From Anaerolineae bacterium (GTDB lineage: Bacteria > Chloroflexota > Anaerolineae > Aggregatilineales > Phototrophicaceae), in the NCBI GenBank assembly GCA_022841825.1, contig JALHQT010000002.1, positions 395,276 to 459,275 on the forward strand: 64,000 nucleotides of DNA. The letters run 5' to 3'. The notes below the pieces were generated by a model that saw only the letters and a program-made list of their open reading frames with translations, was not told where the DNA came from and did not search any database. Positions 1 to 64,000 of this stretch are shown piece after piece. Made by a program: the position numbers and the translations under genes. Numbering within the stretch: the first letter of the stretch is position 1; every line of letters starts with the position of its first letter.

Positions 1-76
1 CATCAAAGCCGAGTCTCGCTCCCAGGATGGCACAAACAATCATGCCGATGATGCGGAAGGTGAATTCAACCGACAT
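1..76 (-). CDS. Membrane protein, N-terminal fragment (possibly PIN/TRAM type)
   Basis: A minus-strand reading frame opens with ATG at 76 and runs off the left edge. Only 25 residues are visible, starting MSVEFTFRIIGMIVCAILG, which reads as a hydrophobic membrane-anchoring segment directly after the start. Membrane-anchored PIN/TRAM-domain proteins of the YacL type begin like this, but no catalytic part is inside the window, so that identity is a guess. The 219 bases between this start and the next gene at 296 show no other gene and would hold the promoters of both divergent genes. Confidence 0.4.
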   Translation of the reverse strand, partial: MSVEFTFRIIGMIVCAILGARLGFD

Positions 77-295
77 TGCGATTAATGACTCCCCAGGTCG
101 CTGCCGAATAAATGAGCAGGCTAGAACGCTTTGATACGTGGGGTCTTAAGGCTGCATAGGTTCAATCAATCATATGATCGGAAACGGTAAATCTAACACG
201 CGGGGGGATGCACGTCAACGCACCCATGTTGACGACCAGCAGCATCCCACGGCGCGGCACACCCTTCAGCCCCACGCACGAAAGTAGATCCAGCC

Positions 296-1423
296 ATGTC
301 CGTCATCAAGTCCGCGCGCCCCTGGATGGTCATTCTGCTTCTCAACGTGGTCTATCTCGGCGCTGTCCTGGCACGGGCAGGCGGCGACTGGATGACGTTC
401 GTCACGGTCGGCGACTGTTACTCGTCGTGCACCGGCTTCACGGGGTCGTGCCCGGCGGGCACCGAGAACGGCTATGATGGGCAGTATGCGTTCTATATCG
501 CGCGCGATCCGGGCGGCGCTGCGCCCTGCCAGGATGTTCCGGCATATCGCTACCAGCGCATCCTGCTGCCTATGCTCGGTTGGGCGCTGTCGTTCGGAAA
601 CGAGGCGTTTATCCCGCTCGCCTTCATCCTCGTCAACCTGGTCGCGCTGGTCGGTTCCACCGCGCTGCTGGAGCGCCTGCTCACAGCGCTAAAGGTTTCG
701 CGCTGGCACGCGCTGGTCTATGGCGGATTTGTCGGCGTGTTCATGAGTGTGCGCCTGAGCACGACCGAGCCGCTGGCATACGGTCTCGTCATTCTGGCGA
801 TCTGGTTGGGGATGCAGGGGCGGGGCTGGCTGGAAGCCCTGGCATATCTTGCAGCGGGGCTGGCGAAGGAGATGGCGTTCCTGTTTGTCGGGGCAGCCGT
901 CCTCTATCATCTTGCGCGGCGTGAATGGGGGCAAGCCGCGCGCCTGGCGCTGGTGACGGGCGTCCCGTTCGCGCTCTGGCAGCTCTTTCTCAAGGCATGG
1001 CTGGGCGAATTTGGGATCGGTTCTGGCGGCGCGGGCAACTCGCCTTTTGAGATCATCCCGTTCATGGGGCTGATCCGGACCTGGACAGAAGGGAGCTTCG
1101 CGGCGTTTCTCGTGATCGCGGGCTATACCATCCCGTCTGTCGTGCTGCCTGCACTGTGGGGCTTGTGGCAGTCCGGGCGCGACATCCTGCGCGGGTCGGC
1201 GCATCGCTACAGCTTCTTCCTGCTCGCCAACGCTGCCGTGATGCTGACCGTCCCGTTTTCGACCTATCGTGAGCCGCTGGGCATCATACGCTTCCTGGTT
1301 GGGCTGGTGCTGTCGGTACTCTTGTTCGGCGCGCTGCGCTTCCCACGCGGCAGGGTGCTGATGACGACCTGGGTCTGGTTGGCGCTCAACGTCTACCTGC
1401 TGGCGGACTTCAGCGCATCGTAG
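296..1423 (+). CDS. Polytopic membrane protein of unknown function
   Basis: A 375-residue protein with about nine or ten hydrophobic segments. The first, near residues 10-25, is followed by a hydrophilic loop with four cysteines (residues 43-60) and the motif GYDGQYAFYIARDP, then YRYQRILLPMLGW near residue 85. A GYDGQ...RD block followed by YR..R.L.P is typical of a family of bacterial integral membrane proteins distantly related to membrane glycosyltransferases of the GT-C fold. The catalytic substrate is not evident. The four loop cysteines could form two disulfides outside the cell. It stands alone on the plus strand and ends 15 bp from the convergent decarboxylase-like gene. Confidence 0.7.
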   Translation: MSVIKSARPWMVILLLNVVYLGAVLARAGGDWMTFVTVGDCYSSCTGFTGSCPAGTENGYDGQYAFYIARDPGGAAPCQDVPAYRYQRILLPMLGWALSFGNEAFIPLAFILVNLVALVGSTALLERLLTALKVSRWHALVYGGFVGVFMSVRLSTTEPLAYGLVILAIWLGMQGRGWLEALAYLAAGLAKEMAFLFVGAAVLYHLARREWGQAARLALVTGVPFALWQLFLKAWLGEFGIGSGGAGNSPFEIIPFMGLIRTWTEGSFAAFLVIAGYTIPSVVLPALWGLWQSGRDILRGSAHRYSFFLLANAAVMLTVPFSTYREPLGIIRFLVGLVLSVLLFGALRFPRGRVLMTTWVWLALNVYLLADFSAS

Positions 1424-1438
1424 CGCCAAGTCCGCGCT

Positions 1439-2080
1439 TCAGACGATCTTCGGGACAGGGAAGGTCATGCGGAATGTCGTGGCGCGCAGGATGCCCAGCG
1501 GCTCGACCTGGCTGACCTCCGGGAAGAACGATGAGTCGATGGCGAAGTCTTGCAGGGATGCCAGTTTGCAGATGCCGCTCGCCCGCAGGCGCGAGACATA
1601 GGTTGTGCCATCCAGATGCTGCACAAGCGGTATCGAAAAAGGCGTGGTGAATACACGGAAGGCGACTTTGCCGGGTGTATAGCGGATGTTGAGGAACGTC
1701 TGCTCGCCCACGCTGACCGACCAGCCCTGGGTTTCACCGTCCTGCGTGCGGCGGAAGTTGGCGTGCAGTTTGGGAATGCCCCAGTTGGCACGCCCGCTGT
1801 CGATGCTGGGCTGTGTCGAGACGAAGATGTGGCTGATCGACCAGCCACGAACGCCATCACGGCGAAATCGTCCGGGGATGAGGAGCAGCTCGCGGTAGGG
1901 ACCGACGGCGCTCTCCTCGTAATCGACCAGCATAAGCGCGCCGATGCCGCCGCGAAATTCGCCCATCTCCGGCGTCAGCACGTTCAGCGCTTCCAGCATC
2001 TGCGCTGTGAACCTGTAGAGCAGGATGAGTCCGTCACCTTTGAGCTTCCAGGGCGGCGGGACAATCGTGGCAGCGGTCAT
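1439..2080 (-). CDS. Acetoacetate decarboxylase-fold protein
   Basis: A 213-residue protein of the acetoacetate decarboxylase superfamily. The N-terminus PPPWKLKGDGLILLYRF, the central GPYRELLLIPGRF block and the later GRANWGIPKLHANF segment follow that family's pattern. In true acetoacetate decarboxylases a lysine forms a Schiff base with the substrate. The lysine of WGIPK is a candidate equivalent, but I cannot align it with certainty, and many family members are not decarboxylases. ATG at 2080 is preceded by AAAAGGATC, a good ribosome site. It follows the M24 peptidase gene by 17 bp on the same strand, so the two are probably co-transcribed. A metabolic link between them is not obvious. 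Confidence 0.75.
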   Translation of the reverse strand: MTAATIVPPPWKLKGDGLILLYRFTAQMLEALNVLTPEMGEFRGGIGALMLVDYEESAVGPYRELLLIPGRFRRDGVRGWSISHIFVSTQPSIDSGRANWGIPKLHANFRRTQDGETQGWSVSVGEQTFLNIRYTPGKVAFRVFTTPFSIPLVQHLDGTTYVSRLRASGICKLASLQDFAIDSSFFPEVSQVEPLGILRATTFRMTFPVPKIV

Positions 2081-2097
2081 GACGTGATCCTTTTCAG

Positions 2098-3195
2098 CTA
2101 CAGCGCCAGTTGCCGCTCAAAACGGGTCAGGACGTCGATGCCGTCCTGCGTGACCACGACGTTGTCTTCGATGCGCACGCCGCCCAGCCCTGGCAGGTAG
2201 ATCCCCGGCTCAATCGTGAACGCCATCCCCGGCTCCAGCACATCCGTCACGCCGCCCGCGATCTGCGGGATTGGCTCGTGGATGTCCAGCCCCAGCCCGT
2301 GTCCGGTGCGATGGGTGAAGTAATCCCCATAACCCGCCGCCGCAATCACTTCGCGCGCCGCCGCATCAACCGCGCCCATCGCCACGCCCGGTTTCGCCGC
2401 TTTCTGCGCGGCTTCATTGGCGCGCAGTACAGTGTCGTAAATACGCTGCATCTCGGCGGTCGGCGTGCCCAGGCAGAAGGTTCGTGTGATGTCCGACGGA
2501 TAGCCGTTGATGCGGCAGCCATAATCGATCAGCAGGAACTCGTCCTTTTGCAGCGCGCGGTCACCCGCCGGGGCGTGGGGATTGGCGCTGTTGGGTCCCG
2601 TCTGGACGGCGGGCGCGAACGAATCGCCATCCCCGCCATGCGCCACCATCAGTGCGCTCAGGCGCGCGCCAATCTGCCGCTCGGTCATTCCGGGCGCAAT
2701 CTCGCCCAACAGGTCACGCAGCGCCGTCTCGGCGATCTGGACGGCTTTGCGCATCGACTCGACCTCGTCCGCGCCTTTAATCGCGCGGATACGGATCAGC
2801 TCGCGCTCGACTGGCAGGATGCGCATGTCCGGCGCGGCGGCTTGCAGGCGCAGCATCTCGGTCGCGCGCATGGTCATGCCGTCGATGCCGAGCGTTTTGC
2901 CGTGCAGGTCAAGCGTCTCCATCGCCGCACGGAACGCGCCCGCGAAGCCTTCGGTGTCGCCCCAGGCAAACGGCTGGATGTTCAGGTCCGGGCGCTCGAC
3001 CAGCGTCTGCATTTCGAGACGGGGGACGATCATCGCCAGACCGGTTGGGGTGATGAAAAGCACGGTCGGGCGCACCTGAAGATGCATGTGCAGCCCGGTG
3101 AAATAGATCAGGTTCCAGCCGGGGACGATGGCGATGGCATCAACACCGGCGATCTGGCGTGCGGCGTTAAGACGGGCGGCGTAATTGTTCGGCAT
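2098..3195 (-). CDS. M24-family Xaa-Pro aminopeptidase-like metallopeptidase
   Basis: A 365-residue two-domain peptidase. Residues 1-130 form the creatinase-type N-terminal domain (VPGWNLIYFTGL near residue 26). Residues 140-360 form the pita-bread catalytic domain. The five metal ligands of the M24 family are visible in order: Asp in LLIDYGCR, Asp in SDITRTF, His in HRTGHGLGLDIHEP, Glu in TIEPGIYLPG and Glu in VRIEDNVVV. It should cleave an N-terminal residue followed by proline, or a dipeptide, in the cytoplasm, since no signal peptide is seen. The length is normal for PepQ/PepP-like proteins. It is first in an apparent two-gene operon with the acetoacetate decarboxylase-fold gene. Confidence 0.88.
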   Translation of the reverse strand: MPNNYAARLNAARQIAGVDAIAIVPGWNLIYFTGLHMHLQVRPTVLFITPTGLAMIVPRLEMQTLVERPDLNIQPFAWGDTEGFAGAFRAAMETLDLHGKTLGIDGMTMRATEMLRLQAAAPDMRILPVERELIRIRAIKGADEVESMRKAVQIAETALRDLLGEIAPGMTERQIGARLSALMVAHGGDGDSFAPAVQTGPNSANPHAPAGDRALQKDEFLLIDYGCRINGYPSDITRTFCLGTPTAEMQRIYDTVLRANEAAQKAAKPGVAMGAVDAAAREVIAAAGYGDYFTHRTGHGLGLDIHEPIPQIAGGVTDVLEPGMAFTIEPGIYLPGLGGVRIEDNVVVTQDGIDVLTRFERQLAL

Positions 3196-3305
3196 GATCA
3201 GCAGACTCCAAAAGAGATTTTCCAGGCGCGCAGGATTATGCCCCTATTCTGCCCCATCCGCATGGTCATGCCAAACGCCGCACGCCACGCAAGGAGTTCC
3301 ATCCA

Positions 3306-3385
3306 GAACCTCACCCCCGTCCCCTCTCCGCACGCGGAGAGGGGGGCGACTCTCGATGTTGTCGAGTCTATGCGGGGTGAGGTTC
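3306..3385. repeat. 80-bp cruciform-forming intergenic element
   Basis: Outer arms GAACCTCACCCC (3306-3317) and GGGGTGAGGTTC (3374-3385) are perfect inverted repeats. Inside lie the hairpin CCCCTCTCCG...CGGAGAGGGG (3321-3344) and a weaker GACTC...GAGTC pair (3348-3368). The fold would be a three-way junction. A similar C-run/G-run design recurs at 26989-27056, which suggests a dispersed element rather than a dedicated terminator. Confidence 0.6.
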
Positions 3386-3418
3386 ATGTCCGCGAAATTC
3401 AGCACTCCCCGCCACGCA

Positions 3419-3763
3419 TCACGCCTGGTCGGTATTCTGTGGCGGAGTCGTCTCGGTCACATCCACCGCATGGATCAGGAACGCGGGTGGGGTGCAGGTT
3501 TCGATCCGGGCTTCCAATGTCCAGCGCAGCCGCCGCCAGTGGACATTCGGTGTACGAACGCGCACGATACCGCTGATGAGTGTCTTGCCCGCCTGCTTGA
3601 TGACATGACGCGGCGGCAGATCTTCCTCGACATGCAGGTAGTTCAGAATATCGCTGCCGATCAGTTCTTCTGCGTGATAGCCGAGAAAATCATGGACGTT
3701 TCGGCTGACGGACACAATTTCCCGATGCTCGTTGATGATGATACTCAAACGTTGGTATTGCAT
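3419..3763 (-). CDS. Single PAS-domain protein
   Basis: A 114-residue protein that is essentially one PAS domain. The start RLSIIINEHREIVSVSRNVHDFLGYHAEELIGSD is the usual beta-strand/helix opening with the GY..EELIG motif. The end HAVDVTETTPP matches the last strand, where a linked output domain would normally begin. No kinase, cyclase or DNA-binding domain follows. It may therefore act as a sensory partner supplied in trans, or be the remnant of a larger sensor. ATG at 3763 is preceded by a strong AAGGAGGTG site. It lies 15 bp downstream of the receiver-like gene, which suggests the two are translated together and may form one split signalling protein. Confidence 0.75.
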   Translation of the reverse strand: MQYQRLSIIINEHREIVSVSRNVHDFLGYHAEELIGSDILNYLHVEEDLPPRHVIKQAGKTLISGIVRVRTPNVHWRRLRWTLEARIETCTPPAFLIHAVDVTETTPPQNTDQA

Positions 3764-3778
3764 GTGAATGGCACCTCC

Positions 3779-4198
3779 TTATCCGCTTGGTCTTTGGCGT
3801 GGGTAGCGCAGCCCAACACGCAGCGCGAGCTTCAGCCCTGCGCCAAGCACATCACGCCGAAGCCGCCCACCATTGCACGAATCAAATACATCGGGATTGG
3901 GAAACGAAATGCTGTGGTTAGAGATCAACGACTCTTGAATCACCATCAGGGGAATGTGATCGAAGCGGGATTTGAACGCAGCCATGGTCTCCGCGGTGGA
4001 ATCATCCAGCCGGTCGCAGAAGATCACGATGCTGCAATAGGGGATGTCCTCAATATGGGGCATATCGTTGGTCGCGCACCACTGAAGGTCAACGGTTTCA
4101 CCAAACGAATGCTTCAGGACTCGTTCAATCAGATGGTGCCTGGAGTCACGCTGCCCAATCAACAGGATCATCCGACTCGGATCGGTATTCTGGTGCAT
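3779..4198 (-). CDS. Degenerate receiver-like domain protein
   Basis: A 139-residue protein with the strand-helix rhythm of a response-regulator receiver: MILLIGQRDSRHHLIERVLKH at the N-terminus, then CSIVIFCDRLDD near residue 58 and IPLMVIQES near residue 82. The aspartate in FCDRL sits where the phosphorylated residue would be. The acidic pair expected after the first strand is replaced by GQ, and no clear strand-5 lysine is seen, so normal phosphorylation is doubtful. The chosen ATG at 4198 has GAGAG eight bases upstream; the codon before it is TTG. It precedes the PAS gene and lies 224 bp beyond the split response regulator, all on the minus strand. Confidence 0.55.
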   Translation of the reverse strand: MHQNTDPSRMILLIGQRDSRHHLIERVLKHSFGETVDLQWCATNDMPHIEDIPYCSIVIFCDRLDDSTAETMAAFKSRFDHIPLMVIQESLISNHSISFPNPDVFDSCNGGRLRRDVLGAGLKLALRVGLRYPRQRPSG

Positions 4199-4425
4199 CA
4201 AATACGCTCTCGCCGTCGCTCAGAACTCGGACAGGCACGGCGGATTGTCGCCATCACAACTTTCCGACGTACTGTAAGTCTAGGGCATGACCGCTGGCGG
4301 GAATATCCGTAGTACTACTTAATGTTAATTAAGATTACGAAGTTGATCGCGCGGACAAGGGTCTTAACACAGGATCATATGCGCCTGTGCCCAGCACGCT
4401 GCTCCACAGACAAAGTGAGCATCTA

Positions 4426-4910
4426 TTAGGAACCCTTGCCGCCGCGCTGGATTGCATAGCGGATGAGTTCGGCGTGGTTGTTAATGCCCAGTTTGCGCAT
4501 CAGGTTAGAGCGGTGTGACTCGACGGTGCGGATGCTGATGATCAGTGTCTCTGCGATCTCGGCGTTCGTGCGCCCCTCCGCCGCCAGGTGGAAGACCTGA
4601 CGCTCGCGCTGAGTCAGCAGCGCATAAGGATCGAGCTTAGTATCTCGATTACGTCGCTGATATGCCGCTACCCTCTCCTCCGAAAGCGGTGGGCTGAGGT
4701 AACGACGACCAGCGGCACATTCACGAATTGCCCGCAGAAGTTCGCTGCTGCTCGCGTCTTTGGGGACATAACCCAGCGCGCCGCTGGATAGCGCTTCCGC
4801 GACATAGGCATCGTTCATGTGCATCGACAGCACAATAACGCACACTTGTGGCTGGCGCTGCCGCACCTGGCGGATGACCTCTAAACCGTTCAGTCCGGAC
4901 ATCATCAGAT
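4426..4910 (-). CDS. NarL/FixJ response regulator, 3' exon (split by group II intron)
   Basis: This is the downstream exon of a response regulator interrupted by the intron at 4911-7365. It begins with the last two bases (AT) of the Asp54 codon and continues LMMSGLNGLEVIRQV. The rest of the receiver follows, including the conserved switch Ser in VLSMH and Lys in GYVPKDAS. The LuxR-type DNA-binding helix-turn-helix is LTQRERQVFHLAAEGRTNAEIA...TVESHRSNLMRKLGI. Joined to 7366-7525 it gives 645 bases, 214 residues plus stop, the usual NarL length. Without splicing, only a headless DNA-binding protein starting inside the intron could be made. The following 224 bases up to the receiver-like gene show no gene. 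Confidence 0.9.
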
Positions 4911-4971
4911 GTAGGGTAAGCGCCGTGCGCCGTGCTGTATCGCTACAGTCGGTTTCACTGCGCTCCCCCCC

Positions 4972-5005
4972 GAACCGGACGTACACGTTTCCATGTATCC
5001 GGCTC
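4972..5005 (-). other. Group II intron domain V
   Basis: On the minus strand this 34-base hairpin begins GAGCCGGATACATGGAAACG and closes with GTACGTCCGGTTC. It has the AGC near the base, a GAAA tetraloop and the two-base bulge expected of catalytic domain V. It lies just after the stop codon of the intron protein; domain VI and the 3' splice site follow at 4911-4970. Confidence 0.9.
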
Positions 5006-5013
5006 TCCAGTCT

Positions 5014-6825
5014 TCACTTGGCTTTCTGTCTCGTCGCTTCCGTGAGCTTTCCAGCGTGTAAGGCATAGTGACACGATTGGCATAGCACCATTGTTTTTCG
5101 CTGTTTACCAATCATGCGAATTTCCCACGCAGCCTTTCCCTTTAGGTCACGAAGTCGTCGGATATGATGAACTTCCATGAACCCTTCGGTTTTTCCGCAC
5201 CATTCACATTGGTTGGCATTCAGTCGCTGTCCCAATTCAGTTGGTAACCGGTATTGCCATGTTGTGGCTATCCGGTCAACATCTGTGTGCGTCACCTTTG
5301 CCCGCTTCAACTGACGAGTGGACGAAACCAAGCGATATATCTTGACTGTCCCATCGGGTTTGCGGTACTTCAGGTCGAAGGTATTTGGTGCTGTTTTCAG
5401 CGATTTGACGACTTTGTTGAGACTGCATCGCCGTTTGTTGGCGAGCGTTTTCAGGAAGCTGGTGGTGGTCAGCCATAGTACGTTACCAGCGACGTAGCTG
5501 AGATTGTCGGCTAGGGCATAGTAGTTTAGGAAACCCCGTGTTTCTGCGTTGTAGATAAGCAGGATTTCCAACTCACTGTGGCGGAGGACATGCGGACGGG
5601 TTTTTGCTTTCCATTTCTCGGCTGCACCATAGGTGCGTGTAAATTTCTGTACCTTGTCCCGAGGAATGAGTAGGCGTAGATGAAAGTTCGTTGTCCGTCG
5701 CGTTATCACGCCATATTTGACATTCCGTGTGCGCAGTATGCGGTTGCTTTGCCACCGTTGAACCTCGTAGCCTAGGAACCGTACTCGGTCTTTGGCGTTC
5801 GTGACTAGCGTCTTTTCTGCCGAGAGTTCCAAGCCCAGCTGCGTGTGGAGAAAATCTGTTAGCCAATCCTTGATTTGGTGTGCATCAGCTTTGCTTCCAT
5901 TCACCCCTATCAGGAAGTCATCCGCATAGCGGACATATTCCAGACGACGAAAGGTCGGGTCAAACGGGTCAGTGACTTCCATCTTTAGCTGTTGATGTTG
6001 GAGTGCCTTGAAGGTTGTCCAATTCCCACTAACCTTGGCTTGCGCTTTTGCCCTGCGTTTGTGTTGTTGTAAGCGGCGATATTCAGGACGTACTCGTCGC
6101 TCTTTTCCTCGGTTGAACTCGTGTTGTTTCTCTTGGATGGCACGGTCGAGTTCGTGGAGGTAAATGTTGGCGAGTAAGGGGCTGAGGTTGCCACCCTGCG
6201 GTGTTCCTGAGTAGGTGTCGTATTTCACACCCGCTTCAATGTAGCCTGCACTCAGAAATTGACCGATGAGGTGTAGAAACCGCTTGTCTGTAACGCGTTT
6301 CCCCAGAATGCCTAGCAGCGTATCATGTTGCAGGTGGTCAAAGAAGCCGTGAATGTCTCCTTCAACCCACCACCGAGTCCCTTTCATGACTTTGACCTGC
6401 TCAAGCGCCGTATGACAGCTTCGTCCCGGTCGGAAACCGTGTGAGTCGGGCGAAAATGTTGGTTCATAGATCGCTTCGAGCAAGAGCTTGACGACCGTTT
6501 GTAGCAACTTATCCTCGAACGAAGGAATGCCTAGAGGTCGGAAGCTGCCGTTTGCTTTTGGAATGTAGACACGCCGGACAGGATGAGGGGTGTAGCGCGC
6601 CGTTTGCAGCTCATCAATGAGTTTGTAAATGCGTGCTTTCCCCGTGCGGTCAATGGTCGTGCCGTCCACCCCTGCCGTCAAATTGCCAGGTTTGGGAGCG
6701 ATACGCTGATATGCCATAAGCCAAAGTTCGACGTTGTACAACTTTGGGAACAGCTTGTCGAACTTCACATCGGCTTTGCGAGCCATATTGCCAAGCATCG
6801 TCAGCAGAACAATTGGATTTTGCAC
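5014..6825 (-). CDS. ltrA: Group II intron reverse transcriptase/maturase with HNH endonuclease
   Basis: A 603-residue intron-encoded protein that helps the RNA fold and splice and can reverse-transcribe it into a target site. Residues about 60-370 form the reverse transcriptase: RRVYIPKANGSFRPLGIP, DIHGFFDHL, SGTPQGGNLSPLLANIYLHELD and the catalytic YADD near residue 302. A maturase (X/thumb) region follows at about 390-500. At the C-terminus an HNH zinc-endonuclease domain shows CEWCGK, VHHI and CQSCHYALHAG (about residues 540-590). All key residues are present with no frameshift, so the protein should be functional. The gene lies in domain IV of the intron, as is normal. The symbol follows the prototype of the family. 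Confidence 0.95.
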   Translation of the reverse strand: MQNPIVLLTMLGNMARKADVKFDKLFPKLYNVELWLMAYQRIAPKPGNLTAGVDGTTIDRTGKARIYKLIDELQTARYTPHPVRRVYIPKANGSFRPLGIPSFEDKLLQTVVKLLLEAIYEPTFSPDSHGFRPGRSCHTALEQVKVMKGTRWWVEGDIHGFFDHLQHDTLLGILGKRVTDKRFLHLIGQFLSAGYIEAGVKYDTYSGTPQGGNLSPLLANIYLHELDRAIQEKQHEFNRGKERRVRPEYRRLQQHKRRAKAQAKVSGNWTTFKALQHQQLKMEVTDPFDPTFRRLEYVRYADDFLIGVNGSKADAHQIKDWLTDFLHTQLGLELSAEKTLVTNAKDRVRFLGYEVQRWQSNRILRTRNVKYGVITRRTTNFHLRLLIPRDKVQKFTRTYGAAEKWKAKTRPHVLRHSELEILLIYNAETRGFLNYYALADNLSYVAGNVLWLTTTSFLKTLANKRRCSLNKVVKSLKTAPNTFDLKYRKPDGTVKIYRLVSSTRQLKRAKVTHTDVDRIATTWQYRLPTELGQRLNANQCEWCGKTEGFMEVHHIRRLRDLKGKAAWEIRMIGKQRKTMVLCQSCHYALHAGKLTEATRQKAK

Positions 6826-7120
6826 TTTGTGCGCCTTTCACTCCGCTTCTGATATGAAGACCTGCCTGCCTTCGCCATGTAGACGGCTTTCCCGTCCTCA
6901 GACTACTACGCAGGCTCCGTTGCCTCGTCTGATATTCAGGCGCAAACGCCATAGCGAAAATCGCATTCAGACAGGGGCAATCCCCGTTTAGACGTTAGTT
7001 CAGACCCTCTCGACTTAGGTGGCTCGTTCGAGGTTTCATCCCATCTACGTGGGCTGTGTCTCCTGAGCGGATATAGCTGTTTTCAACGACGCAACAGCCA
7101 TTCGGGAGAAAACAGGTATC

Positions 7121-7127
7121 ACCATCA
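7121..7127 (-). other. Candidate EBS1 of the group II intron
   Basis: The minus-strand sequence TGATGGT sits in the loop of a hairpin with stem AAACAGG/CCTGTTT (7110-7136). It can pair over seven positions, two of them G-U, with ATCATCG, the last bases of the 5' exon (7366-7372). That is the geometry expected of EBS1/IBS1 recognition and supports the splice-site assignment. Confidence 0.7.
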
Positions 7128-7365
7128 TGCCTGTTTGGGTCCTGTTGCCCCACTTGCCTCTGAGCTTCAAGCAATTCAGCTTTCACCATATCGAGATTGC
7201 TCTGAGAAACCTGACCACTTGATGGAGCTGTCATTTTCCCTTTTCACGCCGTGCTATGTTCCCCTCAGTGCTTTCGCTCGTCAGGTAAGGCGCTGAGCAA
7301 CTCCCATTTTCCGCAGGGAGTAGAGGTTTCCCTCCACTGAGACTAACGCCCTGTTACGGGCGCAC

Positions 7366-7525
7366 CGATGATCAGCACATCCGGCGTCAGACGTTCCACC
7401 AGACTGAGCGTGCTGATGCCGTCGCCCACATCGCCGATCACGTTCATATCCGGTTCAGCGTCGATAAGCTTCCGGACGCCTTCTCGCACCATCTGGTGAT
7501 CGTCGGCAAGGATAATGTTGAGCAC
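7366..7525 (-). CDS. NarL/FixJ response regulator, 5' exon (split by group II intron)
   Basis: The upstream exon encodes residues 1-53, MLNIILADDHQMVREGVRKL through PDVLII, with the acidic pair (ADDH) of a receiver domain. It ends with the first base G of codon 54. With the 3' exon at 4426-4910 the codon becomes GAT, the phospho-accepting aspartate, followed by LMMSGLNGLE. Translation without splicing would instead run a few codons into the intron and stop after GAPVTGR. The start is a GTG at 7525, five bases after the stop of the histidine kinase gene, so the pair is an operon and almost certainly a cognate two-component system. Confidence 0.9.
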
Positions 7526-7530
7526 AGCGT

Positions 7531-8967
7531 TTAGGCTCGGTTCACCTCGTTCAGAGGAATATGGATATTGATGAATGTTCCATTGCCCGGCGATGTTTCG
7601 ATGGTGCAGACTCCGCCGACCAGTCGAACACGTTCGAAAATGCCTGTCACGCCGTTGGTTTGGCGATTCGCCTGCAGCACGACATCCAGGTCAAAGCCCT
7701 TGCCCTGGTCTTCGATCTGGAGCTTGATCTCGTCCTCCACCCGAAGGCGGATGGCGGCGGTTTTGACGTCCGCGTGGCGCGCGATGTTGGTCAGCGCTTC
7801 CTGGGTGACGCGGTAGAGGGTTGTCTCTACGCAGCTTTCAAAGCGGCGATGTCCGCCCGACTCTCTGAAGTCGATGACGATGTTGGTCGCCTGGGTGAAG
7901 CGCGTCAGATGCCAGTCGAGCGTGGGCAGCAGCCCCAGGTCGTCCAGCATCGTCGGGCGCAGGTCGAGCGAGAGATCGCGCACACGCTGGATCAGATCGC
8001 CAATGATGTGCAGCGCTTGCGTGCGTCCTGCTTGTGGGCTATTCATGCTGCTGATGAGTAGATTGAGCACGGTGAGCGACTGCCCAATCTCGTCGTGCAG
8101 TTCGCGCGCGATGAGGCGGCGCTCGGCTTCCTGGGTTTCGACGAGCTGCTGCGACAATGCCGCCAGGCGTTGGCTTTGCTGTCGCAGTATCGTCTCGTCG
8201 TGTTTGCGCTGGCGGATATCACGGTTGATGCCGACCGCTCCAACCGGCTCGCCGTCTGCGCCCCGCACCAACGCGACAGACGACAGGATGTCGATGGGCG
8301 TGCCATCGCGCTGATACTGGATGACCTCGCCCTTCCAGAAGCCATCCCTGTAGAATTCCGCTACGACTTCATCCGGCGTGCTGTCCAGATAGCTCGTAGG
8401 GACAATCTCACTGAACAGTCGTCCGACGACTTCTTCGGCGGACCAACCGTAGGTCAACTCTGCGGCACGATTCCATGAACGGATGACGAAACTCAAGTCG
8501 GTGGAGATGACCGCATCGTTCGCCTGTTTGAGGATGGTCGCCAGATAGCGATCGTTTTCCTGCGCCTTGATCTGGTCCGTGATGTCGGTGATGGTCGCCA
8601 GTGCGATAAGACGCCCCTCGATCTGGCGTATGGTCGTGCGCACTTCGACATCCATGATGCTGCCATCTTTCAAGCGATGTTTCCACTTGCCCTGGTATTC
8701 TGTCGCCCCGTTGATGCTGCGCAAAATCTCCGTGAAACGGGCAACATCTGTCTGGGGGCGAATATCGGCGAGGTTCATCGCCAGGAACTCGTCACGGGTG
8801 TAGCCGTATTTGGCGACGGCGGCGGCGTTCACTTCGATGAAGCCCAGTGTCTGGATGTCAATCATCCACATCGGGTTGGGATTGGCATGGAACAGGAACG
8901 CGGAGTCAGAACCCACTGGGATTTCCGGCTCAAGTGAAAATGATTGGGGCAAGAGTGGGGGCTGCAA
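7531..8967 (-). CDS. PAS-PAS sensor histidine kinase (NarX/DegS class)
   Basis: A 478-residue soluble sensor kinase with no transmembrane segment. The first PAS domain spans about residues 15-130 (FLFHANPNPMWMID, then GYTRDEFL). The second spans about 140-255 (NDAVISTDL, GWSAEEVVGRLFSEI, and a PAC-type GINRDIRQRK end). A HisKA_3 dimerisation helix with the phosphorylated histidine follows in RRLIARELHDEIGQSL near residue 290. The HATPase domain has NIARHADVKTAAIRL, EDQGKGFD and GVTGIFERV. It should phosphorylate the regulator whose gene follows it and is split by the intron. The start at 8967 is a TTG without an obvious ribosome site, so the N-terminus is uncertain. Confidence 0.88.
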   Translation of the reverse strand: MQPPLLPQSFSLEPEIPVGSDSAFLFHANPNPMWMIDIQTLGFIEVNAAAVAKYGYTRDEFLAMNLADIRPQTDVARFTEILRSINGATEYQGKWKHRLKDGSIMDVEVRTTIRQIEGRLIALATITDITDQIKAQENDRYLATILKQANDAVISTDLSFVIRSWNRAAELTYGWSAEEVVGRLFSEIVPTSYLDSTPDEVVAEFYRDGFWKGEVIQYQRDGTPIDILSSVALVRGADGEPVGAVGINRDIRQRKHDETILRQQSQRLAALSQQLVETQEAERRLIARELHDEIGQSLTVLNLLISSMNSPQAGRTQALHIIGDLIQRVRDLSLDLRPTMLDDLGLLPTLDWHLTRFTQATNIVIDFRESGGHRRFESCVETTLYRVTQEALTNIARHADVKTAAIRLRVEDEIKLQIEDQGKGFDLDVVLQANRQTNGVTGIFERVRLVGGVCTIETSPGNGTFINIHIPLNEVNRA

Positions 8968-9031
8968 TTCGACTAATCGTAAGATTGGAAAACTAAGAGG
9001 GTGAGTTTTGTGAGGAGTGTGAATTCTCTTA

Positions 9032-9104
9032 TGGACCTATGGGGATTCGAACCCCAGACCTCTTCAATGCCATTGAAGCGCTCTCCCAGCTGAGCTATAG
9101 GCCC
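9032..9104 (-). tRNA. tRNA-Ala (GGC)
   Basis: The minus strand folds as a 73-base cloverleaf. The acceptor stem GGGCCTA/TAGGTCC includes the G3-U70 pair that identifies alanine tRNAs. The D arm is GCTCAGCTGGGAGAGC. The anticodon arm CTTCA-ATGGCAT-TGAAG presents GGC. The T arm reads CTGGGGTTCGAATCCCCA. The discriminator base is A, and CCA is not encoded. It stands alone between the histidine kinase and the NrfD-type gene. Confidence 0.96.
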
Positions 9105-9120
9105 TGGTGATATGGTGTGT

Positions 9121-9149
9121 ATGGTAGTCGTTCGCCCGTGCGATGTCAA
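9121..9149 (-). promoter_or_regulatory. Sigma-70-type promoter for tRNA-Ala
   Basis: On the minus strand TTGACA (9144-9149) and TACCAT (9121-9126) are separated by 17 bp. The tRNA begins 16 bases after the -10 element, which leaves a leader of about nine bases. Confidence 0.65.
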
Positions 9150-9169
9150 TACTCGCCCAGGGGATAACA

Positions 9170-10456
9170 TCACTCCCCGTGCCCCTCTTCCTCGTACACC
9201 CGCTCGCCTGTACTCAGCGCGCGCGCTTCGGGATACAGCTTCAGCCAGCGCACCGCCAGCGTGAACGCCAGCCAGCTATAGGCGACGATGCCTAGCGAGA
9301 CGCCCCATTCGACGAGCGCGGGTTCGTAGTGGTTGACCGGGAAGACATCGCCCACGCCTGGCGACCAGTCGAGCGGGATGACGAAGCCGGAGAGCGTCAT
9401 GTTCCAGCGGTTGATGACCAGCCCGGCGATGACCATCGGCGCGGCGAGCAGCAGCGCGTAGCGGTTGCGGCGCAGCGGTCGCCACAGGAAGAAGATCGCC
9501 GGGACGAGTGCGCCGAACAGCACCTCGCCGAACCAGAAGGTGAAGTTGTAGGGCGTGAACTGCGCCAGGATCTCCAGCCCCAACTGCTGTTCCGGCACGC
9601 GCCCATAATAGTTGGTCGCCGCCCAGCTCCACAGCTTGAGGTAGAGATATGCCAGGCAGGCAAACCCGGCGAACTTCGCCACGCCTTCCAGCACGTCCAG
9701 CGGCACCATCTGCCGATTGAGCAGTCTGCCCGAAAGGATCGTGACGAACAGCGTCAGCGAGACGCCCGCCGCGATTGCCGAGAGGATGAACAGCACCGGG
9801 GCGGAGGGCGAGTACCAGAAGGGGCGCGCCGTCAGAATGCCATAGGTCGCGCCGAGCGATGATTGATGCAGCAGCGACAAACCCATGCCGAAGAGCGCCA
9901 CGATGGGCATCAGGCGGTGCAGGAAGTGCGAAAGATCGCGCAGCAGCTTGACGTTCTTGAGCGGCGTGCTTTCGACGATGACAGGCAGCAGCTCAATCAC
10001 CAGCACCGTCGAGTAGAGGATCACGCACATCGTGATCTCCCACAGGACGGAATGGACATTCCAGTAGAGGATCGGGTAGTAAAAGCGGTCGAAGCGCCCA
10101 ATATCGAGGAATAGCGCGATCATCGCCGACGAGTAGCCGAGCAAGCCGACCAGCACCGCCGCGCGCGCAATCGCTTCATAGCGCTTCAAGCCAAACAGGT
10201 AGACGGCGGCGGAGAGCGTGAACGCCCCTGCTCCCAAGCCAATCGACGACAGATCGACAGTGATCCACAAGCCCCAGGGCAGCTCGTCGCTCAGGTTGGT
10301 GACGCCCAAGCCGTTGATGATGACATGCACGGCGCTGACCACGCCGATCACCAGCATGACGACCAGCAGCATGATCCAGGCGACGAAATAGGGCGATGTT
10401 TTGCCGCGCGGCGCGGGCTGCGCCAGGGCGGGTTGGACACGGGTGTTGACAGCCAT
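9170..10456 (-). CDS. NrfD/HybB-type membrane quinone-interacting subunit
   Basis: A 428-residue polytopic membrane protein with about ten hydrophobic helices, of the NrfD/PsrC/HybB family. These subunits exchange electrons between membrane quinones and an iron-sulfur partner and may move protons. Visible family features are the opening helix followed by NLSDELPWGLWITVDLSSIGLGAGAF, then LFLDIGRFDRFYYP and WNVHSVLWEITMCVILY. The ATG abuts the stop of the ferredoxin gene at 10457, and the whole block 14594-9170 is compact and same-stranded. Its place beside two nonahaem cytochromes points to a quinone:cytochrome c oxidoreductase-like complex. The direction of electron flow cannot be told from sequence. 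Confidence 0.85.
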   Translation of the reverse strand: MAVNTRVQPALAQPAPRGKTSPYFVAWIMLLVVMLVIGVVSAVHVIINGLGVTNLSDELPWGLWITVDLSSIGLGAGAFTLSAAVYLFGLKRYEAIARAAVLVGLLGYSSAMIALFLDIGRFDRFYYPILYWNVHSVLWEITMCVILYSTVLVIELLPVIVESTPLKNVKLLRDLSHFLHRLMPIVALFGMGLSLLHQSSLGATYGILTARPFWYSPSAPVLFILSAIAAGVSLTLFVTILSGRLLNRQMVPLDVLEGVAKFAGFACLAYLYLKLWSWAATNYYGRVPEQQLGLEILAQFTPYNFTFWFGEVLFGALVPAIFFLWRPLRRNRYALLLAAPMVIAGLVINRWNMTLSGFVIPLDWSPGVGDVFPVNHYEPALVEWGVSLGIVAYSWLAFTLAVRWLKLYPEARALSTGERVYEEEGHGE

Positions 10457-11347
10457 TCAGATCAAGCCCTCCGGCGGGATATAGTACACGCTCGGATCGG
10501 TGCCCAGGTCTTCGCGCAGGCGCAGCGTCGGCGTGGTGTTGATGATGCGCGAGACGGTGCTGTTGGGATCGTTGATGTTGCCGAAGAAGCGCGCATTGAC
10601 CGGGCAGATGTTGACGCAGGCAGGCGTGGCTTCCTCATGGACGCCCGGCATTAGCCCCTTCGCCAGTCCCGCGTCGATGCGGTGGATGCAAAACGTGCAT
10701 TTTTCCGCGACCCCGCGCGGGCGGCGTTCGACTTCCGGCGTGCCCCATTCCGGCACACGCGGGTTGGTCTCGCTGCGTTCGCTGAAGTTGAAGGTGCGCG
10801 CGCCATACGGGCAGGCGGTCTGGCAGTATCGGCAGCCGATGCAGCGGTCATAATTCATGACGACCAGCCCGTCGGCGCGATGATAGGTCGCCCCCACCGG
10901 GCAGACCTCGACGCACGGCGCATGGTGGCAGTGCAGACACGGGCGCGTGACGTGGAAGGTGTTGCCGAGCTGCGTCTGGTCTTCGACGCGGATGTTCCAG
11001 CGCATATCGTCGGCGGTGTCGTTGGTCGCCTGGCACGCCCAGACGCAGTAATCGCAGCCGATGCACTTGCTCAGGTCGATCACCATCACCCAGCGATAGT
11101 TCGGGTCGCCTTCATGCGCGCCATCGACGCGCGCCTGCAAGATGTCCCGCGCGAAGGTGTCGAGCGGCTGCGCCAGTGTCGCCGCCAGCACCATGCTCGC
11201 GCCGCCGCCGATCAGCAGCGTCATGAAATCGCGTCGTGAGAGCAGATTGAGCTTCGGCGGCGTGGGCTGCACCGTGGTCGCCTGCTCGCCGTGTTCCCCA
11301 TCCCCATGCTGTGCAGGGGGCTGGGGCGTGTGATTGTCTTCGGTCAT
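10457..11347 (-). CDS. Tat-exported four-cluster ferredoxin subunit (HybA/NrfC type)
   Basis: A 296-residue iron-sulfur protein. A long hydrophilic N-terminus leads to the twin-arginine signal SRRDFM (near residue 38) and a hydrophobic stretch, so it is exported folded. Mature cysteine groups are CIGCDYCVWAC, CLHCHHAPCVEVCP, CIGCRYCQTACP, CTFC and CVNICP, enough for four [4Fe-4S] clusters. Proteins of this type wire a membrane NrfD partner to an extracytoplasmic redox subunit. Its start overlaps the stop of the upstream nonahaem cytochrome by four bases (ATGA), and its stop touches the NrfD start, so coupled translation is likely. Confidence 0.9.
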   Translation of the reverse strand: MTEDNHTPQPPAQHGDGEHGEQATTVQPTPPKLNLLSRRDFMTLLIGGGASMVLAATLAQPLDTFARDILQARVDGAHEGDPNYRWVMVIDLSKCIGCDYCVWACQATNDTADDMRWNIRVEDQTQLGNTFHVTRPCLHCHHAPCVEVCPVGATYHRADGLVVMNYDRCIGCRYCQTACPYGARTFNFSERSETNPRVPEWGTPEVERRPRGVAEKCTFCIHRIDAGLAKGLMPGVHEEATPACVNICPVNARFFGNINDPNSTVSRIINTTPTLRLREDLGTDPSVYYIPPEGLI

Positions 11348-12573
11348 GTACGGTCTCCCTCATCTGGCGCATCCGGTCGGGCAGGCTCTGTTGGCACTTC
11401 ATGTGCGGGTGGTTTCGTGGCTGGCGTCCCCATGCGCTGCGCCCGGTTGCCGCGCGCGATGAAGACTGCCGCGAAGGTGACGCCAAAGCCCAGCCCCAGG
11501 ATCAAGCCCTGGAACAACTGGATGCTGCCGACGCCTGCTGCGGCTTCCTGTGCTGCTGCTTCTTCCGAGAGCGGCACCGTTTCGACCGTTTCCGGCGCAG
11601 TCTCGGCGACGGGGCGGTCGGCGACCAACTGCGCCCATTCTCCGCTGGAGACCAACTCCTCATGACAGGTATTGCACGGCGTCGCATCCATCAGCATCGA
11701 GTGTCCGGTCGTCAGCGGCGCGGTCGAGATCGGGATCGCCTCACCGTCGCCGTGTTCGCCTCGGTACATGTGACAGCTCAGACACGTCACGTCCGAGTCT
11801 TCGGTCAGATGCTGTGTATGCACGAAGACTGCCTGCACTTCTTCCGGCTTGTGACAATTGGTGCAGAGTTCGTCCGGCGTATTGCCGACACGCAGGCGCT
11901 GGCTGTGCTGCGAATGACAGGTCACGCAGCCGAGCGGCTCAATATCGACATGGGCGCTGCCCTGCCATTCGACCAGCGTCGTCTGATGGCATTCGCCGCA
12001 TACCCCCGCGATCAGGTCGGGCTGTTCGACAATCGGGCGCACATCATGCGCGCCATGGCAATCGGTGCAGACGGCGGCTTCGCGGCTGCCCGCCTGGATT
12101 GCCTCCTCGTGCAAGCCGCTTTCCAGGTCACGCACGGCAGCCTCGTGACAGGTGGAGCAGATCGCCACCGAAGACAGCGTATAGGTGCGACCATCGGTCG
12201 GCGTGGGGCTGTTGTGTGGGAAGGCGTCCTGCCCATGACAATCGACGCAGCCGAAGGCTCCCTCGCTGTTATCGCTGCCATGCACCGACGCCGCGACGGT
12301 GTCCGGATCGACATACAGGTTCTGGATCGAGCCGTCTTCAAAGCGGACGGTCTTCCAGGGCTGGCTGTGACACACCAGACAGTAACTGTTGCTGCCCGTG
12401 ATCTCAACGCTGACGGTGGTGTCGCTGACGGTCGGCGTCGCTTCGACGGGGACAGGCGTGGCATCCTGCGCGGACACGCTGCCCGCGAACAGGAACGGCG
12501 AAAGTCCGGCGGCGATCAGGGTCAGCCCTACGCCGATCAGCGTGATGAGGGTGAGGTGTTTGCTATTCGTCAT
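11344..12573 (-). CDS. Membrane-anchored nonahaem cytochrome c
   Basis: A 409-residue protein with a signal peptide (residues 1-35, ending SVSAQ) and nine CxxCH haem c sites: CLVCH, CVDCH, CSTCH, CTDCH, CGECH, CVTCH, CTNCH, CLSCH, CNTCH. After an acidic linker a single transmembrane helix (IQLFQGLILGLGFGVTFAAVF, near residue 360) anchors it, followed by a short proline-rich cytoplasmic tail. It is probably the haem-wire subunit that joins the ferredoxin and NrfD subunits encoded next. The gene lies 12 bp after the second nonahaem cytochrome gene and overlaps the ferredoxin gene by four bases. Confidence 0.9.
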   Translation of the reverse strand: MTNSKHLTLITLIGVGLTLIAAGLSPFLFAGSVSAQDATPVPVEATPTVSDTTVSVEITGSNSYCLVCHSQPWKTVRFEDGSIQNLYVDPDTVAASVHGSDNSEGAFGCVDCHGQDAFPHNSPTPTDGRTYTLSSVAICSTCHEAAVRDLESGLHEEAIQAGSREAAVCTDCHGAHDVRPIVEQPDLIAGVCGECHQTTLVEWQGSAHVDIEPLGCVTCHSQHSQRLRVGNTPDELCTNCHKPEEVQAVFVHTQHLTEDSDVTCLSCHMYRGEHGDGEAIPISTAPLTTGHSMLMDATPCNTCHEELVSSGEWAQLVADRPVAETAPETVETVPLSEEAAAQEAAAGVGSIQLFQGLILGLGFGVTFAAVFIARGNRAQRMGTPATKPPAHEVPTEPARPDAPDEGDRT

Positions 12574-12585
12574 GGCGCGGCTCCA

Positions 12586-14187
12586 TCACCCGCCCTCGGC
12601 AGGGAATAAATTGAGTTCAGCGTACACGGCATCGAGAACGGCATCCGAGTAGGTGTAGTTGTGAATGCCCAGGCTGCCATCGCCCTCGACGAAATCGAGC
12701 GCCTGGCTCACCCATTCGGGCGTGCTGTCCGTGATGGCGGCGCGCGCTGCATCGATGCGCAACTGGGTATTCGACTGGATGTCGTCGATCAGCGCCTGCA
12801 TCAGTTCCGGCGAGGCGACTTCCTCATGACAGCCGGAGCAGTTGTCTTGCAGCATCGGCTCGCTGACGACGACGCCCGGCAGCAGCGGTGCCAGCGCATG
12901 GCTGTCGCGCATCCCGGCATCGACCGGGACGGCTGCCGCGTGACAGGTCGTACAGGTGGGTCCATCTTCGGCGATGAAATGCACGCCCGCTTCCGGAATG
13001 ATGCCGTCGATGACCGGCAGTCCTTCCCACATCTCCTGCGCGGGATGATGGATACCCGGCGCGACTTCGGGGTTGCTGTGGCAGCTCACGCACAGCGCGT
13101 ACGGCTCCTGCATCAGGTTAGCAGGCAGCTCGCTTTCGACATGCGGAAAGTGGCAGCTTGAACAGGTAATGCCATACTGCGCGCTCTCCAGCGTCACCGG
13201 CGGCGGGGCGGCGCTTTCGCGGTCACCTGCTTCGACCTCCGCCGTCAGCCGCGCGACATAGCTGCTGTCCGCGCTGTGGCAGGTCAGGCAGGTGTCGTCG
13301 GCGCCTTCGCTTTCCAGTAGGTTGCCCAGCGACCGCGCATGATCCGATGCGACCCACTCGTTGTACTGCATGTTCATCTGCCGCGCGTGCCCGCTCACCC
13401 ACCAGTGGTCCGCCTGATCCAGCCCGACGAGCGTGAAGCTGCCGCTCAGGTCGCCGCCGGGGAAGTAGCCGACCGGGTACGGGCGTCCGTCGGGGCTGAC
13501 GCCGCGACTGTGGCACTGCCCGCAGGTCTGCGGGTCAAGCGCGGGGTTGATCGCCGCGCGCACTTCTGCCAGCTCTTCCTCGCTGGCGCGCCGTCCGGCA
13601 TCCGACGCCAGTTCGACATGCGCTTCGCCGGGTCCGTGACAGCTTTCACACTGCACGCCATCGTCTTCCCAGCGCTCGCGCTCCAGGTCAAACCCGGTGA
13701 CATGGCAGTAGGCGCAGCTCTGTTCCCAGTCATATGCCGGGTCTTCCCAGGCGTCCGCCAGCGTCAGCGGTCGCCACGCCTGCGCGACGACGTCCCATTC
13801 GGCGGGCAGCACGCGGTAATCGTTGCGTCCCACCTCGTACAGATAACGCTGGACGTATTTGCCCGTCCCGACGACGTAAGCGATGTCGTCGGCGTCAAAC
13901 GCGCGGGCGGCGTCAGCACCGGGAAGCTGAACCTGGCGCACATCCTCACCCTGCGCGAAGTCCGCCAGGATGGCATCTTCGTCGTCGTCAAGCGTGAGGA
14001 CATGGCGCGAGTCATCGTGGCGGCGTGCGATGTCGCGGTGGCAGTCGGCGCACTCATTCGCGCCCACGTAATCGCCACCCGAAGGTTCGTCCTGGGCGAA
14101 GGCGGGAGCGCTGCCCAACCACAGCAGGCTGAACCCGCTGGCGAGGCAGAGGATGCCGATCAGGACGAGAGTGCGAAGCCTTGTCAT
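12586..14187 (-). CDS. Secreted nonahaem cytochrome c
   Basis: A 533-residue exported protein. ATG at 14187 was chosen because it opens a classical signal peptide (MTRLRTLVLIGILCLASGFS ... APAFAQ) and overlaps the preceding stop as ATGA; upstream in-frame codons do not look like protein. Nine haem sites are visible: CADCH, CAYCH, CESCH, CGQCH, CLTCH, CSSCH, CVSCH, CTTCH, CSGCH. Several spaced histidines (HARQMNMQYNEW, SDHARSLG, GIHHP) could be distal ligands. The segment with CAYCH, ESCHGPGEAHVE and CGQCHSRG resembles the cytochrome c family related to hydroxylamine and octahaem proteins. It may accept or donate electrons outside the membrane for the NrfD complex. Confidence 0.88.
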   Translation of the reverse strand: MTRLRTLVLIGILCLASGFSLLWLGSAPAFAQDEPSGGDYVGANECADCHRDIARRHDDSRHVLTLDDDEDAILADFAQGEDVRQVQLPGADAARAFDADDIAYVVGTGKYVQRYLYEVGRNDYRVLPAEWDVVAQAWRPLTLADAWEDPAYDWEQSCAYCHVTGFDLERERWEDDGVQCESCHGPGEAHVELASDAGRRASEEELAEVRAAINPALDPQTCGQCHSRGVSPDGRPYPVGYFPGGDLSGSFTLVGLDQADHWWVSGHARQMNMQYNEWVASDHARSLGNLLESEGADDTCLTCHSADSSYVARLTAEVEAGDRESAAPPPVTLESAQYGITCSSCHFPHVESELPANLMQEPYALCVSCHSNPEVAPGIHHPAQEMWEGLPVIDGIIPEAGVHFIAEDGPTCTTCHAAAVPVDAGMRDSHALAPLLPGVVVSEPMLQDNCSGCHEEVASPELMQALIDDIQSNTQLRIDAARAAITDSTPEWVSQALDFVEGDGSLGIHNYTYSDAVLDAVYAELNLFPAEGG

Positions 14188-14594
14188 GGCAGTGTCTCTT
14201 CTTTGCTGACCGCAAGGGTAAAGGATTGGGAGAAGGTATCGTCGAGCCAGGCATCTGCTGCGTCTGAGGCTGCATAGCCCAGCCTGCGCAGCGCCATGCT
14301 GTCCACGTTGGAGCCGACCGGGAGGGCACTGTTGGTGCCGACAATGTCGGGCTGCGGGTTGAGCACGAGGTTGTCGATGACACGCGGATGAAGCGGTCTC
14401 GACCACTCGAATTCCAGGTCGTCATGGCAGGTGTAGCACGAGGCAGCGCCCACGTAGACCGCGCTCGAATGGTCAGGGACGTCGGCGTGCAGCTCCTGCG
14501 CGATCGCAGGGAGGGATGCTATGAAGAGCCAGAACGCCCCCACCAGACACGAGCTAAAGCCAAACAACGACAGGATTTTGTGCGCAGACCGCAT
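14184..14594 (-). CDS. Small secreted monohaem cytochrome c
   Basis: A 136-residue protein with a signal peptide and one haem site, CYTCH, in VYVGAASCYTCHDDLEFEW. The remainder has no known domain; WSRPLHPRVIDN and paired hydrophobic patches suggest a docking role. ATG at 14594 is chosen because GAGGGAAGG stands four bases before it; an in-frame TTG lies five codons upstream. It is the first gene of the cytochrome/ferredoxin/NrfD operon and overlaps the next start. The 125 bases between it and the upstream response-regulator gene should carry the operon promoter, but I could not pick one confidently. Confidence 0.78.
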   Translation of the reverse strand: MRSAHKILSLFGFSSCLVGAFWLFIASLPAIAQELHADVPDHSSAVYVGAASCYTCHDDLEFEWSRPLHPRVIDNLVLNPQPDIVGTNSALPVGSNVDSMALRRLGYAASDAADAWLDDTFSQSFTLAVSKEETLP

Positions 14595-14719
14595 CGAACC
14601 TTCCCTCAAACATATCGGATCGCGCCGAAAGACGGCAGCGTCCTCACTTCATTGTCCAATTCTCTGCCCTTCTCCACATCGTTCACGCGGATGAGAGTCG
14701 TTCATTCCGCCGAATGATT

Positions 14720-15406
14720 TCACTCGATCAGCTTCAGCCGCATTGCCAGCAGCGCCGCCTGTGTGCGATCCGAAACGTGCAGCTTCTGCAGAATGTGCTG
14801 CACATGCGTTTTGACGGTCGGCATACTGATCGAGAGTGTTTCGGCGATGGCATTGTTGGCGAAACCCTGCACCATCAGGCTGAGGACATCGCGCTCGCGC
14901 TCGGATAGCGGCTCGATCTCAATATCGATCGACGGGTCTATGTCCGGCAGCGGCGCGGACGCACTATGTGCCAGCGCCATTTGCAGCAGTTGGCGGTCGA
15001 TCAGGTTATCGCCCGCCGCCGCCGCCCGCACCGCCCGCACGATCTGGTCGGGATCGGTCTCCTTCGACAGGTAGCCCGCTGCGCCGCCGCTGATCGCCCG
15101 CGCCAGATAGGTCGGGTTGGCATACGTGGTCAGGATGATGACGCTGGTGCCAGGCGAAGCGGCTTTGATGTGCGGCAGGCTCTGCAAGCCGTCGCCATTC
15201 TTCATGCGGATGTCGAGCAGCATCACGTTCGGTTGCAGCGCCGCCGCCAGTCGGATGGCGTCATCGCCGCTTTCCGCTTCACCGACCACTTCGATGCCGG
15301 GACGGCTCAACAGCGCACGCAGCCCCTGACGCACGATCCCATGATCATCGACAATCGCGGCGCTGATGGTGGGGGTGTCGCTCGTGTCGTATGCGTTCTG
15401 AATCAT
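14720..15406 (-). CDS. NarL-type response regulator next to the cytochrome operon
   Basis: A 228-residue regulator. The receiver domain (residues 14-130) has AIVDDHGIVRQGL, the phospho-accepting Asp in VMLLDIRMKNGDG, a switch Thr in ILTTYA and Lys in GYLSKETDP. A linker with acidic repeats leads to a LuxR helix-turn-helix, LSERERDVLSLMVQGFANNAIA...TVKTHVQHILQKLHV. ATG at 15406 follows GGAAGG. The gene lies 16 bp after the membrane sensor kinase gene and just before the cytochrome operon on the same strand. Control of that operon in response to a periplasmic cue is the simplest inference. Confidence 0.88.
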   Translation of the reverse strand: MIQNAYDTSDTPTISAAIVDDHGIVRQGLRALLSRPGIEVVGEAESGDDAIRLAAALQPNVMLLDIRMKNGDGLQSLPHIKAASPGTSVIILTTYANPTYLARAISGGAAGYLSKETDPDQIVRAVRAAAAGDNLIDRQLLQMALAHSASAPLPDIDPSIDIEIEPLSERERDVLSLMVQGFANNAIAETLSISMPTVKTHVQHILQKLHVSDRTQAALLAMRLKLIE

Positions 15407-15422
15407 CGAGTGCTACCTTCCG

Positions 15423-17234
15423 TTATATCGGATGGACGGACGGCAAGAATGCCGTCCCTACGGATGAAATATCTGTAGGGACGCCATTTATGGCGTCCGC
15501 CGTATTCATAACCGCCAGTGTGGCGGGGACGCGCACCTCGATGCGTGTTCCGTGACCGTGCCGGCTGAGGATGTCGCATGTCCCCTTGATCAGGCTGGCA
15601 CGTTCACGCATGGTCGTGATGCCCAATCCGCGTTCATCGCGCGTCAGCGTGTCCGGCTCGAAGCCGACGCCATCATCCTGGATGGAGAGGTGGATTCCCG
15701 TGCCGTTGCGCAGGCTGACCGTGACGTGGTGCGCCGCCGCATGGTTGCGCGCATTGTTGAGCGCTTCCTGCGCGATGCGATAGAGCGTGGCGGAGATCGT
15801 CTTCTCCGGTTCGCTGGCGAGCGGATGCAGGTCGAGCGTCAGGTCCCAGCCCGCCGTCTGCGCCGTCTGTTGGGCGATCTCTTCGACCGCCGCCGTCAGA
15901 CCGAGATCGTCCAGCGCAGCCGGGCGCAGCCCTTCGATGATGCGCCTGCCCTCCACGATTGCCGCGCTGAGGGCGGATGCGCCGCGCTCCAGATGATCGC
16001 GTGCTTCCCCTTCCAGGCAGGGGACGGCGTTCATGCAGTTTGTCAGGTAGAAGCGCGCACCGACCATCTGCTGGATCAGCCCGTCGTGCAGGTCGTAGGA
16101 GACGAGCTTGCGTTCCTCTTCCTGGGCGTGGATCAGGCGCTCGATCAGGCGATGCTCCTGGCGTCGTTTGCCCTCCAGCTCATGCGCCGTCTCGACAAAC
16201 GCCTGCGTCAGCGCACCGATCTCGTCATCCGGCAGGTCATCGGGAAGCGGCGGCGCGATGCCTTCGCGCCCGAACTGCACCGTCATCGCTTCCAACTGCT
16301 TGACCGGGCGCACCAGCAGGCGGCTGATGAAGAGCGCCAGGATGACCGCCGCGATGCCTGCGACGGTGATCAGAAGCAGCGCGACGTTGTAGAAATTCGT
16401 GATCGAGGCGTAGAGGACTTCGGTCGGCGTATGGCGGAACAGCACCCAGAAGACCTCGTCATCGGCGCTGGCGGTCGGGTAGATGCGGTCGAAGACATAG
16501 ATGCTGGTCGCCGTCTGCAAGCTGCGCCCGCCCATCAGCAGCCGGGGGACATCCGGCGTGATCGCCTGGAGGTCAAAGCCGTCGGGATAGACGAGAAAAT
16601 GGGCGTCCTGGTCGATCAGCGCCCAGGTATCCGCGCCGGGTTGGTCGGGCAGCGCGCGCAGCAGCCACCCTGCGTGCAGGTCAATCACCAGGACGCCATC
16701 TGGCAGCCGGATAGCATAGTGAATGTACGGCGCGTCCGTGCCGTCCTGCGACTGGAACGGCGAGACATACACGCGATCCTGCGCCAGACGCATCGTCTCG
16801 AAGAAGTAGGGAGATGTCCGGCGATTCTGCGACTCGTCAATCAGATGGACGCGCTCGCCCTCCGCCTGAACGCCGACGATCTCCGCGCCATCCACATCGA
16901 TCAGCCGGATGGAGTAATACATCGGGCGCACCGACGCCAGCACCAGAAAATCCTGCCCGACTTCGCGCGTCCATAACGCGACCTGCTCCGGCGTGGTCTG
17001 CTGGCGCAGCATGTTCAGGCTGCGCAGCGCGCTCAGGTAGAGCGCGTCGCCCTCGACCTGGCGAAGCGCGCTGACGATGCTCTCCGCCTGAAGCTGTACC
17101 TGACTGATCGAACGTTCCAGCGCCTGCTGTGAAAGCGCATTGCTCGTGAAAAAATGCCCGTAAATGGCAATTGCCGTCAGGGGAATCAGCGTCAGAAGTA
17201 AACAGACAGCAAGCAGTTTCGTGCGCAGGCTCAT
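15423..17234 (-). CDS. Membrane sensor histidine kinase with repeat-derived C-terminus
   Basis: A 603-residue kinase. ATG at 17234 is preferred (AGGA eight bases before it). Residues 1-30 form the first membrane helix, a Cache-like extracytoplasmic sensor follows, and a second helix lies near residue 285. Then come a HAMP region (LVRPVKQLEAMTVQFG), HisKA_3 with the phospho-histidine in ERKLVSYDLHDGLIQQ, and HATPase with NNARNHAAAHHVTVSL and DDGVGFEP. The last 25 or so codons (from about MNTADAINGVPTD) are encoded by a palindromic repeat, 15434-15500, which has evidently replaced or extended the original tail. It is followed 16 bp later by its likely partner regulator and diverges from ccmE. 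Confidence 0.85.
   Translation of the reverse strand: MSLRTKLLAVCLLLTLIPLTAIAIYGHFFTSNALSQQALERSISQVQLQAESIVSALRQVEGDALYLSALRSLNMLRQQTTPEQVALWTREVGQDFLVLASVRPMYYSIRLIDVDGAEIVGVQAEGERVHLIDESQNRRTSPYFFETMRLAQDRVYVSPFQSQDGTDAPYIHYAIRLPDGVLVIDLHAGWLLRALPDQPGADTWALIDQDAHFLVYPDGFDLQAITPDVPRLLMGGRSLQTATSIYVFDRIYPTASADDEVFWVLFRHTPTEVLYASITNFYNVALLLITVAGIAAVILALFISRLLVRPVKQLEAMTVQFGREGIAPPLPDDLPDDEIGALTQAFVETAHELEGKRRQEHRLIERLIHAQEEERKLVSYDLHDGLIQQMVGARFYLTNCMNAVPCLEGEARDHLERGASALSAAIVEGRRIIEGLRPAALDDLGLTAAVEEIAQQTAQTAGWDLTLDLHPLASEPEKTISATLYRIAQEALNNARNHAAAHHVTVSLRNGTGIHLSIQDDGVGFEPDTLTRDERGLGITTMRERASLIKGTCDILSRHGHGTRIEVRVPATLAVMNTADAINGVPTDISSVGTAFLPSVHPI
15434..15500. repeat. Paired-palindrome repeat (GTAGGGACG family), copy 1
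   Basis: Two small palindromes, GACGGCAAGAATGCCGTC and GTAGGGACGCCATTTATGGC..., sit head to head about 15 bp apart, so the whole unit is an inverted repeat. Close copies lie at 33986-34045 and 55037-55096, and a variant at 20137-20187. This copy forms the 3' end of the kinase gene. Confidence 0.8.
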
Positions 17235-17294
17235 GAATCTAATCCTCATGGGATGCCCCATGTCCCCATTGTCTTCGATTGTTGAATTTTCAAT

Positions 17295-17306
17295 CAATGA
17301 TCATTG
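17295..17306. promoter_or_regulatory. Perfect palindrome between divergent kinase and ccm genes
   Basis: CAATGATCATTG is a perfect 12-bp palindrome in the gap between the divergent sensor kinase (start 17234) and ccmE (start 17459), where both promoters must lie. It is a candidate operator. Chance occurrence is possible, and no second copy was seen. Confidence 0.3.
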
Positions 17307-17458
17307 TCATATTCGTTTGATGTGTTCTGTCCCTGATTATTTCCGCGCATTTCACTACTCTTTAGATGTAACTGTTGGAAGGGATCGCGCTGGGTCGTCG
17401 AAGCCGCGTTCACAAGACCGGACCCGGTGTGGCGAATAAGGGGATGGAGAACAGTACT

Positions 17459-17989
17459 ATGGCAGAGATGCATTGGGAAAAACCGCTTGTAACGGCGGCT
17501 GCAAAACCAGCCTTTGGCGGGGAACGGCTGAAGTTTGTTATCGGCGGCGTGCTGCTGTTGGGCGCTGTGGTGTATCTGATCGTCTTCGGCACAGTGAGCG
17601 GTGCGCAGTATTTCATGACGGTGGACAGCCTGCTCGCCAGCGGCGATTACGTCGGGCAGGCAGTGCGCATCTCCGGCGCGGTCGATGGCGACACCATCGT
17701 CTATGACGGGCGCAACATCATCCTCGACTTCACCATCGTCAACATCCCGACCGAAACAGAAGATCTGGCGCTCACGCTGCACAATGCGGTCAATGACCCG
17801 AATGCGGCGCGCCTGCCCGTTCATATGGAAGGCGAAGTCAAGCCCGACCTGCTCCAGCACGAAGCACAGGCGATCCTGACAGGCACGCTGGGCGCGGATG
17901 GCGTCTTCTACGCGACCGAACTCTTGCTCAAGTGCCCCAGCCGCTACGAAGAAAGCGTGCCGGGACAGGTCACAGCGGGAGGCGTGTGA
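17459..17989 (+). CDS. ccmE: Cytochrome c maturation haem chaperone CcmE, CxxxY type
   Basis: A 176-residue haem chaperone. A single N-terminal membrane anchor (VIGGVLLLGAVVYLIVFG, about residues 25-42) precedes an OB-fold domain (residues 45-165) with GDYVGQAVRISGAVDGDTIV and VHMEGEVKPDLL. In most bacteria haem is bound through His in HxxxY. Here the site reads C159-PSR-Y163 (LLKCPSRYEES), the CxxxY variant known from archaea and some Gram-positives and deltaproteobacteria. ATG at 17459 is used because GGAGA lies nine bases before it; an in-frame ATG at 17444 is possible. The stop is six bases before ccmF, so it is the first gene of the maturation operon. Confidence 0.92.
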   Translation: MAEMHWEKPLVTAAAKPAFGGERLKFVIGGVLLLGAVVYLIVFGTVSGAQYFMTVDSLLASGDYVGQAVRISGAVDGDTIVYDGRNIILDFTIVNIPTETEDLALTLHNAVNDPNAARLPVHMEGEVKPDLLQHEAQAILTGTLGADGVFYATELLLKCPSRYEESVPGQVTAGGV

Positions 17990-17995
17990 GACATT

Positions 17996-20080
17996 ATGCT
18001 GGCTGAAATTGGATTTATCGCGTGTCTGTTCGCGTTTCTGGCGGCAATCTACGCCATTATCGCATCCATCTATGGGGAGCGTTTCGCCCGCAGCGAAGCG
18101 ATGGTGACCAGCGGGCGCAACGCCGTCTATCTGACGTTCGTCATGATGCTGGTCTCGCTGTTCTGCCTGCAGGCGGCGCTGGTGACCGAGGAATACCAGA
18201 CGAGCTACGTCTGGTCGGTTAGCAGCCCGGATATGCCCACCATCTACCGCTGGACGGCGTTGTGGGGGTCGCAGGCGGGGTCGCTGCTGTTCTGGTCGTT
18301 CCTCCTCAGCGCCTTCGCCGCGGCGGCGACCTTCACCAACTGGCGACCGCATCGCCGTCTGATGCCTTACGCCATCGCTTATATGATGGCGACCTTCATT
18401 TTCTTCGTCGGGCTGTCGCTCTTCATCGAAAATCCATTTGAGCGCTGGTGGGTGCTGCCCAGCGGCGAAGTCATCGCGGCGACCTTCATGCCCGCCGGGG
18501 CGGTCGCGCCGAGCGCCCGTCAGCTTGCGGAGACCGCCAACGGGCTGAACCCGCTGCTGCGGCACTTCGGCATGGTGATCCATCCACCGATGCTCTATCT
18601 GGGCTTCGTCGGCTTCCTCATCCCGTTCGCCTTTGCGATGGCGGCGCTCGCCAGTGGCGATCTTTCGTCCAACTGGATCAAAGTGTCCCGACGCTGGACG
18701 CTGATCGCCTGGTTGTTCCTCAGCCTGGGGCTAATCCTCGGCGGGCGCTGGGCATATGACGTGCTCGGCTGGGGTGGCTACTGGGGTTGGGACCCGGTCG
18801 AAAACGCGGCGTTCCTCCCCTGGCTGATCGGTACGGCATACCTGCACAGCGTCATGATCCAGGAAAAGCGCGGGATGCTCAAGACGTGGAACATGTTCCT
18901 CGTCATCGGCACCTTCAGCGCGGTCATCTTCGCCACCTTCGCCACCCGCTCCGGGCTGGTGGACAGCGTCCACAGCTTCGCGCGCAGCGAAATCGGTTTT
19001 CCGATGTTCACCTTTTGGTTCCTGCTCACGCTTATCTCGGTCTGGCTGATCCTCTGGCGGCGTTCGCGCGGCGAGCTGCGCGATGAGCACCGCCTGACCA
19101 GCATCTTCAGCCGCGAGGCGCTGTTCGTCCTCAACAACTTCGTCTTCGTGGCGCTGTTCGTCGCCGTCTTCTGGGGAAGCTTCGGCGCGCCGATTGTCTC
19201 CGAGCTGTTCCTCAACACCAATATCACCCTGGGTGCGGAATACTTCACGCGTGTCACCCCGCCGCTCTTCCTGCTGCTCTTCTTCCTGATGGGTGTCGCG
19301 CCAGTGTCCGCATGGGGCGTCTCAAGCCTGCGTCACATGGGGTCTGCGCTGCTCATCCCGGTCGCGCTGACCGCCGCCTCGCTCGCCATCTTCGTCCTCA
19401 CGGGTATGACCGAGTCCACCGCGCTGCTGGCTTACGGAGTCGTCCTGTTCGCGGGCTGGGTCGCCCTGTACGAGACGTATCGCGGAATGCGCGCGCGTCA
19501 GCAGGCACACCAGGAAACGGCGCTCCAGGCATTCGGCGGGCTGCTGACGCGCAACCCGCGCCGCTACGGTGGTTACATGATCCATCTGGGCATCACGGTC
19601 ATCGGCATCGGCGTGATTGGCTCGACGCTCTTCCAGCAGGAGACGCAGCAGACGCTGGCGGTCGGTGAAAGCATCGCGATCGGTGGCTACGAGATGCGCT
19701 ATGACGGCTTGCTGGACAACCAGATCTCCGAAGACGGGCGCGTGATGGACATCGCGGAGCTGACGCTGCTGCGTGATGGCGCGGAGATCGCCCATCTTCG
19801 CCCGCGTCAGGACTTCTTCCCGCAGACCGAGGGCATGAACACCATGACCATCGCCGGCGCGCACAGCACGCTGGAAAACGACTTCTATGTCCTGCTGGTG
19901 TCCTGGGAGGCGATCTCCTCCAACAGCGCGACCTTCAAAGTCTATATCAACCCGCTCATCAACCTGATCTGGTGGGGCAGCTTTGTCCTGATCCTTGGGA
20001 CTGTTCTGGCGGGTTACCCGCGCGAGACCGCCCCGCAGCGTGTGCGCGAAACCCTGCGCCTCGCCTATGAGGGAGCCTGA
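17996..20080 (+). CDS. ccmF: Cytochrome c haem lyase subunit CcmF
   Basis: A 694-residue polytopic membrane protein that joins haem from CcmE to apocytochrome cysteines. The haem-handling tryptophan-rich WWD-type segment GGYWGWDPVENAAFLPWLIG is near residue 263. Conserved histidines lie in MVIHPPMLYLGFVGF and AYLHSVMIQEKRG. About fourteen helices are visible, and the periplasmic C-terminal domain (about residues 545-655) is present. Length and order match the family. It lies between ccmE and ccmH with gaps of six and two bases, so it is part of one transcript. Confidence 0.95.
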   Translation: MLAEIGFIACLFAFLAAIYAIIASIYGERFARSEAMVTSGRNAVYLTFVMMLVSLFCLQAALVTEEYQTSYVWSVSSPDMPTIYRWTALWGSQAGSLLFWSFLLSAFAAAATFTNWRPHRRLMPYAIAYMMATFIFFVGLSLFIENPFERWWVLPSGEVIAATFMPAGAVAPSARQLAETANGLNPLLRHFGMVIHPPMLYLGFVGFLIPFAFAMAALASGDLSSNWIKVSRRWTLIAWLFLSLGLILGGRWAYDVLGWGGYWGWDPVENAAFLPWLIGTAYLHSVMIQEKRGMLKTWNMFLVIGTFSAVIFATFATRSGLVDSVHSFARSEIGFPMFTFWFLLTLISVWLILWRRSRGELRDEHRLTSIFSREALFVLNNFVFVALFVAVFWGSFGAPIVSELFLNTNITLGAEYFTRVTPPLFLLLFFLMGVAPVSAWGVSSLRHMGSALLIPVALTAASLAIFVLTGMTESTALLAYGVVLFAGWVALYETYRGMRARQQAHQETALQAFGGLLTRNPRRYGGYMIHLGITVIGIGVIGSTLFQQETQQTLAVGESIAIGGYEMRYDGLLDNQISEDGRVMDIAELTLLRDGAEIAHLRPRQDFFPQTEGMNTMTIAGAHSTLENDFYVLLVSWEAISSNSATFKVYINPLINLIWWGSFVLILGTVLAGYPRETAPQRVRETLRLAYEGA

Positions 20081-20082
20081 TC

Positions 20083-20670
20083 ATGATGCCGACAGTACCG
20101 GAGTTCCTCGATCAACAATCGCACGACCATCACGGCGGACGCGCCACGGCGCGTCCCGACGGCGGACGCCATTCATGGCGTCCCTACATGACCTCACTCC
20201 TCACCCTCGTCGCCGTCCTCGCGCTGCTGCTCGTCCTCGCCGCGCTCGCCAGCCCCGCCTATGCACAGGATGGGGCATCGACAGCGGTGACGGATGACCA
20301 GGTTAACACCATCGCACAGAAGCTGTTCTGCCCAGTCTGCGAAAACATCACCCTCGATACCTGCGGCACGGCAGCCTGTGAGGACTGGCGCTACGAAATC
20401 CGCTTGCAGCTCGAAGCGGGAATGACCGAACCCCAGATCGTCGAGGACTTCGTGCGGCGCTTCGGCGACCGCGTCGTCGGTACGCCGCTCGACCCCACGC
20501 TGCGGGCGGTCTCGCTGGTCACCCCCTGGCTGATCATCGTGGCGGCACTGGTCGCCGTCGCCTACACGCTGCTGCGGCGCAAAGCCGTACAGCCCGTCAC
20601 GGTCGTGACCGAGAACGCGCAGACCGATCGTTATCAGGATTTGTTCGAGCAGGATATTCGTGGGGCATGA
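20083..20670 (+). CDS. ccmH: CcmH-type thioreductase with repeat-altered N-terminus
   Basis: A 195-residue protein that reduces apocytochrome thiols for haem attachment. The redox motif is LFCPVC, followed by extra cysteines in TLDTCGTAACEDWR. The usual three-helix CcmH domain (EIRLQLEAGMTEPQIVEDFV RRFGDRV) and one C-terminal transmembrane helix are present. ATG at 20083 has a good GAGGGAGC site. But residues 10-35 are encoded by palindromic repeats (20137-20187), and the signal peptide only begins at Met36 (20188). Either the protein carries a 35-residue leader ahead of its signal, or the weaker start at 20188 is used. Confidence 0.85.
   Translation: MMPTVPEFLDQQSHDHHGGRATARPDGGRHSWRPYMTSLLTLVAVLALLLVLAALASPAYAQDGASTAVTDDQVNTIAQKLFCPVCENITLDTCGTAACEDWRYEIRLQLEAGMTEPQIVEDFVRRFGDRVVGTPLDPTLRAVSLVTPWLIIVAALVAVAYTLLRRKAVQPVTVVTENAQTDRYQDLFEQDIRGA
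20137..20187. repeat. Palindromic repeats inside the 5' end of ccmH
   Basis: GGACGCGCCACGGCGCGTCC (20137-20156) and GGACGCCATTCATGGCGTCC (20164-20183) are two perfect or near-perfect hairpins, the second followed by CTAC as in other copies of the GTAGGGACG family. Both lie in frame within the ccmH coding sequence, between its ribosome site and its signal peptide. Confidence 0.8.
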
Positions 20671-20732
20671 AGCGCACGGGCGCACCCGTGTGTGCGCCCG
20701 ACCAGGAAAATGATCTTTTAAGGAGATGAGGG

Positions 20733-21338
20733 ATGAGCACATCGATTGAGGCGGCTCCATCAATTCTGGAGCCAACATCACAAGCACAGGAAAACGCGCC
20801 TAAGCCAGAGCGCTTCGGCTGGGGATCGCGGCTGCTGCTGGCGGGCATCGTCGTCGTGGCGGTGGTCTTCGCGCTCGCGCTGGCACGTCAGCGCATGACG
20901 CAGCCGGAATCAGGTTCTGCCCCGGACTTCACGTTTGAGACGTTCGACGGGCAGACCATGCGCCTCTCCGATCTGCGCGGCAAAGTCGTCATGGTCAACT
21001 TCTGGGCGTCGTGGTGTGGTCCGTGCCGCGCCGAAGCGCCGGAGCTTCAATCCGCCTGGGAATACTACCAGGATCGCGGTGATGTCGTCTTTCTCGGCAT
21101 CGCATACGCCGACAACGGACCGCGGTCGATGGAATTCATGGCGGAGTTCGGTATCACGTATATGAACGCGCCCGACCTGGGCACGCGCATCAGCGAGGCG
21201 TATAACATTCGCGGCGTGCCGGAGACGTTCATCGTCGATCCACAGGGCAACGTCGCGCAGTTCATTTTTGCGGGCGTCACCCGCGAGCGCCTCATCACCT
21301 ATATTGACGGCATTCTGGCGGGACAGGGGGCATCATGA
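20733..21338 (+). CDS. ccmG: Membrane-anchored thioredoxin-like CcmG/ResA
   Basis: A 201-residue thiol oxidoreductase of the TlpA/ResA/DsbE group. After a 30-residue hydrophilic start, one membrane helix (LLLAGIVVVAVVFALALA) anchors a periplasmic thioredoxin fold. The active site is FWASWCGPCRAEAPEL, and the cis-proline loop lies in IRGVPETFIVDPQG. It should keep CcmH or apocytochromes reduced. AAGGAGATGAGGG stands just before ATG at 20733. The 62 bases after ccmH contain a small hairpin (GGGCGCACCCGTGTGTGCGCCC). The stop overlaps the next start by four bases. Confidence 0.93.
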   Translation: MSTSIEAAPSILEPTSQAQENAPKPERFGWGSRLLLAGIVVVAVVFALALARQRMTQPESGSAPDFTFETFDGQTMRLSDLRGKVVMVNFWASWCGPCRAEAPELQSAWEYYQDRGDVVFLGIAYADNGPRSMEFMAEFGITYMNAPDLGTRISEAYNIRGVPETFIVDPQGNVAQFIFAGVTRERLITYIDGILAGQGAS

Positions 21339-21751
21339 GCAGTACGGGACTCATCGTCAGCATCGTCATGCTGCTGGTCGGGATTGCCTGGCTGGGGCTG
21401 CCCTATCTGCGCAGCAACCGCCTGATGCTGAATCAGCAGCGCGAAGAATTGCTTGCGCGACCCATCCTGGCGGCGCGTTACGAGCGCGCGGTGGCGACAG
21501 TGCGCGAGCTGGACGAGGACTTCCAGGTCGGCAAGCTCTCGCAGGAGACCTATGCCACCGAACGCGCGCGCTGGGTCGAAGAGGGCGCAGCACTGGTGGA
21601 AGCGCTGGAAAAGAGTGGCGGCGCACCTGAACGCGCCAAAGCGAAGAAGGCGAAAGCCGTTCGCCAGCCCGCGCCTGCCCCGACGGATGATCCGGTCGAG
21701 CAGGCAATCGCCGCTTATGCCCGCGCCCGCGAACAATCGCGTGGCAAATAA
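21335..21751 (+). CDS. CcmI-like cytochrome c biogenesis protein
   Basis: A 138-residue protein with one N-terminal membrane helix (LIVSIVMLLVGIAWLGLPYL) and a charged helical segment, REELLARPILAARYERAVATVRELDEDFQVGKLSQETYATERARW. The order helix plus short coiled-coil, with the D-F-Q-x-G-K-L-S-x-E-x-Y signature, matches the N-terminal part of CcmI-type assembly factors. The TPR domain of full CcmI is missing. Its start overlaps the ccmG stop (ATGA), so translation is coupled. The same D...G-K-L...D-Y-E pattern recurs at the C-terminus of the next protein. Confidence 0.72.
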   Translation: MSSTGLIVSIVMLLVGIAWLGLPYLRSNRLMLNQQREELLARPILAARYERAVATVRELDEDFQVGKLSQETYATERARWVEEGAALVEALEKSGGAPERAKAKKAKAVRQPAPAPTDDPVEQAIAAYARAREQSRGK

Positions 21752-21760
21752 GGGGATGGG

Positions 21761-23326
21761 ATGAAAACAATTCTTTTTCACCTCCTGCTCCTTATGCTGA
21801 CCGCCGCGTGCAGCGGTTTGGGGGGCGAGCCGCGCATCGTCGCCACCATCCCGCCGCAGCCCGATATCGAAGCTGCGGACTCCAACGCGGAGATCGCCGC
21901 GCAGATGACGCTGGGCGGCGAGGTCTGGATGGCGAACTGCGCTGAGTGTCATGGGCGCATGGGATTTGGGACGCCGACGGGCGCGCCGCTGCCTGACCTG
22001 ACGAACTACACCGATGAGCAGATCCTGGCGAGCATCACCAACGGCGTCATCAGCAGCGAAAGCGGTGAGCAGGTCATGCCAGCGTTTGGCGAACGGCTCG
22101 CGCCGGAACAGCTTGAGGCGGCGCGGACTTACGCCCGCATGATGTCGATCGCCATCGCGCGCGGCATGATCAACCCGGATGGGCAGGACGACGCCGTCTC
22201 TGCCGCCCAACCGCAGGAGACGGCGGAAGCAGCGGCGGTTGATGAAGTGATGGGTGTGGTGAGTGGACAGGTGCTGATGGGCACGGCAGGTGCCGCGCTC
22301 CCCGCCGACCTCGCCCTCACCCTGCATGTGGTCAAATCCGAAATCAGCGAGCAGCGCCTGGAAGCGGTCGCTGCCCCGGATGGATCGTACCGCATCGAAG
22401 CGGTGCCGTTCGCGCCCGACTATCAGTATGTGCTGACTGTCCCCTATGGCGATCTGCAATTTGTCAGCGAAATCGCCACCGCCGACGCTGCCGCGACCGA
22501 GCTGACGCTGCCGATCACGCTCTACGAGACCGGCGCGCCGCCGGAAGCCATCCAGATCAACAGCGTCAGCGCGCAGGCGTTGGTGCAGAATGGCACGCTG
22601 CAACTCATCCAGATTGTCAGCTTCATCAATACATCGGATCGCGTGTACTTCAATCGCACGGTCGAAGATGGCACGTCGGTGTGGATGCGGTTGCCACAGG
22701 GCGCGACCCTGCTGTCGAACATGAGTCAGCAGTACATCCTCTCTACCGATGGCGCGCAGATCTACAGCATCGACCCGATCCTGCCGGGGCGCGCCGCCGC
22801 CATGCACGCCGCGTTCGCCATGCCGTACATCCCGACGGCGACGACCGTCGAACAGGTGCTGGACTTCACGCTGGCGGGTCCGGTCGAGATTAGCGTCGCT
22901 TCCGAGGGTGTCGGGCTGACGGGCGAAGGCTTCGCCGAGACCGCGCAGAGCGTCGCAGGCAGCACGCGCGCGACCACCTACGCGGCGGAGTTTTCACAGG
23001 CGGCAGGCGCGAGTCTGCGCTACGAACTGGCGGGTGTCCCGGTCGTCCCGCCGCCGCCCGTCAGCGCCACTGCTGCTGAACCGTCGCCGCTCGCCTATGT
23101 CCTGATCGGCGCGGGCGCGAGCGCGCTGCTGATCGCGGGCATCCTCTTTATCCGCGAACGCCTGACCAGCAGACCAACGGCGGACGCGACCGGAATGGGC
23201 GCGCTCATGGAGAAGATCGCCACGCTCGATTCGCAGCACAAGGCGGGAAAACTCAACGCGCGGGATTACGAACGGCAGCGGCGGGTGCTGAAAGACCAGT
23301 TGAGCGCGCTGATGAAGGAACAATAG
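21761..23326 (+). CDS. Cytochrome c lipoprotein with repeat and CcmI-like tail
   Basis: A 521-residue protein of unusual composition. A lipoprotein signal (LLLMLTAAC) is followed by a class I cytochrome c domain, with haem site CAECHG near residue 66 and distal Met in GEQVMPAFGERL. Next come an Ala/Glu-rich linker, a carboxypeptidase-regulatory-like beta-sandwich (VSGQVLMGTAG ... SYRIEAVPF) and a second beta-rich domain. A transmembrane helix (YVLIGAGASALLIAGILFI, near residue 450) leads to a cytoplasmic helical tail with DSQHKAGKLNARDYERQRR, similar to the CcmI-like neighbour. It has no name that I know. Its place inside the ccm operon suggests a cytochrome partner or assembly helper. Confidence 0.75.
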   Translation: MKTILFHLLLLMLTAACSGLGGEPRIVATIPPQPDIEAADSNAEIAAQMTLGGEVWMANCAECHGRMGFGTPTGAPLPDLTNYTDEQILASITNGVISSESGEQVMPAFGERLAPEQLEAARTYARMMSIAIARGMINPDGQDDAVSAAQPQETAEAAAVDEVMGVVSGQVLMGTAGAALPADLALTLHVVKSEISEQRLEAVAAPDGSYRIEAVPFAPDYQYVLTVPYGDLQFVSEIATADAAATELTLPITLYETGAPPEAIQINSVSAQALVQNGTLQLIQIVSFINTSDRVYFNRTVEDGTSVWMRLPQGATLLSNMSQQYILSTDGAQIYSIDPILPGRAAAMHAAFAMPYIPTATTVEQVLDFTLAGPVEISVASEGVGLTGEGFAETAQSVAGSTRATTYAAEFSQAAGASLRYELAGVPVVPPPPVSATAAEPSPLAYVLIGAGASALLIAGILFIRERLTSRPTADATGMGALMEKIATLDSQHKAGKLNARDYERQRRVLKDQLSALMKEQ

Positions 23327-23436
23327 CAGGAAGGTTGTGAGGAGTAGGGACAAGTCATGCTTCCTCTCCTCTCTCCTCATCACCCATCACCTTAAACAAA
23401 CGATTGATCGAATTCGTACAGAGGGAGAAAGAGAAC

Positions 23437-24198
23437 ATGAGTGCACTACAGAGACTGACCTCGCCAATCTTCGCGCCGGATGAGCAGATCACGAGCGGCA
23501 CACCGCGCGCCGCCTGGGTGCTGAACATCCTGACGGTGCTGGCGGTCGTTGGCTTTGCCGTCGGTCTGTACATGGGCTTGGTCTACGCGGGCATGGACAC
23601 GCTGCAAGGCAATGTCCAGCGCATCTTCTACTTTCATGTGGCGACCTTCAGCGGCGGGTTCATCGCCTTCGGCACTGCCGTCGTCGGCGGCATCCTTTAT
23701 CTGGTCACGCGCAATCCGCGCTGGGATCGGCTGTCGCTTTCGGGCATCGAGGTCGGTTTCTTCCTGTCGCTGATTACACTGGTCACCGGCATGGTCTGGG
23801 CGCGCCCGATCTGGAATACCTGGTGGACGTGGGACCCACGCCTGACGCTGATGATGATCATGATGCTGACCTACGCGGCGTACTTCATGCTGCGCAGCGC
23901 CTTCGAAAACGGCGACAAGAAGCGCCGCATGGCATCCGTCTACGCGATCCTGGCGTTCATCACCGTCATCATGACGCTCGTCATCATCCGCGTGCGCCCG
24001 GACACCATCCACCCCGCCGTCATCGGCTCCAGCCCCGTCAACGCGGAAGGCGGCTTCTCGATGACCGACACCATGACGACCGCGCTCGGCATCAACAGCT
24101 TCATCTTTAGCTGCCTCATCACGCCCGCGCTCATCTGGTGGCGCATTCGTCTGGAACGTCTGCATGAGCAGGCGAATCATCTGCGCGCGCAGCTTTAA
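23437..24198 (+). CDS. ccmC: Haem exporter/handler CcmC
   Basis: A 253-residue protein with six membrane helices that loads haem onto CcmE. The tryptophan-rich motif is ARPIWNTWWTWDPRLT, with flanking conserved histidines in FYFHVATFSGG and TIHPAVIGS. ATG at 23437 was chosen because GAGGGAG stands nine bases before it; an in-frame start at 23404 lacks such a site. The 110 bases upstream contain no gene. ccmA and ccmB, the ABC components that work with CcmC and CcmE elsewhere, are not found in this window. Confidence 0.92.
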   Translation: MSALQRLTSPIFAPDEQITSGTPRAAWVLNILTVLAVVGFAVGLYMGLVYAGMDTLQGNVQRIFYFHVATFSGGFIAFGTAVVGGILYLVTRNPRWDRLSLSGIEVGFFLSLITLVTGMVWARPIWNTWWTWDPRLTLMMIMMLTYAAYFMLRSAFENGDKKRRMASVYAILAFITVIMTLVIIRVRPDTIHPAVIGSSPVNAEGGFSMTDTMTTALGINSFIFSCLITPALIWWRIRLERLHEQANHLRAQL

Positions 24199-24219
24199 TC
24201 AACGAAGGGAATAATCATC

Positions 24220-24360
24220 ATGGTCAATACAGATAGCTATCTGCTGCTCGGTCTGGTCGTGGTTTTGGGGGTGATGCTGGTCTATGCAGGGTCGCTGATC
24301 CTGCGCATCCGCCAGGCGCACAAGATGATCGATACACTGGAGACGTTGCAGGAGCAATAA
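24220..24360 (+). CDS. ccmD: CcmD-like small membrane protein
   Basis: A 46-residue reading frame directly after ccmC: one hydrophobic helix (YLLLGLVVVLGVMLVYAGSL) followed by a basic and helical tail, RIRQAHKMIDTLETLQEQ. CcmD proteins are of this size and design and help release haem-loaded CcmE. AAGGGA precedes the ATG at 24220 by ten bases. Size, position and topology support the call; sequence identity among CcmD proteins is too low to prove it by eye. Confidence 0.75.
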   Translation: MVNTDSYLLLGLVVVLGVMLVYAGSLILRIRQAHKMIDTLETLQEQ

Positions 24361-24366
24361 CGGGCA

Positions 24367-24642
24367 GGGGCGCAGTGTATGTGCCCCGATTGTTATGTGG
24401 AATACGTAGGGGCGCAACATGTTGCGCCCCGTTTGTTGTATGGAATGTGAAGGGGCGGAGTGTATGCGCCCCGTTTGTTATGTGGAATGCGTAAGGGCGC
24501 AGTGTATGCGCCCCGTTTGTTGATTGAATGTGAAGGGGCGCAACATGTTGCGCCCCGATTGTTATGTGGAATGCGTAAGGGCGCAATGTATTGCGCCCCG
24601 TTTGTTGTGTGGAATGTGGAGGGGCGCAATGTATTGCGCCCC
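24367..24642. repeat. Seven-unit array of GGGGCGCA-type hairpins
   Basis: Seven hairpins begin at 24367, 24409, 24452, 24495, 24535, 24579 and 24621, a period of 40-44 bp. Each stem is a variant of GGGGCGCAA...TTGCGCCCC; tips read CATG, TGTA or ATGTAT. Linkers are related AT-rich strings such as GTTTGTTATGTGGAATG. The array fills the gap between the convergent ccm operon and the decahaem cytochrome gene. It is not CRISPR: units are palindromic and linkers are alike. Confidence 0.9.
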
Positions 24643-24654
24643 TCCAGGTTCCGA

Positions 24655-26841
24655 TTACGAACTGGCTTCCGCGACCACGACCGGCGGGCGTGTGTAGCTT
24701 GCCACAGCATCCTCACCACCGACAGCCATCAGACTGTCGTACAGCACCTGGAGGGCATAATCCGCGTTGTGGGCGAACACGCCGGGGTCCTTGGCGATGT
24801 ACTGATAGTTGTAGGCTGCGCGGAGCAGCGTCGGGGTCCAGGTCGCATAGCGATTGTCGCCATTGACCTCGTCCTCGTCCGCCACGCCATTGGCGTTGGT
24901 GTCGATGAACCAGTATGGATGTGAGTGCGATTCGTAGACGATGGAGGTGCCGACAACATCGGTCGCGTAGGCGTAGATGTAGGTCAGCAGGGCATCTTCC
25001 AGCGCCTGAATTTCGTCGGCAATCGGTTCTTCCGCGTTGCCGTCGCCGTCATAGTCGATCAGCTCGACATCTTCGACCGCGCGGATCAGACGGACATCTT
25101 CCGGTTCCTCGACATCTTCATGGCAGTCCTGGCACAGGTTGAGATCGTTCTCGCCCGTGTGTGCGTCATGGCAGTCGGTGCAGGAGACTGCTTCTTCGCC
25201 ATCGTGCATGAAGCGACCGTTGTATTCCATGCCCTCGTACTCGTAAGCGCCCTGCACTTCCGAGCCGAAGAGCGATGCGCCTGCTGCGAAGTAATGGATG
25301 TTGCGGAAAGTCAACCCTTCGGCAACCTCGTCATCGCCCACGCCCGCGCGGCTGATCGCCGTGTTGACGCTGACGGTCGACTCACGACCCTGATGGCAGG
25401 TCAGACACAGGTTATTGTCATCCGACTCGCCTTCCGGCGCGAAGGAAGCCCTGGCACCGCTTGGGAAGGTGACTTCGGTGATTTCGATGAAGCTGAAGTC
25501 CTCAAGGCTGGTATGGCAGGTCGAGCAGGTGAGCGAGTTCGACGGTTCACCCGCAATGTTGACGCCGTTCTCGACGTAGAAGGGCAAGCCTTCTGACGTG
25601 TGGCAGCGCGCGCAGCGGGCGGGAACTTCACCATCGGCATCCCAATCGCGGAACGCCATCGCCGCCACGTTGAAATGACCGGGGTCATTGCGCTGCGCGA
25701 ATTCCATGTCGATTGGCTCGCTGAGGGATTCGTTGAGCGACATGATCGAGTCGAACAGCAGGTGGATGTGATACTGCGGGTTGTGTGCGTAACCACCGGG
25801 GTCCTTCTGCGAGACCTGGTAGTTGTATGCCGCGCGCAGCAGGTTGGCGGTGAAGGCGTTGTAGGCATTCGGGAATGCTGCTTCGTCGTCCTGAAGCTCG
25901 CCATCGCCATTGGTATCGAGGAACCAGTACGGGTAGCTGGTCGTGCTGTACGCGATGGGCGTCCCTGCCACCTCGGTGGCATATGCCTGGATCGCTTCGT
26001 AGAGCAGTTCCTGCAAGCCTTCGATTTCTTCTGCGATGCCTTCGTTGGTGTCGTCGTCGCCGTCATAGTCTGAGCCGGAGCCAGCCATGCGGATGAAGCG
26101 CAGGTCTTCGACCGTCTCGACATCTTCGTGGCAGGTGGCGCAGGAGACAACGTCAAGTTCCAGCGTGTGCGGGTCATGGCAGTCGGCGCATGTGCTGAAG
26201 CCAGGCGCATGTTCATTCTGCATCTGGTAGATCATGCCGTCGTACTGGTAGCCGCCGCGCACTTCGGAACCGTAGAGCGAAGACGCCGCCGCGTAGTAGT
26301 GAATGTTGATGAAGCCGAGTTCGGCGTTGACCGCATTCGGGTCTTCCAACAAGTTCAGCTCCGTCAGCTTGGCGTTGACCGTATCGGTCGAGGAACGCCC
26401 CTGATGGCACTGCATACAACGCGCCGAGCCGCCATCATCGCTGATGGTGACGCCGGATGGGAAGGTGACCTCGGCGAGATCGCGCGCGGTCGGGTTGTGG
26501 CAGGTGTCGCAGGTGACGACGGTGCCGAGGGCTGCGGGTGCGTTCACCACGCCGAATTCAGAACCATCCTCGCCCATGAAGTCGAGATAGCCAGCCTCGG
26601 AGTGGCACTTGGCGCAGCTCTCCGGGATTTCGCCCTCGGCGTCCCAATGGACAAAGGCTTCGGCGGTGTAGTCGGCATGTGGCGACGCCACCCATGCATT
26701 GTAATACTCCGCCAGATATGGCGGGTCTGCCAGCGGCTCTGGAGCCGCATCCTGCGCCATCACGCTGGACTGCGTAAAGAGCGCGAACCCCCCAGCGAGG
26801 AGCAGAACTCCAACCAGGGCTACGATATGGTACTTTCGCAT
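24655..26841 (-). CDS. Secreted decahaem cytochrome c, duplicated pentahaem
   Basis: A 728-residue exported protein with ten haem sites. ATG at 26841 has GGAGG five bases upstream and starts a signal peptide (MRKYHIVALVGVLLLAGGFA ... VMAQD). Two halves of about 340 residues repeat the same order: CAKCH/CARCH, CDTCH/CSTCH, CMQCHQGR/CLTCHQGR, CADCHDPHT/CTDCHDAHT, CATCHEDVE/CQDCHEDVE. Each half then has a haem-free stretch with YPYWF-DTNGDGELQDDE or HPYWF-DTNANGVADEDE, which resemble EF-hand calcium loops, and NLLRAAYNYQ / TLLRAAYNYQ. A tandem duplication of a pentahaem unit is clear. It is a likely periplasmic or extracellular electron carrier; its partner is unknown. Confidence 0.92.
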   Translation of the reverse strand: MRKYHIVALVGVLLLAGGFALFTQSSVMAQDAAPEPLADPPYLAEYYNAWVASPHADYTAEAFVHWDAEGEIPESCAKCHSEAGYLDFMGEDGSEFGVVNAPAALGTVVTCDTCHNPTARDLAEVTFPSGVTISDDGGSARCMQCHQGRSSTDTVNAKLTELNLLEDPNAVNAELGFINIHYYAAASSLYGSEVRGGYQYDGMIYQMQNEHAPGFSTCADCHDPHTLELDVVSCATCHEDVETVEDLRFIRMAGSGSDYDGDDDTNEGIAEEIEGLQELLYEAIQAYATEVAGTPIAYSTTSYPYWFLDTNGDGELQDDEAAFPNAYNAFTANLLRAAYNYQVSQKDPGGYAHNPQYHIHLLFDSIMSLNESLSEPIDMEFAQRNDPGHFNVAAMAFRDWDADGEVPARCARCHTSEGLPFYVENGVNIAGEPSNSLTCSTCHTSLEDFSFIEITEVTFPSGARASFAPEGESDDNNLCLTCHQGRESTVSVNTAISRAGVGDDEVAEGLTFRNIHYFAAGASLFGSEVQGAYEYEGMEYNGRFMHDGEEAVSCTDCHDAHTGENDLNLCQDCHEDVEEPEDVRLIRAVEDVELIDYDGDGNAEEPIADEIQALEDALLTYIYAYATDVVGTSIVYESHSHPYWFIDTNANGVADEDEVNGDNRYATWTPTLLRAAYNYQYIAKDPGVFAHNADYALQVLYDSLMAVGGEDAVASYTRPPVVVAEASS

Positions 26842-26988
26842 TGCTACCTCCATCGGAAGTGCCTTGTACCACGACTCAGGACAAAAAGTGAATCCGCAAA
26901 AAGATTCTAGTTTCATTGTCCCCTGGAGGCGCTTGTGCGTCGTCAACCCACAGAATGATTGTCCCTCATCCTGCGGGTTGAAAGTGCA

Positions 26989-27056
26989 GGAACCTCCCCC
27001 CCCTCAAGCCCCGTTCCGTTTACAGAGAAGGGGAGTGAGGTAGGGGGGATGGGGAA
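26989..27056. repeat. C-run/G-run imperfect hairpin element
   Basis: AACCTCCCCCCCCTC near 26990 can pair with GAGTGAGGTAGGGGGG near 27033-27048 around a core of AGCCCC...GGGG. It resembles the outer arms of the element at 3306-3385. It lies in the 291-bp gap between the divergent decahaem and SnoaL-like genes. Confidence 0.45.
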
Positions 27057-27132
27057 AAGTATGGGATCGCTTGAAGGCGCGAAAAACACCTCTATGCTGA
27101 GGTCAGTGCCAGACAAATGGAGGGTTTTGAAC

Positions 27133-27681
27133 ATGAACGCAGGACGTTTTGCCAAGTTCGCTCTGCTGCTGGTGGTGATGTGTGTGGGCGTGCTGCTGGC
27201 GGTATCGTTTGTCGCAGCGCAGGGGGACGCGGAGGTGAGCACGGAGCAGGAAGAAGCGTATCGCGCGACGCTGATGCGCGTTGTCGAAGAAGGGATTGCG
27301 CAGGGAAATCTCGACATTGTCGCTGAAGCGCTGGCGGATGATTACATCGTTCACAGCCCGCTTGGAGATCTGGATCGCGAGGGCGTGATTGCCTTTTTCA
27401 GCACACTGCTCTCGTCGTTCAGCGAAATCGAGAATACGCGCGATGAAGTTATCGTAGAAGGCAACCTTGCAGCAGCGCGTTCAACCTTCCGCGGCGTCTT
27501 CAGCAGTGAATTCCCCAGCCCGATGGGTATGATCCCTCCCAACGGTCAGACGGTGGAGTTGGTCTTCATCAACCTTTTCCGCTTCAACGAAGATGGATTG
27601 ATCGAGGAGGAATGGGTTCAGTCTGACCTGCTGGGCTTCTTCACGCAGCTTGGCGCGTTCCCGCCTGCGCCAGCATCGTAA
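27133..27681 (+). CDS. Secreted SnoaL-like (NTF2-fold) protein
   Basis: A 182-residue protein with a signal peptide (residues 1-32, ending FVAAQ) and one SnoaL/ester-cyclase-like domain: LMRVVEEGIAQGNLDIVAEALADDYIVHSP, then RSTFRGVFSSEF and INLFRFNEDGLIEEEW. This cone-shaped fold serves as a small enzyme or binding domain, and the substrate cannot be predicted. GGAGG lies about nine bases before ATG at 27133, which decides the start over upstream in-frame codons. It stands alone, followed by a palindrome at 27704. Confidence 0.75.
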   Translation: MNAGRFAKFALLLVVMCVGVLLAVSFVAAQGDAEVSTEQEEAYRATLMRVVEEGIAQGNLDIVAEALADDYIVHSPLGDLDREGVIAFFSTLLSSFSEIENTRDEVIVEGNLAAARSTFRGVFSSEFPSPMGMIPPNGQTVELVFINLFRFNEDGLIEEEWVQSDLLGFFTQLGAFPPAPAS

Positions 27682-27703
27682 CCCCACATTGGGGACGTGA
27701 CGT

Positions 27704-27731
27704 GTAGGGGCGACCCATGGGTCGCCCCTAC
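27704..27731. repeat. Perfect palindrome, GTAGGGGCG family
   Basis: A perfect 28-bp palindrome starting GTAGGGGCGACCCATGGG. The identical sequence recurs at 63739-63766, 36 kb away. It follows the SnoaL-like gene and could end its transcript. Confidence 0.85.
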
Positions 27732-27820
27732 GTGCATACAACACCTCTGCGCTTTGCCGCCATTTTTACCCTACACTGTCAATCATCTCCTGGCAATGTA
27801 CCATCCTCGAGGAGGCGATC

Positions 27821-30800
27821 ATGGATGCTCCGCTTAAGCAGATCAAGGGCTACGAGATTCGTGAGCGCATCGGCGCGGGCGGCTTCGGCGCAGTCTATAA
27901 GGCGTACCAGACCACCATCGGGCGCGAGGTCGCCATCAAAGTCATCCTGCCCGACCGCGCCAACCAGCCCGATTTCATCCGCCGCTTCGAGAGCGAGGCG
28001 CAGCTCGTCGCCCGGCTGGAGCATCCGCACATCGTGCCGCTCTACGACTACTGGCGCGACCCGGATGGTGCCTACCTCGTCATGCGCTGGCTGCGCGGCG
28101 GCAGCCTGCGCGATGCGCTGGCGAATGGCGCGTTCGATCTGCGCGCCATCCCCCCGCTGCTCGACCAGATCGCCGGGGCGCTGGCGCTGGCGCATCGCAG
28201 CGGCGTCATCCACCGCGACATCAAGCCGGGCAACATCCTGCTCGACGAGGATGGCAACGCCTACCTGACCGACTTCGGCATCGCCAAAGACCTCAGCCTG
28301 CCCAGCCAGACAGCATCGGACATGCTGATCGGCTCGCTCGATTACCTCTCGCCGGAGCAGGCGCGCGGCGAACGGGTGACGCCGCGCACCGACATCTACA
28401 GCCTGGGCGTCACGCTCTACGAGGCGATCACGGGGCAGCATCCGTTCGCGGGTGTGTCGTCGGTCGAACGCCTCTACAAGCACATCAATGACCCGCTGCC
28501 GCTCATCACCAGCCTCGACGCGGGGATAAGCGAGGCGGTCAATGCCGTCATCCAGAAGGCGACGGCGAAGAACCCCGACCATCGCCCTACGGACGTGCTG
28601 GCGCTGGCGGCGGACTTCCGCGCTGCCATCGGCGCGGTCGCTGTACCCTTGGCGGTTGAGGAGCAGCTCACGCAACGTGAGCACGAAATCCTGCAACTGA
28701 TCGTCGATGGGCTGTCCAACAAGGAGATCGCGCACTTCCTGACGCTGACTTTGAGCACCGTCAAATGGCACGTCAATCAGATCTACAGCAAGCTGGGCGT
28801 GCGCAGCCGCGTGCAGGCGATCATCCGCGCGCGCGAGCTGGATCTGCTCGGCAAAGGGCGCGCGGACGGCGCGACCGTCCTCATCCCGACCGCCGACTTC
28901 AACCCCGTCAATCCCTACAAAGGGCTGCTGGCGTTCCAGTCCGCCGACTCGCAGGACTTTTATGGACGTGAGAAGGTCACCGGGGCGCTGGTGAAACGGC
29001 TGGGCGAAAGCGGTGCGTACAGCCGCTTCCTGGCGGTCGTCGGTCCCAGCGGCAGCGGCAAATCGAGCCTTGTCAAAGCCGGGCTGATCCCCGCCTTGTG
29101 GCGCGGCGAGCTGCCCGGTTCGGAACGCTGGTTCATCGCGGAGATGCTGCCAGGGACGCACCCGCTCGACGAGCTGGAAGTCGCGCTGATGCGCATCGCC
29201 GCCAATCAGGGCGGCAATCTGCACGAGCATCTGCGCCGCGACGCGCGCGGTCTGGTGCGCTGCGCGGGGCTGATCCTGCCTAACGATGGGACGGAGCTGG
29301 TTCTCGTGATCGACCAGTTCGAGGAGATCTACACGCTGGTGGCGGACGAGGCGGAACGCGCGCATTTCCTGGCGCTGCTGTGCGCGGCGGTCACCGAACC
29401 GCGCAGCCGCGTCCGCGTCGTCATCACGCTGCGCGCCGACTTTTACGACCGCCCGCTGCATGACCCGCAGTTTGGCGACCTGGTGCGCTCGCGGCTGGAG
29501 ACGATCATGCCGCTGTCGGCGGAGGAGTTGGAGCGCGCCATCGTCCGCCCGGCAGGGCGGGCAGGCGTGACGTTCGAGCCGGGACTGGTGACGACCATCA
29601 TCGGCGATGTCAACTACCAGCCGGGGGCGCTGCCGCTGCTGCAATTCGCGCTGACCGAGTTGTTCGAGCGGCGGCAGGGACGCCTGCTGACGCGCGCGGC
29701 ATACGATGCCATCGGCGGCACGACGGGCGCGCTGGCAAAACGCGCGGAGGAGGTCTACCTGGGGTTCGAGGAACGCGAACGCGAGATCGCGCGGCAGATC
29801 TTCCTGCGGCTGGTGACGCTGGGAGAAGGCGCGGAGGACACCCGGCGGCGCGCGACGCGCTCAGAGTTCAAGGCGATTGCAGGCGACGTTGACGTGCTGG
29901 ACGACATCCTCGACACACTCGCCGCCTACCGCCTGCTGGCGCTGGATACCGACCCGGCGACGCGCGCACCGACGGTCGAGCTGGCGCATGAGGCGCTGCT
30001 GCGCGAATGGGAGCGGCTGCGGGCGTGGCTGAACGAGGCGCGCGACGACATCAAGACGCAGCGCCAGCTCACGACGATGGCGGAGGAGTGGCGGGCGGCG
30101 GATCAGGACGCCAGCTTTCTGGCGCGCGGGTCGCGGCTGGCGGGGTTCGAAGCGTGGCGCGGCGAGACGACGCTGGCGCTGTCGCAGATCGAGCGCGAGT
30201 TCCTGGATGCCAGCCTGACGCAGCGGCAGCACGACAAGGAGGCGGAGGAGTCGCGGCAGGCGCGCGAGCAGACGCTGGAGCGACGCTCGCGGACGTTCCT
30301 GCGCGGGCTGGTGGGTGTGCTGCTGGTGGCGCTTGTCGTGTCGAGTGGGCTGACGCTGTTCGCGCTGGATCGCGAGTCGCAGGCGCAGGATGCGCGCGAC
30401 GAGGCGCTCGACGCACGGGCGACCAGCGAGGCGAACTTTGCACGAGCAGAACAGCAGCGGCTCTATCTTGCCGCCGAGAATGCGATGGACGACAACGCGC
30501 CGGGCAATGTCGGGTTGGCGCTCGCGCTACGCAGCCTCGCCTATGGTTACTCGCCTGGCGCGGATGCGGCAGTCTTGCGCGCAAGCAGGCAGGGGTTCGT
30601 TCGTAGAACGATGACCGGGCATCGTCTAGACATAAATTCGGTCGCTTACTCGCCAGATGGTAGGTGGCTTGCCGCCAGCAGCGAGGGTGGGACGCGAATT
30701 TATAATGCGGAAACAGGTATAGAAGTACAGTTTCTACCCCAAGACTCCGTAACCGTTGCTGTCAACTTCTCGGCGGACGGTCAGCGATTACTGACAACCA

Positions 30801-32488
30801 GTGTTATGGATGTTCAGATGTGGGACACGGCAACCTGGACCATCGTCCTTACGCTGCCCAACGATGATTTTGTCTTCTATGCCGGGTTTACGCCGGATGA
30901 CCAGCAGTTCATGGTATTAGGGGAAACTCTCTATCGCATTTTCGATACGTTGACGGGTGAACTGGTGACAACCTACCAACGGGAGCGCGGTGCCGGGGTA
31001 CGCCTTCGATTGCTCATCCACTACCCGCAAACACCGCTGCGCTTCCTTGTCACGAATAGTGAAGGCAAGACGTTTCTGCAGGATGCCGAAACCGGCGCAG
31101 AAACCTGCACCCTCGTTGAGCCAAACACGACTGACTGGGTAGCACTGCACTGGTCTTATGATGCGCCGTTCGGCGTCATGACCACACGCGACCGTAGAGC
31201 GATGGGCTGGAACCTGCAAACCTGCACCCTGCTGAGTACGTTCCAAAGCCACAATGCTGAAATTCACGCTGCGGATTACCATATCGAGGGTGGGTTTGTC
31301 GTCACGGGAGACACTTCTGGTGAAGCTTTCATGTGGGACATACAATCCGGGCGCGAAATGGGAAGCTATCACGTCAACAGCCGCATACTCTCGCTCGACA
31401 TCTCGCCTGATGGCAATTCCCTGGCGTTGCCCCATTTTGCAACAATTCCGATTTGGGATTTGAATTTCCCAGAGGAACCACAATCGATCGACACGGATCA
31501 GTTCGACCAGACCTATTTCACGCGTTTTGCCCCTGATGGCGAAACCCTTTATGTCGGCGGTTTTGGAACATTCTCGCGCTGGAGTCTTGAGAATCCCTAC
31601 ACACCGATCATCACATACCCCCACACCATTCGTTCGCTGGAGGTGTCACCAGATGGAGAATTCGCAGTTATAGCGATTGAGGAAGGCGACATCTTTGATT
31701 ATTCACTGTATATAATGGATGTCGATAGTGGAGCGATTTCGCAGAAGTTTGAGGGGCACACTTCCGCCGTAAACATCATGGATTTCTCCCCGGATGGTAG
31801 ACGAATTGTGAGCAGCAGTTTCGACATGACTGCGCGTATCTGGCATCTGGAGTCAGGCACGATGCTTCACATTCTTGAAGGGCACGAAGGTGTCGTGTCA
31901 TCTGCGGATTTTTCGCCGGATGGCACAATGGTAGCGACCACCAGCACAGATGGCAGCGTCCGTCTGTGGGATGCGGCGAGCGGAGAAGTTGTGCAGGTGA
32001 TCACGATTGGCGCGCCCACTCCATTTGTCGCTTTCTCGCCAGATGGCAACCAGATAGCCACCTCTGATGATACGGGGAACGGCTACCTGATAGATGTACA
32101 GACGGGTGAGATCATTCTAACGTTTGTGGGACACACTGACCTTATCTGGTCATCGCAGTTTTCGCCAGATGGAATGCATGTCGTGACCGCAAGCTGGGAC
32201 GGGACAGCACGGATCTGGGATGTGCGGACGGGCGAAACCGTACGTGTGTTGGATAACGGCTTGGATCACCCGCTCTTCTATGCGGAGTATTCGCCGGATG
32301 GTGAGATGATCGTCACTAGCGGCGAGCAGGATAATCGCGTCTATCTCTGGCGCGTCGATCTCGACAGCGTCATCGCCGCCTATTGCGCCCGCATTCCGCT
32401 TGATCTCACGCCTGAAGAGCGCGCGCAATACGGCATCACCGATAGCGACCCGATCTGCCCGCCGAGTGTGGTGGGCGTATCGTCGTAG
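27821..32488 (+). CDS. Ser/Thr kinase - LuxR - STAND ATPase - WD40 signalling protein
   Basis: A 1555-residue fusion. Residues 8-265 form a Hanks-type kinase: glycine loop IGAGGFGAVYKA, Lys40 in VAIK, HRDIKPGN near 132, DFG near 150. Residues 283-340 form a LuxR helix-turn-helix (LTQREHEILQLIVDGLSNKEIA ... STVKWHVNQIYSKLGV). Residues about 360-800 form a STAND-type NTPase: Walker A GPSGSGKSS near 410, Walker B LVLVIDQFEEI near 493. One transmembrane helix lies near 825-845. From about 930 to 1525 run WD40 repeats with many SPDG turns and WD endings, giving one or two propellers. From about 30600 the DNA becomes visibly richer in A/T third positions, which suggests the propeller was swapped in. 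GAGGAGG precedes the ATG. Confidence 0.92.
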   Translation: MDAPLKQIKGYEIRERIGAGGFGAVYKAYQTTIGREVAIKVILPDRANQPDFIRRFESEAQLVARLEHPHIVPLYDYWRDPDGAYLVMRWLRGGSLRDALANGAFDLRAIPPLLDQIAGALALAHRSGVIHRDIKPGNILLDEDGNAYLTDFGIAKDLSLPSQTASDMLIGSLDYLSPEQARGERVTPRTDIYSLGVTLYEAITGQHPFAGVSSVERLYKHINDPLPLITSLDAGISEAVNAVIQKATAKNPDHRPTDVLALAADFRAAIGAVAVPLAVEEQLTQREHEILQLIVDGLSNKEIAHFLTLTLSTVKWHVNQIYSKLGVRSRVQAIIRARELDLLGKGRADGATVLIPTADFNPVNPYKGLLAFQSADSQDFYGREKVTGALVKRLGESGAYSRFLAVVGPSGSGKSSLVKAGLIPALWRGELPGSERWFIAEMLPGTHPLDELEVALMRIAANQGGNLHEHLRRDARGLVRCAGLILPNDGTELVLVIDQFEEIYTLVADEAERAHFLALLCAAVTEPRSRVRVVITLRADFYDRPLHDPQFGDLVRSRLETIMPLSAEELERAIVRPAGRAGVTFEPGLVTTIIGDVNYQPGALPLLQFALTELFERRQGRLLTRAAYDAIGGTTGALAKRAEEVYLGFEEREREIARQIFLRLVTLGEGAEDTRRRATRSEFKAIAGDVDVLDDILDTLAAYRLLALDTDPATRAPTVELAHEALLREWERLRAWLNEARDDIKTQRQLTTMAEEWRAADQDASFLARGSRLAGFEAWRGETTLALSQIEREFLDASLTQRQHDKEAEESRQAREQTLERRSRTFLRGLVGVLLVALVVSSGLTLFALDRESQAQDARDEALDARATSEANFARAEQQRLYLAAENAMDDNAPGNVGLALALRSLAYGYSPGADAAVLRASRQGFVRRTMTGHRLDINSVAYSPDGRWLAASSEGGTRIYNAETGIEVQFLPQDSVTVAVNFSADGQRLLTTSVMDVQMWDTATWTIVLTLPNDDFVFYAGFTPDDQQFMVLGETLYRIFDTLTGELVTTYQRERGAGVRLRLLIHYPQTPLRFLVTNSEGKTFLQDAETGAETCTLVEPNTTDWVALHWSYDAPFGVMTTRDRRAMGWNLQTCTLLSTFQSHNAEIHAADYHIEGGFVVTGDTSGEAFMWDIQSGREMGSYHVNSRILSLDISPDGNSLALPHFATIPIWDLNFPEEPQSIDTDQFDQTYFTRFAPDGETLYVGGFGTFSRWSLENPYTPIITYPHTIRSLEVSPDGEFAVIAIEEGDIFDYSLYIMDVDSGAISQKFEGHTSAVNIMDFSPDGRRIVSSSFDMTARIWHLESGTMLHILEGHEGVVSSADFSPDGTMVATTSTDGSVRLWDAASGEVVQVITIGAPTPFVAFSPDGNQIATSDDTGNGYLIDVQTGEIILTFVGHTDLIWSSQFSPDGMHVVTASWDGTARIWDVRTGETVRVLDNGLDHPLFYAEYSPDGEMIVTSGEQDNRVYLWRVDLDSVIAAYCARIPLDLTPEERAQYGITDSDPICPPSVVGVSS

Positions 32489-32492
32489 GCGC

Positions 32493-32519
32493 GTCGCTGG
32501 AAGCTTTGCGCTTCCAGCG
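32493..32519 (+). terminator. Hairpin after the STAND kinase gene
   Basis: TCGCTGGAAGC and GCTTCCAGCGA form an 11-bp perfect stem with a five-base loop, five bases after the stop. No T-run follows, so it may be a repeat-derived hairpin that stabilises the mRNA end rather than a classical terminator. A related GGAAGCTTTGAGCTTCC hairpin lies at 61046. Confidence 0.5.
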
Positions 32520-32585
32520 ATACTGCGGACGTTCTCGTGAAGTCGCGTTATCATTAGCGCGTTTTTTCATTCGGGAACACGGCAT

Positions 32586-33974
32586 ATGCCATTCAATGCA
32601 GATGGACAATTCATCCTCAGCCGCGCCTACAGCATGATCGACATTCGCGGCGAGGTCGGCACCCAGGTGCAGGCGGTCGATGGCGCGCGGCTGGGCGGCG
32701 CGGTCGGCTACTGGCTGGAGCGCGCTGGTTTAGAGAAGCGTGTCGTCGTGGGCGGCGATTACCGCCTGACGACGCCCGAACTCAAAGCGGCGCTAATCGA
32801 GGGCTTGGTCGGCGCGGGCTGCCACGTCATCGACGTGGGCTACGTGCCGACGCCCGCCATGTACGGCGCGCGCAAGCACTACGGCGCTTCGGCGGGCATC
32901 CAGGTCACGGCATCGCACAACCCGCCTCAGGACAACGGCTTCAAGGTGCAGATTGGCGATCTGCCCAACAAAGAGGAGGAGTTCCGCGAATTGTGGAGCC
33001 TAATCGCCCAGGGCGTCAGCGGCAGTGGGCAGGGGCGCGTCGAAAGCGCCGATTATCTGCCGCACTACGTCGCGCACCTCAAGCGCATGTTCCCGGCGGG
33101 CGGGCGGGGCAAGGTCGTGATCGACTCCGGCAATGGCTGCTGCGGAGTGATCGCGCCACAGCTTTTCCGCGATCTCGGCTACGAGGTGGTCGAAATCTTC
33201 TCGGAGCCGGACGGGCGCTACCCCAACCGCAACCCCGACCCGCTCAAGCCGGGCGTGCTGACGGCGCTCGAAGCGCGTGTGGTGGCGGAAGGCGCGGCGT
33301 TCGGCATTGCCTACGATGGCGACGGCGACCGCGCGGCATTTGTCGATGATCGCGGGCGCTCGCTCGGCAGCGATCTCGCCTTCGTGCTCTACATCCGCGA
33401 TGGGCTGCGGCAGGCGGGCGAGCGCGTGGTGTATGACATCAAATGCTCGAACATTGTCGCGGATGCCATCCACGCCCTGGGCGGCGTCCCGCACATGGAA
33501 AAGACCGGGCACGCCTACATCAAGCGTGCGTTCGCCGTCCACGATGCGGCGCTGGCGGGTGAGCTGACTGGGCACTTCGCCTTCCGCGACTGGTTCACCG
33601 ACGACGGCATCTACGCCTCGCTGGTGATGGCACGCATCGTCGAGGCGGCAGGTGTGCCGCTCTCGCAGGTGGTGGACGCCATCCCGCGCAACTTCATCAG
33701 CGACGACGTTCGCCTGAAGATGAGCGACGCCGATATTCAAGGCGTGCTGGCGTGCCTGCGCGAGGCGTTCGCCGCGTCCGGCGAGATCATCACGCTGGAT
33801 GGCGTGCGCGTGCAGTTCGCCGATGGCTGGGGCTTGGCGCGCCCGTCGATCACCTCGCCGGAGCTGACGCTGCGCTTCGAGGGGTACACGCGCGAGGCGC
33901 TGGCGCGCATCGTCGGCGCGTTCGCGGGGGCGTCGCCGCTGCTGGCGGAGCCATTGCAGAAGTTGAAGGTGTAG
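32586..33974 (+). CDS. Phosphomannomutase/phosphoglucomutase
   Basis: A 462-residue alpha-D-phosphohexomutase. All four family landmarks are present: the phosphoserine loop VTASHNPPQDNGFK (near residue 107), the metal loop YDGDGDRAAF (near 244), the sugar-binding GELTGHFAF (near 322) and the phosphate-binding ARPSITSPELTLRFEG near the C-terminus. It should interconvert hexose 1- and 6-phosphates and could feed the sugar-nucleotide enzymes encoded 10 kb downstream, though mannose versus glucose preference cannot be told. ATG at 32586 lacks a strong ribosome site. A palindromic repeat follows directly after the stop. Confidence 0.9.
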   Translation: MPFNADGQFILSRAYSMIDIRGEVGTQVQAVDGARLGGAVGYWLERAGLEKRVVVGGDYRLTTPELKAALIEGLVGAGCHVIDVGYVPTPAMYGARKHYGASAGIQVTASHNPPQDNGFKVQIGDLPNKEEEFRELWSLIAQGVSGSGQGRVESADYLPHYVAHLKRMFPAGGRGKVVIDSGNGCCGVIAPQLFRDLGYEVVEIFSEPDGRYPNRNPDPLKPGVLTALEARVVAEGAAFGIAYDGDGDRAAFVDDRGRSLGSDLAFVLYIRDGLRQAGERVVYDIKCSNIVADAIHALGGVPHMEKTGHAYIKRAFAVHDAALAGELTGHFAFRDWFTDDGIYASLVMARIVEAAGVPLSQVVDAIPRNFISDDVRLKMSDADIQGVLACLREAFAASGEIITLDGVRVQFADGWGLARPSITSPELTLRFEGYTREALARIVGAFAGASPLLAEPLQKLKV

Positions 33975-33985
33975 GTTTTCATGCC

Positions 33986-34045
33986 GGACGGCATGAATGC
34001 CGTCCCTACAGGTTCGTCGGTGTAGGGACGCCATTTATGGCGTCC
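33986..34045. repeat. Paired-palindrome repeat (GTAGGGACG family), copy 3
   Basis: GGACGGCATGAATGCCGTCC (33986-34005) plus CTACA and TGTAGGGACGCCATTTATGG... (34021-34045) make a 60-bp inverted pair. It is nearly the same as 55037-55096. It begins 11 bp after the phosphohexomutase stop and ends 26 bp before the sugar-kinase start. Confidence 0.85.
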
Positions 34046-34071
34046 GCTGTTTTCTCAATAAAGGGCTTCCT

Positions 34072-35526
34072 ATGTACGTGATGGGGATAGACCTGGGGAC
34101 GAGCGGTGCCCGCGCCCTGGTCTGCGATGCGCAGGGGCAGGTGGTCGCGTCCGCCAACCAGAAGTTGAGCGGCGTCGAGGTCGCCGGGCTGCCGCCGGGG
34201 TATCACGAGCAGCACGCGCCGGGCTGGTGGGTTGCAACGCAGGCGGTCATCCGCGAGGCGCTGGCGAAGCTGGCGGCGCAGGGCATCGCGGCGGAGGCGG
34301 TCACGGCGCTGGCGGTCACTTCGACTTCCGGCACCCTCGTTCCGCTCGACGCGGACTTTCTGCCGCTGCGCCCGGCGCTGATGTACAACGATGGGCGCGC
34401 GGTCGCCGAGGCAGACGAACTCAACGCGCTGGCGGGCGACCTGAGCCGCCGCACGGGCATCTCGTTCCAGCCCGCCTTCGCCCTCTGCAAGATCGCCTGG
34501 TGCCAGAAGCATGAGCCGGACAGCTTCGCGGAGACGGCGCATTGGGCGCACGCAGGCGATTACATCATCGGGCATCTGACGGGCGACTTCGCCATCTCTG
34601 ACTATTCGACCGCACTCAAGACGGGCTATGACTTCGTCGAGCTGCGCTATCCCGATTTCATCCCGCAGCAGCTCGGCATCCCGCTGGCGACGCTGCCGCG
34701 CATCGTCGCGCCCGGCGATGTCGTCGGCACGATCTCGGCGCGAGCGGCGGCGGAGACGGGGCTGGCGACGACAACCCGCGTCTGCGTCGGCATGACTGAC
34801 GCCAACACCGCCTTATTGGCATCCGGCGCGGCGCAGCCGGGCGATTGGAACAGCGCCATCGGCACGACCATTGGCATCAAAGGCATGACGGAGCGCCTGA
34901 TCCGCGACGACGCCGGGCGCATCTACTGCCACCGTCATCCGGAAGGCTGGTGGCTGCCGGGCGCTGCCAGCAACGTGGGCGGCGAACTCTTGCAGGAGTG
35001 GTTCGGTGGGCGCGACATGGCGGCGCTCGATGCGCAGGCGGAGGCGCACGGATCGGCATCGCATATCCTCTACCCGCTGATGCGGCGCGGCGAGCGCTTC
35101 CCGTTCATCGCGCCCAATGCCGAACGCTTCTCGCTGGGCGAGGCGCGGGACGAGATCGACCGTTATCGCGGCGTGCTGGAGGGTGTGGCGCTGGTCGAGC
35201 GGCTGTGCTTCGACGTGCTGCGCGAGGTGGGCGCGGATGTGGGCGAGCGGCTGTACGTGACAGGCGGCGCGAGCCACAGCGACGTGTGGTGCCAGATCCG
35301 CGCGGATGTGCTGGGCTGCGAGCTGGTGCGCCCGCGCCTGCCGGAGTCGGCGTTCGGGGCGGCGCTGCTGGCGGCATCGCGCACGCTGTTCGCCAATGTG
35401 TCGGAGGCAGGGCGGGCGATGGTGCAGATCGACCGCCGCTTCGCGCCGAACCGCGCCCATGCGGCGCATTATGCGGACAAGTCAGGGCGGCTGGCGGCGG
35501 CGTGGCGAGAGCGGGGGTATTGGTGA
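34072..35526 (+). CDS. FGGY-family carbohydrate kinase (xylulokinase-like)
   Basis: A 484-residue kinase of the FGGY family, which transfers phosphate from ATP to sugars or polyols. The N-terminal phosphate loop is MGIDLGTSGARALV. The substrate-side aspartate region reads ALMYNDGRAVAEADELN. The second-domain ATP motifs are NSAIGTTIGIKGM and LYVTGGASHSDVWCQI. The family has many substrates (xylulose, ribulose, glycerol, gluconate); the overall look is xylulokinase-like, but specificity is not certain. ATG at 34072 was chosen since the upstream in-frame codons come from the palindromic repeat; AAAGGG lies seven bases before it. Confidence 0.85.
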   Translation: MYVMGIDLGTSGARALVCDAQGQVVASANQKLSGVEVAGLPPGYHEQHAPGWWVATQAVIREALAKLAAQGIAAEAVTALAVTSTSGTLVPLDADFLPLRPALMYNDGRAVAEADELNALAGDLSRRTGISFQPAFALCKIAWCQKHEPDSFAETAHWAHAGDYIIGHLTGDFAISDYSTALKTGYDFVELRYPDFIPQQLGIPLATLPRIVAPGDVVGTISARAAAETGLATTTRVCVGMTDANTALLASGAAQPGDWNSAIGTTIGIKGMTERLIRDDAGRIYCHRHPEGWWLPGAASNVGGELLQEWFGGRDMAALDAQAEAHGSASHILYPLMRRGERFPFIAPNAERFSLGEARDEIDRYRGVLEGVALVERLCFDVLREVGADVGERLYVTGGASHSDVWCQIRADVLGCELVRPRLPESAFGAALLAASRTLFANVSEAGRAMVQIDRRFAPNRAHAAHYADKSGRLAAAWRERGYW

Positions 35527-35661
35527 GGGGGGGGTCACCCCGTCCCATCGCTGCCCTCAAAGTCTGAAGCTATTTCACTTCCATCCTACGTTACGATAGG
35601 AAATGCTGCGCCGCAGCCGCGTCGCACGTTTGTCTCGTGAAACGCTGACGGAGGTCTTCCC

Positions 35662-38600
35662 TTGAACTTCAAACGACATCTCGCAGCTCTATTGCCACTT
35701 CTCCTGCTCACAGGCTTCATTCTAACGCGCGCATCTGTCGTCCGTGCCCAGACGCTTTCGGTCGTCCCGACCCAGGGCGCACCAGGGACGTATGTATCGA
35801 TCTTCTTCGACGGCGGCTTTCCCGGCTTTGATGTCGAGTGCTTCGTCAATTCCGGCAGCATCGGCGCTGTGCCTTATGGCTCGCCGCATGGCTTCAGCGT
35901 GCCGAGTGATGCCGCGCCTGGGACGACCTACCTCATCGACTGCCGTCAGCCCGCCGTACCAGACGGCTTCACGGCATCCGGCAGTTTCACAGTCATCGTG
36001 AGCGACACGGATGGCGATGGTATCCCCGATAACCAGGATGCCTGCCCGACCGTATTCGCACAGGGCGGCAACGGCTGCCCGCCCGATAGCGACGGTGATG
36101 GCGTCTTCGACGATGCCGATGCCTGCCCGCAGGTCGCATGGCAGGGCGGCAACGGCTGCCCGCCCGATAGCGATGGCGATGGCGTCTTTGATACCGTCGA
36201 TCTGTGCCCGCAGGTGGCAGCCCCCACGCAAGACGGCTGTCCGCTGCCCACGCTGACGTTCTCGGCGACCTTCACGATCACGCCGACTATGACGGCATCC
36301 GCGACCGCGACCGCACAAGCGACCCGCGCTCCCGCTGCCACCGCAACGCCCGGCATCGGCGCGCTGGCGCTCCCCGCACAGATCGACCTGAGCGCGTTTG
36401 ACGGCTGCACCGATCTGCTGCCCCAGGCGCAGACGAGCGGCATCTCTACGATTCAGATGATCCGCCTGAGCGCCGTGGCAGACTCGTGCGCCGGGCTGCG
36501 CGATGTGCTGCGTCGCCAGAATTTCGGCGGTGTTAATCTGCCGTCGCCCCTCAGCCAGCCGCGCAGCGGTGTGGTCGCCTGCCCTGGCGATTCGCGCCCC
36601 GTCCCCAGCCCGCAGTTTCTGCGCATCGCGGGCGTCTTCAGCGCGCTCTACGGCACAGAACGCAGCTTCCAGATGATGGCGTGGCTGGGCGTGAGCGAGG
36701 CGGAGTTGTGCGCGGCGCAGTTCGGGCAGCTCTTCCGTCTGGTGGAGCTTAAGGGGATCGTTGACCCGCTGGCACGCGCCGAATATTACATGGGGTCGTG
36801 CGAAGGCGTCGCCACGCCGCAGCTTGCGCGCGCCATCGCGTATCTGCGCAGCGGCGTCGATAACGCCCGCTTTTTGCGCGTCCTGACGCAGATCGAATCG
36901 GCAGGGCTGGACGTACTGAAGAGCATCATCTGGTGTCAGTACATCGACACGATCAACCGCGAAGTGCCCGCGAATACGCAGGAGCAGCAAGCCGCGCTGC
37001 GCCGTTTGATCGATTGCCGCGTGTTGGACTCGCTTTCGGCGGAACGGCTAGCGCTGCGACTTACGACGGCGACCGCCAATTACTCGTGGAACGACCTGCT
37101 GGCGTTCATCGCTTCACTGGGCACTCGCTGCCCCAGCCGCACCGACTTCGCCAGCTTTGAGGCGAACGGCGGCGCAATCTTCTCCGTCGGCGCAACGACC
37201 AGCCTCCAAGAGCTAACGGGCGAATTGCAAACGGCGAATCTCGCGCAGACCGCCGATCGTGGCACGCTCTGGGGCGTGATCTACGCGGTCGAGTGCGGCA
37301 TGGACGGCTACAGCATCGGCTACGCGGGCGATGTGCCGCGCGGCTGCGTGGTCGTGCCAGAGACGCGCGTGGGCAGCAACGGGCAGATGTTCCCGACCGG
37401 CTTGGTGCGCACCGAACCGAACTATCGCCAGGATGATTTCGAGCCGGGCATCGAAGGCGTGCGCGTCAACATCTACGAAGGCAACTGCGGCGACATTATC
37501 GGGGGCGCAGCTCCCATCTCCACGCTGACCACCAACGCTGTTGGTGAGTTCTACGACAACTTCTCGGCGGGCAACTATTGCGTGTCGGTCGATATGGCAG
37601 CCAGCAGCGCGGCGCTCGGCGCGGGCGAATGGTGGGTTCCCGGCGCGCGCGGCGGCGGCATCATCGGCTTCAACTTCACCGTCGTACGAGACGCGGACCT
37701 CGTCCCCAGGCAGCTCTTTGGCTGGTGGCGCAATGCCGGGCTGACCGAACCGGAGCTTACAGTGGTGACAATCGCCGAAGGAGAAGTGGCAACCCCTGTG
37801 CCAGAGTCCTCGACCTGGCAGATGCGCTTCAACGTCTACCGCGCGAGCTGCGACGCCAGCGTCTGGGATGGCACCATCGACAACCTCCCCTACGGCTGCA
37901 TCTTGAACGAAGGCAGGCTGATCCCTGACGCTATTCAGGAACCTGAGATCGAGCCGACCGTTGCAGGTGTGCAGGTCGCACTCTGGATCAACGATTGCGA
38001 CATTGCCCGCGCGCCCGATTACACTGCGGTGATTGGTCCGATGGGCTACGGCTTTGTAGACATTGATCTGACGCCGCTTACGGGAACGGGGCATGTTTTC
38101 TGTGTCGGGATCGATGCCGGGTCGGACACCAATGCGCCGCTGCTGGGTGCCGGTCGCTGGGTCAATACGTCCGACCGCTTCGCGTTCAGCCGCATCTTGA
38201 TTGACAATCCACGTACAGAACCGACGATGATGTTCGTTGCGCAGTGGTGGGTTCCCGGCGCGCCCATGCAGATCACGCCCGCCGCGCCCGTCGTCACGCT
38301 CACACCCGTCGTGATTGGCGAACCCGGCGCGTTTGGTCCGCCTCCGGGTGGCAGCGGCGCGGGCATCATCCCGATCTTGCCTGTACGCGACGCGGCAGCC
38401 TGCCCGCCCGGCGCGCCCTGCCCGCCGACCGTGCCGACCAACCGCCCCTCCGCCCCCGGCGCGACCTTGAGCGTGATCGGCGGCGTCCCGGAACCGACGC
38501 AGCCGCCGCTCTCGGACGACGTGCTGGCTGCGCTGGACGCCGATTTGGGCGCAGGCTGGCAAAACGCGTCGATTGAAGCCCCTGTGCGCGGCGTCTTCAT

Positions 38601-39366
38601 CGGAGAAGCGGACGAGGGAGCGCCCAACCTGTTCCTGCTCGAAGATGGCAACATCCTCGATATTGGCAGCGGCGAAAGCACAGAAGAAACCGCCGCCGCA
38701 CTCAACTACGATGGCTCGCAAGCCGCCTTCATCGGGCGCGATGGCGAAGGTGTCGGCACACTCTATGTGCTGGACGTGAACACGGGCAGTTATCGCAGTG
38801 TATTCGGTGACAGCTTCGGTGTCTCGCTGACGGACGACGCGCCTGTGTGGAGCGCGGACAGCTTCTCGCTGATGTTCGGCGGCACAAACACAGACGGCAG
38901 CTCCAATATCTACAGCCTCGACCTGCTCAATCCGGGCAGCACGCCGACGCTCTTCCTGGCGGATGGCAGCCAACCCACGCTGACCGAGGACGGCTTGCTG
39001 CTGGCGTTCATACGGCAGGGCGCGGTCGTCGTGCGCTTCCTCGATACGGGCGATGAGTACGTCGTCAGCCAGCCTGCGCAGGGCGCTGCCTGCGAGCAGC
39101 CGTTCTTCGACGCCAATGACATCGACCTGTATTTCGTCTGTCGGCAGGGCGATACCGCGCAGCTCTTCCGCCAGGGTGCGGGCGGGTTGCAAGAAGTGCC
39201 GTTCGAGATGGCGAACCCGCGCTACGTGGGCGCGGGTCCCGTCAGCGGCACACTGATCTGGGATGATGGCGAGAGCGTCATCCTGGCGGCGAATGATGGC
39301 AGCAATGCCGAGCCATTCATCCAACTGCCCGACCTGCGCGTGACGAACCTGCGCTGGGGCGGATAG
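35662..39366 (+). CDS. Large secreted protein with calcium-binding TSP3-like repeats
   Basis: A 1234-residue exported protein. The start is TTG at 35662, decided by GGAGGT seven bases upstream and by the signal peptide that follows ([14 protein letters not shown] ... VVRAQ). Residues about 115-190 hold three thrombospondin type 3-like calcium repeats ([45 protein letters not shown]). A Thr/Ala linker leads to a helical region (about 235-500) and two blocks with an SdrD/prealbumin-like look ([29 protein letters not shown]). A proline-rich linker precedes a TolB-like beta-propeller (about 980-1230). It is probably cell-surface or extracellular; no enzyme motif was seen. Confidence 0.8.
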
Positions 39367-39381
39367 AGAGGACACTTCTTC

Positions 39382-40947
39382 ATGTACATCAGCGCTGATG
39401 GGCTTCCGCCTGAAACGCTGCTGCAAGACTATGATCTGTGCATCGTCGGCGCGGGCGCGGCGGGGCTGGCGATGGCGAAGCGCCTCGCCGGGTCATCGAT
39501 GCGCGTGCTGCTGCTCTCCAGCGGCTCCGCGCACGATCGCGGACGCCCGACGGCTGCGCGCCAGTCGATCTATCGCGGCACACTCGGCGACTTCATGCAG
39601 AAGGTCGATCCGATCTTTCTGGAACGTTCGCGGCTGCACATGCATGGCGGCACGACCAACCACTTCGGTTTCTGGTCGCGCCCGCTCGACCCGATTGACT
39701 TCCGTGCCCGCCCTGGTTATCGGGATGCCGCCTGGTCCCTGACGCTGGACGATCTCGCGCCCTACTATCTGGCGGCGCACGAGTTCGGGCATTTTGGTCC
39801 GTTCAACTATGACGACATGCCGTTCTGGGAAGCGGCGCTCTACGCCCAGCCCTTCCCGCCGCAGCCGGGCGACGCGCTGCACGGCGCGATCATGCACGCC
39901 CAGTACGAGGAGAGCCTGCACGACTTTCAGGTACAGTTTGATGCGGAGCTGCGCGCTTCGCAGAATGTCACCGTCCTCTTTAACGCCCATCTGCTGCGTA
40001 TCGAGACGACCGAAGCTCGAAATCGTGTGACACGTCTGACCTGCGCGACGATTGAGGATGGGGCGCAGGGGCGCACGGTTTATGTGCAGGCGCGGCGCTT
40101 CGTGCTGGCGATGGGCGGCATCGAGAGCGTGCGCGCGCTGCGGCTGGCGGGCGACCTGGGCAACAATCGCAAGGATCACCTGGGGCGCGGCTTCATGGTG
40201 CATCCGCTGCTGGTGAACGCGGCGAAGGCGCGTTTCGCCCAGCCTGTGCCGTTGAGTGTGCGCGGCTTCTTCCGCGATCAGCAGGTGCGGCTGATGCCGC
40301 CCGCCGACGGCGTGAGCGACTACACGCCTGTGCATACGCCGCTCGTCAACCCGGAGCATGTCTTTGATCTGTGTGTCTTCAACGCCTGGGGCGTACTGGT
40401 GCCGACCGAGGCGGCGCTGGAGGCGGAGGGCATTGGCAATTTTCGGCTTATCCTGCGCTTCAACCCGGCGGGCGATGCGGTCGAGGTCAACCTCAACTGG
40501 GAGCAGGTTCCCAACGAAGCGAGCAGCATTACCCTCAACCCATCGCAGGTCGATCCGATCTTCGGGCAGCCCGTCGCGCATCTCGATTGGCGACTGCTGC
40601 CGGAAGACAAGCGCACGGCAGTCCGCGCGCTGGACATCTGCGCCGATTATCTGCGGAGTCGCGGCGCGGTCGATTGGGCGCTGCTGACCGACCTGCGCGG
40701 CGGTGCGGAGGAGTGGTCGTTCGCGCCGCACATCGGCATGTTGGAGACAGGCGATCATCACATGGGCGCGCTGCGCATGTCGGCGCACCCCGACGATGGG
40801 ATCGTCAATCCGGACGCACGGATGCATTCGGTCGAAAATCTGTACGTCGCCGGGTGCAGCATCTTCCCGACGGGCGGCTTCGCCAACCCGACGCTGACCA
40901 TCGTCGCGCTGGCACTGCGCCTGGCGGATCACCTGCGCGCCACTTAG
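39382..40947 (+). CDS. GMC-family FAD oxidoreductase
   Basis: A 521-residue flavoprotein. The N-terminal Rossmann motif DLCIVGAGAAGLAMAKRLAG binds FAD. RLHMHGGTTNHFGFWSRPLD matches the flavin-contact region of glucose-methanol-choline oxidoreductases. The C-terminal domain ends HHMGALRMSAHPDDGIV and ENLYVAGCSIFPTGGFANPT, the usual GMC_oxred_C signature with its conserved His and Asn/Pro. There is no signal peptide. The substrate is likely an alcohol or sugar but cannot be assigned. It starts 15 bp after the secreted repeat protein and may share its transcript. Confidence 0.88.
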   Translation: MYISADGLPPETLLQDYDLCIVGAGAAGLAMAKRLAGSSMRVLLLSSGSAHDRGRPTAARQSIYRGTLGDFMQKVDPIFLERSRLHMHGGTTNHFGFWSRPLDPIDFRARPGYRDAAWSLTLDDLAPYYLAAHEFGHFGPFNYDDMPFWEAALYAQPFPPQPGDALHGAIMHAQYEESLHDFQVQFDAELRASQNVTVLFNAHLLRIETTEARNRVTRLTCATIEDGAQGRTVYVQARRFVLAMGGIESVRALRLAGDLGNNRKDHLGRGFMVHPLLVNAAKARFAQPVPLSVRGFFRDQQVRLMPPADGVSDYTPVHTPLVNPEHVFDLCVFNAWGVLVPTEAALEAEGIGNFRLILRFNPAGDAVEVNLNWEQVPNEASSITLNPSQVDPIFGQPVAHLDWRLLPEDKRTAVRALDICADYLRSRGAVDWALLTDLRGGAEEWSFAPHIGMLETGDHHMGALRMSAHPDDGIVNPDARMHSVENLYVAGCSIFPTGGFANPTLTIVALALRLADHLRAT

Positions 40948-41004
40948 ATCGTGAATTGCCCTCGTCGCCGCCCGCGATGACCCCGCCATGCCTGCCAGGC
41001 ACGC

Positions 41005-42546
41005 TTATTCAACGCGAAGCGTGCCGATGCGCAGGGCAGTCTCGCCCGTTTCAGCCATGAGCCGTTCGCCTGTTTCGTAGTTGAACATCCCCATCCAGAT
41101 CGCGTAATCGCCAGGCGGCATATCCGAGGGAAGGACGAGCGGATACTGTTGGTTCAGCACCAGCCGCCTCGGACCGACCTCGATGGCAAGCCCCTGGAAA
41201 TCCACGCTGTAATCGACCCACTTTTCCCCCGGATCGTCAAGATCCGTGACATGGATGAAAAGCCCTTTTCTCAGGGCATCGACGGTGTAGCTGCCGGAAA
41301 ACTGATAGTCCACGCGCACCAGCAGCAGCCCGCCCGGTGGCACGCTTTGCACCAGCGGCGCGGCATCCAGTACATAGAAAAGATCACCCAGCCTGATGTC
41401 GAGACGCATCGGCACCGGAAGATCCATCGTGACGGCGTAGCGCCCGGCGATGGTTCGCGTGCGCATGTCGTCCGTGATCTCATCGTCGGGTGCGTTGATG
41501 CGGAATGTGGGCACCTGGTCTGGATAGGGGTCCCAGGCAAAGGGCAGCAGCGGGTCGGGCGGTTGGGCGCGCAGATCGATAGCGAGGTGGTTCGGGCAGG
41601 CGATAATGGGCGCAAGATGGAAAGTCGTGCCGTCGAAGTTGACTGCTGCGCCGTCAAAGACGCGATCCTGCATGTAACGGACGAATTCCCATTCCTCGGC
41701 GGTTGGCTCAACGCGGCGAACGCTGTCGGCAAGCAGAAAACTGCCGCTCACCAGGAGCACCGCAGCGACGAGCACGAACTCCCGCAGGGCGCTGATGGCA
41801 CGCGCTTTCCACAGGAACAGCCCCAGAATGAGCACTGCCACTGCTGCTGCCGCGCCCACATCCCAGTCTGACCACGCATCCAGCCACAGCGCCGGAAACC
41901 GCAGAACCGGCGCACACATCACCAGGACGAACAGGACAAACAGGTACCATTTCCACTGACGCCGGGGCTGCAACAGGATCAGGATGGGAATCAACCATGC
42001 AGCCGGTGCCGCCAGCAGAATCAGCGAAAGCGCCGCAGCGCTGCTCAGGCGGCTGTACATCGTCTGGCGAGACACGGCGCGCACTGTGCGCGCGAAAATC
42101 ATCGCCCACAGACTGAGCGCGCTCGCCAGCAGCGCGGGGGCAAATTCGTGAACAAGCTGCCCGACCTGGACAAAAGGCGGCGCGCACGCCATCACGATGC
42201 CCGCCAGCACCCACCACGATACGCGCAATCGCCGCGCCGCAGACATCACCAGCGCGCACGCCAGCACGCCAAGCGCCGCGCTGAACCCGCGCAGGATGAA
42301 CAACTCCTGCGGGGCTGCCGCGAACTGGCGTGTGTCGGCATCCGGCGTGGGATATTGGAACGGCAGCAGCGCAGACCAGTGATATAAGCTGACCTGCGGC
42401 GTGGTACGGTAGAGCCAATTTTCTTCTGGCAGTGCCAGACACACCTCTGCCAATCCATAGTCGGCGCTCGCCAGCCGCAGCAGCGCCGCCAGCAGCAGAA
42501 CCGAGACGCCCGTCACCAGCGCAGAAGTTCGAGGGTTAGCGCGCAC
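41005..42546 (-). CDS. Membrane protein with large C-terminal beta domain
   Basis: A 513-residue protein. The N-terminal half has about nine hydrophobic helices, with the first loop (EENWLYRTTPQVSLYHW) following the GT39-like layout of an acidic loop after helix 1. The C-terminal 250 residues are soluble and beta-rich (RRLVLNQQYPLVLPSDMPPGDYAIWMG), which resembles a carbohydrate-binding or transglutaminase-like sandwich. I do not recognise a named family. Its start overlaps the end of the upstream membrane glycosyltransferase-like gene by 11 bases, so the two are probably made together and may act on the same lipid-linked sugar. Confidence 0.6.
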   Translation of the reverse strand: MRANPRTSALVTGVSVLLLAALLRLASADYGLAEVCLALPEENWLYRTTPQVSLYHWSALLPFQYPTPDADTRQFAAAPQELFILRGFSAALGVLACALVMSAARRLRVSWWVLAGIVMACAPPFVQVGQLVHEFAPALLASALSLWAMIFARTVRAVSRQTMYSRLSSAAALSLILLAAPAAWLIPILILLQPRRQWKWYLFVLFVLVMCAPVLRFPALWLDAWSDWDVGAAAAVAVLILGLFLWKARAISALREFVLVAAVLLVSGSFLLADSVRRVEPTAEEWEFVRYMQDRVFDGAAVNFDGTTFHLAPIIACPNHLAIDLRAQPPDPLLPFAWDPYPDQVPTFRINAPDDEITDDMRTRTIAGRYAVTMDLPVPMRLDIRLGDLFYVLDAAPLVQSVPPGGLLLVRVDYQFSGSYTVDALRKGLFIHVTDLDDPGEKWVDYSVDFQGLAIEVGPRRLVLNQQYPLVLPSDMPPGDYAIWMGMFNYETGERLMAETGETALRIGTLRVE

Positions 42547-44092
42547 GATAAATGGAATACTCCTCGATCACGGCGACCTGTTCGTAGAGGGTGTTCAGCC
42601 CTTCTGGTGGCAAGAGTACTTCACGCCAATCGTCGTAGTAAATGGGGTTCTCACAGACGATCAACAAGCCTTCATCCGCGCGCATACGACCTGCCAGCGG
42701 CAGGGGAGAATTCCAGACGTCGGCGCGATTAAAGTTGGCTGCCAGACGATACAGGTAGTAGATGTCGCTGGTACTGAACAGCGCCAGCCTGGGGCAGAAC
42801 GTGTAGACGGTCGGGCGATCTGGATACTGTTCCTGCAGCCATGTGTCCAGGCGCTGAACACTCTGCCGCTCCAGCGAATTCTGGAAAGCGAAAGGTGCAC
42901 TTTGGATGCTCTGCACCCCCGCGATGACACCCCACACGATCAGCAAGGCGGCAAGGACTGTCGGCGTATGCCGCACTATCCGCGCTGGAAGCGCCATCCG
43001 TAAGGCGACCCGTTCTCCCAACGAGCAGATCGCCCAGGCGAGCAGGATGCAAAGGAAGGGCAGAAAGTGGATCAGATACGTCCAGGTCGGATACCCGGAC
43101 AGTGTAAAGGTGTAGGCAAAGTTGTAAGCGGGGAGCAGCGCCAGGAGCAAGACCGTACGTCGTTCGCGGCGTGTGCCACCCAACGACGTGAAGAGCGCGA
43201 TTCCGGTCAGCAGCCAGCCTGCCAGTGGGAAATTGTCGATCATTTCCGTCAAGCCCTCACCCAGGCGCATCGATACCATATCGAAGCGGAAAGGCGTGAG
43301 CCAGATCGTACGGAAGAGGGCAAACGCTATTCCACTTTCCGCGTTTTCCCCTATAACGGATTCGCCAAGGACAGACAGATAGGCGAAGAGCAGGATCACG
43401 AACGGGACTGTCGCGACGACGCCAAGCATCAAGGCGCGGCGAAGCCCATGCCCGGCTCGCCACAGGCAAAACGACGCCAGCGGGATCAGCAGCGCATACA
43501 TCACGCCTTCGAAGCGTGTGAAGGGAAACAGCCCCAGCACCAGTCCCAAGATCGCCGCCACAAGAAGCGAGGGCTGGCGAATCAGCAGAAGGCAAAGTAG
43601 GGCGCTCGCCAGGAGATGTGCGAGGAAGAACGTGTCCGCCTGGATGAGGCGGCTGGCGCTGAGAAATGCCGGCAGCGTGCCCATCAGCAAGCCAGCCATC
43701 AGCCCGATGCGGCGGCTGAACAACAGGCGTCCCAGCGCAGCGGTGAAGAGGATGACCAGCGCTGCACTCAGGACATTCGTGATGATGCTGGCGATGGCGG
43801 TATCGCCGAGAATGCTGTGCACGACCGCCACCATCACAGGGTAGCTGAGGTTGTAGACGTAGAGGGAGTCGCGCTCGCCTTGTAGAAACGGAGTTCCCCG
43901 GTTCGCATACCAGGGCTGGTCGCCAAACGTAATTTGCTGCGCGTCTTGTGACGCAATCATCATGACCAGAAACGGAAGACAGATGATGGCAAGGGCAGCA
44001 AGGTCAAGACGCCAGGAGTTCTTCGACGCGTGCGGCGGGCTGCTATGGTACACTTGCTGCGCTTTGAGCACGTTAGCTATGTCCGGGTCCAA
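42536..44092 (-). CDS. GT39-like membrane glycosyltransferase
   Basis: A 518-residue polytopic protein of the ArnT/PMT-like GT-C superfamily. After helix 1 the loop has the acidic residues expected at the catalytic site (ITFGDQPWYANRGTPFLQGERDSLYVYNLSYPV). Helices 2-11 follow (FTRFEGVMYALLIPLASF), then a periplasmic C-terminal domain with YPDRPTVYTFCPRLALF. Such enzymes use polyprenyl-phosphate sugars, which the divergent GT2 gene could supply. The start at 44092 is a TTG with no clear ribosome site, and the divergent GT2 start lies only 11 bp away, so one of the two starts may be wrong. Confidence 0.72.
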   Translation of the reverse strand: MDPDIANVLKAQQVYHSSPPHASKNSWRLDLAALAIICLPFLVMMIASQDAQQITFGDQPWYANRGTPFLQGERDSLYVYNLSYPVMVAVVHSILGDTAIASIITNVLSAALVILFTAALGRLLFSRRIGLMAGLLMGTLPAFLSASRLIQADTFFLAHLLASALLCLLLIRQPSLLVAAILGLVLGLFPFTRFEGVMYALLIPLASFCLWRAGHGLRRALMLGVVATVPFVILLFAYLSVLGESVIGENAESGIAFALFRTIWLTPFRFDMVSMRLGEGLTEMIDNFPLAGWLLTGIALFTSLGGTRRERRTVLLLALLPAYNFAYTFTLSGYPTWTYLIHFLPFLCILLAWAICSLGERVALRMALPARIVRHTPTVLAALLIVWGVIAGVQSIQSAPFAFQNSLERQSVQRLDTWLQEQYPDRPTVYTFCPRLALFSTSDIYYLYRLAANFNRADVWNSPLPLAGRMRADEGLLIVCENPIYYDDWREVLLPPEGLNTLYEQVAVIEEYSIYRAR

Positions 44093-44102
44093 GTCGAGAA
44101 CA

Positions 44103-45056
44103 ATGCAACAGATTACCAGCCTGTCGATTGTCGTGCCAGTCTATAACAGCGCAGAGACCCTGCCAAATCTGCTGAAACGATTGAAGCCAGTTCTGGGGCA
44201 GATGATGCTCCCCTATGAGATCGTCCTGGTGAACGATGGAAGCCGCGATGCAGGCTGGGCGGTCATTCAGTCGTTGGCGTCCGCCGATCCTTCCGTACGC
44301 GGCTTCAACCTGATGCGTAATTCCGGGCAGCACAACGCACTGCTCTGCGGCATCCGTGCTGCGCGCCACGATGTGATCGTGACCCTCGACGACGATCTGC
44401 AAAACCCGCCGGAAGAAATCCCAAAACTGATTGCGAGGCTCGCCGAAGGCTACGATGTCGTCTATGGCGCGCCTGCGAAGCTGCGGCACGGGCTGCTGCG
44501 TAATCTGGCATCGCAGATCACCAAGCTGGCGCTTCAGCAGTCAATGGGCGTCGAGATCGCCACCAAGGTGAGCGCCTTTCGCGCATTCCGGCGTGAGCTG
44601 GTGCGCGCCTTCGCCGACTACCATTCGACCTATGTGTCCATCGATGCTCTGCTCACCTGGGCGACCACTGCCTTTACGTATGTAACGGTTCAGCATGATG
44701 CGCGCGCACACGGAAGCTCCAATTACAGCATCCGCAAGCTCATTCAGCACGCGCTCAACATGATTACCGGCTTCAGTGTGCTGCCGCTGCAAATCGCCAG
44801 CATTCTGGGCTTTGTGTTCATGGGTTTCGGCTTCATCGTCGCCGTCTACGTCATCGGGCGTTACCTGATCGAAGGGGGCAGTGTGCCAGGTTTTCCATTC
44901 CTGGCGTCGATCATCGTCATCTTCGCCGGTGTCCAGTTGTTTTCGTTGGGAATCATCGGCGAGTACCTTGCGCGAATGTACGTCCGCATGATGGGTCGCC
45001 CCAGCTATACCCTTCGCTCGACGACGGAGTCCGATGGAGAGACCGATCATGAATGA
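44103..45056 (+). CDS. GT2 polyprenyl-phosphate sugar transferase (DPM1/ArnC-like)
   Basis: A 317-residue family 2 glycosyltransferase. The nucleotide-binding part reads SLSIVVPVYNSAETLPNLL, EIVLVNDGSRDAG and TLDDDLQNPPEEIPKL, the DDDLQ motif of dolichol/undecaprenyl-phosphate transferases. Two C-terminal helices (VLPLQIASILGFVFMGFGFIV; FLASIIVIFAGVQLFSLGIIG) and GEYLARMYVRMMGRPSY complete the ArnC/GtrB pattern. It should load a sugar onto a lipid carrier for flipping and use outside the membrane. ATG at 44103 is used; an in-frame ATG at 44079 would overlap the divergent gene. The last codons overlap the acetyltransferase start. Confidence 0.85.
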   Translation: MQQITSLSIVVPVYNSAETLPNLLKRLKPVLGQMMLPYEIVLVNDGSRDAGWAVIQSLASADPSVRGFNLMRNSGQHNALLCGIRAARHDVIVTLDDDLQNPPEEIPKLIARLAEGYDVVYGAPAKLRHGLLRNLASQITKLALQQSMGVEIATKVSAFRAFRRELVRAFADYHSTYVSIDALLTWATTAFTYVTVQHDARAHGSSNYSIRKLIQHALNMITGFSVLPLQIASILGFVFMGFGFIVAVYVIGRYLIEGGSVPGFPFLASIIVIFAGVQLFSLGIIGEYLARMYVRMMGRPSYTLRSTTESDGETDHE

Positions 45057-45792
45057 ATCGGGCTGTGAGCTGCTCCCCTGGGACAGCGAATTCTTCGGAG
45101 TGCGCATCGCACGCGCATCGGGTGAGCGTGCGGACAGTGTGCGCGTCGCAGCCATCCGCGAGTGGTGTACCGCGCATCAGGTCGATTGCCTGTATTTCCT
45201 GGCGTCGCTTGATGACCCAGTGACCCTTGCCGCATTATGCACACCGCCCTTTAAGCTGGTTGATCTGCGCGTGACGGTTGCCTGCCCTATCGGCGACAAA
45301 TCTTATGAAGTACCCTCGTCGGTCGTCATTCGAGAATGGCAGCCCCGCGACCTGCCCCACCTGCGTGCCATCGCCAGCAGCGCGTATACCGACTCGCGCT
45401 TCTACTTCGACCAGCGCTTTGAACGCGCGTTGTGCGACAAACTCTATGAGACGTGGGTCGAGCAGAGCTGTCGCGGGCAGGCGGATTTCGTGCTGGTTGC
45501 CGAGCATGACCAGGCTGCCGCAGGGTTCGTCACCGGCAGCTTGCGCGGCAGCGCAGGAGAAATCGGACTGATTGGCGTGCGTGCGCAGTTACGCGGGCGC
45601 GGGGTAGGCACCGCGCTGATGCAGTCCGCGCTGGAGCGGCTTCGGCTGCGCGGCTGCACGCAGGTCGAGCTGGTCACACAGGGGCGCAACATCGGCGCGC
45701 AGCGCATGTATCAGCGCCTCGGGTTTGTCACCCAGTCGATTAAGCTTTGGTTTCATGGCTGGTTTTCTCAGCGCGGTGATTCGATTGGGTGA
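45049..45792 (+). CDS. GNAT acetyltransferase, WecD/RffC-like
   Basis: A 247-residue GNAT protein. The N-terminal part begins CELLPWDSEFFGVRIARA, the signature opening of WecD (dTDP-fucosamine acetyltransferase). The C-terminal GNAT core has the acetyl-CoA loop VRAQLRGRGVGTALMQSAL and ending RNIGAQRMYQRLGFV. With the WecE-like aminotransferase 82 bp downstream, it likely acetylates the 4-amino group of dTDP-4-amino-4,6-dideoxygalactose. ATG at 45049 overlaps the upstream stop (ATGAATGA) and has GGAGAG eight bases before it, which favours it over the in-frame ATG at 45034. Confidence 0.8.
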   Translation: MNESGCELLPWDSEFFGVRIARASGERADSVRVAAIREWCTAHQVDCLYFLASLDDPVTLAALCTPPFKLVDLRVTVACPIGDKSYEVPSSVVIREWQPRDLPHLRAIASSAYTDSRFYFDQRFERALCDKLYETWVEQSCRGQADFVLVAEHDQAAAGFVTGSLRGSAGEIGLIGVRAQLRGRGVGTALMQSALERLRLRGCTQVELVTQGRNIGAQRMYQRLGFVTQSIKLWFHGWFSQRGDSIG

Positions 45793-45819
45793 GCCGCCAT
45801 GACGCCAGGGAAAGAAGGT

Positions 45820-45852
45820 AAAGTAGGTTGTCGAAAAGATGTGGTAACCTAC
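45820..45852. repeat. AAAGTAGGTT hairpin element
   Basis: GTAGGTT (45823-45829) and AACCTAC (45846-45852) flank GTCGAAAAGAT. The same words occur at the ends of the composite repeat 58334-58453. It lies in the gap between the WecD-like and WecE-like genes, 22 bp before the latter's start. Confidence 0.55.
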
Positions 45853-45874
45853 ATAGGCAGTAGGCGGGTTGCTC

Positions 45875-47047
45875 ATGACGTATAAGATTTGGTTCAATGT
45901 CCCAACGTGGCTGGGTCCGGAACAGGACGCCATCGCTGCCGCGATTGCCGGACGCAAATTTTCCGGCGATGGTCCCTGGACACATCGGTGCCACACGCTG
46001 CTCCAGTCCTCGCTTGGCGTTTCGAAGGCGCTGCTGACGACCTCATGTACTCATGCGCTCGAAATGGCGGCGATCCTGCTCGACATCCAGCCGGGTGATG
46101 AAATCATCGTCCCGTCATTCACGTTCGTCACCAGCATCAACGCCTTCGTGCTGCGCGGTGGTCGCCCCGTCTTTGTCGATATTCGTCCCGACACGCTCAA
46201 TATTGACGAAACGCTGATCGAAGCGGCGATCACGCCCGCCACAAAAGCTATTGTCGTCGTCCACTACGCAGGCGTTGCCTGCGAGATGGATACCATCATG
46301 CAGGTCGCAGCCCGCTACGGGATTCCTGTCGTCGAGGACAACGCACACGGCTTGTTCGGCAAATATCGCGGGCGCTGGTTGGGGACTTTCGGCGCACTGG
46401 CGACGCAGAGTTTCCATGAGACGAAGAATTTTCAGTGTGGCGAAGGCGGCGCGCTGCTCATCAACGACCCGCGTTACGCCGAGAGAGCGGAGATTGTCCG
46501 TGAGAAGGGGACGAACCGCAGCCGTTTCTTTCGCGGGCAGGTCGATAAGTACTCATGGGTGGATATCGGGTCAAGCTATCTCCCGTCCGACTTGCTGGCG
46601 GCGGGCTTGAGCGTACAGCTTGAGGCGCGCGAGACGATTCAAAATGCGCGACGCGCGCTTTGGGAGCGCTACGACCAGGAACTGGCGAGCTGGGCTGCCG
46701 ACAACGACGTGACGACGCCCACCGTCCCCGATGGCTGCGAACAAGCCTATCACATGTACTACCTGCTGCTGCCGTCGCTGGAGGCGCGCACCGCCCTGGT
46801 CGAGCACCTGAAGGCGCTCGGCATCCTGGCGGTGTTCCATTATCTGCCGCTGCATCTGAGCGAGATGGGCGCGCGGTTTGGCGGGCGCGCGGGCGACTGC
46901 CCGGTCACGGAGTCCGTCAGCGACCGTCTGCTGCGGCTGCCCTTTTACACCAACATGACCGACGACGAACAGCGCCAGGTCCTGGACGCCGTGAAGACCT
47001 TTCAGCGATACACGATCTCCAGCAGCTCATCCGCCACAAGTTCGTAA
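45875..47047 (+). CDS. wecE: dTDP-4-amino-4,6-dideoxygalactose transaminase (WecE-like)
   Basis: A 390-residue PLP-dependent sugar aminotransferase of the DegT/DnrJ/EryC1 family. The WecE-like opening FSGDGPWTHRCHTLLQ, the cofactor region TTSCTHALEMAAILL, VVEDNAHGLFGKYRG and the PLP lysine in QSFHETKNFQCGEGGAL are all present. It should aminate dTDP-4-keto-6-deoxyglucose to dTDP-fucosamine, which the neighbouring WecD-like protein would acetylate. ATG at 45875 is used. The 3' end overlaps the convergent DUF4012 gene by 46 bases, and the last residues (ISSSSSATSS) come from that overlap, which hints at a shifted or late stop. Confidence 0.88.
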   Translation: MTYKIWFNVPTWLGPEQDAIAAAIAGRKFSGDGPWTHRCHTLLQSSLGVSKALLTTSCTHALEMAAILLDIQPGDEIIVPSFTFVTSINAFVLRGGRPVFVDIRPDTLNIDETLIEAAITPATKAIVVVHYAGVACEMDTIMQVAARYGIPVVEDNAHGLFGKYRGRWLGTFGALATQSFHETKNFQCGEGGALLINDPRYAERAEIVREKGTNRSRFFRGQVDKYSWVDIGSSYLPSDLLAAGLSVQLEARETIQNARRALWERYDQELASWAADNDVTTPTVPDGCEQAYHMYYLLLPSLEARTALVEHLKALGILAVFHYLPLHLSEMGARFGGRAGDCPVTESVSDRLLRLPFYTNMTDDEQRQVLDAVKTFQRYTISSSSSATSS

Positions 47048-49062
47048 CGAAACTCCAGGATCTGACGGTCGAGATTGTAGTTGGCGGCTGGCTCAATCGA
47101 CGTGCTGACCAATGTCGCACCTGGCGGCAGCGACACCTGCACGCTGACCAGTTCCGGCTGCATCCCCGGCTGTTTTTGCAGCAGAAGCTGATAGCGAAAG
47201 AAGTCGCCAACGCCCTGGATCAAAGGCGGCGTTGTAAACGAGAACTGGAAGCGCTGGCTGCTGTCGAACGGAATCTGCACCTGTGTGACAAACAGGGCGT
47301 GCTCGGCGCTGTCGATTTGCGTGATGGAGGGCAGTTCGTCGCTCGTCGTGGTCACGATGCTGCCCGGCGTGGTAAACACCTGAAGCAGATTGTCGTAATC
47401 GAGCGGACCGTGCAGCGCTTCGTTCACGGCGGGATCTTCAGCCGCGACAATCGCCGGATAATCGTAGGCGATGGTCGCGCGATTGATCAGCGTGCCGTCC
47501 GGCTGTATCTGCACATCATACGTAATCTGGCGGCGCACTGAGCGATTGGACTTATTGCCGAGGTTGGCATCCACCACCATCAGATAATCGCTGCCGGCAG
47601 CGCTGCGCTGTGCCCCCGACCATCCCAGGAGGTCAACCGCGCGCGCCAACCCTTGATCCTCAAAGTAGAGCATGATGTGTTTCTCTTGCAGCGCCCGCAG
47701 CAGCACGCCGAAAATGCGCGCGCTCACCTCAGGATCGGTCGCGTAGGTTTGCCAGTCCGCGAAGATCTGACGATAGAGCGCTGCCAGAAACTGTTTATGC
47801 GCCTGCTGATCCCGACCATCGGCGCGGATGGCATAGATGACGTCCCGGAAATTTTCCGTCGTCACCACATCGCCATAACCCGGAACCACGACCTCGCCCA
47901 GGGCGCTGAGGAGGTATTCAAACGCCTGAATGTCGATGGCAATCACGCCGCTGGCCGGGGACTGCGGGTTGCCGCCTTCGTTGTAGTAGCGCAGCGCCAT
48001 GCTCGCCGTCGAAGGATAGTCTGCGTACCAGCTTCCATCCCACGCCGCATAGATCGGCTCGCTGTAGCGTATCCACCAGGATGGGACGTTGACCTCTGCC
48101 GCAAAGGCAGGCGCGGGCGGGTTCGGGGTGGTGGCGGTGGTAGGGCGGTAATCATAATCGTTGATGCGCCCGTTGCGGACGCTGATCCACCCGTAGGTGC
48201 TGATGTATCCGCCGGAAGGGCGGATTTCGTCGCTGTTTTGCGAAAGCACCAGGTACGACTGCTCGCTGTTCAAGCCCAGCGCCGCATTCAGCAGGTCGGG
48301 TGAATTGACCAGCAGCTCGTTGGCAGCGACCAGTTGTGTCTGATAGTTGCGCAGCCGTTCAATCATCAGCAGCGAATCCGGCGACAATCCCTCGCTGGTC
48401 AGCATCTGCATCCTGGCGTCGGCAACCTGTAGATAGCCTTGCGCCTCAACAAAGCTGCTGCGACCGATGCGGAGCAGCTCGACGACACGCTCCCCGGATG
48501 AAATCTGCGCCAGGAGGGTCTCGCTCTCTTCGCCACTGGTCAGAAAGAAGACGGTCGGCTGCAAGCCATCCAGCATGACACTGCCCGCTAACGCCAGGTG
48601 CTGCGCCGCCTCCAGGCTGATCGACGAAGCAAACCAATTGGAGTCGAGCGTGGTGACGGGGCGCAGGAAGGCGAGCTGCGTCTGCGCCGTCGTCAATGTC
48701 AGGACCAGGTCGCGCAGGCTCGACCGCAGCCGCTCAAAATCAGAAAATCCAAGTTCGGCATTCATCGGTGCCGAAAAGCTGCCCAGTGAGCGTTCGAGGG
48801 TTTGCAGGGACGATTCGACGCGGCTGATCGTGCCCGTGATCAGCACCAGCCCTACCACGCCTACGACGCTCACGACGCCGACCAGCAGCACCACCAGGCG
48901 TGTGAGCTGGGCGCGCAGGTCGATCCCTCTGGCAAGCCTGCGCCACCAACGCGGGCTTCGCCGACGGCGGCGACGCTCCAACGGCATCGGGAGTTGGAAT
49001 TGATCCTGCTCCATGTCTGGTGTCGCGTGTTCGGGGAGCTGCGGCTCTGAGTTCGACATCAT
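47002..49062 (-). CDS. DUF4012-family membrane protein
   Basis: A 686-residue protein with a basic cytoplasmic N-terminus (LERRRRRRSPRWWRRLARG), one membrane helix (LVVLLVGVVSVVGVVGLVLIT) and a long extracytoplasmic part. A helical stretch (about residues 90-270) precedes the DUF4012 core, QSYLVLSQNSDEIRPSGGYISTYG, and VPSWWIRYSEPIYAAWDGSWYADYPSTA. DUF4012 proteins are found in polysaccharide loci of Chloroflexota and actinobacteria, and some relatives carry LytR/CpsA/Psr-like positions; a role in attaching or exporting the polymer is an inference. It is third in a minus-strand operon after the Wzz/kinase and dehydratase genes. Confidence 0.8.
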   Translation of the reverse strand: MMSNSEPQLPEHATPDMEQDQFQLPMPLERRRRRRSPRWWRRLARGIDLRAQLTRLVVLLVGVVSVVGVVGLVLITGTISRVESSLQTLERSLGSFSAPMNAELGFSDFERLRSSLRDLVLTLTTAQTQLAFLRPVTTLDSNWFASSISLEAAQHLALAGSVMLDGLQPTVFFLTSGEESETLLAQISSGERVVELLRIGRSSFVEAQGYLQVADARMQMLTSEGLSPDSLLMIERLRNYQTQLVAANELLVNSPDLLNAALGLNSEQSYLVLSQNSDEIRPSGGYISTYGWISVRNGRINDYDYRPTTATTPNPPAPAFAAEVNVPSWWIRYSEPIYAAWDGSWYADYPSTASMALRYYNEGGNPQSPASGVIAIDIQAFEYLLSALGEVVVPGYGDVVTTENFRDVIYAIRADGRDQQAHKQFLAALYRQIFADWQTYATDPEVSARIFGVLLRALQEKHIMLYFEDQGLARAVDLLGWSGAQRSAAGSDYLMVVDANLGNKSNRSVRRQITYDVQIQPDGTLINRATIAYDYPAIVAAEDPAVNEALHGPLDYDNLLQVFTTPGSIVTTTSDELPSITQIDSAEHALFVTQVQIPFDSSQRFQFSFTTPPLIQGVGDFFRYQLLLQKQPGMQPELVSVQVSLPPGATLVSTSIEPAANYNLDRQILEFRYELVADELLEIVYR

Positions 49063-49106
49063 GCGTTACAGCACCCTGCTATAGTTGGTATCGAGAGCCA
49101 AGCGAA

Positions 49107-51020
49107 TCAACCTTCTATCAGCTCAGTCTTGAGCGACAAAGAGACACCCACGCGCGACTCTGCGCGCCCGTCGATCAGATCAAGCAATCGTTCCAGCACC
49201 ACGGATGCTGCGCTGCTCAACGTTTCGTCGTCTGCCATCAGGTAGACGTGGTCAAGGAAGTCGGCAGCAGCGAAGTCATCATCCCAGGTATTCAGCTTGA
49301 TGATGCCGGGATGTAAGGTGGACTCGGGTTTCTCGTCCGATGTAAAGAGTTCCTCATGCATCTTCTCGCCAGGACGAATCCCCGTAAAGGCGATCTGAAT
49401 GTCCTGGTACGGACGCAGCCCATGCAGGCGAATCATCCGCTCGGCAAGCTCGACGATCCTGACCACCTCGCCCATCTGGAGGATGAAGATGTCGTCCCCC
49501 TGTGTCAGACAGGCGGCGTGAATGATCAGGTTGACGGCTTCGGGAATACTCATGAAGTAGCGCGTCATTTCGGGGTCGGTGACCGTGACCGGACCCCCGG
49601 CAGCGATCTGCCGCTCGAAGGTCGGCACGACACTGCCCCGGCTGTTGAGAACATTCCCAAAGCGTACGGCGGTGAAGCGCGTACGGCGCTGCCCGCTGTG
49701 GGCAAGCGCGTGCAGCAGCAGCTCACACGCGCGCTTGCTGGCACCCATCACGCTGGACGGTCGCACCGCTTTGTCCGTCGAGATCAGCACGAAGCGCTCG
49801 ACATCGAAGCGCTTCGCCAGTTCCGCGACGTTCAGCGTCCCGATCAAATTGACGCGGATCGCCTCCAGCGGATGATACTGCAACATCGGCACATGCTTGT
49901 ATGCGGCTGCGTGGAAGATGACCTGAGGGCGATAACTGGAAAAGACGGCGCGCAGGGCAGCCTTGTGAGTGATGTCCGCCAGGATCGGCACAATCGTGAG
50001 CGTCGGGTGTTTCGCCTGCAATTCCATTTGCAGATCGTGCAGCCCGCTTTCATTGTTGTCGAGAAGCACGACCTGGTGCGGGCAGTAATCCATGATCTGA
50101 CGGCTCAGTTCCGAGCCTATCGATCCTGCCGCACCGGTAATGAGGATCGACTTGTCTTTCACGGGGGACAAATCGACCGCTTCATGGCGGGCGATCACGC
50201 TGCGCCCCAGGAGATCTTCGGGTTGAACATCGCGCAGCGGCGCACCGTGCGTGTGATCATCCATCAGGCGGAACAAATCCGGGGCGACCTTGATGCGCGC
50301 GGGCGTGCTTTCGCAGCGCGCCAGAATATCGCGAAAATCGGCACCCGCCAGCGTATGAATGGCGACCACGATCAGGTCAATGCGCTGTTCCTGCACCAAG
50401 CGCGCAATATCCGCGCGTGTCCCCAGAATGGTGCAGCCTTCGATGATTTTGTTTTGCTTCTCCCGATCATCATCCACAAAACCCACCACATGATAAGCCG
50501 TGTCATGCGAGTGGTGCTTCAGCCGCAGCGCCAGCGTCTGCCCGCTCTCGCCCGCGCCAATGATCAGGACGCGCGTGGGCTGGGTGGGAAATTCATTGCG
50601 CCAAATGGCGCGCCAACGCCATCGAAACCCACTGAGAAGCCGCGAACGGTAGCGCACGGCGACAATGCCAAAGAGCGCCAGGATGTGCGCCATGATGATG
50701 CTGTTGGGAGAAAGGAGGCGCGGTCGGAAAATGAGTTCGGCGATGATCGCGGCTACAGTCGCCATGCCGACAGCAGCGACCAGCACCTTGATGCTGTGCC
50801 CGCTCGTCCGCGACCAGATGCGCTGATAGACCTTGAAGAGGTACAACGACGTGATCATGATGGCGCACATCGCGGTGACCGAGAGCACATCGCCGGTGTT
50901 GCGCGGAATACCGGTGAATGGCAGCAGCAGCAGGGTCACCAGATACGCGGCGGTGATGATCAGCGTATCTACGAGCGCTGCCTGCCATGCACGCGGGATC
51001 GAACGAATAGTGGAATCCAT
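49107..51020 (-). CDS. CapD/FlaA1-type NDP-sugar 4,6-dehydratase
   Basis: A 637-residue membrane protein. Four N-terminal helices (residues about 15-130) are followed by a Rossmann-like CoA-binding domain (VLIIGAGESGQTLALRL). The catalytic extended SDR domain follows: SILITGAAGSIGSELSRQI near residue 290, the acidic LLDNNESGLH, and FHAAAYKHVPM. In place of the usual YxxxK it reads STDKAVRPSSVMGASKR, as in inverting dehydratases of the PglF/WbpM class. It should convert UDP-GlcNAc to a 4-keto-6-deoxy sugar at the start of a deoxyamino-sugar pathway. It lies 15 bp after the Wzz/BY-kinase gene. Confidence 0.9.
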   Translation of the reverse strand: MDSTIRSIPRAWQAALVDTLIITAAYLVTLLLLPFTGIPRNTGDVLSVTAMCAIMITSLYLFKVYQRIWSRTSGHSIKVLVAAVGMATVAAIIAELIFRPRLLSPNSIIMAHILALFGIVAVRYRSRLLSGFRWRWRAIWRNEFPTQPTRVLIIGAGESGQTLALRLKHHSHDTAYHVVGFVDDDREKQNKIIEGCTILGTRADIARLVQEQRIDLIVVAIHTLAGADFRDILARCESTPARIKVAPDLFRLMDDHTHGAPLRDVQPEDLLGRSVIARHEAVDLSPVKDKSILITGAAGSIGSELSRQIMDYCPHQVVLLDNNESGLHDLQMELQAKHPTLTIVPILADITHKAALRAVFSSYRPQVIFHAAAYKHVPMLQYHPLEAIRVNLIGTLNVAELAKRFDVERFVLISTDKAVRPSSVMGASKRACELLLHALAHSGQRRTRFTAVRFGNVLNSRGSVVPTFERQIAAGGPVTVTDPEMTRYFMSIPEAVNLIIHAACLTQGDDIFILQMGEVVRIVELAERMIRLHGLRPYQDIQIAFTGIRPGEKMHEELFTSDEKPESTLHPGIIKLNTWDDDFAAADFLDHVYLMADDETLSSAASVVLERLLDLIDGRAESRVGVSLSLKTELIEG

Positions 51021-51035
51021 AGGTATCGTCCCGTC

Positions 51036-52712
51036 TTAGCGCTCCTGGCGCTCACTGGTCGGTTTGCGTTCGGTATTTGGAGAGTACTGCGGCGCATAGT
51101 AATAGCCGTAGTAGCCGTAATCCTCATGGCGTGGGTTAATCCGATTGACGATGACGCCCTTCACCTCCATCCCCAGTTGTGCGAACTGGTCTTTCGTCTT
51201 AAGGGCTGCCCCGCGTCGCGTCACGCCGCAGTCAATCACCATGACCACACTCGCCCCCGTGTTTGCCGCCAGCACCGTGCTGTCCGCAACCGCCAGGCAG
51301 GGCGGGGAGTCGATCAGGATGATGTCGATGCTCGAAGACGCCAGCAGCGTTTGCACCCACTTTGCCATCAACGGCGAACCCAGGATCTCGGTCGGGTTAG
51401 AAGGGATGAAGCCGCTGGTCAGGACACGCAGCTTGGGAATGCCGGTGTACTGCACACACTGGCGAAACGCGGCAGGCAAATCCCCGCCCGTCTCGTCAAT
51501 GCGTTGTTGAGCATTGGTCGTAGGGTCCGTAAAGAGCAGTGTGGTCAACCCCACTTTGTTTTCCAGATTGAACACATCGTGCAGCTTGGGACGGCGCAAA
51601 TCCGCATCGATCAGCAGCACCTGCAAGCCACCCTGCGCCATCGAGACGGCGAGGTTAGAAATCGTCACCGTCTTGCCTTCCTGTGGGTTGGCGCTGGTGA
51701 CGATGAAAATACCCTTGCGGTCTTCAGTCATGAAGAGCATGTTGGTGCGCGCCAGTCGATAGCTTTCCGCCACCGGGGACATCGAAGGAAAATTGGTCAG
51801 CAGCATCTTGCGATACGACTCGCGCCGCTTGCCAAAGCGGATGATGCCCCCCAGGACGGGCAGCGCGGTCGTTTGCGCTGCATCTTCCGTCGTGCGGATG
51901 GTGTCGTCCAGATATTCGATCACGAGTGCCGCGCCCACCGCCAGCGCCGCGCCGACCAGGGCACCCAGAAGTGCCGCAATTTCCGGGCGCGTCCCCACCG
52001 GGCTGGTGGGGATACGGGCGCTTTCGACCACATCCAGGGAGTTCGTGCGCTGCTGAAGCGAGGCGATAGTCTCTGTGAACTGGGCGATGGTTGCCTGGGA
52101 CTGATTGATCTGGTCAATGGTGGCATTGCGCTGGGCATTGAGGCGGTCAATTTCGCTCTGAAGCGTCGTGGTCTCCAGTTGCGCGTTGAGCTGGTCCAGG
52201 CGAAGTCGCCCATCGTTCGCCTGGGCGGAAAGTTCTTCGATCTGCGTGTTGAGGAAGCTCACCTGCTGCTGCTGATCGGGCGTCAGATTCGTCGGGCTGT
52301 TCAGGACAAGCTGTTCTGCAAGCCCGTTGGCAATATCCGCGACCAGCACCGGGTCCTCATAGGTGACGGAGATGACCAGCAGCGATGTCCCGGTCAGGAT
52401 GCGCGTCCTCACCCTGTCCTGAAGCTGCTCGGCGGTCATGGGCAGGTCAAGATTGGTGACCACGCCCTGGAGCACATCATAGGTGCGCACCAACTGCGCA
52501 TAGGTCTGCGCCAGATCGATCCCAGTCCGGATATCGGCAGCATTGGGGTTGGGGGCTTCAATGAAGCGCCCGATGGCAACGGTCGTTTGTCCTTCGTATT
52601 CAGGGGGTCGGCGTGTCGTGATGACGAAAGCAATACCGCCGCCGATCACCGCCACCAGGAGAATCAGCCATAGCCAGCGACGGAGCAAACGAAGATAATG
52701 AGTGACTTCCAA
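51036..52712 (-). CDS. Wzz-type chain-length regulator fused to BY-kinase
   Basis: A 558-residue protein. Two membrane helices (near residues 15-30 and 235-255) enclose a Wzz domain with a coiled-coil (about 150-220; QRNATIDQINQSQATIAQF). The cytoplasmic tyrosine kinase has a Walker A region VTSANPQEGKTVTISNLA, Walker A' VLLIDADLRRPKLHDVF and Walker B IDIILIDSPP. The C-terminal tyrosine cluster EDYGYYGYYYAPQY is the autophosphorylation tail. Such proteins set polymer length and control export. The start is TTG at 52712 with GAGG eight bases before. The 249-bp gap upstream is unusually AT-rich and has a TATACT -10-like box at 52762-52767 (minus strand). Confidence 0.9.
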   Translation of the reverse strand: MEVTHYLRLLRRWLWLILLVAVIGGGIAFVITTRRPPEYEGQTTVAIGRFIEAPNPNAADIRTGIDLAQTYAQLVRTYDVLQGVVTNLDLPMTAEQLQDRVRTRILTGTSLLVISVTYEDPVLVADIANGLAEQLVLNSPTNLTPDQQQQVSFLNTQIEELSAQANDGRLRLDQLNAQLETTTLQSEIDRLNAQRNATIDQINQSQATIAQFTETIASLQQRTNSLDVVESARIPTSPVGTRPEIAALLGALVGAALAVGAALVIEYLDDTIRTTEDAAQTTALPVLGGIIRFGKRRESYRKMLLTNFPSMSPVAESYRLARTNMLFMTEDRKGIFIVTSANPQEGKTVTISNLAVSMAQGGLQVLLIDADLRRPKLHDVFNLENKVGLTTLLFTDPTTNAQQRIDETGGDLPAAFRQCVQYTGIPKLRVLTSGFIPSNPTEILGSPLMAKWVQTLLASSSIDIILIDSPPCLAVADSTVLAANTGASVVMVIDCGVTRRGAALKTKDQFAQLGMEVKGVIVNRINPRHEDYGYYGYYYAPQYSPNTERKPTSERQER

Positions 52713-52961
52713 ACGATTTGCCTCGGCTTATGAGATTTACGAACCACATAATTTCATCCTCAGTATAGCAGACATCAAGAATCGCATTTGCGCCCAGATA
52801 GCGCTTTTCCATTGAGGTTTTCCGCGATTTACGCTTTTTGGTTACTTGGCAATCTCGAAAAATTAAAAAGTTCCTCAATTGTAGCCCAATGGTACTGATG
52901 CACATTTCTTGAGGGTTGTGATACATTTGAAATGGTCGAATTTGAACCGAGGTGGCAAGGT

Positions 52962-54002
52962 ATGAACTGGAAAGCAAAACTCGCTCGCGCCCTCCTGCTC
53001 CTGGTGCTGGTCATCGTCAGCATGTTCGGGGCAGCCTGGCGAATCAGCGTCACTCAGGCACAGCAGTTCCCGGACAGCCAGCTTGAACTTCGCAGCGATA
53101 ACCTGCCGGAACTTGGGCAGCCTTACGTGGTCGATATTTACGCCAACATCGCCGCGCCCGCCTATGGCTTCGGCGTCCAGCTTCAGTACGATCCCGCCGT
53201 CCTCCAGCTCGACATGCAGCAGGACAGCGATACGACATCCGTCCCGTTCCGCGTGGGCGGCGTGTTTGTGGGTGCCCAGCGCATCCGCAATAACCAGGCG
53301 ACCGACGGCTCGATGGCGACCATCGACGCGGTCTATACGCTGCTGCCCCCGGCACAGCCAGTTCAGGGCGAGGGCTTCATTGGGCGTGTGACCTTCACCG
53401 TTCTTCAGGCAGCCCCGGCGAGCATTTCGCTGATTAGCCCGCGTCTGATCGCGCTGGAAAACGGAACCGCGCTGGATATGCCGCTGGTCGTCGGCGCTCC
53501 CCTGCTGGTGAACCAGGATGCCGTCCCTGTGGTCGCCGATACGTCCGTGACCGTCGAAGCTGCGCCGGTCGTTCAGGTCGTCGAAACCGCGCCTGTCGCG
53601 GCTGTCGAACCCGTCGCCGCGAGTGTGCTTTCCACCGTCGATACGCCGCGTGACATCCTGGACCAGATGTCGCGTACCAGCACCATCATGAACGCGGTCG
53701 CCATCGGGCTGCTGCTGATGATGGGCTTGATGCTGGCGGTGATGACGATTTCGACCTTCATCGACGCGCTGGAAGGCGTGAAGGCACAGCGCTCGATGAC
53801 CCGTGCCTATGCCTACGCTGTCCAGAATGCCGCCCAGGCATCAAGCCGCCAGGTGGTTGACAGCTACCGCGCCAATCGTCCGAAGTCATCCGATGGCTAT
53901 GTGGCGCCCGCCTCCATCATGACCATCCCGTCGCGCTCTCTCTCGATGCGCCGTCTCATGGCAGTCGCCCGCCACAAGGGTTCGGACGCCAACGACCAGT
54001 AA
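52962..54002 (+). CDS. Cohesin-like surface protein with cytoplasmic tail
   Basis: A 346-residue protein. After a signal peptide/anchor (LLLLVLVIVSMFGAAWRI ... TQAQQ) a cohesin-like beta-sandwich runs to about residue 165: PYVVDIYANIAAPAYGFGVQLQYDPAVLQL and GRVTFTVLQAAPASISL. A Val/Ala/Pro linker (residues about 175-225) reaches a transmembrane helix (AIGLLLMMGLMLAVMTISTF), followed by an approximately 80-residue basic cytoplasmic tail rich in Ala, Ser and Arg. GAGGTGG stands seven bases before ATG at 52962, which beats the in-frame start at 52932. No dockerin partner is seen in the window. It may display or sense an envelope component. Confidence 0.72.
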   Translation: MNWKAKLARALLLLVLVIVSMFGAAWRISVTQAQQFPDSQLELRSDNLPELGQPYVVDIYANIAAPAYGFGVQLQYDPAVLQLDMQQDSDTTSVPFRVGGVFVGAQRIRNNQATDGSMATIDAVYTLLPPAQPVQGEGFIGRVTFTVLQAAPASISLISPRLIALENGTALDMPLVVGAPLLVNQDAVPVVADTSVTVEAAPVVQVVETAPVAAVEPVAASVLSTVDTPRDILDQMSRTSTIMNAVAIGLLLMMGLMLAVMTISTFIDALEGVKAQRSMTRAYAYAVQNAAQASSRQVVDSYRANRPKSSDGYVAPASIMTIPSRSLSMRRLMAVARHKGSDANDQ

Positions 54003-54027
54003 TCCCCCCTACGCCTCCGCACTTTAC

Positions 54028-54059
54028 AGCGCTGCCGCCGATCCATCGGCGGCAGCGCT
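54028..54059. terminator. Strong hairpin between convergent genes
   Basis: AGCGCTGCCGCCGA and TCGGCGGCAGCGCT form a 14-bp G+C-rich stem with a four-base loop, followed by TTTCATTT on the plus strand. It lies in the 58-bp gap between the convergent cohesin-like and anti-sigma genes and could end both transcripts. Confidence 0.75.
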
Positions 54060-54060
54060 T

Positions 54061-54318
54061 TCATTTCTCACAGTCGTCATCGCTCCGCCCAACCATCGCC
54101 GCCTCTAATTGTGCGTAGAGCGCCGCGTGCCGCTTCGGGGGCAAGCCCGCCGTGCGCCCGCGCTCACGGTAAAGCAGGATCGTGCGCTGCGTCGAATCGA
54201 GGACGACATGGCAGTTCTTGCAGGTGGCAACATGCGCCCGCGCCTCCGCGACCAGTTCATCACTCAGATTGCCGTCGAGATAATCCGACAGGTACTTGAC
54301 CACATCTGCGCATTTCAT
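54061..54318 (-). CDS. Zinc-finger anti-sigma factor
   Basis: An 85-residue protein of the putative zinc-finger (zf-HC2) type: MKCADVVKYLSDYLDGNLSDE, then EARAHVATCKNCHVVLDS with the His-x3-Cys-x2-Cys zinc site. No transmembrane helix is seen, so it is a cytoplasmic anti-sigma factor, and the cysteines may make it redox-sensitive. ATG at 54318 has AAGGTGAG seven bases upstream. It lies five bases after the sigma factor stop, the standard arrangement of a sigma factor and its inhibitor. Confidence 0.82.
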   Translation of the reverse strand: MKCADVVKYLSDYLDGNLSDELVAEARAHVATCKNCHVVLDSTQRTILLYRERGRTAGLPPKRHAALYAQLEAAMVGRSDDDCEK

Positions 54319-54323
54319 GATGC

Positions 54324-54905
54324 TCACCTTCCTGCCCATTCCGCAAAATAGGATGCCAGTTTTTCGCGCAGTGCCAGCCGTGCGCGATGCAGACGAACTT
54401 TGACCGCTCCCACGCTGATGCCGAGCGCCTGTGCAGTCTCTTCGGTCGAAAGCTCTTCGACATCCCGCATCAGGAAGACGACGCGCAGCTCCGGTTTCAG
54501 GCTGTTGATCGCTCTGTCCATCTCGTCGGAGGCTTCGCTGCTGTTGATCCGCGTCTCTGGCACGGTGTCCCAATCGACAAAACAGGACGGCATGAAGCCA
54601 TCGTCCGGCTCTTCATCCACCGCCATCTCCGCGATCCGCTGACTGCTGCGCATCCGCCCCAGACATTCGTTGTGCGCCACGCGGTACAGCCAGGTGGCGA
54701 TGTTCGACCGCCCCTCGAACGTCTCTGCGTGGGTGATCAGCGTGAGAAAGGTGTTTTGCACCACGCCATCCGCCTGCTGCTCATCGTGCAGCAGGCGCAG
54801 CGCCAGCCGGTAAATGCGGTCGGCGTTTTGCTCGAACAGGGTCGAAAGCGCCGCCGGGTCACGCTGCCGCAGCTTCGCAAGCAGCGCGTGCTCCTCTATA
54901 TGCAC
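54324..54905 (-). CDS. ECF-subfamily RNA polymerase sigma factor
   Basis: A 193-residue sigma-70 family protein with only regions 2 and 4. Region 2 reads NADRIYRLALRLLHDEQQADGVVQNTFL and NIATWLYRVAHNECLGRMR. Region 4 reads LKPELRVVFLMRDVEELSTEETAQALGISVGAVKVRLHRAR. A variable linker with two cysteines or acidic residues separates them. The start is GTG at 54905; AGGAG stands about eleven bases before. With the zinc-finger protein that follows it forms a sigma/anti-sigma unit. Target genes are unknown; the adjacent envelope genes are reasonable candidates. Confidence 0.88.
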   Translation of the reverse strand: MHIEEHALLAKLRQRDPAALSTLFEQNADRIYRLALRLLHDEQQADGVVQNTFLTLITHAETFEGRSNIATWLYRVAHNECLGRMRSSQRIAEMAVDEEPDDGFMPSCFVDWDTVPETRINSSEASDEMDRAINSLKPELRVVFLMRDVEELSTEETAQALGISVGAVKVRLHRARLALREKLASYFAEWAGR

Positions 54906-55036
54906 GAATCCATCACTCCTGAGAAGATGCGGCTCTCTCTTTAGAGTCGCCAGGTCGGAAAAGGTTACGGCGGGATTTTAGCAGGTGGTTGCGCAGACAT
55001 TCTACTGATCTAAGCCAGTGTTCGTATTGTTGCAAT

Positions 55037-55096
55037 GGACGGCATGAATGCCGTCCCTACAGGATCGTGGATGTAGGGACGCCATTCATGGCGTCC
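55037..55096. repeat. Paired-palindrome repeat (GTAGGGACG family), copy 4
   Basis: GGACGGCATGAATGCCGTCC plus CTAC (55037-55060) faces GTAGGGACGCCATTCATGGC... (55073-55096). It is almost identical to 33986-34045 and lies 20 bp after the O-antigen ligase-like stop, in the gap upstream of the sigma-factor gene. Confidence 0.85.
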
Positions 55097-55116
55097 GTGC
55101 CACTGCGACCATTGGC

Positions 55117-56469
55117 TTAGATCGCCGCCAGCAGTCCCCACCACAGCGCCATGAACGGGAGCTGCGAATAGGGGTAATGGTCGAAAAGCCCCACCGTTGC
55201 CAACCCGATCACGGATGCCAGCATCGCCGCGCGGAGCGCCCGCTCAGTCGGCACCGCCGAACGCACCGCCGATAACCCCGCCTCGATGCCCAGACACAGC
55301 GCCAGAATCATCAGGACGAAGCCGACCAGCCCCAGCTCTGCCCAGGCACTCAGGTAGACCTGATGGACGTGATCGCCGCGCAAATCGAAGAATGTCTCTT
55401 CGATATAGGCGGCAGCGCGCCAGGGGAAATAGCCCGCGCCCTGCCCGACCAGCGGGCGCTCGGCGATGGCGCGCAGCGCGAAGTCGGTGTAAACGAGGCG
55501 GTCGGACACGGAGCGCAGTTCGAGCGACTCGCTGCCATCGCCGACGCGCGCCAGCAGCAGCGGGCGATACTGCGCGACGAACAGCCCGCCGACCACCAGG
55601 GCGATGAGGATGAGCGGCAGAAACCGCCGCCACACGACCATCCCCAACCACGCCAACCCGCCTGCCGCCAGCCCGATCCACGCGGCGCGCGAAAAGGTCA
55701 GCAGCAGCGCGCCGAGCAGCAGAGCAAAAGCGGACAGCAGGACAAAAGAAAACACGGACGCCCTGCCGGACTCAGCCTTCGGGGCGTTCGCATCTTCGCC
55801 CGGTCCTCTGCGCCCAGCTCGCCCCCCAGCATACCACCCCGCCGCCAGCAGCACCCCTACCACCAGCAGCCCGCCGAGCATGTTGGGATGTGCCAGCAGC
55901 CCGTAAGGGCGCACGAACGTGATATCGCCGGACTGGATCAGGCTCGTGCCGTCCAGCGCCGCGTTAAAACGAAACTCGCCCAACCGCCACCAGCCCAGCC
56001 AGCCGCCGTTGGCGACCTGGGCAGCCGCCAGCGCTGCATTGATGAGCGTCACGCCGATCAGCGTCCCGGCGATCCAGGCGGGCGGCGGCGCGGCGCTGGC
56101 GACGACCACGCAGAAGAGCGCCACCACGCACCACGACAGCGCGGCGTTCAGCCCGTGCGCGGGCTGCCTGTCGGCGGCATACCCCCAGCTTTGCGAGGCA
56201 TACGCCCAGCCCGCCAGCAGGAGCAGGCAAAGCAGCATGAGCGCACGCACGCGCTCGCGGCGCAGCGCGGCAAGACCGGGCATACCGCAGGCGAACCAGA
56301 TGACGATCGTGATGAGCAGGGCGGAGAACAGCACGAAGCGGCTCATATAGGTCGGCGGGAAGATCGGCGGCGCGGCGGTGAAGCGCAGCCAGGTTGCCAT
56401 CAACGCGAAGCAGATGCAGATGCCGATGCGGGGGAGCAGGGTACGCGGCGAACCAGTCATGCAGGGCAT
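55117..56469 (-). CDS. Wzy/O-antigen ligase-like membrane protein
   Basis: A 450-residue polytopic protein with about eleven helices. The Wzy_C-type region reads AAWIGLAAGGLAWLGMVVW and the large loop RSVSDRLVYTDFALRAIAERPLVGQGAGYFPW ... FDLRGDHVHQVYLSAWAELGLVGFVLM. The pattern R...W..A......P..G.G...F ... HN/H-hydrophobic-E-G..G marks O-antigen ligases and polymerases, and here H-V-H-Q-V-Y replaces the usual HN. It should join lipid-linked sugars outside the membrane. Two in-frame ATGs (56469, 56460) are possible starts. It is separated from the rest of the polysaccharide genes by the sigma-factor unit. Confidence 0.82.
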   Translation of the reverse strand: MPCMTGSPRTLLPRIGICICFALMATWLRFTAAPPIFPPTYMSRFVLFSALLITIVIWFACGMPGLAALRRERVRALMLLCLLLLAGWAYASQSWGYAADRQPAHGLNAALSWCVVALFCVVVASAAPPPAWIAGTLIGVTLINAALAAAQVANGGWLGWWRLGEFRFNAALDGTSLIQSGDITFVRPYGLLAHPNMLGGLLVVGVLLAAGWYAGGRAGRRGPGEDANAPKAESGRASVFSFVLLSAFALLLGALLLTFSRAAWIGLAAGGLAWLGMVVWRRFLPLILIALVVGGLFVAQYRPLLLARVGDGSESLELRSVSDRLVYTDFALRAIAERPLVGQGAGYFPWRAAAYIEETFFDLRGDHVHQVYLSAWAELGLVGFVLMILALCLGIEAGLSAVRSAVPTERALRAAMLASVIGLATVGLFDHYPYSQLPFMALWWGLLAAI

Positions 56470-56610
56470 CCGAAGCGATCATGGGCGAGGACGATAGCGG
56501 GATTGAAGCGCAGATGTGACGCGCGCGCAAGCGAGGTGGGTGCACTTGGCGTTCTGGCGCGGCGGAGGGACAATCGCCACAGCGCAAGTGAACCCTTTGC
56601 GAGGTGCCCG

Positions 56611-58335
56611 ATGAAGACGACCCCACCGGACAATGCCGTGCATGGGCGGGAACAGCTCGCCGCATGGGAAGCGAGCAAACCGCGCGATTTCTACAGTGCT
56701 GACTCCAACCTGCAAACGGTGCTGCGGCGTTACCTTGGCGCGCGCTACCCAGAATTCGAGGATCGACTGCGCGCCTTCGGGGCTGTCTGCGCGACCGTCA
56801 TCGACGAGGCGGCGCGCATCGAAGATCGCATCGGCAATCACCCGCGCGTGCAGCGCTGGACCGCTATCGGTGAGCGCGTCGAAGCCATCGAGTTCCACCC
56901 CCATCACGACCTGATCGGACGGCAGATCTGGGATGCCGGGGTGATGGCGCTTCAGGCGCAGCCGGGCAGCACGGTCGCGCAGATGGGGTTGTATTACCTG
57001 TTGGGGCAGAATGGTGAGGGCGGGCATATGTGTTCGCTTGCCTGCACGTCGGGCTTGATCCGCGCCTTGCAGCAGGTGGGCGACCCGGCGCTGCAAGCGA
57101 AGTTCCTACCCCCGCTGCTGACGCCGGATTACACGCGGATGCAGCACGGCGCGCAGTTCCTGACCGAGGTGCAGGGCGGCAGCGATGTCGGCGCGAACGC
57201 CATCAGCGCCGAAGACGCGGGCGATGGCACCTGGCGCATCACCGGCGAAAAGTGGTTCTGCTCCAACATCAACGCCGACCAGTTTCTGCTGACGGCACGC
57301 CCTCGCGGCGCGGCAGACGGCACCCGAGGCTTGGGCTTGTTCATCGTGCCGCGCGTGCTGGACGACGGACACACCAACGCATTCACCATTCGCCGCCTGA
57401 AGGACAAGCTGGGGACGCGCACGCTCGCCAGCGCCGAGGTCGATTTTGCGGGTGCGCTTGCCTATCCGCTGGGCGCGCTGGATCGCGGCTTTAAGAACGT
57501 GGTCGAACTGGTGCTCAACACGTCACGCCTGATGAACGCGGTCGGCTGCGCGGGAGCGATGCGGCGTGCCTGGGTCGAGGCGTCAAGCTATGCCTGTCAT
57601 CGTGAGGCATTCGGCACAGCAATCGTCCGCTATCCGCTGGTGCAGGAAGCGCTGGTCGAGATCATGACCGAGACTCAGGCGGCGGTCGCTTCGACCTTCT
57701 ACCTGGCGCACTTGCTCGACCAGATTGAGACGGGCGCAGCCGACGAACAAACACACGCGCTCTATCGCCTGCTGGTCAATGTCAACAAATATCTGACCAG
57801 CATCCGTCTGAGCGAAGTCGTTCACCGCGCGATTGAGGTGTTCGGCGGCAACGGCGCGATTGAGTCGTTCAGTGTGCTGCCGCGCCTCTACCGCGACGCC
57901 ATCGTCTACGAAAGCTGGGAGGGCACGCATAACGTGCTGGCGCTGCAAGTGCTGCGCGACTGCACACGTTACGATCTGTTGACGCCGTTCGCGGACATGA
58001 TCCAGCGCGTGCTCGGTACGGCGGCGCACCTGCGTGAGGATGCGGATGTCGTCGCGGAAGCGCTGCGCGGATGCCAGGCGATGATGGCGCGCCTGGGAGA
58101 GTCGGGCGGTCGTTACGCGGAGGCGCACGCGCGCCGCGCCATCGAGCGCATCGGCGTGATCGCACAAGCGGCGCTGCTGATCGCCGAAGCGGAATGGGAG
58201 ATCGGCGCGGGCTTGGGGAGCGCCAAGGCGGATGTCGTGAGTGTCTTCGTCAATCGCCACCTGCGCGCGGGCTACACCCCGCTCGACGACGCGCACTATC
58301 TGGCGCGCCTGGAGCGGATGGCGGGCGCGACCTAA
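56611..58335 (+). CDS. AidB-like acyl-CoA dehydrogenase
   Basis: A 574-residue flavoenzyme. An N-terminal helical extension (residues about 1-180) precedes the acyl-CoA dehydrogenase fold: TEVQGGSDVGANAI, the flavin segment RITGEKWFCSNINADQFLLTARP, and the C-terminal VVHRAIEVFGGNGAIESFSVLPRLYRDAIVYESWEGTHNV. The SWEGT motif and the length match the AidB/isovaleryl-like branch linked to alkylation damage in enterics, though many relatives act in lipid or amino-acid breakdown. ATG at 56611 has GAGGTG five bases upstream; the long open frame before it is a mirror of the ligase gene. A composite repeat begins right at its stop codon. Confidence 0.87.
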   Translation: MKTTPPDNAVHGREQLAAWEASKPRDFYSADSNLQTVLRRYLGARYPEFEDRLRAFGAVCATVIDEAARIEDRIGNHPRVQRWTAIGERVEAIEFHPHHDLIGRQIWDAGVMALQAQPGSTVAQMGLYYLLGQNGEGGHMCSLACTSGLIRALQQVGDPALQAKFLPPLLTPDYTRMQHGAQFLTEVQGGSDVGANAISAEDAGDGTWRITGEKWFCSNINADQFLLTARPRGAADGTRGLGLFIVPRVLDDGHTNAFTIRRLKDKLGTRTLASAEVDFAGALAYPLGALDRGFKNVVELVLNTSRLMNAVGCAGAMRRAWVEASSYACHREAFGTAIVRYPLVQEALVEIMTETQAAVASTFYLAHLLDQIETGAADEQTHALYRLLVNVNKYLTSIRLSEVVHRAIEVFGGNGAIESFSVLPRLYRDAIVYESWEGTHNVLALQVLRDCTRYDLLTPFADMIQRVLGTAAHLREDADVVAEALRGCQAMMARLGESGGRYAEAHARRAIERIGVIAQAALLIAEAEWEIGAGLGSAKADVVSVFVNRHLRAGYTPLDDAHYLARLERMAGAT

Positions 58336-58453
58336 AGTAGATTCTCGAAATAACTCCACGAATGTACGGACGAGGTACGCCTCGTCCCTACGGAAAACCA
58401 TCGTGCCTGTAGGGACAAGGCATGCCTTCCGAAAAGATACGAAAACCTACTTA
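58334..58453. repeat. Composite 120-bp MITE-like element
   Basis: Ends AAGTAGATTCTCG (58335-58347) and CGAAAACCTACTT (58440-58452) match as inverted repeats at 11 of 13 positions. Inside are two palindromes of the GTAGGGACG family: GGACGAGGTACGCCTCGTCC (58368-58387) and GTAGGGACAAGGCATGCC... (58409-58430). It starts on the stop codon of the acyl-CoA dehydrogenase gene. A single-ended relative lies at 45820-45852. Confidence 0.7.
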
Positions 58454-58475
58454 AAGTCGGTTGTCGAAAGTTCTC

Positions 58476-58499
58476 GGACGCGCTATAGCGCGTCCCTAC
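58476..58499. repeat. Palindrome GGACGCGCTATAGCGCGTCC plus CTAC
   Basis: A perfect 20-bp palindrome followed by CTAC, another member of the GTAGGGACG family. It is preceded at 58453-58470 by AAAGTCGGTTGTCGAAAG, a variant of the end sequence of the neighbouring element. It lies 138 bp before cysS. Confidence 0.8.
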
Positions 58500-58636
58500 C
58501 GGACTTCGCGGTTTATAAGGACGCCCTACAGGTGCGTGTGTCCGCGCCCGTCGGCGTGCTGGCGCTACACCTCCCCCGCGTTCTCCGCTACAATGGGCGG
58601 AGTCGATCTCTCCCAACAGACAGGACCTCTCGAATT

Positions 58637-60079
58637 ATGGCGCTGCGCATCTACAACGTGCTGGGTCGTGAAAAGCAGGACTTCGTGCCGCTCGTAGAAG
58701 GGCGCGTGGGCATGTATGTCTGCGGTCCCACCGTCTACGATGAACCGCACATCGGGCACGCCAAGAATTACGTCGCCTTCGACGTGGTGGTGCGCTGGCT
58801 GCGCAAGAGCGGCTACAAAGTCCTCTACGTGCAGAACATCACCGACGTCGGACATCTGCGCGACTCCGGAGAAGACCCGATCCAGATCGTGGCGCGCCGC
58901 ACCCAATCGGGTCCGATGCAGGTGGCGGAATACTACGCGCGCAGCTTCTTCGACTCGATGGATGCGCTCGGCAACATCCGCCCGGACATTTCGCCGCGTG
59001 CCAGCGGGCATGTGCCGGAACAGATCAAGATGATCGAGACGCTGATCGAAAAGGGTCATGCCTATGTCGTCAACGGCAGCGTCTACTTCGATGTCGCCAG
59101 CGACCCCGATTACGGCAAACTGAGCAACCGGCGGCTGGAAGAGCAGGAAGAGAATGTGCGCGTCGCCGAACGCAGCGAGAAGCGCAACCCGGAAGACTTC
59201 GCGCTCTGGAAGTACGCCGAGCCGGAACACATCCTGCGCTGGGACAGCCCGTGGGGCGAAGGCTTCCCCGGCTGGCACATCGAGTGCTCGGCGATGGCGA
59301 AGAAGTATCTGGGCGCGACCTTCGACATTCATGGTGGCGGCATCGACAATCTCTTCCCGCACAACGAGAGCGAGATCGCGCAGAGCGAATGCGCCAACGA
59401 GGCACCGTTCGCGCGCTACTGGATGCTGGTCGGCAGCCTGACGGTCGAGGGCGTCAAGATGTCCAAGAGCATTGGCAACACACTGACGATCCAGGCAGCG
59501 CTCAAGCGTTACCGCCCGGAAACGATCCGCTACTTCATGCAGGGTGTGCATTATGCCAGCCCGTTCGACTTCAGCGATGAGGCATTTGAGGCAGCCAGCA
59601 AAGGCTGGGAGCGCATCGCCAACGCCGTGCGCCTGACGCGCAAGATGATGAACAGCGCCGCGCCCGGCGACGATGGCAGCGCGATCCTGTCGGTCGTCGA
59701 GACGGCGAAGGCGGATTTCGCGGCGGCGATGGATGACGACTTCAACGCGCCGATTGCCATCGCCACGCTGCAAGGGCTGACGCGCGAGGTCAATACGCTG
59801 CTCAACGGCGGCGCTGCTGTCGGGTTGGATGTGCTGAAGGCGATTGACGCCGCCTACACCGACACGGCGGGCGATGTGCTCGGCGTGCTGCCCGGGCACG
59901 ACGCGGCAGGCGGCGACGGCGCGCGTGAGGCGGCGCTGGTCGAGCTGCTGATCGCCATGCGGGCGCAGGCGCGCGCCAGCCGCAACTGGGCGGAGAGCGA
60001 CCGCATCCGCGACGAACTGGCGAAGGTCGGGGTGGTGCTGGAAGACCGCGCCGACGGCACGGTGTGGAAGGTAAATTGA
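58637..60079 (+). CDS. cysS: Cysteinyl-tRNA synthetase
   Basis: A 480-residue class I tRNA synthetase that charges tRNA-Cys. The HIGH motif is [14 protein letters not shown] and the KMSKS loop is [12 protein letters not shown]. The zinc site of the family is present: Cys in [10 protein letters not shown], Cys in WHIECSAMA, and His/Glu in [13 protein letters not shown] helical anticodon-binding region follows from about residue 315 ([14 protein letters not shown]). Length and order are normal. ATG at 58637 is chosen from the start of homology; upstream in-frame codons lie in repeats. The stop overlaps the rlmB start by one base (TGATG), so the two are coupled. Confidence 0.96.
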
Positions 60080-60891
60080 TGGTATTTGAATTCTTGTACG
60101 GGCATTGGGCGGTCATGGAGTCGCTGCGCGCGGGGCGGCGTAAGTTCGAGAAGCTGCTCATCACCGAATCGACCGAAGAAAAAGGCATCGTCGCCGAGAT
60201 CATCACGACCGCCAACGAGCGCGGTGTGCCCATTAAGCGTGTGCCGCGCCGCATCATCGACGACGCGGCGAACGGTGCGAATCATCAGAATGTCGCGCTG
60301 CGCACCAGCGTGTACCCGTATGCGGCGCTGGAGGAGGTGCTGGCGGTGGCGGAAACGCGCGGCGAAAAGCCGTTCGTCGTGCTGCTCGACCTGCTGAAAG
60401 ACCCGCAGAACGTCGGCTCGCTGATGCGCGTGGGCGAGGCGGTCGGCATTCACGGCGTCTTCATCCAGGAGCGACGCGGGGTCGAGATCACGCCGTCAGT
60501 CGTCAACGCCTCGTCGGGCGCGGTCGAGCATCTCAAGGTCGTGCAGGTCGTCAATCTGGCGCAGACCATGAACACGCTCAAAGAGCATGACGTGTGGATG
60601 GTCGGGTTGGACGCGGGTCCCAACGTGCCGCCCATCGACAAGACTGATCTCAACATGGGCATCGGCTTGGTGCTGGGCAGCGAGGGCGAGGGGATGCGGC
60701 GGTTGGTGCGCGATACCTGCGATCTGGTGCTGTGCCTGCCGATGCGCGGCAGCGTTGCCAGCCTGAACGTGGCGACGGCGGGCGCGATCGCGCTCTATTC
60801 GGCGTGGCAGGCGCGCGGCTGGCAGGGCTGGGCGCACGCGAGCGGGGCAGGCGGCACGGGCGGTGCAGGGAGCGCAGGCGGGAAGAAGTAG
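60079..60891 (+). CDS. rlmB: SpoU-family 23S rRNA 2'-O-methyltransferase
   Basis: A 270-residue RNA methyltransferase of the SPOUT class. A short N-terminal substrate-binding domain (VFEFLYGHWAVMESLRAGRRKFEKLLI) resembles RlmB/TrmH. The three SpoU motifs are visible: LLDLLKDPQNVGSLMRVGEAVG, IGLVLGSEGEGMRRLVRDTCD and LPMRGSVASLNVATAGAIALY. It methylates a guanosine or other ribose in rRNA; the exact site is inferred from RlmB. A low-complexity Gly/Ala tail (GAGGTGGAGSAGGKK) is odd. Pairing with cysS is common in bacteria. Confidence 0.9.
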   Translation: MVFEFLYGHWAVMESLRAGRRKFEKLLITESTEEKGIVAEIITTANERGVPIKRVPRRIIDDAANGANHQNVALRTSVYPYAALEEVLAVAETRGEKPFVVLLDLLKDPQNVGSLMRVGEAVGIHGVFIQERRGVEITPSVVNASSGAVEHLKVVQVVNLAQTMNTLKEHDVWMVGLDAGPNVPPIDKTDLNMGIGLVLGSEGEGMRRLVRDTCDLVLCLPMRGSVASLNVATAGAIALYSAWQARGWQGWAHASGAGGTGGAGSAGGKK

Positions 60892-60920
60892 GGCGTGACC
60901 GCCAGAGCCGTTATTTCGCC

Positions 60921-60943
60921 GCCTGAAGCTCAAAGCTTCAGGC
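60921..60943. repeat. Hairpin after rlmB
   Basis: GCCTGAAGCT and AGCTTCAGGC form a ten-base stem with loop CAA. It belongs to a cluster of GAAGC/GCTTC palindromes between 60921 and 61063. Confidence 0.7.
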
Positions 60944-61012
60944 TATAAGACCAGCCAAAAGCCGCTGAAGCGGCTCTCGATCACGCAGGATCGATGTATT
61001 TGACAGCATCGG

Positions 61013-61033
61013 AGCCGCTTCAGCGGCTTTTTT
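61013..61033 (+). terminator. Intrinsic terminator downstream of rlmB
   Basis: AGCCGCT-TC-AGCGGCT is followed by TTTTT on the plus strand. The left part GCCGCTGAAGCGGCTC (60961-60976) is its perfect long-range complement, so an alternative 50-base-loop pairing is possible. Confidence 0.65.
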
Positions 61034-61044
61034 GATCAGGTAGG

Positions 61045-61063
61045 TGGAAGCTTTGAGCTTCCA
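61045..61063. repeat. TGGAAGCT-TTG-AGCTTCCA hairpin
   Basis: A perfect eight-base stem just beyond the stop of the convergent membrane-protein gene at 61072. It is related to the hairpin at 32493-32519 and may cap that gene's transcript. Confidence 0.6.
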
Positions 61064-61071
61064 GCGGAGCT

Positions 61072-61743
61072 TCAGCGCTTCCGCTTCTCGACAGGCGCAT
61101 TCGTCTCCAGATCGACCAGGTAGGTTGTCTCATTTTCGCCTTGGAGCAGGGTGTGTTTCATCTTCCTTGTCACGAATTGCGGCACCGTCATGATGTCATG
61201 GAGCGCCATTAGCAATTGCGCTCGTTCATCCATAGATTGCCGCAGCAAATGGGAGAATGCACCCCCAAACAAGATGAGAAATAGCAGCAGCAAAAGGTAT
61301 CTCAAATCCTGATGCCACCACGCAATCGCTATAGCAAAACCGATGACTGCAAGACTACCCCCAATGAGCGCAGCAGAGACAAACAGCCAGCCCAGCACTT
61401 GCTTGGTTTGAACGTGCCCTTCGGCAATAACCGTGTTTTGGGAGCGGTTGCGATACAGAACACCGCGTAGTTCAGTTGTTTCCTGCCAATATGCTCCCCC
61501 ACGCAGAAGTGTAACCATCCTGAATGGAAATGTGGTTTGATGCGGTGTGATTCGCGCAACAAACGTCAGCATCGATTTGCTGGCGAAGAATGTTTCTTTC
61601 GGACGATCCAACGCTTCGATACGTTGCGCAACTTCGTCGAGCGTTAGCTCGGCACACTCATACCGAAATGATTTCGCCAGCAAGAAGATGCGCGCCCAAA
61701 GCGACGGCTGCTTTGAGGAACTCGCTTGGTTAACCTTCTTCAA
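61072..61743 (-). CDS. Hypothetical membrane protein with two helices
   Basis: A 223-residue protein that I do not recognise. The N-terminal 115 residues are soluble and mixed alpha/beta (FRYECAELTLDEVAQRIEAL; FRMVTLLRGGAYWQETTELRG). Two adjacent helices follow (VLGWLFVSAALIGGSLAVIGFAIAIAWW; YLLLLLFLILFGGAFSHLL), then a cytoplasmic or peripheral tail with ALHDIMTVPQF. The start is a TTG at 61743 that overlaps the stop of an HTH-gene remnant. Base use is less G+C-rich than in its neighbours, which, with the remnant and many palindromes around it, suggests acquired DNA. Confidence 0.6.
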   Translation of the reverse strand: MKKVNQASSSKQPSLWARIFLLAKSFRYECAELTLDEVAQRIEALDRPKETFFASKSMLTFVARITPHQTTFPFRMVTLLRGGAYWQETTELRGVLYRNRSQNTVIAEGHVQTKQVLGWLFVSAALIGGSLAVIGFAIAIAWWHQDLRYLLLLLFLILFGGAFSHLLRQSMDERAQLLMALHDIMTVPQFVTRKMKHTLLQGENETTYLVDLETNAPVEKRKR

Positions 61744-61873
61744 CGCCTTCTACGTCTTCCCACTCAAAGTACAGCAAGTCCGCAACATCGCAGTCGAAGT
61801 ACTCGCAGAAGCCTTCGATGATGGCAGAACGTCAGATGTTAAATTCAATTGTACATCTGAACTTTGTGGTCAT
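61730..61873 (-). pseudogene. Remnant of a small Cro/C1-type HTH regulator gene
   Basis: The minus-strand frame ending at 61730 encodes IIEGFCEYFDCDVADLLYFEWEDVEG, which matches the typical C-terminus of short HTH regulators (I..IC.yfdC.v.DLL.y). In frame upstream, ATG at 61873 opens MTTKFRCTIEFNI and then meets a TGA. The helix-turn-helix core between is missing, so an internal deletion is inferred. The stop overlaps the TTG start of the membrane protein, which suggests the pair was once a coupled operon. Confidence 0.4.
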
Positions 61874-61887
61874 GTCATTTCTGGACG

Positions 61888-61916
61888 TGAGAGGTCTAGT
61901 TCAACTAGACCTCTCA
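61888..61916. promoter_or_regulatory. Perfect 29-bp inverted repeat, possible operator
   Basis: TGAGAGGTCTAGTT and AACTAGACCTCTCA are 14-base perfect arms around a single C. It lies 15 bp upstream of the remnant HTH gene start, where a self-regulating repressor would bind; it could equally be a hairpin. Confidence 0.4.
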
Positions 61917-62052
61917 AACAGTAGAGCCATTTGCAGACGTGAGTCTCAACACAACGTCTACTCCATGAGGCGAGCGATGGGAAAACCTACAAGCGTGACT
62001 AATTGGAAGTTCGAGCGGGGATGTATTCGGAAATGGGGGCAATTCGTCCGCA

Positions 62053-62198
62053 GGCGGTTGAAAACCGCCCGCTATATGGAAACGACGCCCCCTACAGGGG
62101 CTGGCAATAGGGGACTTGGGCAGAGACGAGTCAGCCTGCTGCGCAGGCGTCGTCGGGATAGCCGGACGTTTCCAACGTTCGGCGGGGCGGTTCGCCCC
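62053..62198. repeat. Cluster of five unrelated short hairpins
   Basis: In 146 bp there are five perfect or near-perfect hairpins with different stems: GGCGGTTGAAAACCGCC (62053), GCCCCCTACAGGGGC (62087), GCCTGCTGCGCAGGC (62134), GACGTTTCCAACGTTC (62165) and GGGGCGGTTCGCCCC (62184). No gene is visible in 61920-62230; this cluster is the only structure I see there. Confidence 0.7.
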
Positions 62199-62232
62199 GA
62201 AAACCGAATGCACCTTCTCACCAGAAGTAAAT

Positions 62233-62260
62233 TTGACACGTCACGCCGCGTCATTATAAT
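62233..62260 (+). promoter_or_regulatory. Consensus sigma-70 promoter for the cysteine leader
   Basis: TTGACA (62233-62238) and TATAAT (62255-62260) both match the consensus exactly, with a 16-bp spacer. Transcription should start near 62267, about 30 bases before the leader-peptide ATG. Confidence 0.85.
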
Positions 62261-62296
62261 CATGAGTAGAGTGTTTAGTGTGAGAATGTAGCTCCA

Positions 62297-62380
62297 ATGT
62301 CCAGCTTCTCCGTCATGTGTTGTGCTTGTTGTTGTCTCTGCCGCCAGAACGCCGGCAGCAGCCAGGGCACGCCTACGTGA
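62297..62380 (+). CDS. Cysteine-rich attenuation leader peptide
   Basis: A 27-codon frame begins MSSFSV, continues MCCACCCLC (codons 7-15) and ends QGTPT before TGA. Six of eight consecutive codons from 8 to 15 are cysteine (five TGT, one TGC). It starts about 30 bases after the predicted transcription start and stops 28 bases before an intrinsic terminator, in front of a cystathionine gamma-synthase-type gene. This is the layout of a ribosome-mediated attenuator: scarce Cys-tRNA would stall the ribosome, change RNA folding and allow read-through. The ribosome site is weak (GAGAA). No peptide function is needed or implied. Confidence 0.75.
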   Translation: MSSFSVMCCACCCLCRQNAGSSQGTPT

Positions 62381-62408
62381 CGTTGTAGCGATTACACACA
62401 GTCATCGA

Positions 62409-62440
62409 AGCCCAGGTTGTACGCCTGGGCTTTTTGTTTT
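62409..62440 (+). terminator. Intrinsic terminator of the cysteine attenuator
   Basis: AGCCCAGG (62409-62416) and CCTGGGCT (62424-62431) form a perfect eight-base stem, followed by TTTTGTTTTG. The upstream segment AGCCAGGGC (62360-62368) can pair with GCCTGGGCT (62423-62431) at eight of nine positions including one G-U, so it is a candidate antiterminator arm. Confidence 0.85.
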
Positions 62441-62459
62441 GTCGCACGAGGGATCGCCC

Positions 62460-62487
62460 GTAGGGGCGCAATATATTGCGCCCCTAC
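62460..62487. repeat. Palindrome between attenuator and synthase gene
   Basis: A perfect 28-bp palindrome beginning GTAGGGGCGCAATATATT, of the GTAGGGGCG family and close to the array units at 24367-24642. It lies 29 bp before the downstream start codon, so read-through mRNA would carry this hairpin in its 5' leader. Confidence 0.85.
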
Positions 62488-62516
62488 TACGCACCCATAA
62501 CAGGATTGCATCGCTC

Positions 62517-63722
62517 ATGACCGAAGAGACTCGCACCGCCAGTACCCACACCAGCACGCAAGCCGTGCATGGCGCTGCGGCGCGTCGCAAGCCGTCGGGG
62601 TCGGTCACGACGCCGATTGTCCAGACTTCGACGTACACCTTCGCCGATACGGCGGAGCTGCGCGATTTCATGGAGCGCAAGCACTATCGCGGCGGCGGCG
62701 ACAGCGTGGAATATGGGCGCTACGGCAACCCGACGGTCGAGGCGGTCGAGGCGAAGATCGCCGCGTTGGAAGGCGGCGATGGCGCGCTGCTCTACCCGTC
62801 CGGCATGTCGGCAGTCACGTCGGTGCTGCTCACGCTGCTGCGTCCCGGGCTGCACATCGTCCTGACCGACGACTGCTATCGCCACACGCATGACTTCTGT
62901 GTCGGCTTCCTCAAGCGCTACGGTGTCGAGACGACGGTCGTGCCGATGGGCGATGACGCGGCGCTGGAAGCGGCGATCATCCCGCGCAAAACGCGCCTGA
63001 TCCTGACCGAAAGCCCGACTAACCCCTACCTGCGCATCGCCGACCTCGAACGGGTCGCCGCGCTCGGCAAGGCGCACGGCGCGCTGACGATGATCGACAG
63101 CACCTTCGCCACGCCCGTCAATCAGCGCCCGCTCGAATGGGGCATCGACCTGGTCATGCACAGCGCGACCAAGTATCTGGCGGGGCATAACGACCTGCTG
63201 GCGGGGGTCATTATCGGGCGGCAGGATCGCATCGACGCGCTGCGTGAGCATCGCGGCTTACTGGGCGGCATCGTCGATCCGCACGCGGCATACCTGCTGG
63301 ATCGCGGCATCAAGACGCTGGCGCTGCGGGTTCAGCAGCACAACGCCAATGCCCAGGCGGTCGCGGAGTATCTGGAGGCGCATCCGAAGATCGCGCGGGT
63401 CTGGTATCCGGGCTTGGCGTCCCACCCGGATCACGCCCTGGCGAAGGCGCAGATGCGCGGCTTTGGCGGCGTCGTCACCTTCGAGGTGGCTGCCGATTTC
63501 GACGGCACCAGCGCCTTCATCGACCGCCTGCGTATCCCGTACATCGCCGCCAGCCTGGGCGGGGTCGAAAGCCTGATCCAGCAGCCCGCGCTGATGAGCC
63601 ATTTCGAGATGGCAGCCGACGAGCGGCGCGCGCAGGGCATCACGGACAATCTCGTCCGTTTCGCGGTCGGCATCGAAGACGCGCAGGATTTGATCGACGA
63701 TCTCGCGCAGGCGCTGGAATGA
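62517..63722 (+). CDS. Cystathionine gamma-synthase-type PLP enzyme
   Basis: A 401-residue enzyme of the Cys/Met metabolism PLP family. Visible landmarks are VEYGRYGNPTVEAVEAKIAALEGG, LYPSGMSAVTSVLL, TESPTNPYLRIAD, MIDSTFATPVNQRPLEWGIDLV, the PLP lysine in MHSATKYLAGHND, and SLGGVESLIQQPALMSH. It could act as cystathionine gamma-synthase, cystathionine gamma-lyase or a homoserine sulfhydrylase; sequence by eye does not separate them. Control by a cysteine-rich leader fits a gene whose product makes cysteine or uses it for methionine. ATG at 62517 is chosen from the start of homology; upstream in-frame codons cross the terminator. The JAMM gene follows 99 bp later. Confidence 0.88.
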   Translation: MTEETRTASTHTSTQAVHGAAARRKPSGSVTTPIVQTSTYTFADTAELRDFMERKHYRGGGDSVEYGRYGNPTVEAVEAKIAALEGGDGALLYPSGMSAVTSVLLTLLRPGLHIVLTDDCYRHTHDFCVGFLKRYGVETTVVPMGDDAALEAAIIPRKTRLILTESPTNPYLRIADLERVAALGKAHGALTMIDSTFATPVNQRPLEWGIDLVMHSATKYLAGHNDLLAGVIIGRQDRIDALREHRGLLGGIVDPHAAYLLDRGIKTLALRVQQHNANAQAVAEYLEAHPKIARVWYPGLASHPDHALAKAQMRGFGGVVTFEVAADFDGTSAFIDRLRIPYIAASLGGVESLIQQPALMSHFEMAADERRAQGITDNLVRFAVGIEDAQDLIDDLAQALE

Positions 63723-63738
63723 AGGTGCGAGGTGCGTG

Positions 63739-63808
63739 GTAGGGGCGACCCATGGGTCGCCCCTACGGAAAACCCACGATGTTTGTAGGGACGAGGCGTG
63801 CCTCGTCC
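63739..63808. repeat. Two palindromes between synthase and JAMM genes
   Basis: The first, 63739-63766, is identical to 27704-27731. The second, GTAGGGACGAGGCGTGCC..., spans 63785-63808. They lie between the synthase stop and the JAMM gene's ribosome site. Confidence 0.85.
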
Positions 63809-63821
63809 GTTGAGGATAACT

Positions 63822-64000
63822 ATGCAAGTGCAGTTGTCGCAGACGTTGAAAGCGCAGATCTTCGCCCAGTTGGAGGCGACGTACCCCCATGAGGGCGGCG
63901 GTTTCCTGCTCGGCAGCGGGGGCGATGTGGTCGAAATTCACGACATCCTGCCGGTCGCCAACGTGTTCGAGGAGTCCGAGCGCCATCATCGCTACGCGAT
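63822..64000 (+). CDS. JAMM/Mov34-family metalloprotease, N-terminal part
   Basis: The gene begins with ATG at 63822 (GAGGA six bases upstream) and runs off the right edge after 59 residues. The segment LEATYPHEGGGFLLGSGGDVVEI carries the glutamate and Gly-rich turn that opens bacterial JAMM domains; the zinc-binding HxH...D part is beyond the window. Bacterial members such as Mec cut amino acids or sulfur-carrier proteins, and Mec releases cysteine from the CysO carrier. Its place after a cysteine attenuator and a Cys/Met PLP enzyme makes a Mec-like role attractive, but this is an inference. Confidence 0.75.
   Translation, partial: MQVQLSQTLKAQIFAQLEATYPHEGGGFLLGSGGDVVEIHDILPVANVFEESERHHRYA

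Follow-up and report, generated by a model that had tools for sequence, protein, structure and literature searches.

A complete group II intron interrupts the phospho-aspartate codon of a two-component response regulator gene in an Anaerolineae bacterium (assembly GCA_022841825.1). We consider it probable that this IIA-like intron belongs to a type that homes to ThiF genes, that it entered the regulator off target, and that it splices out with its maturase, unspliced RNA yielding a 60-residue fragment. Off-target insertion of a ThiF-codon intron, tolerated if spliced, is the likeliest of the explanations weighed below. It builds on the anatomy of the intron, the frame restored by joining its exons, the fit of its EBS1 to ThiF sites, and a matching intron end at the ThiF codon of another genus. 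Positions refer to the window, the whole 64,000-nucleotide stretch analysed (contig JALHQT010000002.1, positions 395,276 to 459,275).

A group II intron in a response regulator gene

The intron spans 2455 nt on the minus strand (7365 to 4911). Its ends, GTGCG...CTAC, satisfy the GUGYG/AY rule, its exons join in frame, and a second copy in the same genome has identical ends. Domains V and VI (4911 to 5007, minus strand) match Rfam model RF00029 with 60.9 bits (E = 1.7e-9; gathering threshold 40), and the fold of 4911-5010 has a z-score of -5.69, equalled by none of 200 shuffles. The intron-encoded protein (IEP; 5014 to 6825, minus strand; 603 aa) contains reverse transcriptase (RVT_1, 7.2e-37) and maturase (Intron_maturas2, 1.1e-8) domains that exceed the Pfam cut-off, an AI2M-like HNH domain (2e-21), and a YADD motif at residue 300; against the NCBIfam model for group II RT/maturases (TIGR04416) it scores 291.2 bits, slightly below the cut-off of 300. 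An initial annotation, whose stretch of 4911-7525 comprises exon 1 plus the intron, had proposed a group II intron with an intact RT/maturase/HNH protein. The first proposal is borne out by the ends, domains V and VI and their fold, and the second by the Pfam domains and the YADD motif.

The closest solved chain to the IEP is LtrA, with 439.1 bits over residues 12-590 (the next scores 157.5). Ll.LtrB of Lactococcus lactis is a group IIA intron of the ML class. Compared at the level of the IEP, it resembles the window intron in encoding a protein with RT, maturase and HNH domains, and it differs in its gene and insertion site, one copy here lying in a signalling gene.

Exon 1 (7366 to 7525, minus strand) supplies codons 1-53 of the regulator and the G of codon 54, and exon 2 (4426 to 4910, minus strand) supplies the AT of codon 54, the remainder of the receiver, a GerE helix-turn-helix and the stop. 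The GTG start at 7525 is an inferred choice, since the frame stays open farther upstream. Joined at 7366|4910, the exons encode a 214-residue receiver and GerE protein in which codon 54 is G|AT (Asp54). Directly upstream lies a histidine kinase gene (7531 to 8967, minus strand; 478 aa) with two PAS domains, HisKA_3 and HATPase_c according to Pfam, and in all eight loci checked of the 29 fetched a related kinase gene lies no more than 1.5 kb from the regulator homologue. A receiver with a phospho-Asp, a GerE helix-turn-helix and an adjoining HisKA_3 kinase mark the gene as a NarL/LuxR-type response regulator. When the intron is retained, the frame reads VLIIGAPVTGR and stops, giving 60 residues without Asp54. 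At the level of sequence, then, three earlier claims hold: a junction within the phospho-Asp codon, a normal 214-residue NarL-type protein from the joined exons, and an unspliced product that has lost the phosphorylation site.

The insertion may be recent, as the initial annotation suggested, although the nearest homologue of the regulator among the 61 genomes searched, at 58% identity, is too distant to date it. The search of the genome itself revealed no close paralogue: among the 50 candidates scored out of 126, the next matches (E <= 1e-40) share 39% and 35% identity. Given an unspliced product that lacks the phospho-Asp, and no close paralogue among those candidates, splicing would be required for a working regulator, and signalling would depend on it if the regulator gene works. 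We looked for the intron at homologous regulator sites, as had been proposed, and none of the 29 homologues examined carries one at the phospho-Asp codon; the search is biased towards continuous frames, the form in which most of them were recovered. The exon 2 frame is open back to the IEP stop (4986-5016, minus strand), so that a restart in unspliced RNA could yield a helix-turn-helix fragment without Asp54. Upstream of the kinase are a tRNA gene (9032-9104, minus strand) and open reading frames (9170-14406, minus strand) that read by eye like an NrfD-type membrane protein, a 4Fe-4S protein and multihaem cytochromes.

Exon recognition by EBS1 and EBS2

EBS1, CGTTGA (7083 to 7088, minus strand; intron nt 278-283), forms five of six pairs with exon positions -6 to -1 (TCATCG), the exception being a T-T mismatch at -3. 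The T preceding EBS1, a would-be delta nucleotide, stands opposite the +1 A in the window copy, which bears on assignment to subclass IIA. The proposed EBS2, CAGGAC (7139 to 7144, minus strand; intron nt 222-227), also forms five of six pairs, with exon positions -13 to -8 (GTGCTG); its register is uncertain, and our script preferred a different 6-mer within the same loop.

These elements were placed using 12 related introns with a known 5′ exon (13 were aligned; L103, which duplicates L101, was omitted). Between the loop at intron nt 266-292 and the intron's own IBS1, a mean of 5.5 of 6 positions pair, as compared with 4.69 (sd 0.19) for swapped exons, and none of 5000 swaps reached 5.5. For the stretch at 210-232 and its own IBS2 the mean is 5.58, against 5.09 (sd 0.16) for swapped exons, with 4 of 5000 swaps reaching 5.58; this scoring allowed three offsets, and the script chose other 6-mers for both copies of the source genome. 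In five introns (L002, L086, L092, L093 and L099) the best EBS1 6-mer found by the script differs from the register read by eye. The initial annotation had described an EBS1 loop that pairs with the exon. Its loop is upheld by the placement from 12 introns, and the pairing needs the qualification that it extends to five of six positions, with the T-T mismatch at -3. A competing EBS1 candidate, a hairpin at intron nt 231-257 that matches the 5′ exon in two 7-bp stretches, was rejected because its loop is nearly constant among relatives with differing exons.

A probable home site in ThiF genes

The second copy (L002:963-3415, contig C1) is 96.3% identical to the window copy and lies inside a ThiF-family gene, where it splits the Asp codon of LLIN|D (G|AC, phase 1). 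A search of the genome with the 5′ 520 nt of the intron found two places only, the regulator and ThiF. The host gene matches Pfam ThiF with 43.3 bits, exceeding the cut-off. The interrupted frame scores 96.7 bits against TIGR03736 (PRTRC_ThiF; cut-off 144.75), and its neighbour 62.1 bits against PRTRC_B (cut-off 131.45); because both scores fall under their cut-offs, we use "PRTRC-type" to denote a resemblance.

The EBS1 of the window copy forms six of six pairs with the resident ThiF site, as compared with five at its own regulator exon. Among the matches listed, 30 loci were fetched and 28 intron-less ThiF sites obtained, after exclusion of the interrupted gene itself and of one match ending before the site. 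At least five EBS1 pairs form at all 28 sites and all six at 21, whereas six pairs occur at 0.5% of 210,524 background positions; being homologues, the ThiF sites do not count as independent cases. EBS2 gives no general preference for ThiF. The window EBS2 forms five of six pairs at the regulator, four at the resident ThiF site and three at the ThiF site of G049, a genome from another genus. At the 28 intron-less sites listed, it forms three or four pairs at 23, five at two and six at three, and at two ThiF sites (L129 and L131) all positions of EBS1 and of EBS2 are paired.

In G049, the match to ThiF ends at residue 212 and is followed by GTGCGCCCGTAACAGG, placing an intron end at the same codon as that occupied by the resident ThiF intron. 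The assembled part of this intron, 79 nt long, runs to the end of the contig; its sole difference from the window copy is one gap, as against seven mismatches with the resident ThiF copy. Because this part is nearer to the window copy, the intron in the regulator appears to belong to a lineage that occupies the ThiF codon, and it probably does not derive from the resident ThiF intron in its present form. In a further genome (G061; L181:1-120 and L182:1-120), two ThiF fragments are flanked by repeats of a TCTCAAAGTGGCTGCTC-like motif.

The two copies differ at 91 alignment columns, and their flanks are different. Differences are concentrated at the 5′ end (42 of 308 columns, as compared with 49 of 2148 elsewhere; Fisher p = 6e-16, with the 308-column boundary picked after inspection of the data), and the 5′ 308 nt of the ThiF copy are six times more diverged from the window copy than is the remainder. 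Over the first 480 columns, within domain I, 8 base pairs are changed on both sides, 7 on one side, none is broken and 125 are unchanged, in a structure predicted from the two copies themselves; random placement of the differences gave a mean of 0.9 two-sided changes and at most 6 in 10,000 trials. Over 46 differing columns, 2 of which are a cut-end artefact, outgroups share the state of the regulator copy at 27 and that of the ThiF copy at 11, and 8 are ties. The IEP genes are separated by a dS of 0.073, with a dN/dS of 0.16. The concentration of differences, the paired changes and the outgroup split make the 5′ part of the ThiF copy look like a mosaic or a fast-changing half; a mosaic may perhaps stem from template switching or recombination with another intron.

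Target choice at the phospho-Asp codon

We used the fit of the window copy, at least five of six pairs for both EBS1 and EBS2, as a measure of target quality. It is matched by 0.13% of background positions and by the phospho-Asp codon of 2 of 29 regulator homologues, which suggests that phospho-Asp codons are above-average targets by chance of sequence. DNA for a β-strand followed by Asp resembles DNA for LLIND, and this would explain why a phospho-Asp codon was hit.

The genome contains 78 places with at most one mismatch to GTSCTGATCAWCGA, the interrupted window site included. Six of these were read, namely the four exact matches and two places that differ at a single position. The exact 14-nt sites (all GTGCTGATCATCGA) are empty and encode VLII|D, in genes that look, by eye and from their frames alone, like an ABC ATPase, RadA, a pyridine-nucleotide/FAD enzyme and a membrane protein. 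The idea that the intron hunts response regulators was rejected, as these other exact 14-mers are empty and not regulator-like.

Relatives of the intron also lie in seemingly conserved motifs: after GQMGVGK (L005), NPPYDHD (L009), NPPYDYD (L016), LGRDPEMR (L051 and L053) and GCGGTGS (L062). Pfam was applied to 10 exon pairs, of which six gave matches above the cut-off, two below it only (L005 and L014) and two none (L013 and L075). The families above the cut-off are ThiF (the second copy and L062), Helicase_C (L006 and L063), a DUF6094 methyltransferase (L009) and SSB (L051); the exons of L016 and L053 were assigned by likeness. The regulator insertion itself points to a possible reason for hits on catalytic codons by introns of this kind, as conserved "β-strand then Asp" motifs share the DNA of the home target.

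We propose that the intron is at home in the LLIN|D codon of ThiF genes of the PRTRC type, carried on what appear to be mobile elements of Anaerolineae. From there it would have entered a chromosomal two-component regulator by off-target reverse splicing, directed to the site by incomplete pairing of EBS1 and of EBS2, with the phospho-Asp codon being hit since a hydrophobic β-strand followed by Asp is encoded by DNA much like that of the home site. Excision by the intron and its maturase would restore a normal regulator, probably less efficiently than at the home site, and RNA left unspliced would give the 60-residue fragment. The off-target reading is preferred because EBS1 fits ThiF better and because the ThiF codon of another genus holds a near-identical intron end. 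The completeness of the intron and its protein, the lack of broken pairs in domain I and the dN/dS of 0.16 between the IEP genes also speak for this account. Two observations run counter to it: EBS2 pairs better at the regulator than at most ThiF sites, and the EBS1 of the resident ThiF copy (CGTTCT) forms only four of six pairs with its own exon. If the off-target reading is correct, the passage of an intron from a mobile element into a signalling gene of the chromosome can be traced here, and the retained match of EBS1 to the likely home site should make it possible to measure what splicing from mismatched exons costs.

Alternative explanations

The regulator may instead be decaying or silenced, with the intron having settled in a gene under little selection. 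The residue at Asp+4, a few nucleotides downstream of the intron, is Ser (TCC; 4897-4899, minus strand), as compared with Pro in 29 of 29 homologues, and the EBS1 mismatch may weaken splicing. We nonetheless think such decay unlikely, as both exon frames are open with their domains intact and the root-to-tip depth of the regulator, 1.01, falls within the homologue range of 0.72-1.18.

Ordinary retrohoming, following drift of the EBS sequences towards the regulator site, is an alternative to off-target insertion. PMC2882425 describes introns of Thermosynechococcus elongatus which, like those here, occur as copies with differing EBS sequences at different sites, and which belong to the CL/IIB class; here there are two copies, in coding genes. 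There, new sites are said to be reached chiefly through changes in the EBS, and sites with at most one mismatch are interpreted as retrohoming. With one mismatch each in EBS1 and EBS2, the window site is near retrohoming and a borderline case by that measure, and EBS2 favours the regulator over most of the ThiF sites among the matches listed. Against this, EBS1 is fully matched at ThiF, which is also where the closest known intron 5′ end is found, and we regard drift followed by retrohoming as improbable.

A third alternative is that the intron acts as a regulatory switch, with condition-dependent splicing gating a phosphorylatable regulator. Such a regulator would be made only after excision; otherwise there would be none, or a short DNA-binding form restarted past the IEP gene. 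The split codon is indeed that of the phospho-Asp, the scored candidates include no close paralogue, and exon 2 is open to the IEP stop, from which a restart could give a short helix-turn-helix form. According to PMC6003770, Ll.LtrB interrupts a coding gene that belongs to a mobile element and reduces expression of this host gene; regulatory roles are speculated upon there, and housekeeping genes are said to be seldom interrupted by introns of this kind. On the other side, EBS1 fits the ThiF site better, and the codon is free of introns in all 29 regulator homologues, in a search that favours continuous frames. The suggestion in the initial annotation that the intron is tolerated as a switch finds no support in the better fit to ThiF, the ThiF-codon intron in another genus, or the four other 14-mers, which are not in regulators. 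We consider both the conditional gate and its short restarted form very improbable, and unless splicing proves regulated the position of the intron is a curiosity.

An assembly artefact, in which the intron is not truly in the regulator gene, is scarcely credible: a 21-contig assembly does hold two near-identical introns, but the exons at both ends join in frame as one conserved protein, the copies differ at 91 columns and in their flanks, and the regulator contig is 907 kb long.

Relatives and distribution

A group II intron in a conserved cellular gene has a precedent in recA of Geobacillus kaustophilus, a different gene (a title cited in PMC4424553). Our search of literature on group II introns and response regulators, in part-texts, found no response regulator with an intron, weak evidence that no such case has been published; none is described in the available part of PMC9235467.

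Relatives of the IEP that are about 56-62% identical over most of its length come from Chloroflexota records and one doubtful metagenome-assembled genome (L103). A fragmentary match in a further Chloroflexota record (L112) reaches 68% in its best segment. Spread to other phyla was considered and set aside, as L103, a Melainabacteria genome, shares both flank and intron with L101, a Chloroflexi genome, and a binning error is likely. Plasmid records gave 591 matches, all less than 60% identical, and viral contigs gave nine relatives at 34-42%.

Scanning 60 loci for intron ends identified both ends in 33, including both copies of the source genome, with patterns that favour a GTGCGC start, so that some introns were missed. 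At 25 of these 33, at least 35 open codons flank the intron on each side in one phase. The other eight (L010, L012, L057, L058, L061, L073, L074 and L084) lack such frames; L012 stops at a contig end. In three loci (L067, L086 and L081), introns of this wider family appear by eye to be nested in open reading frames resembling other group II reverse transcriptases.
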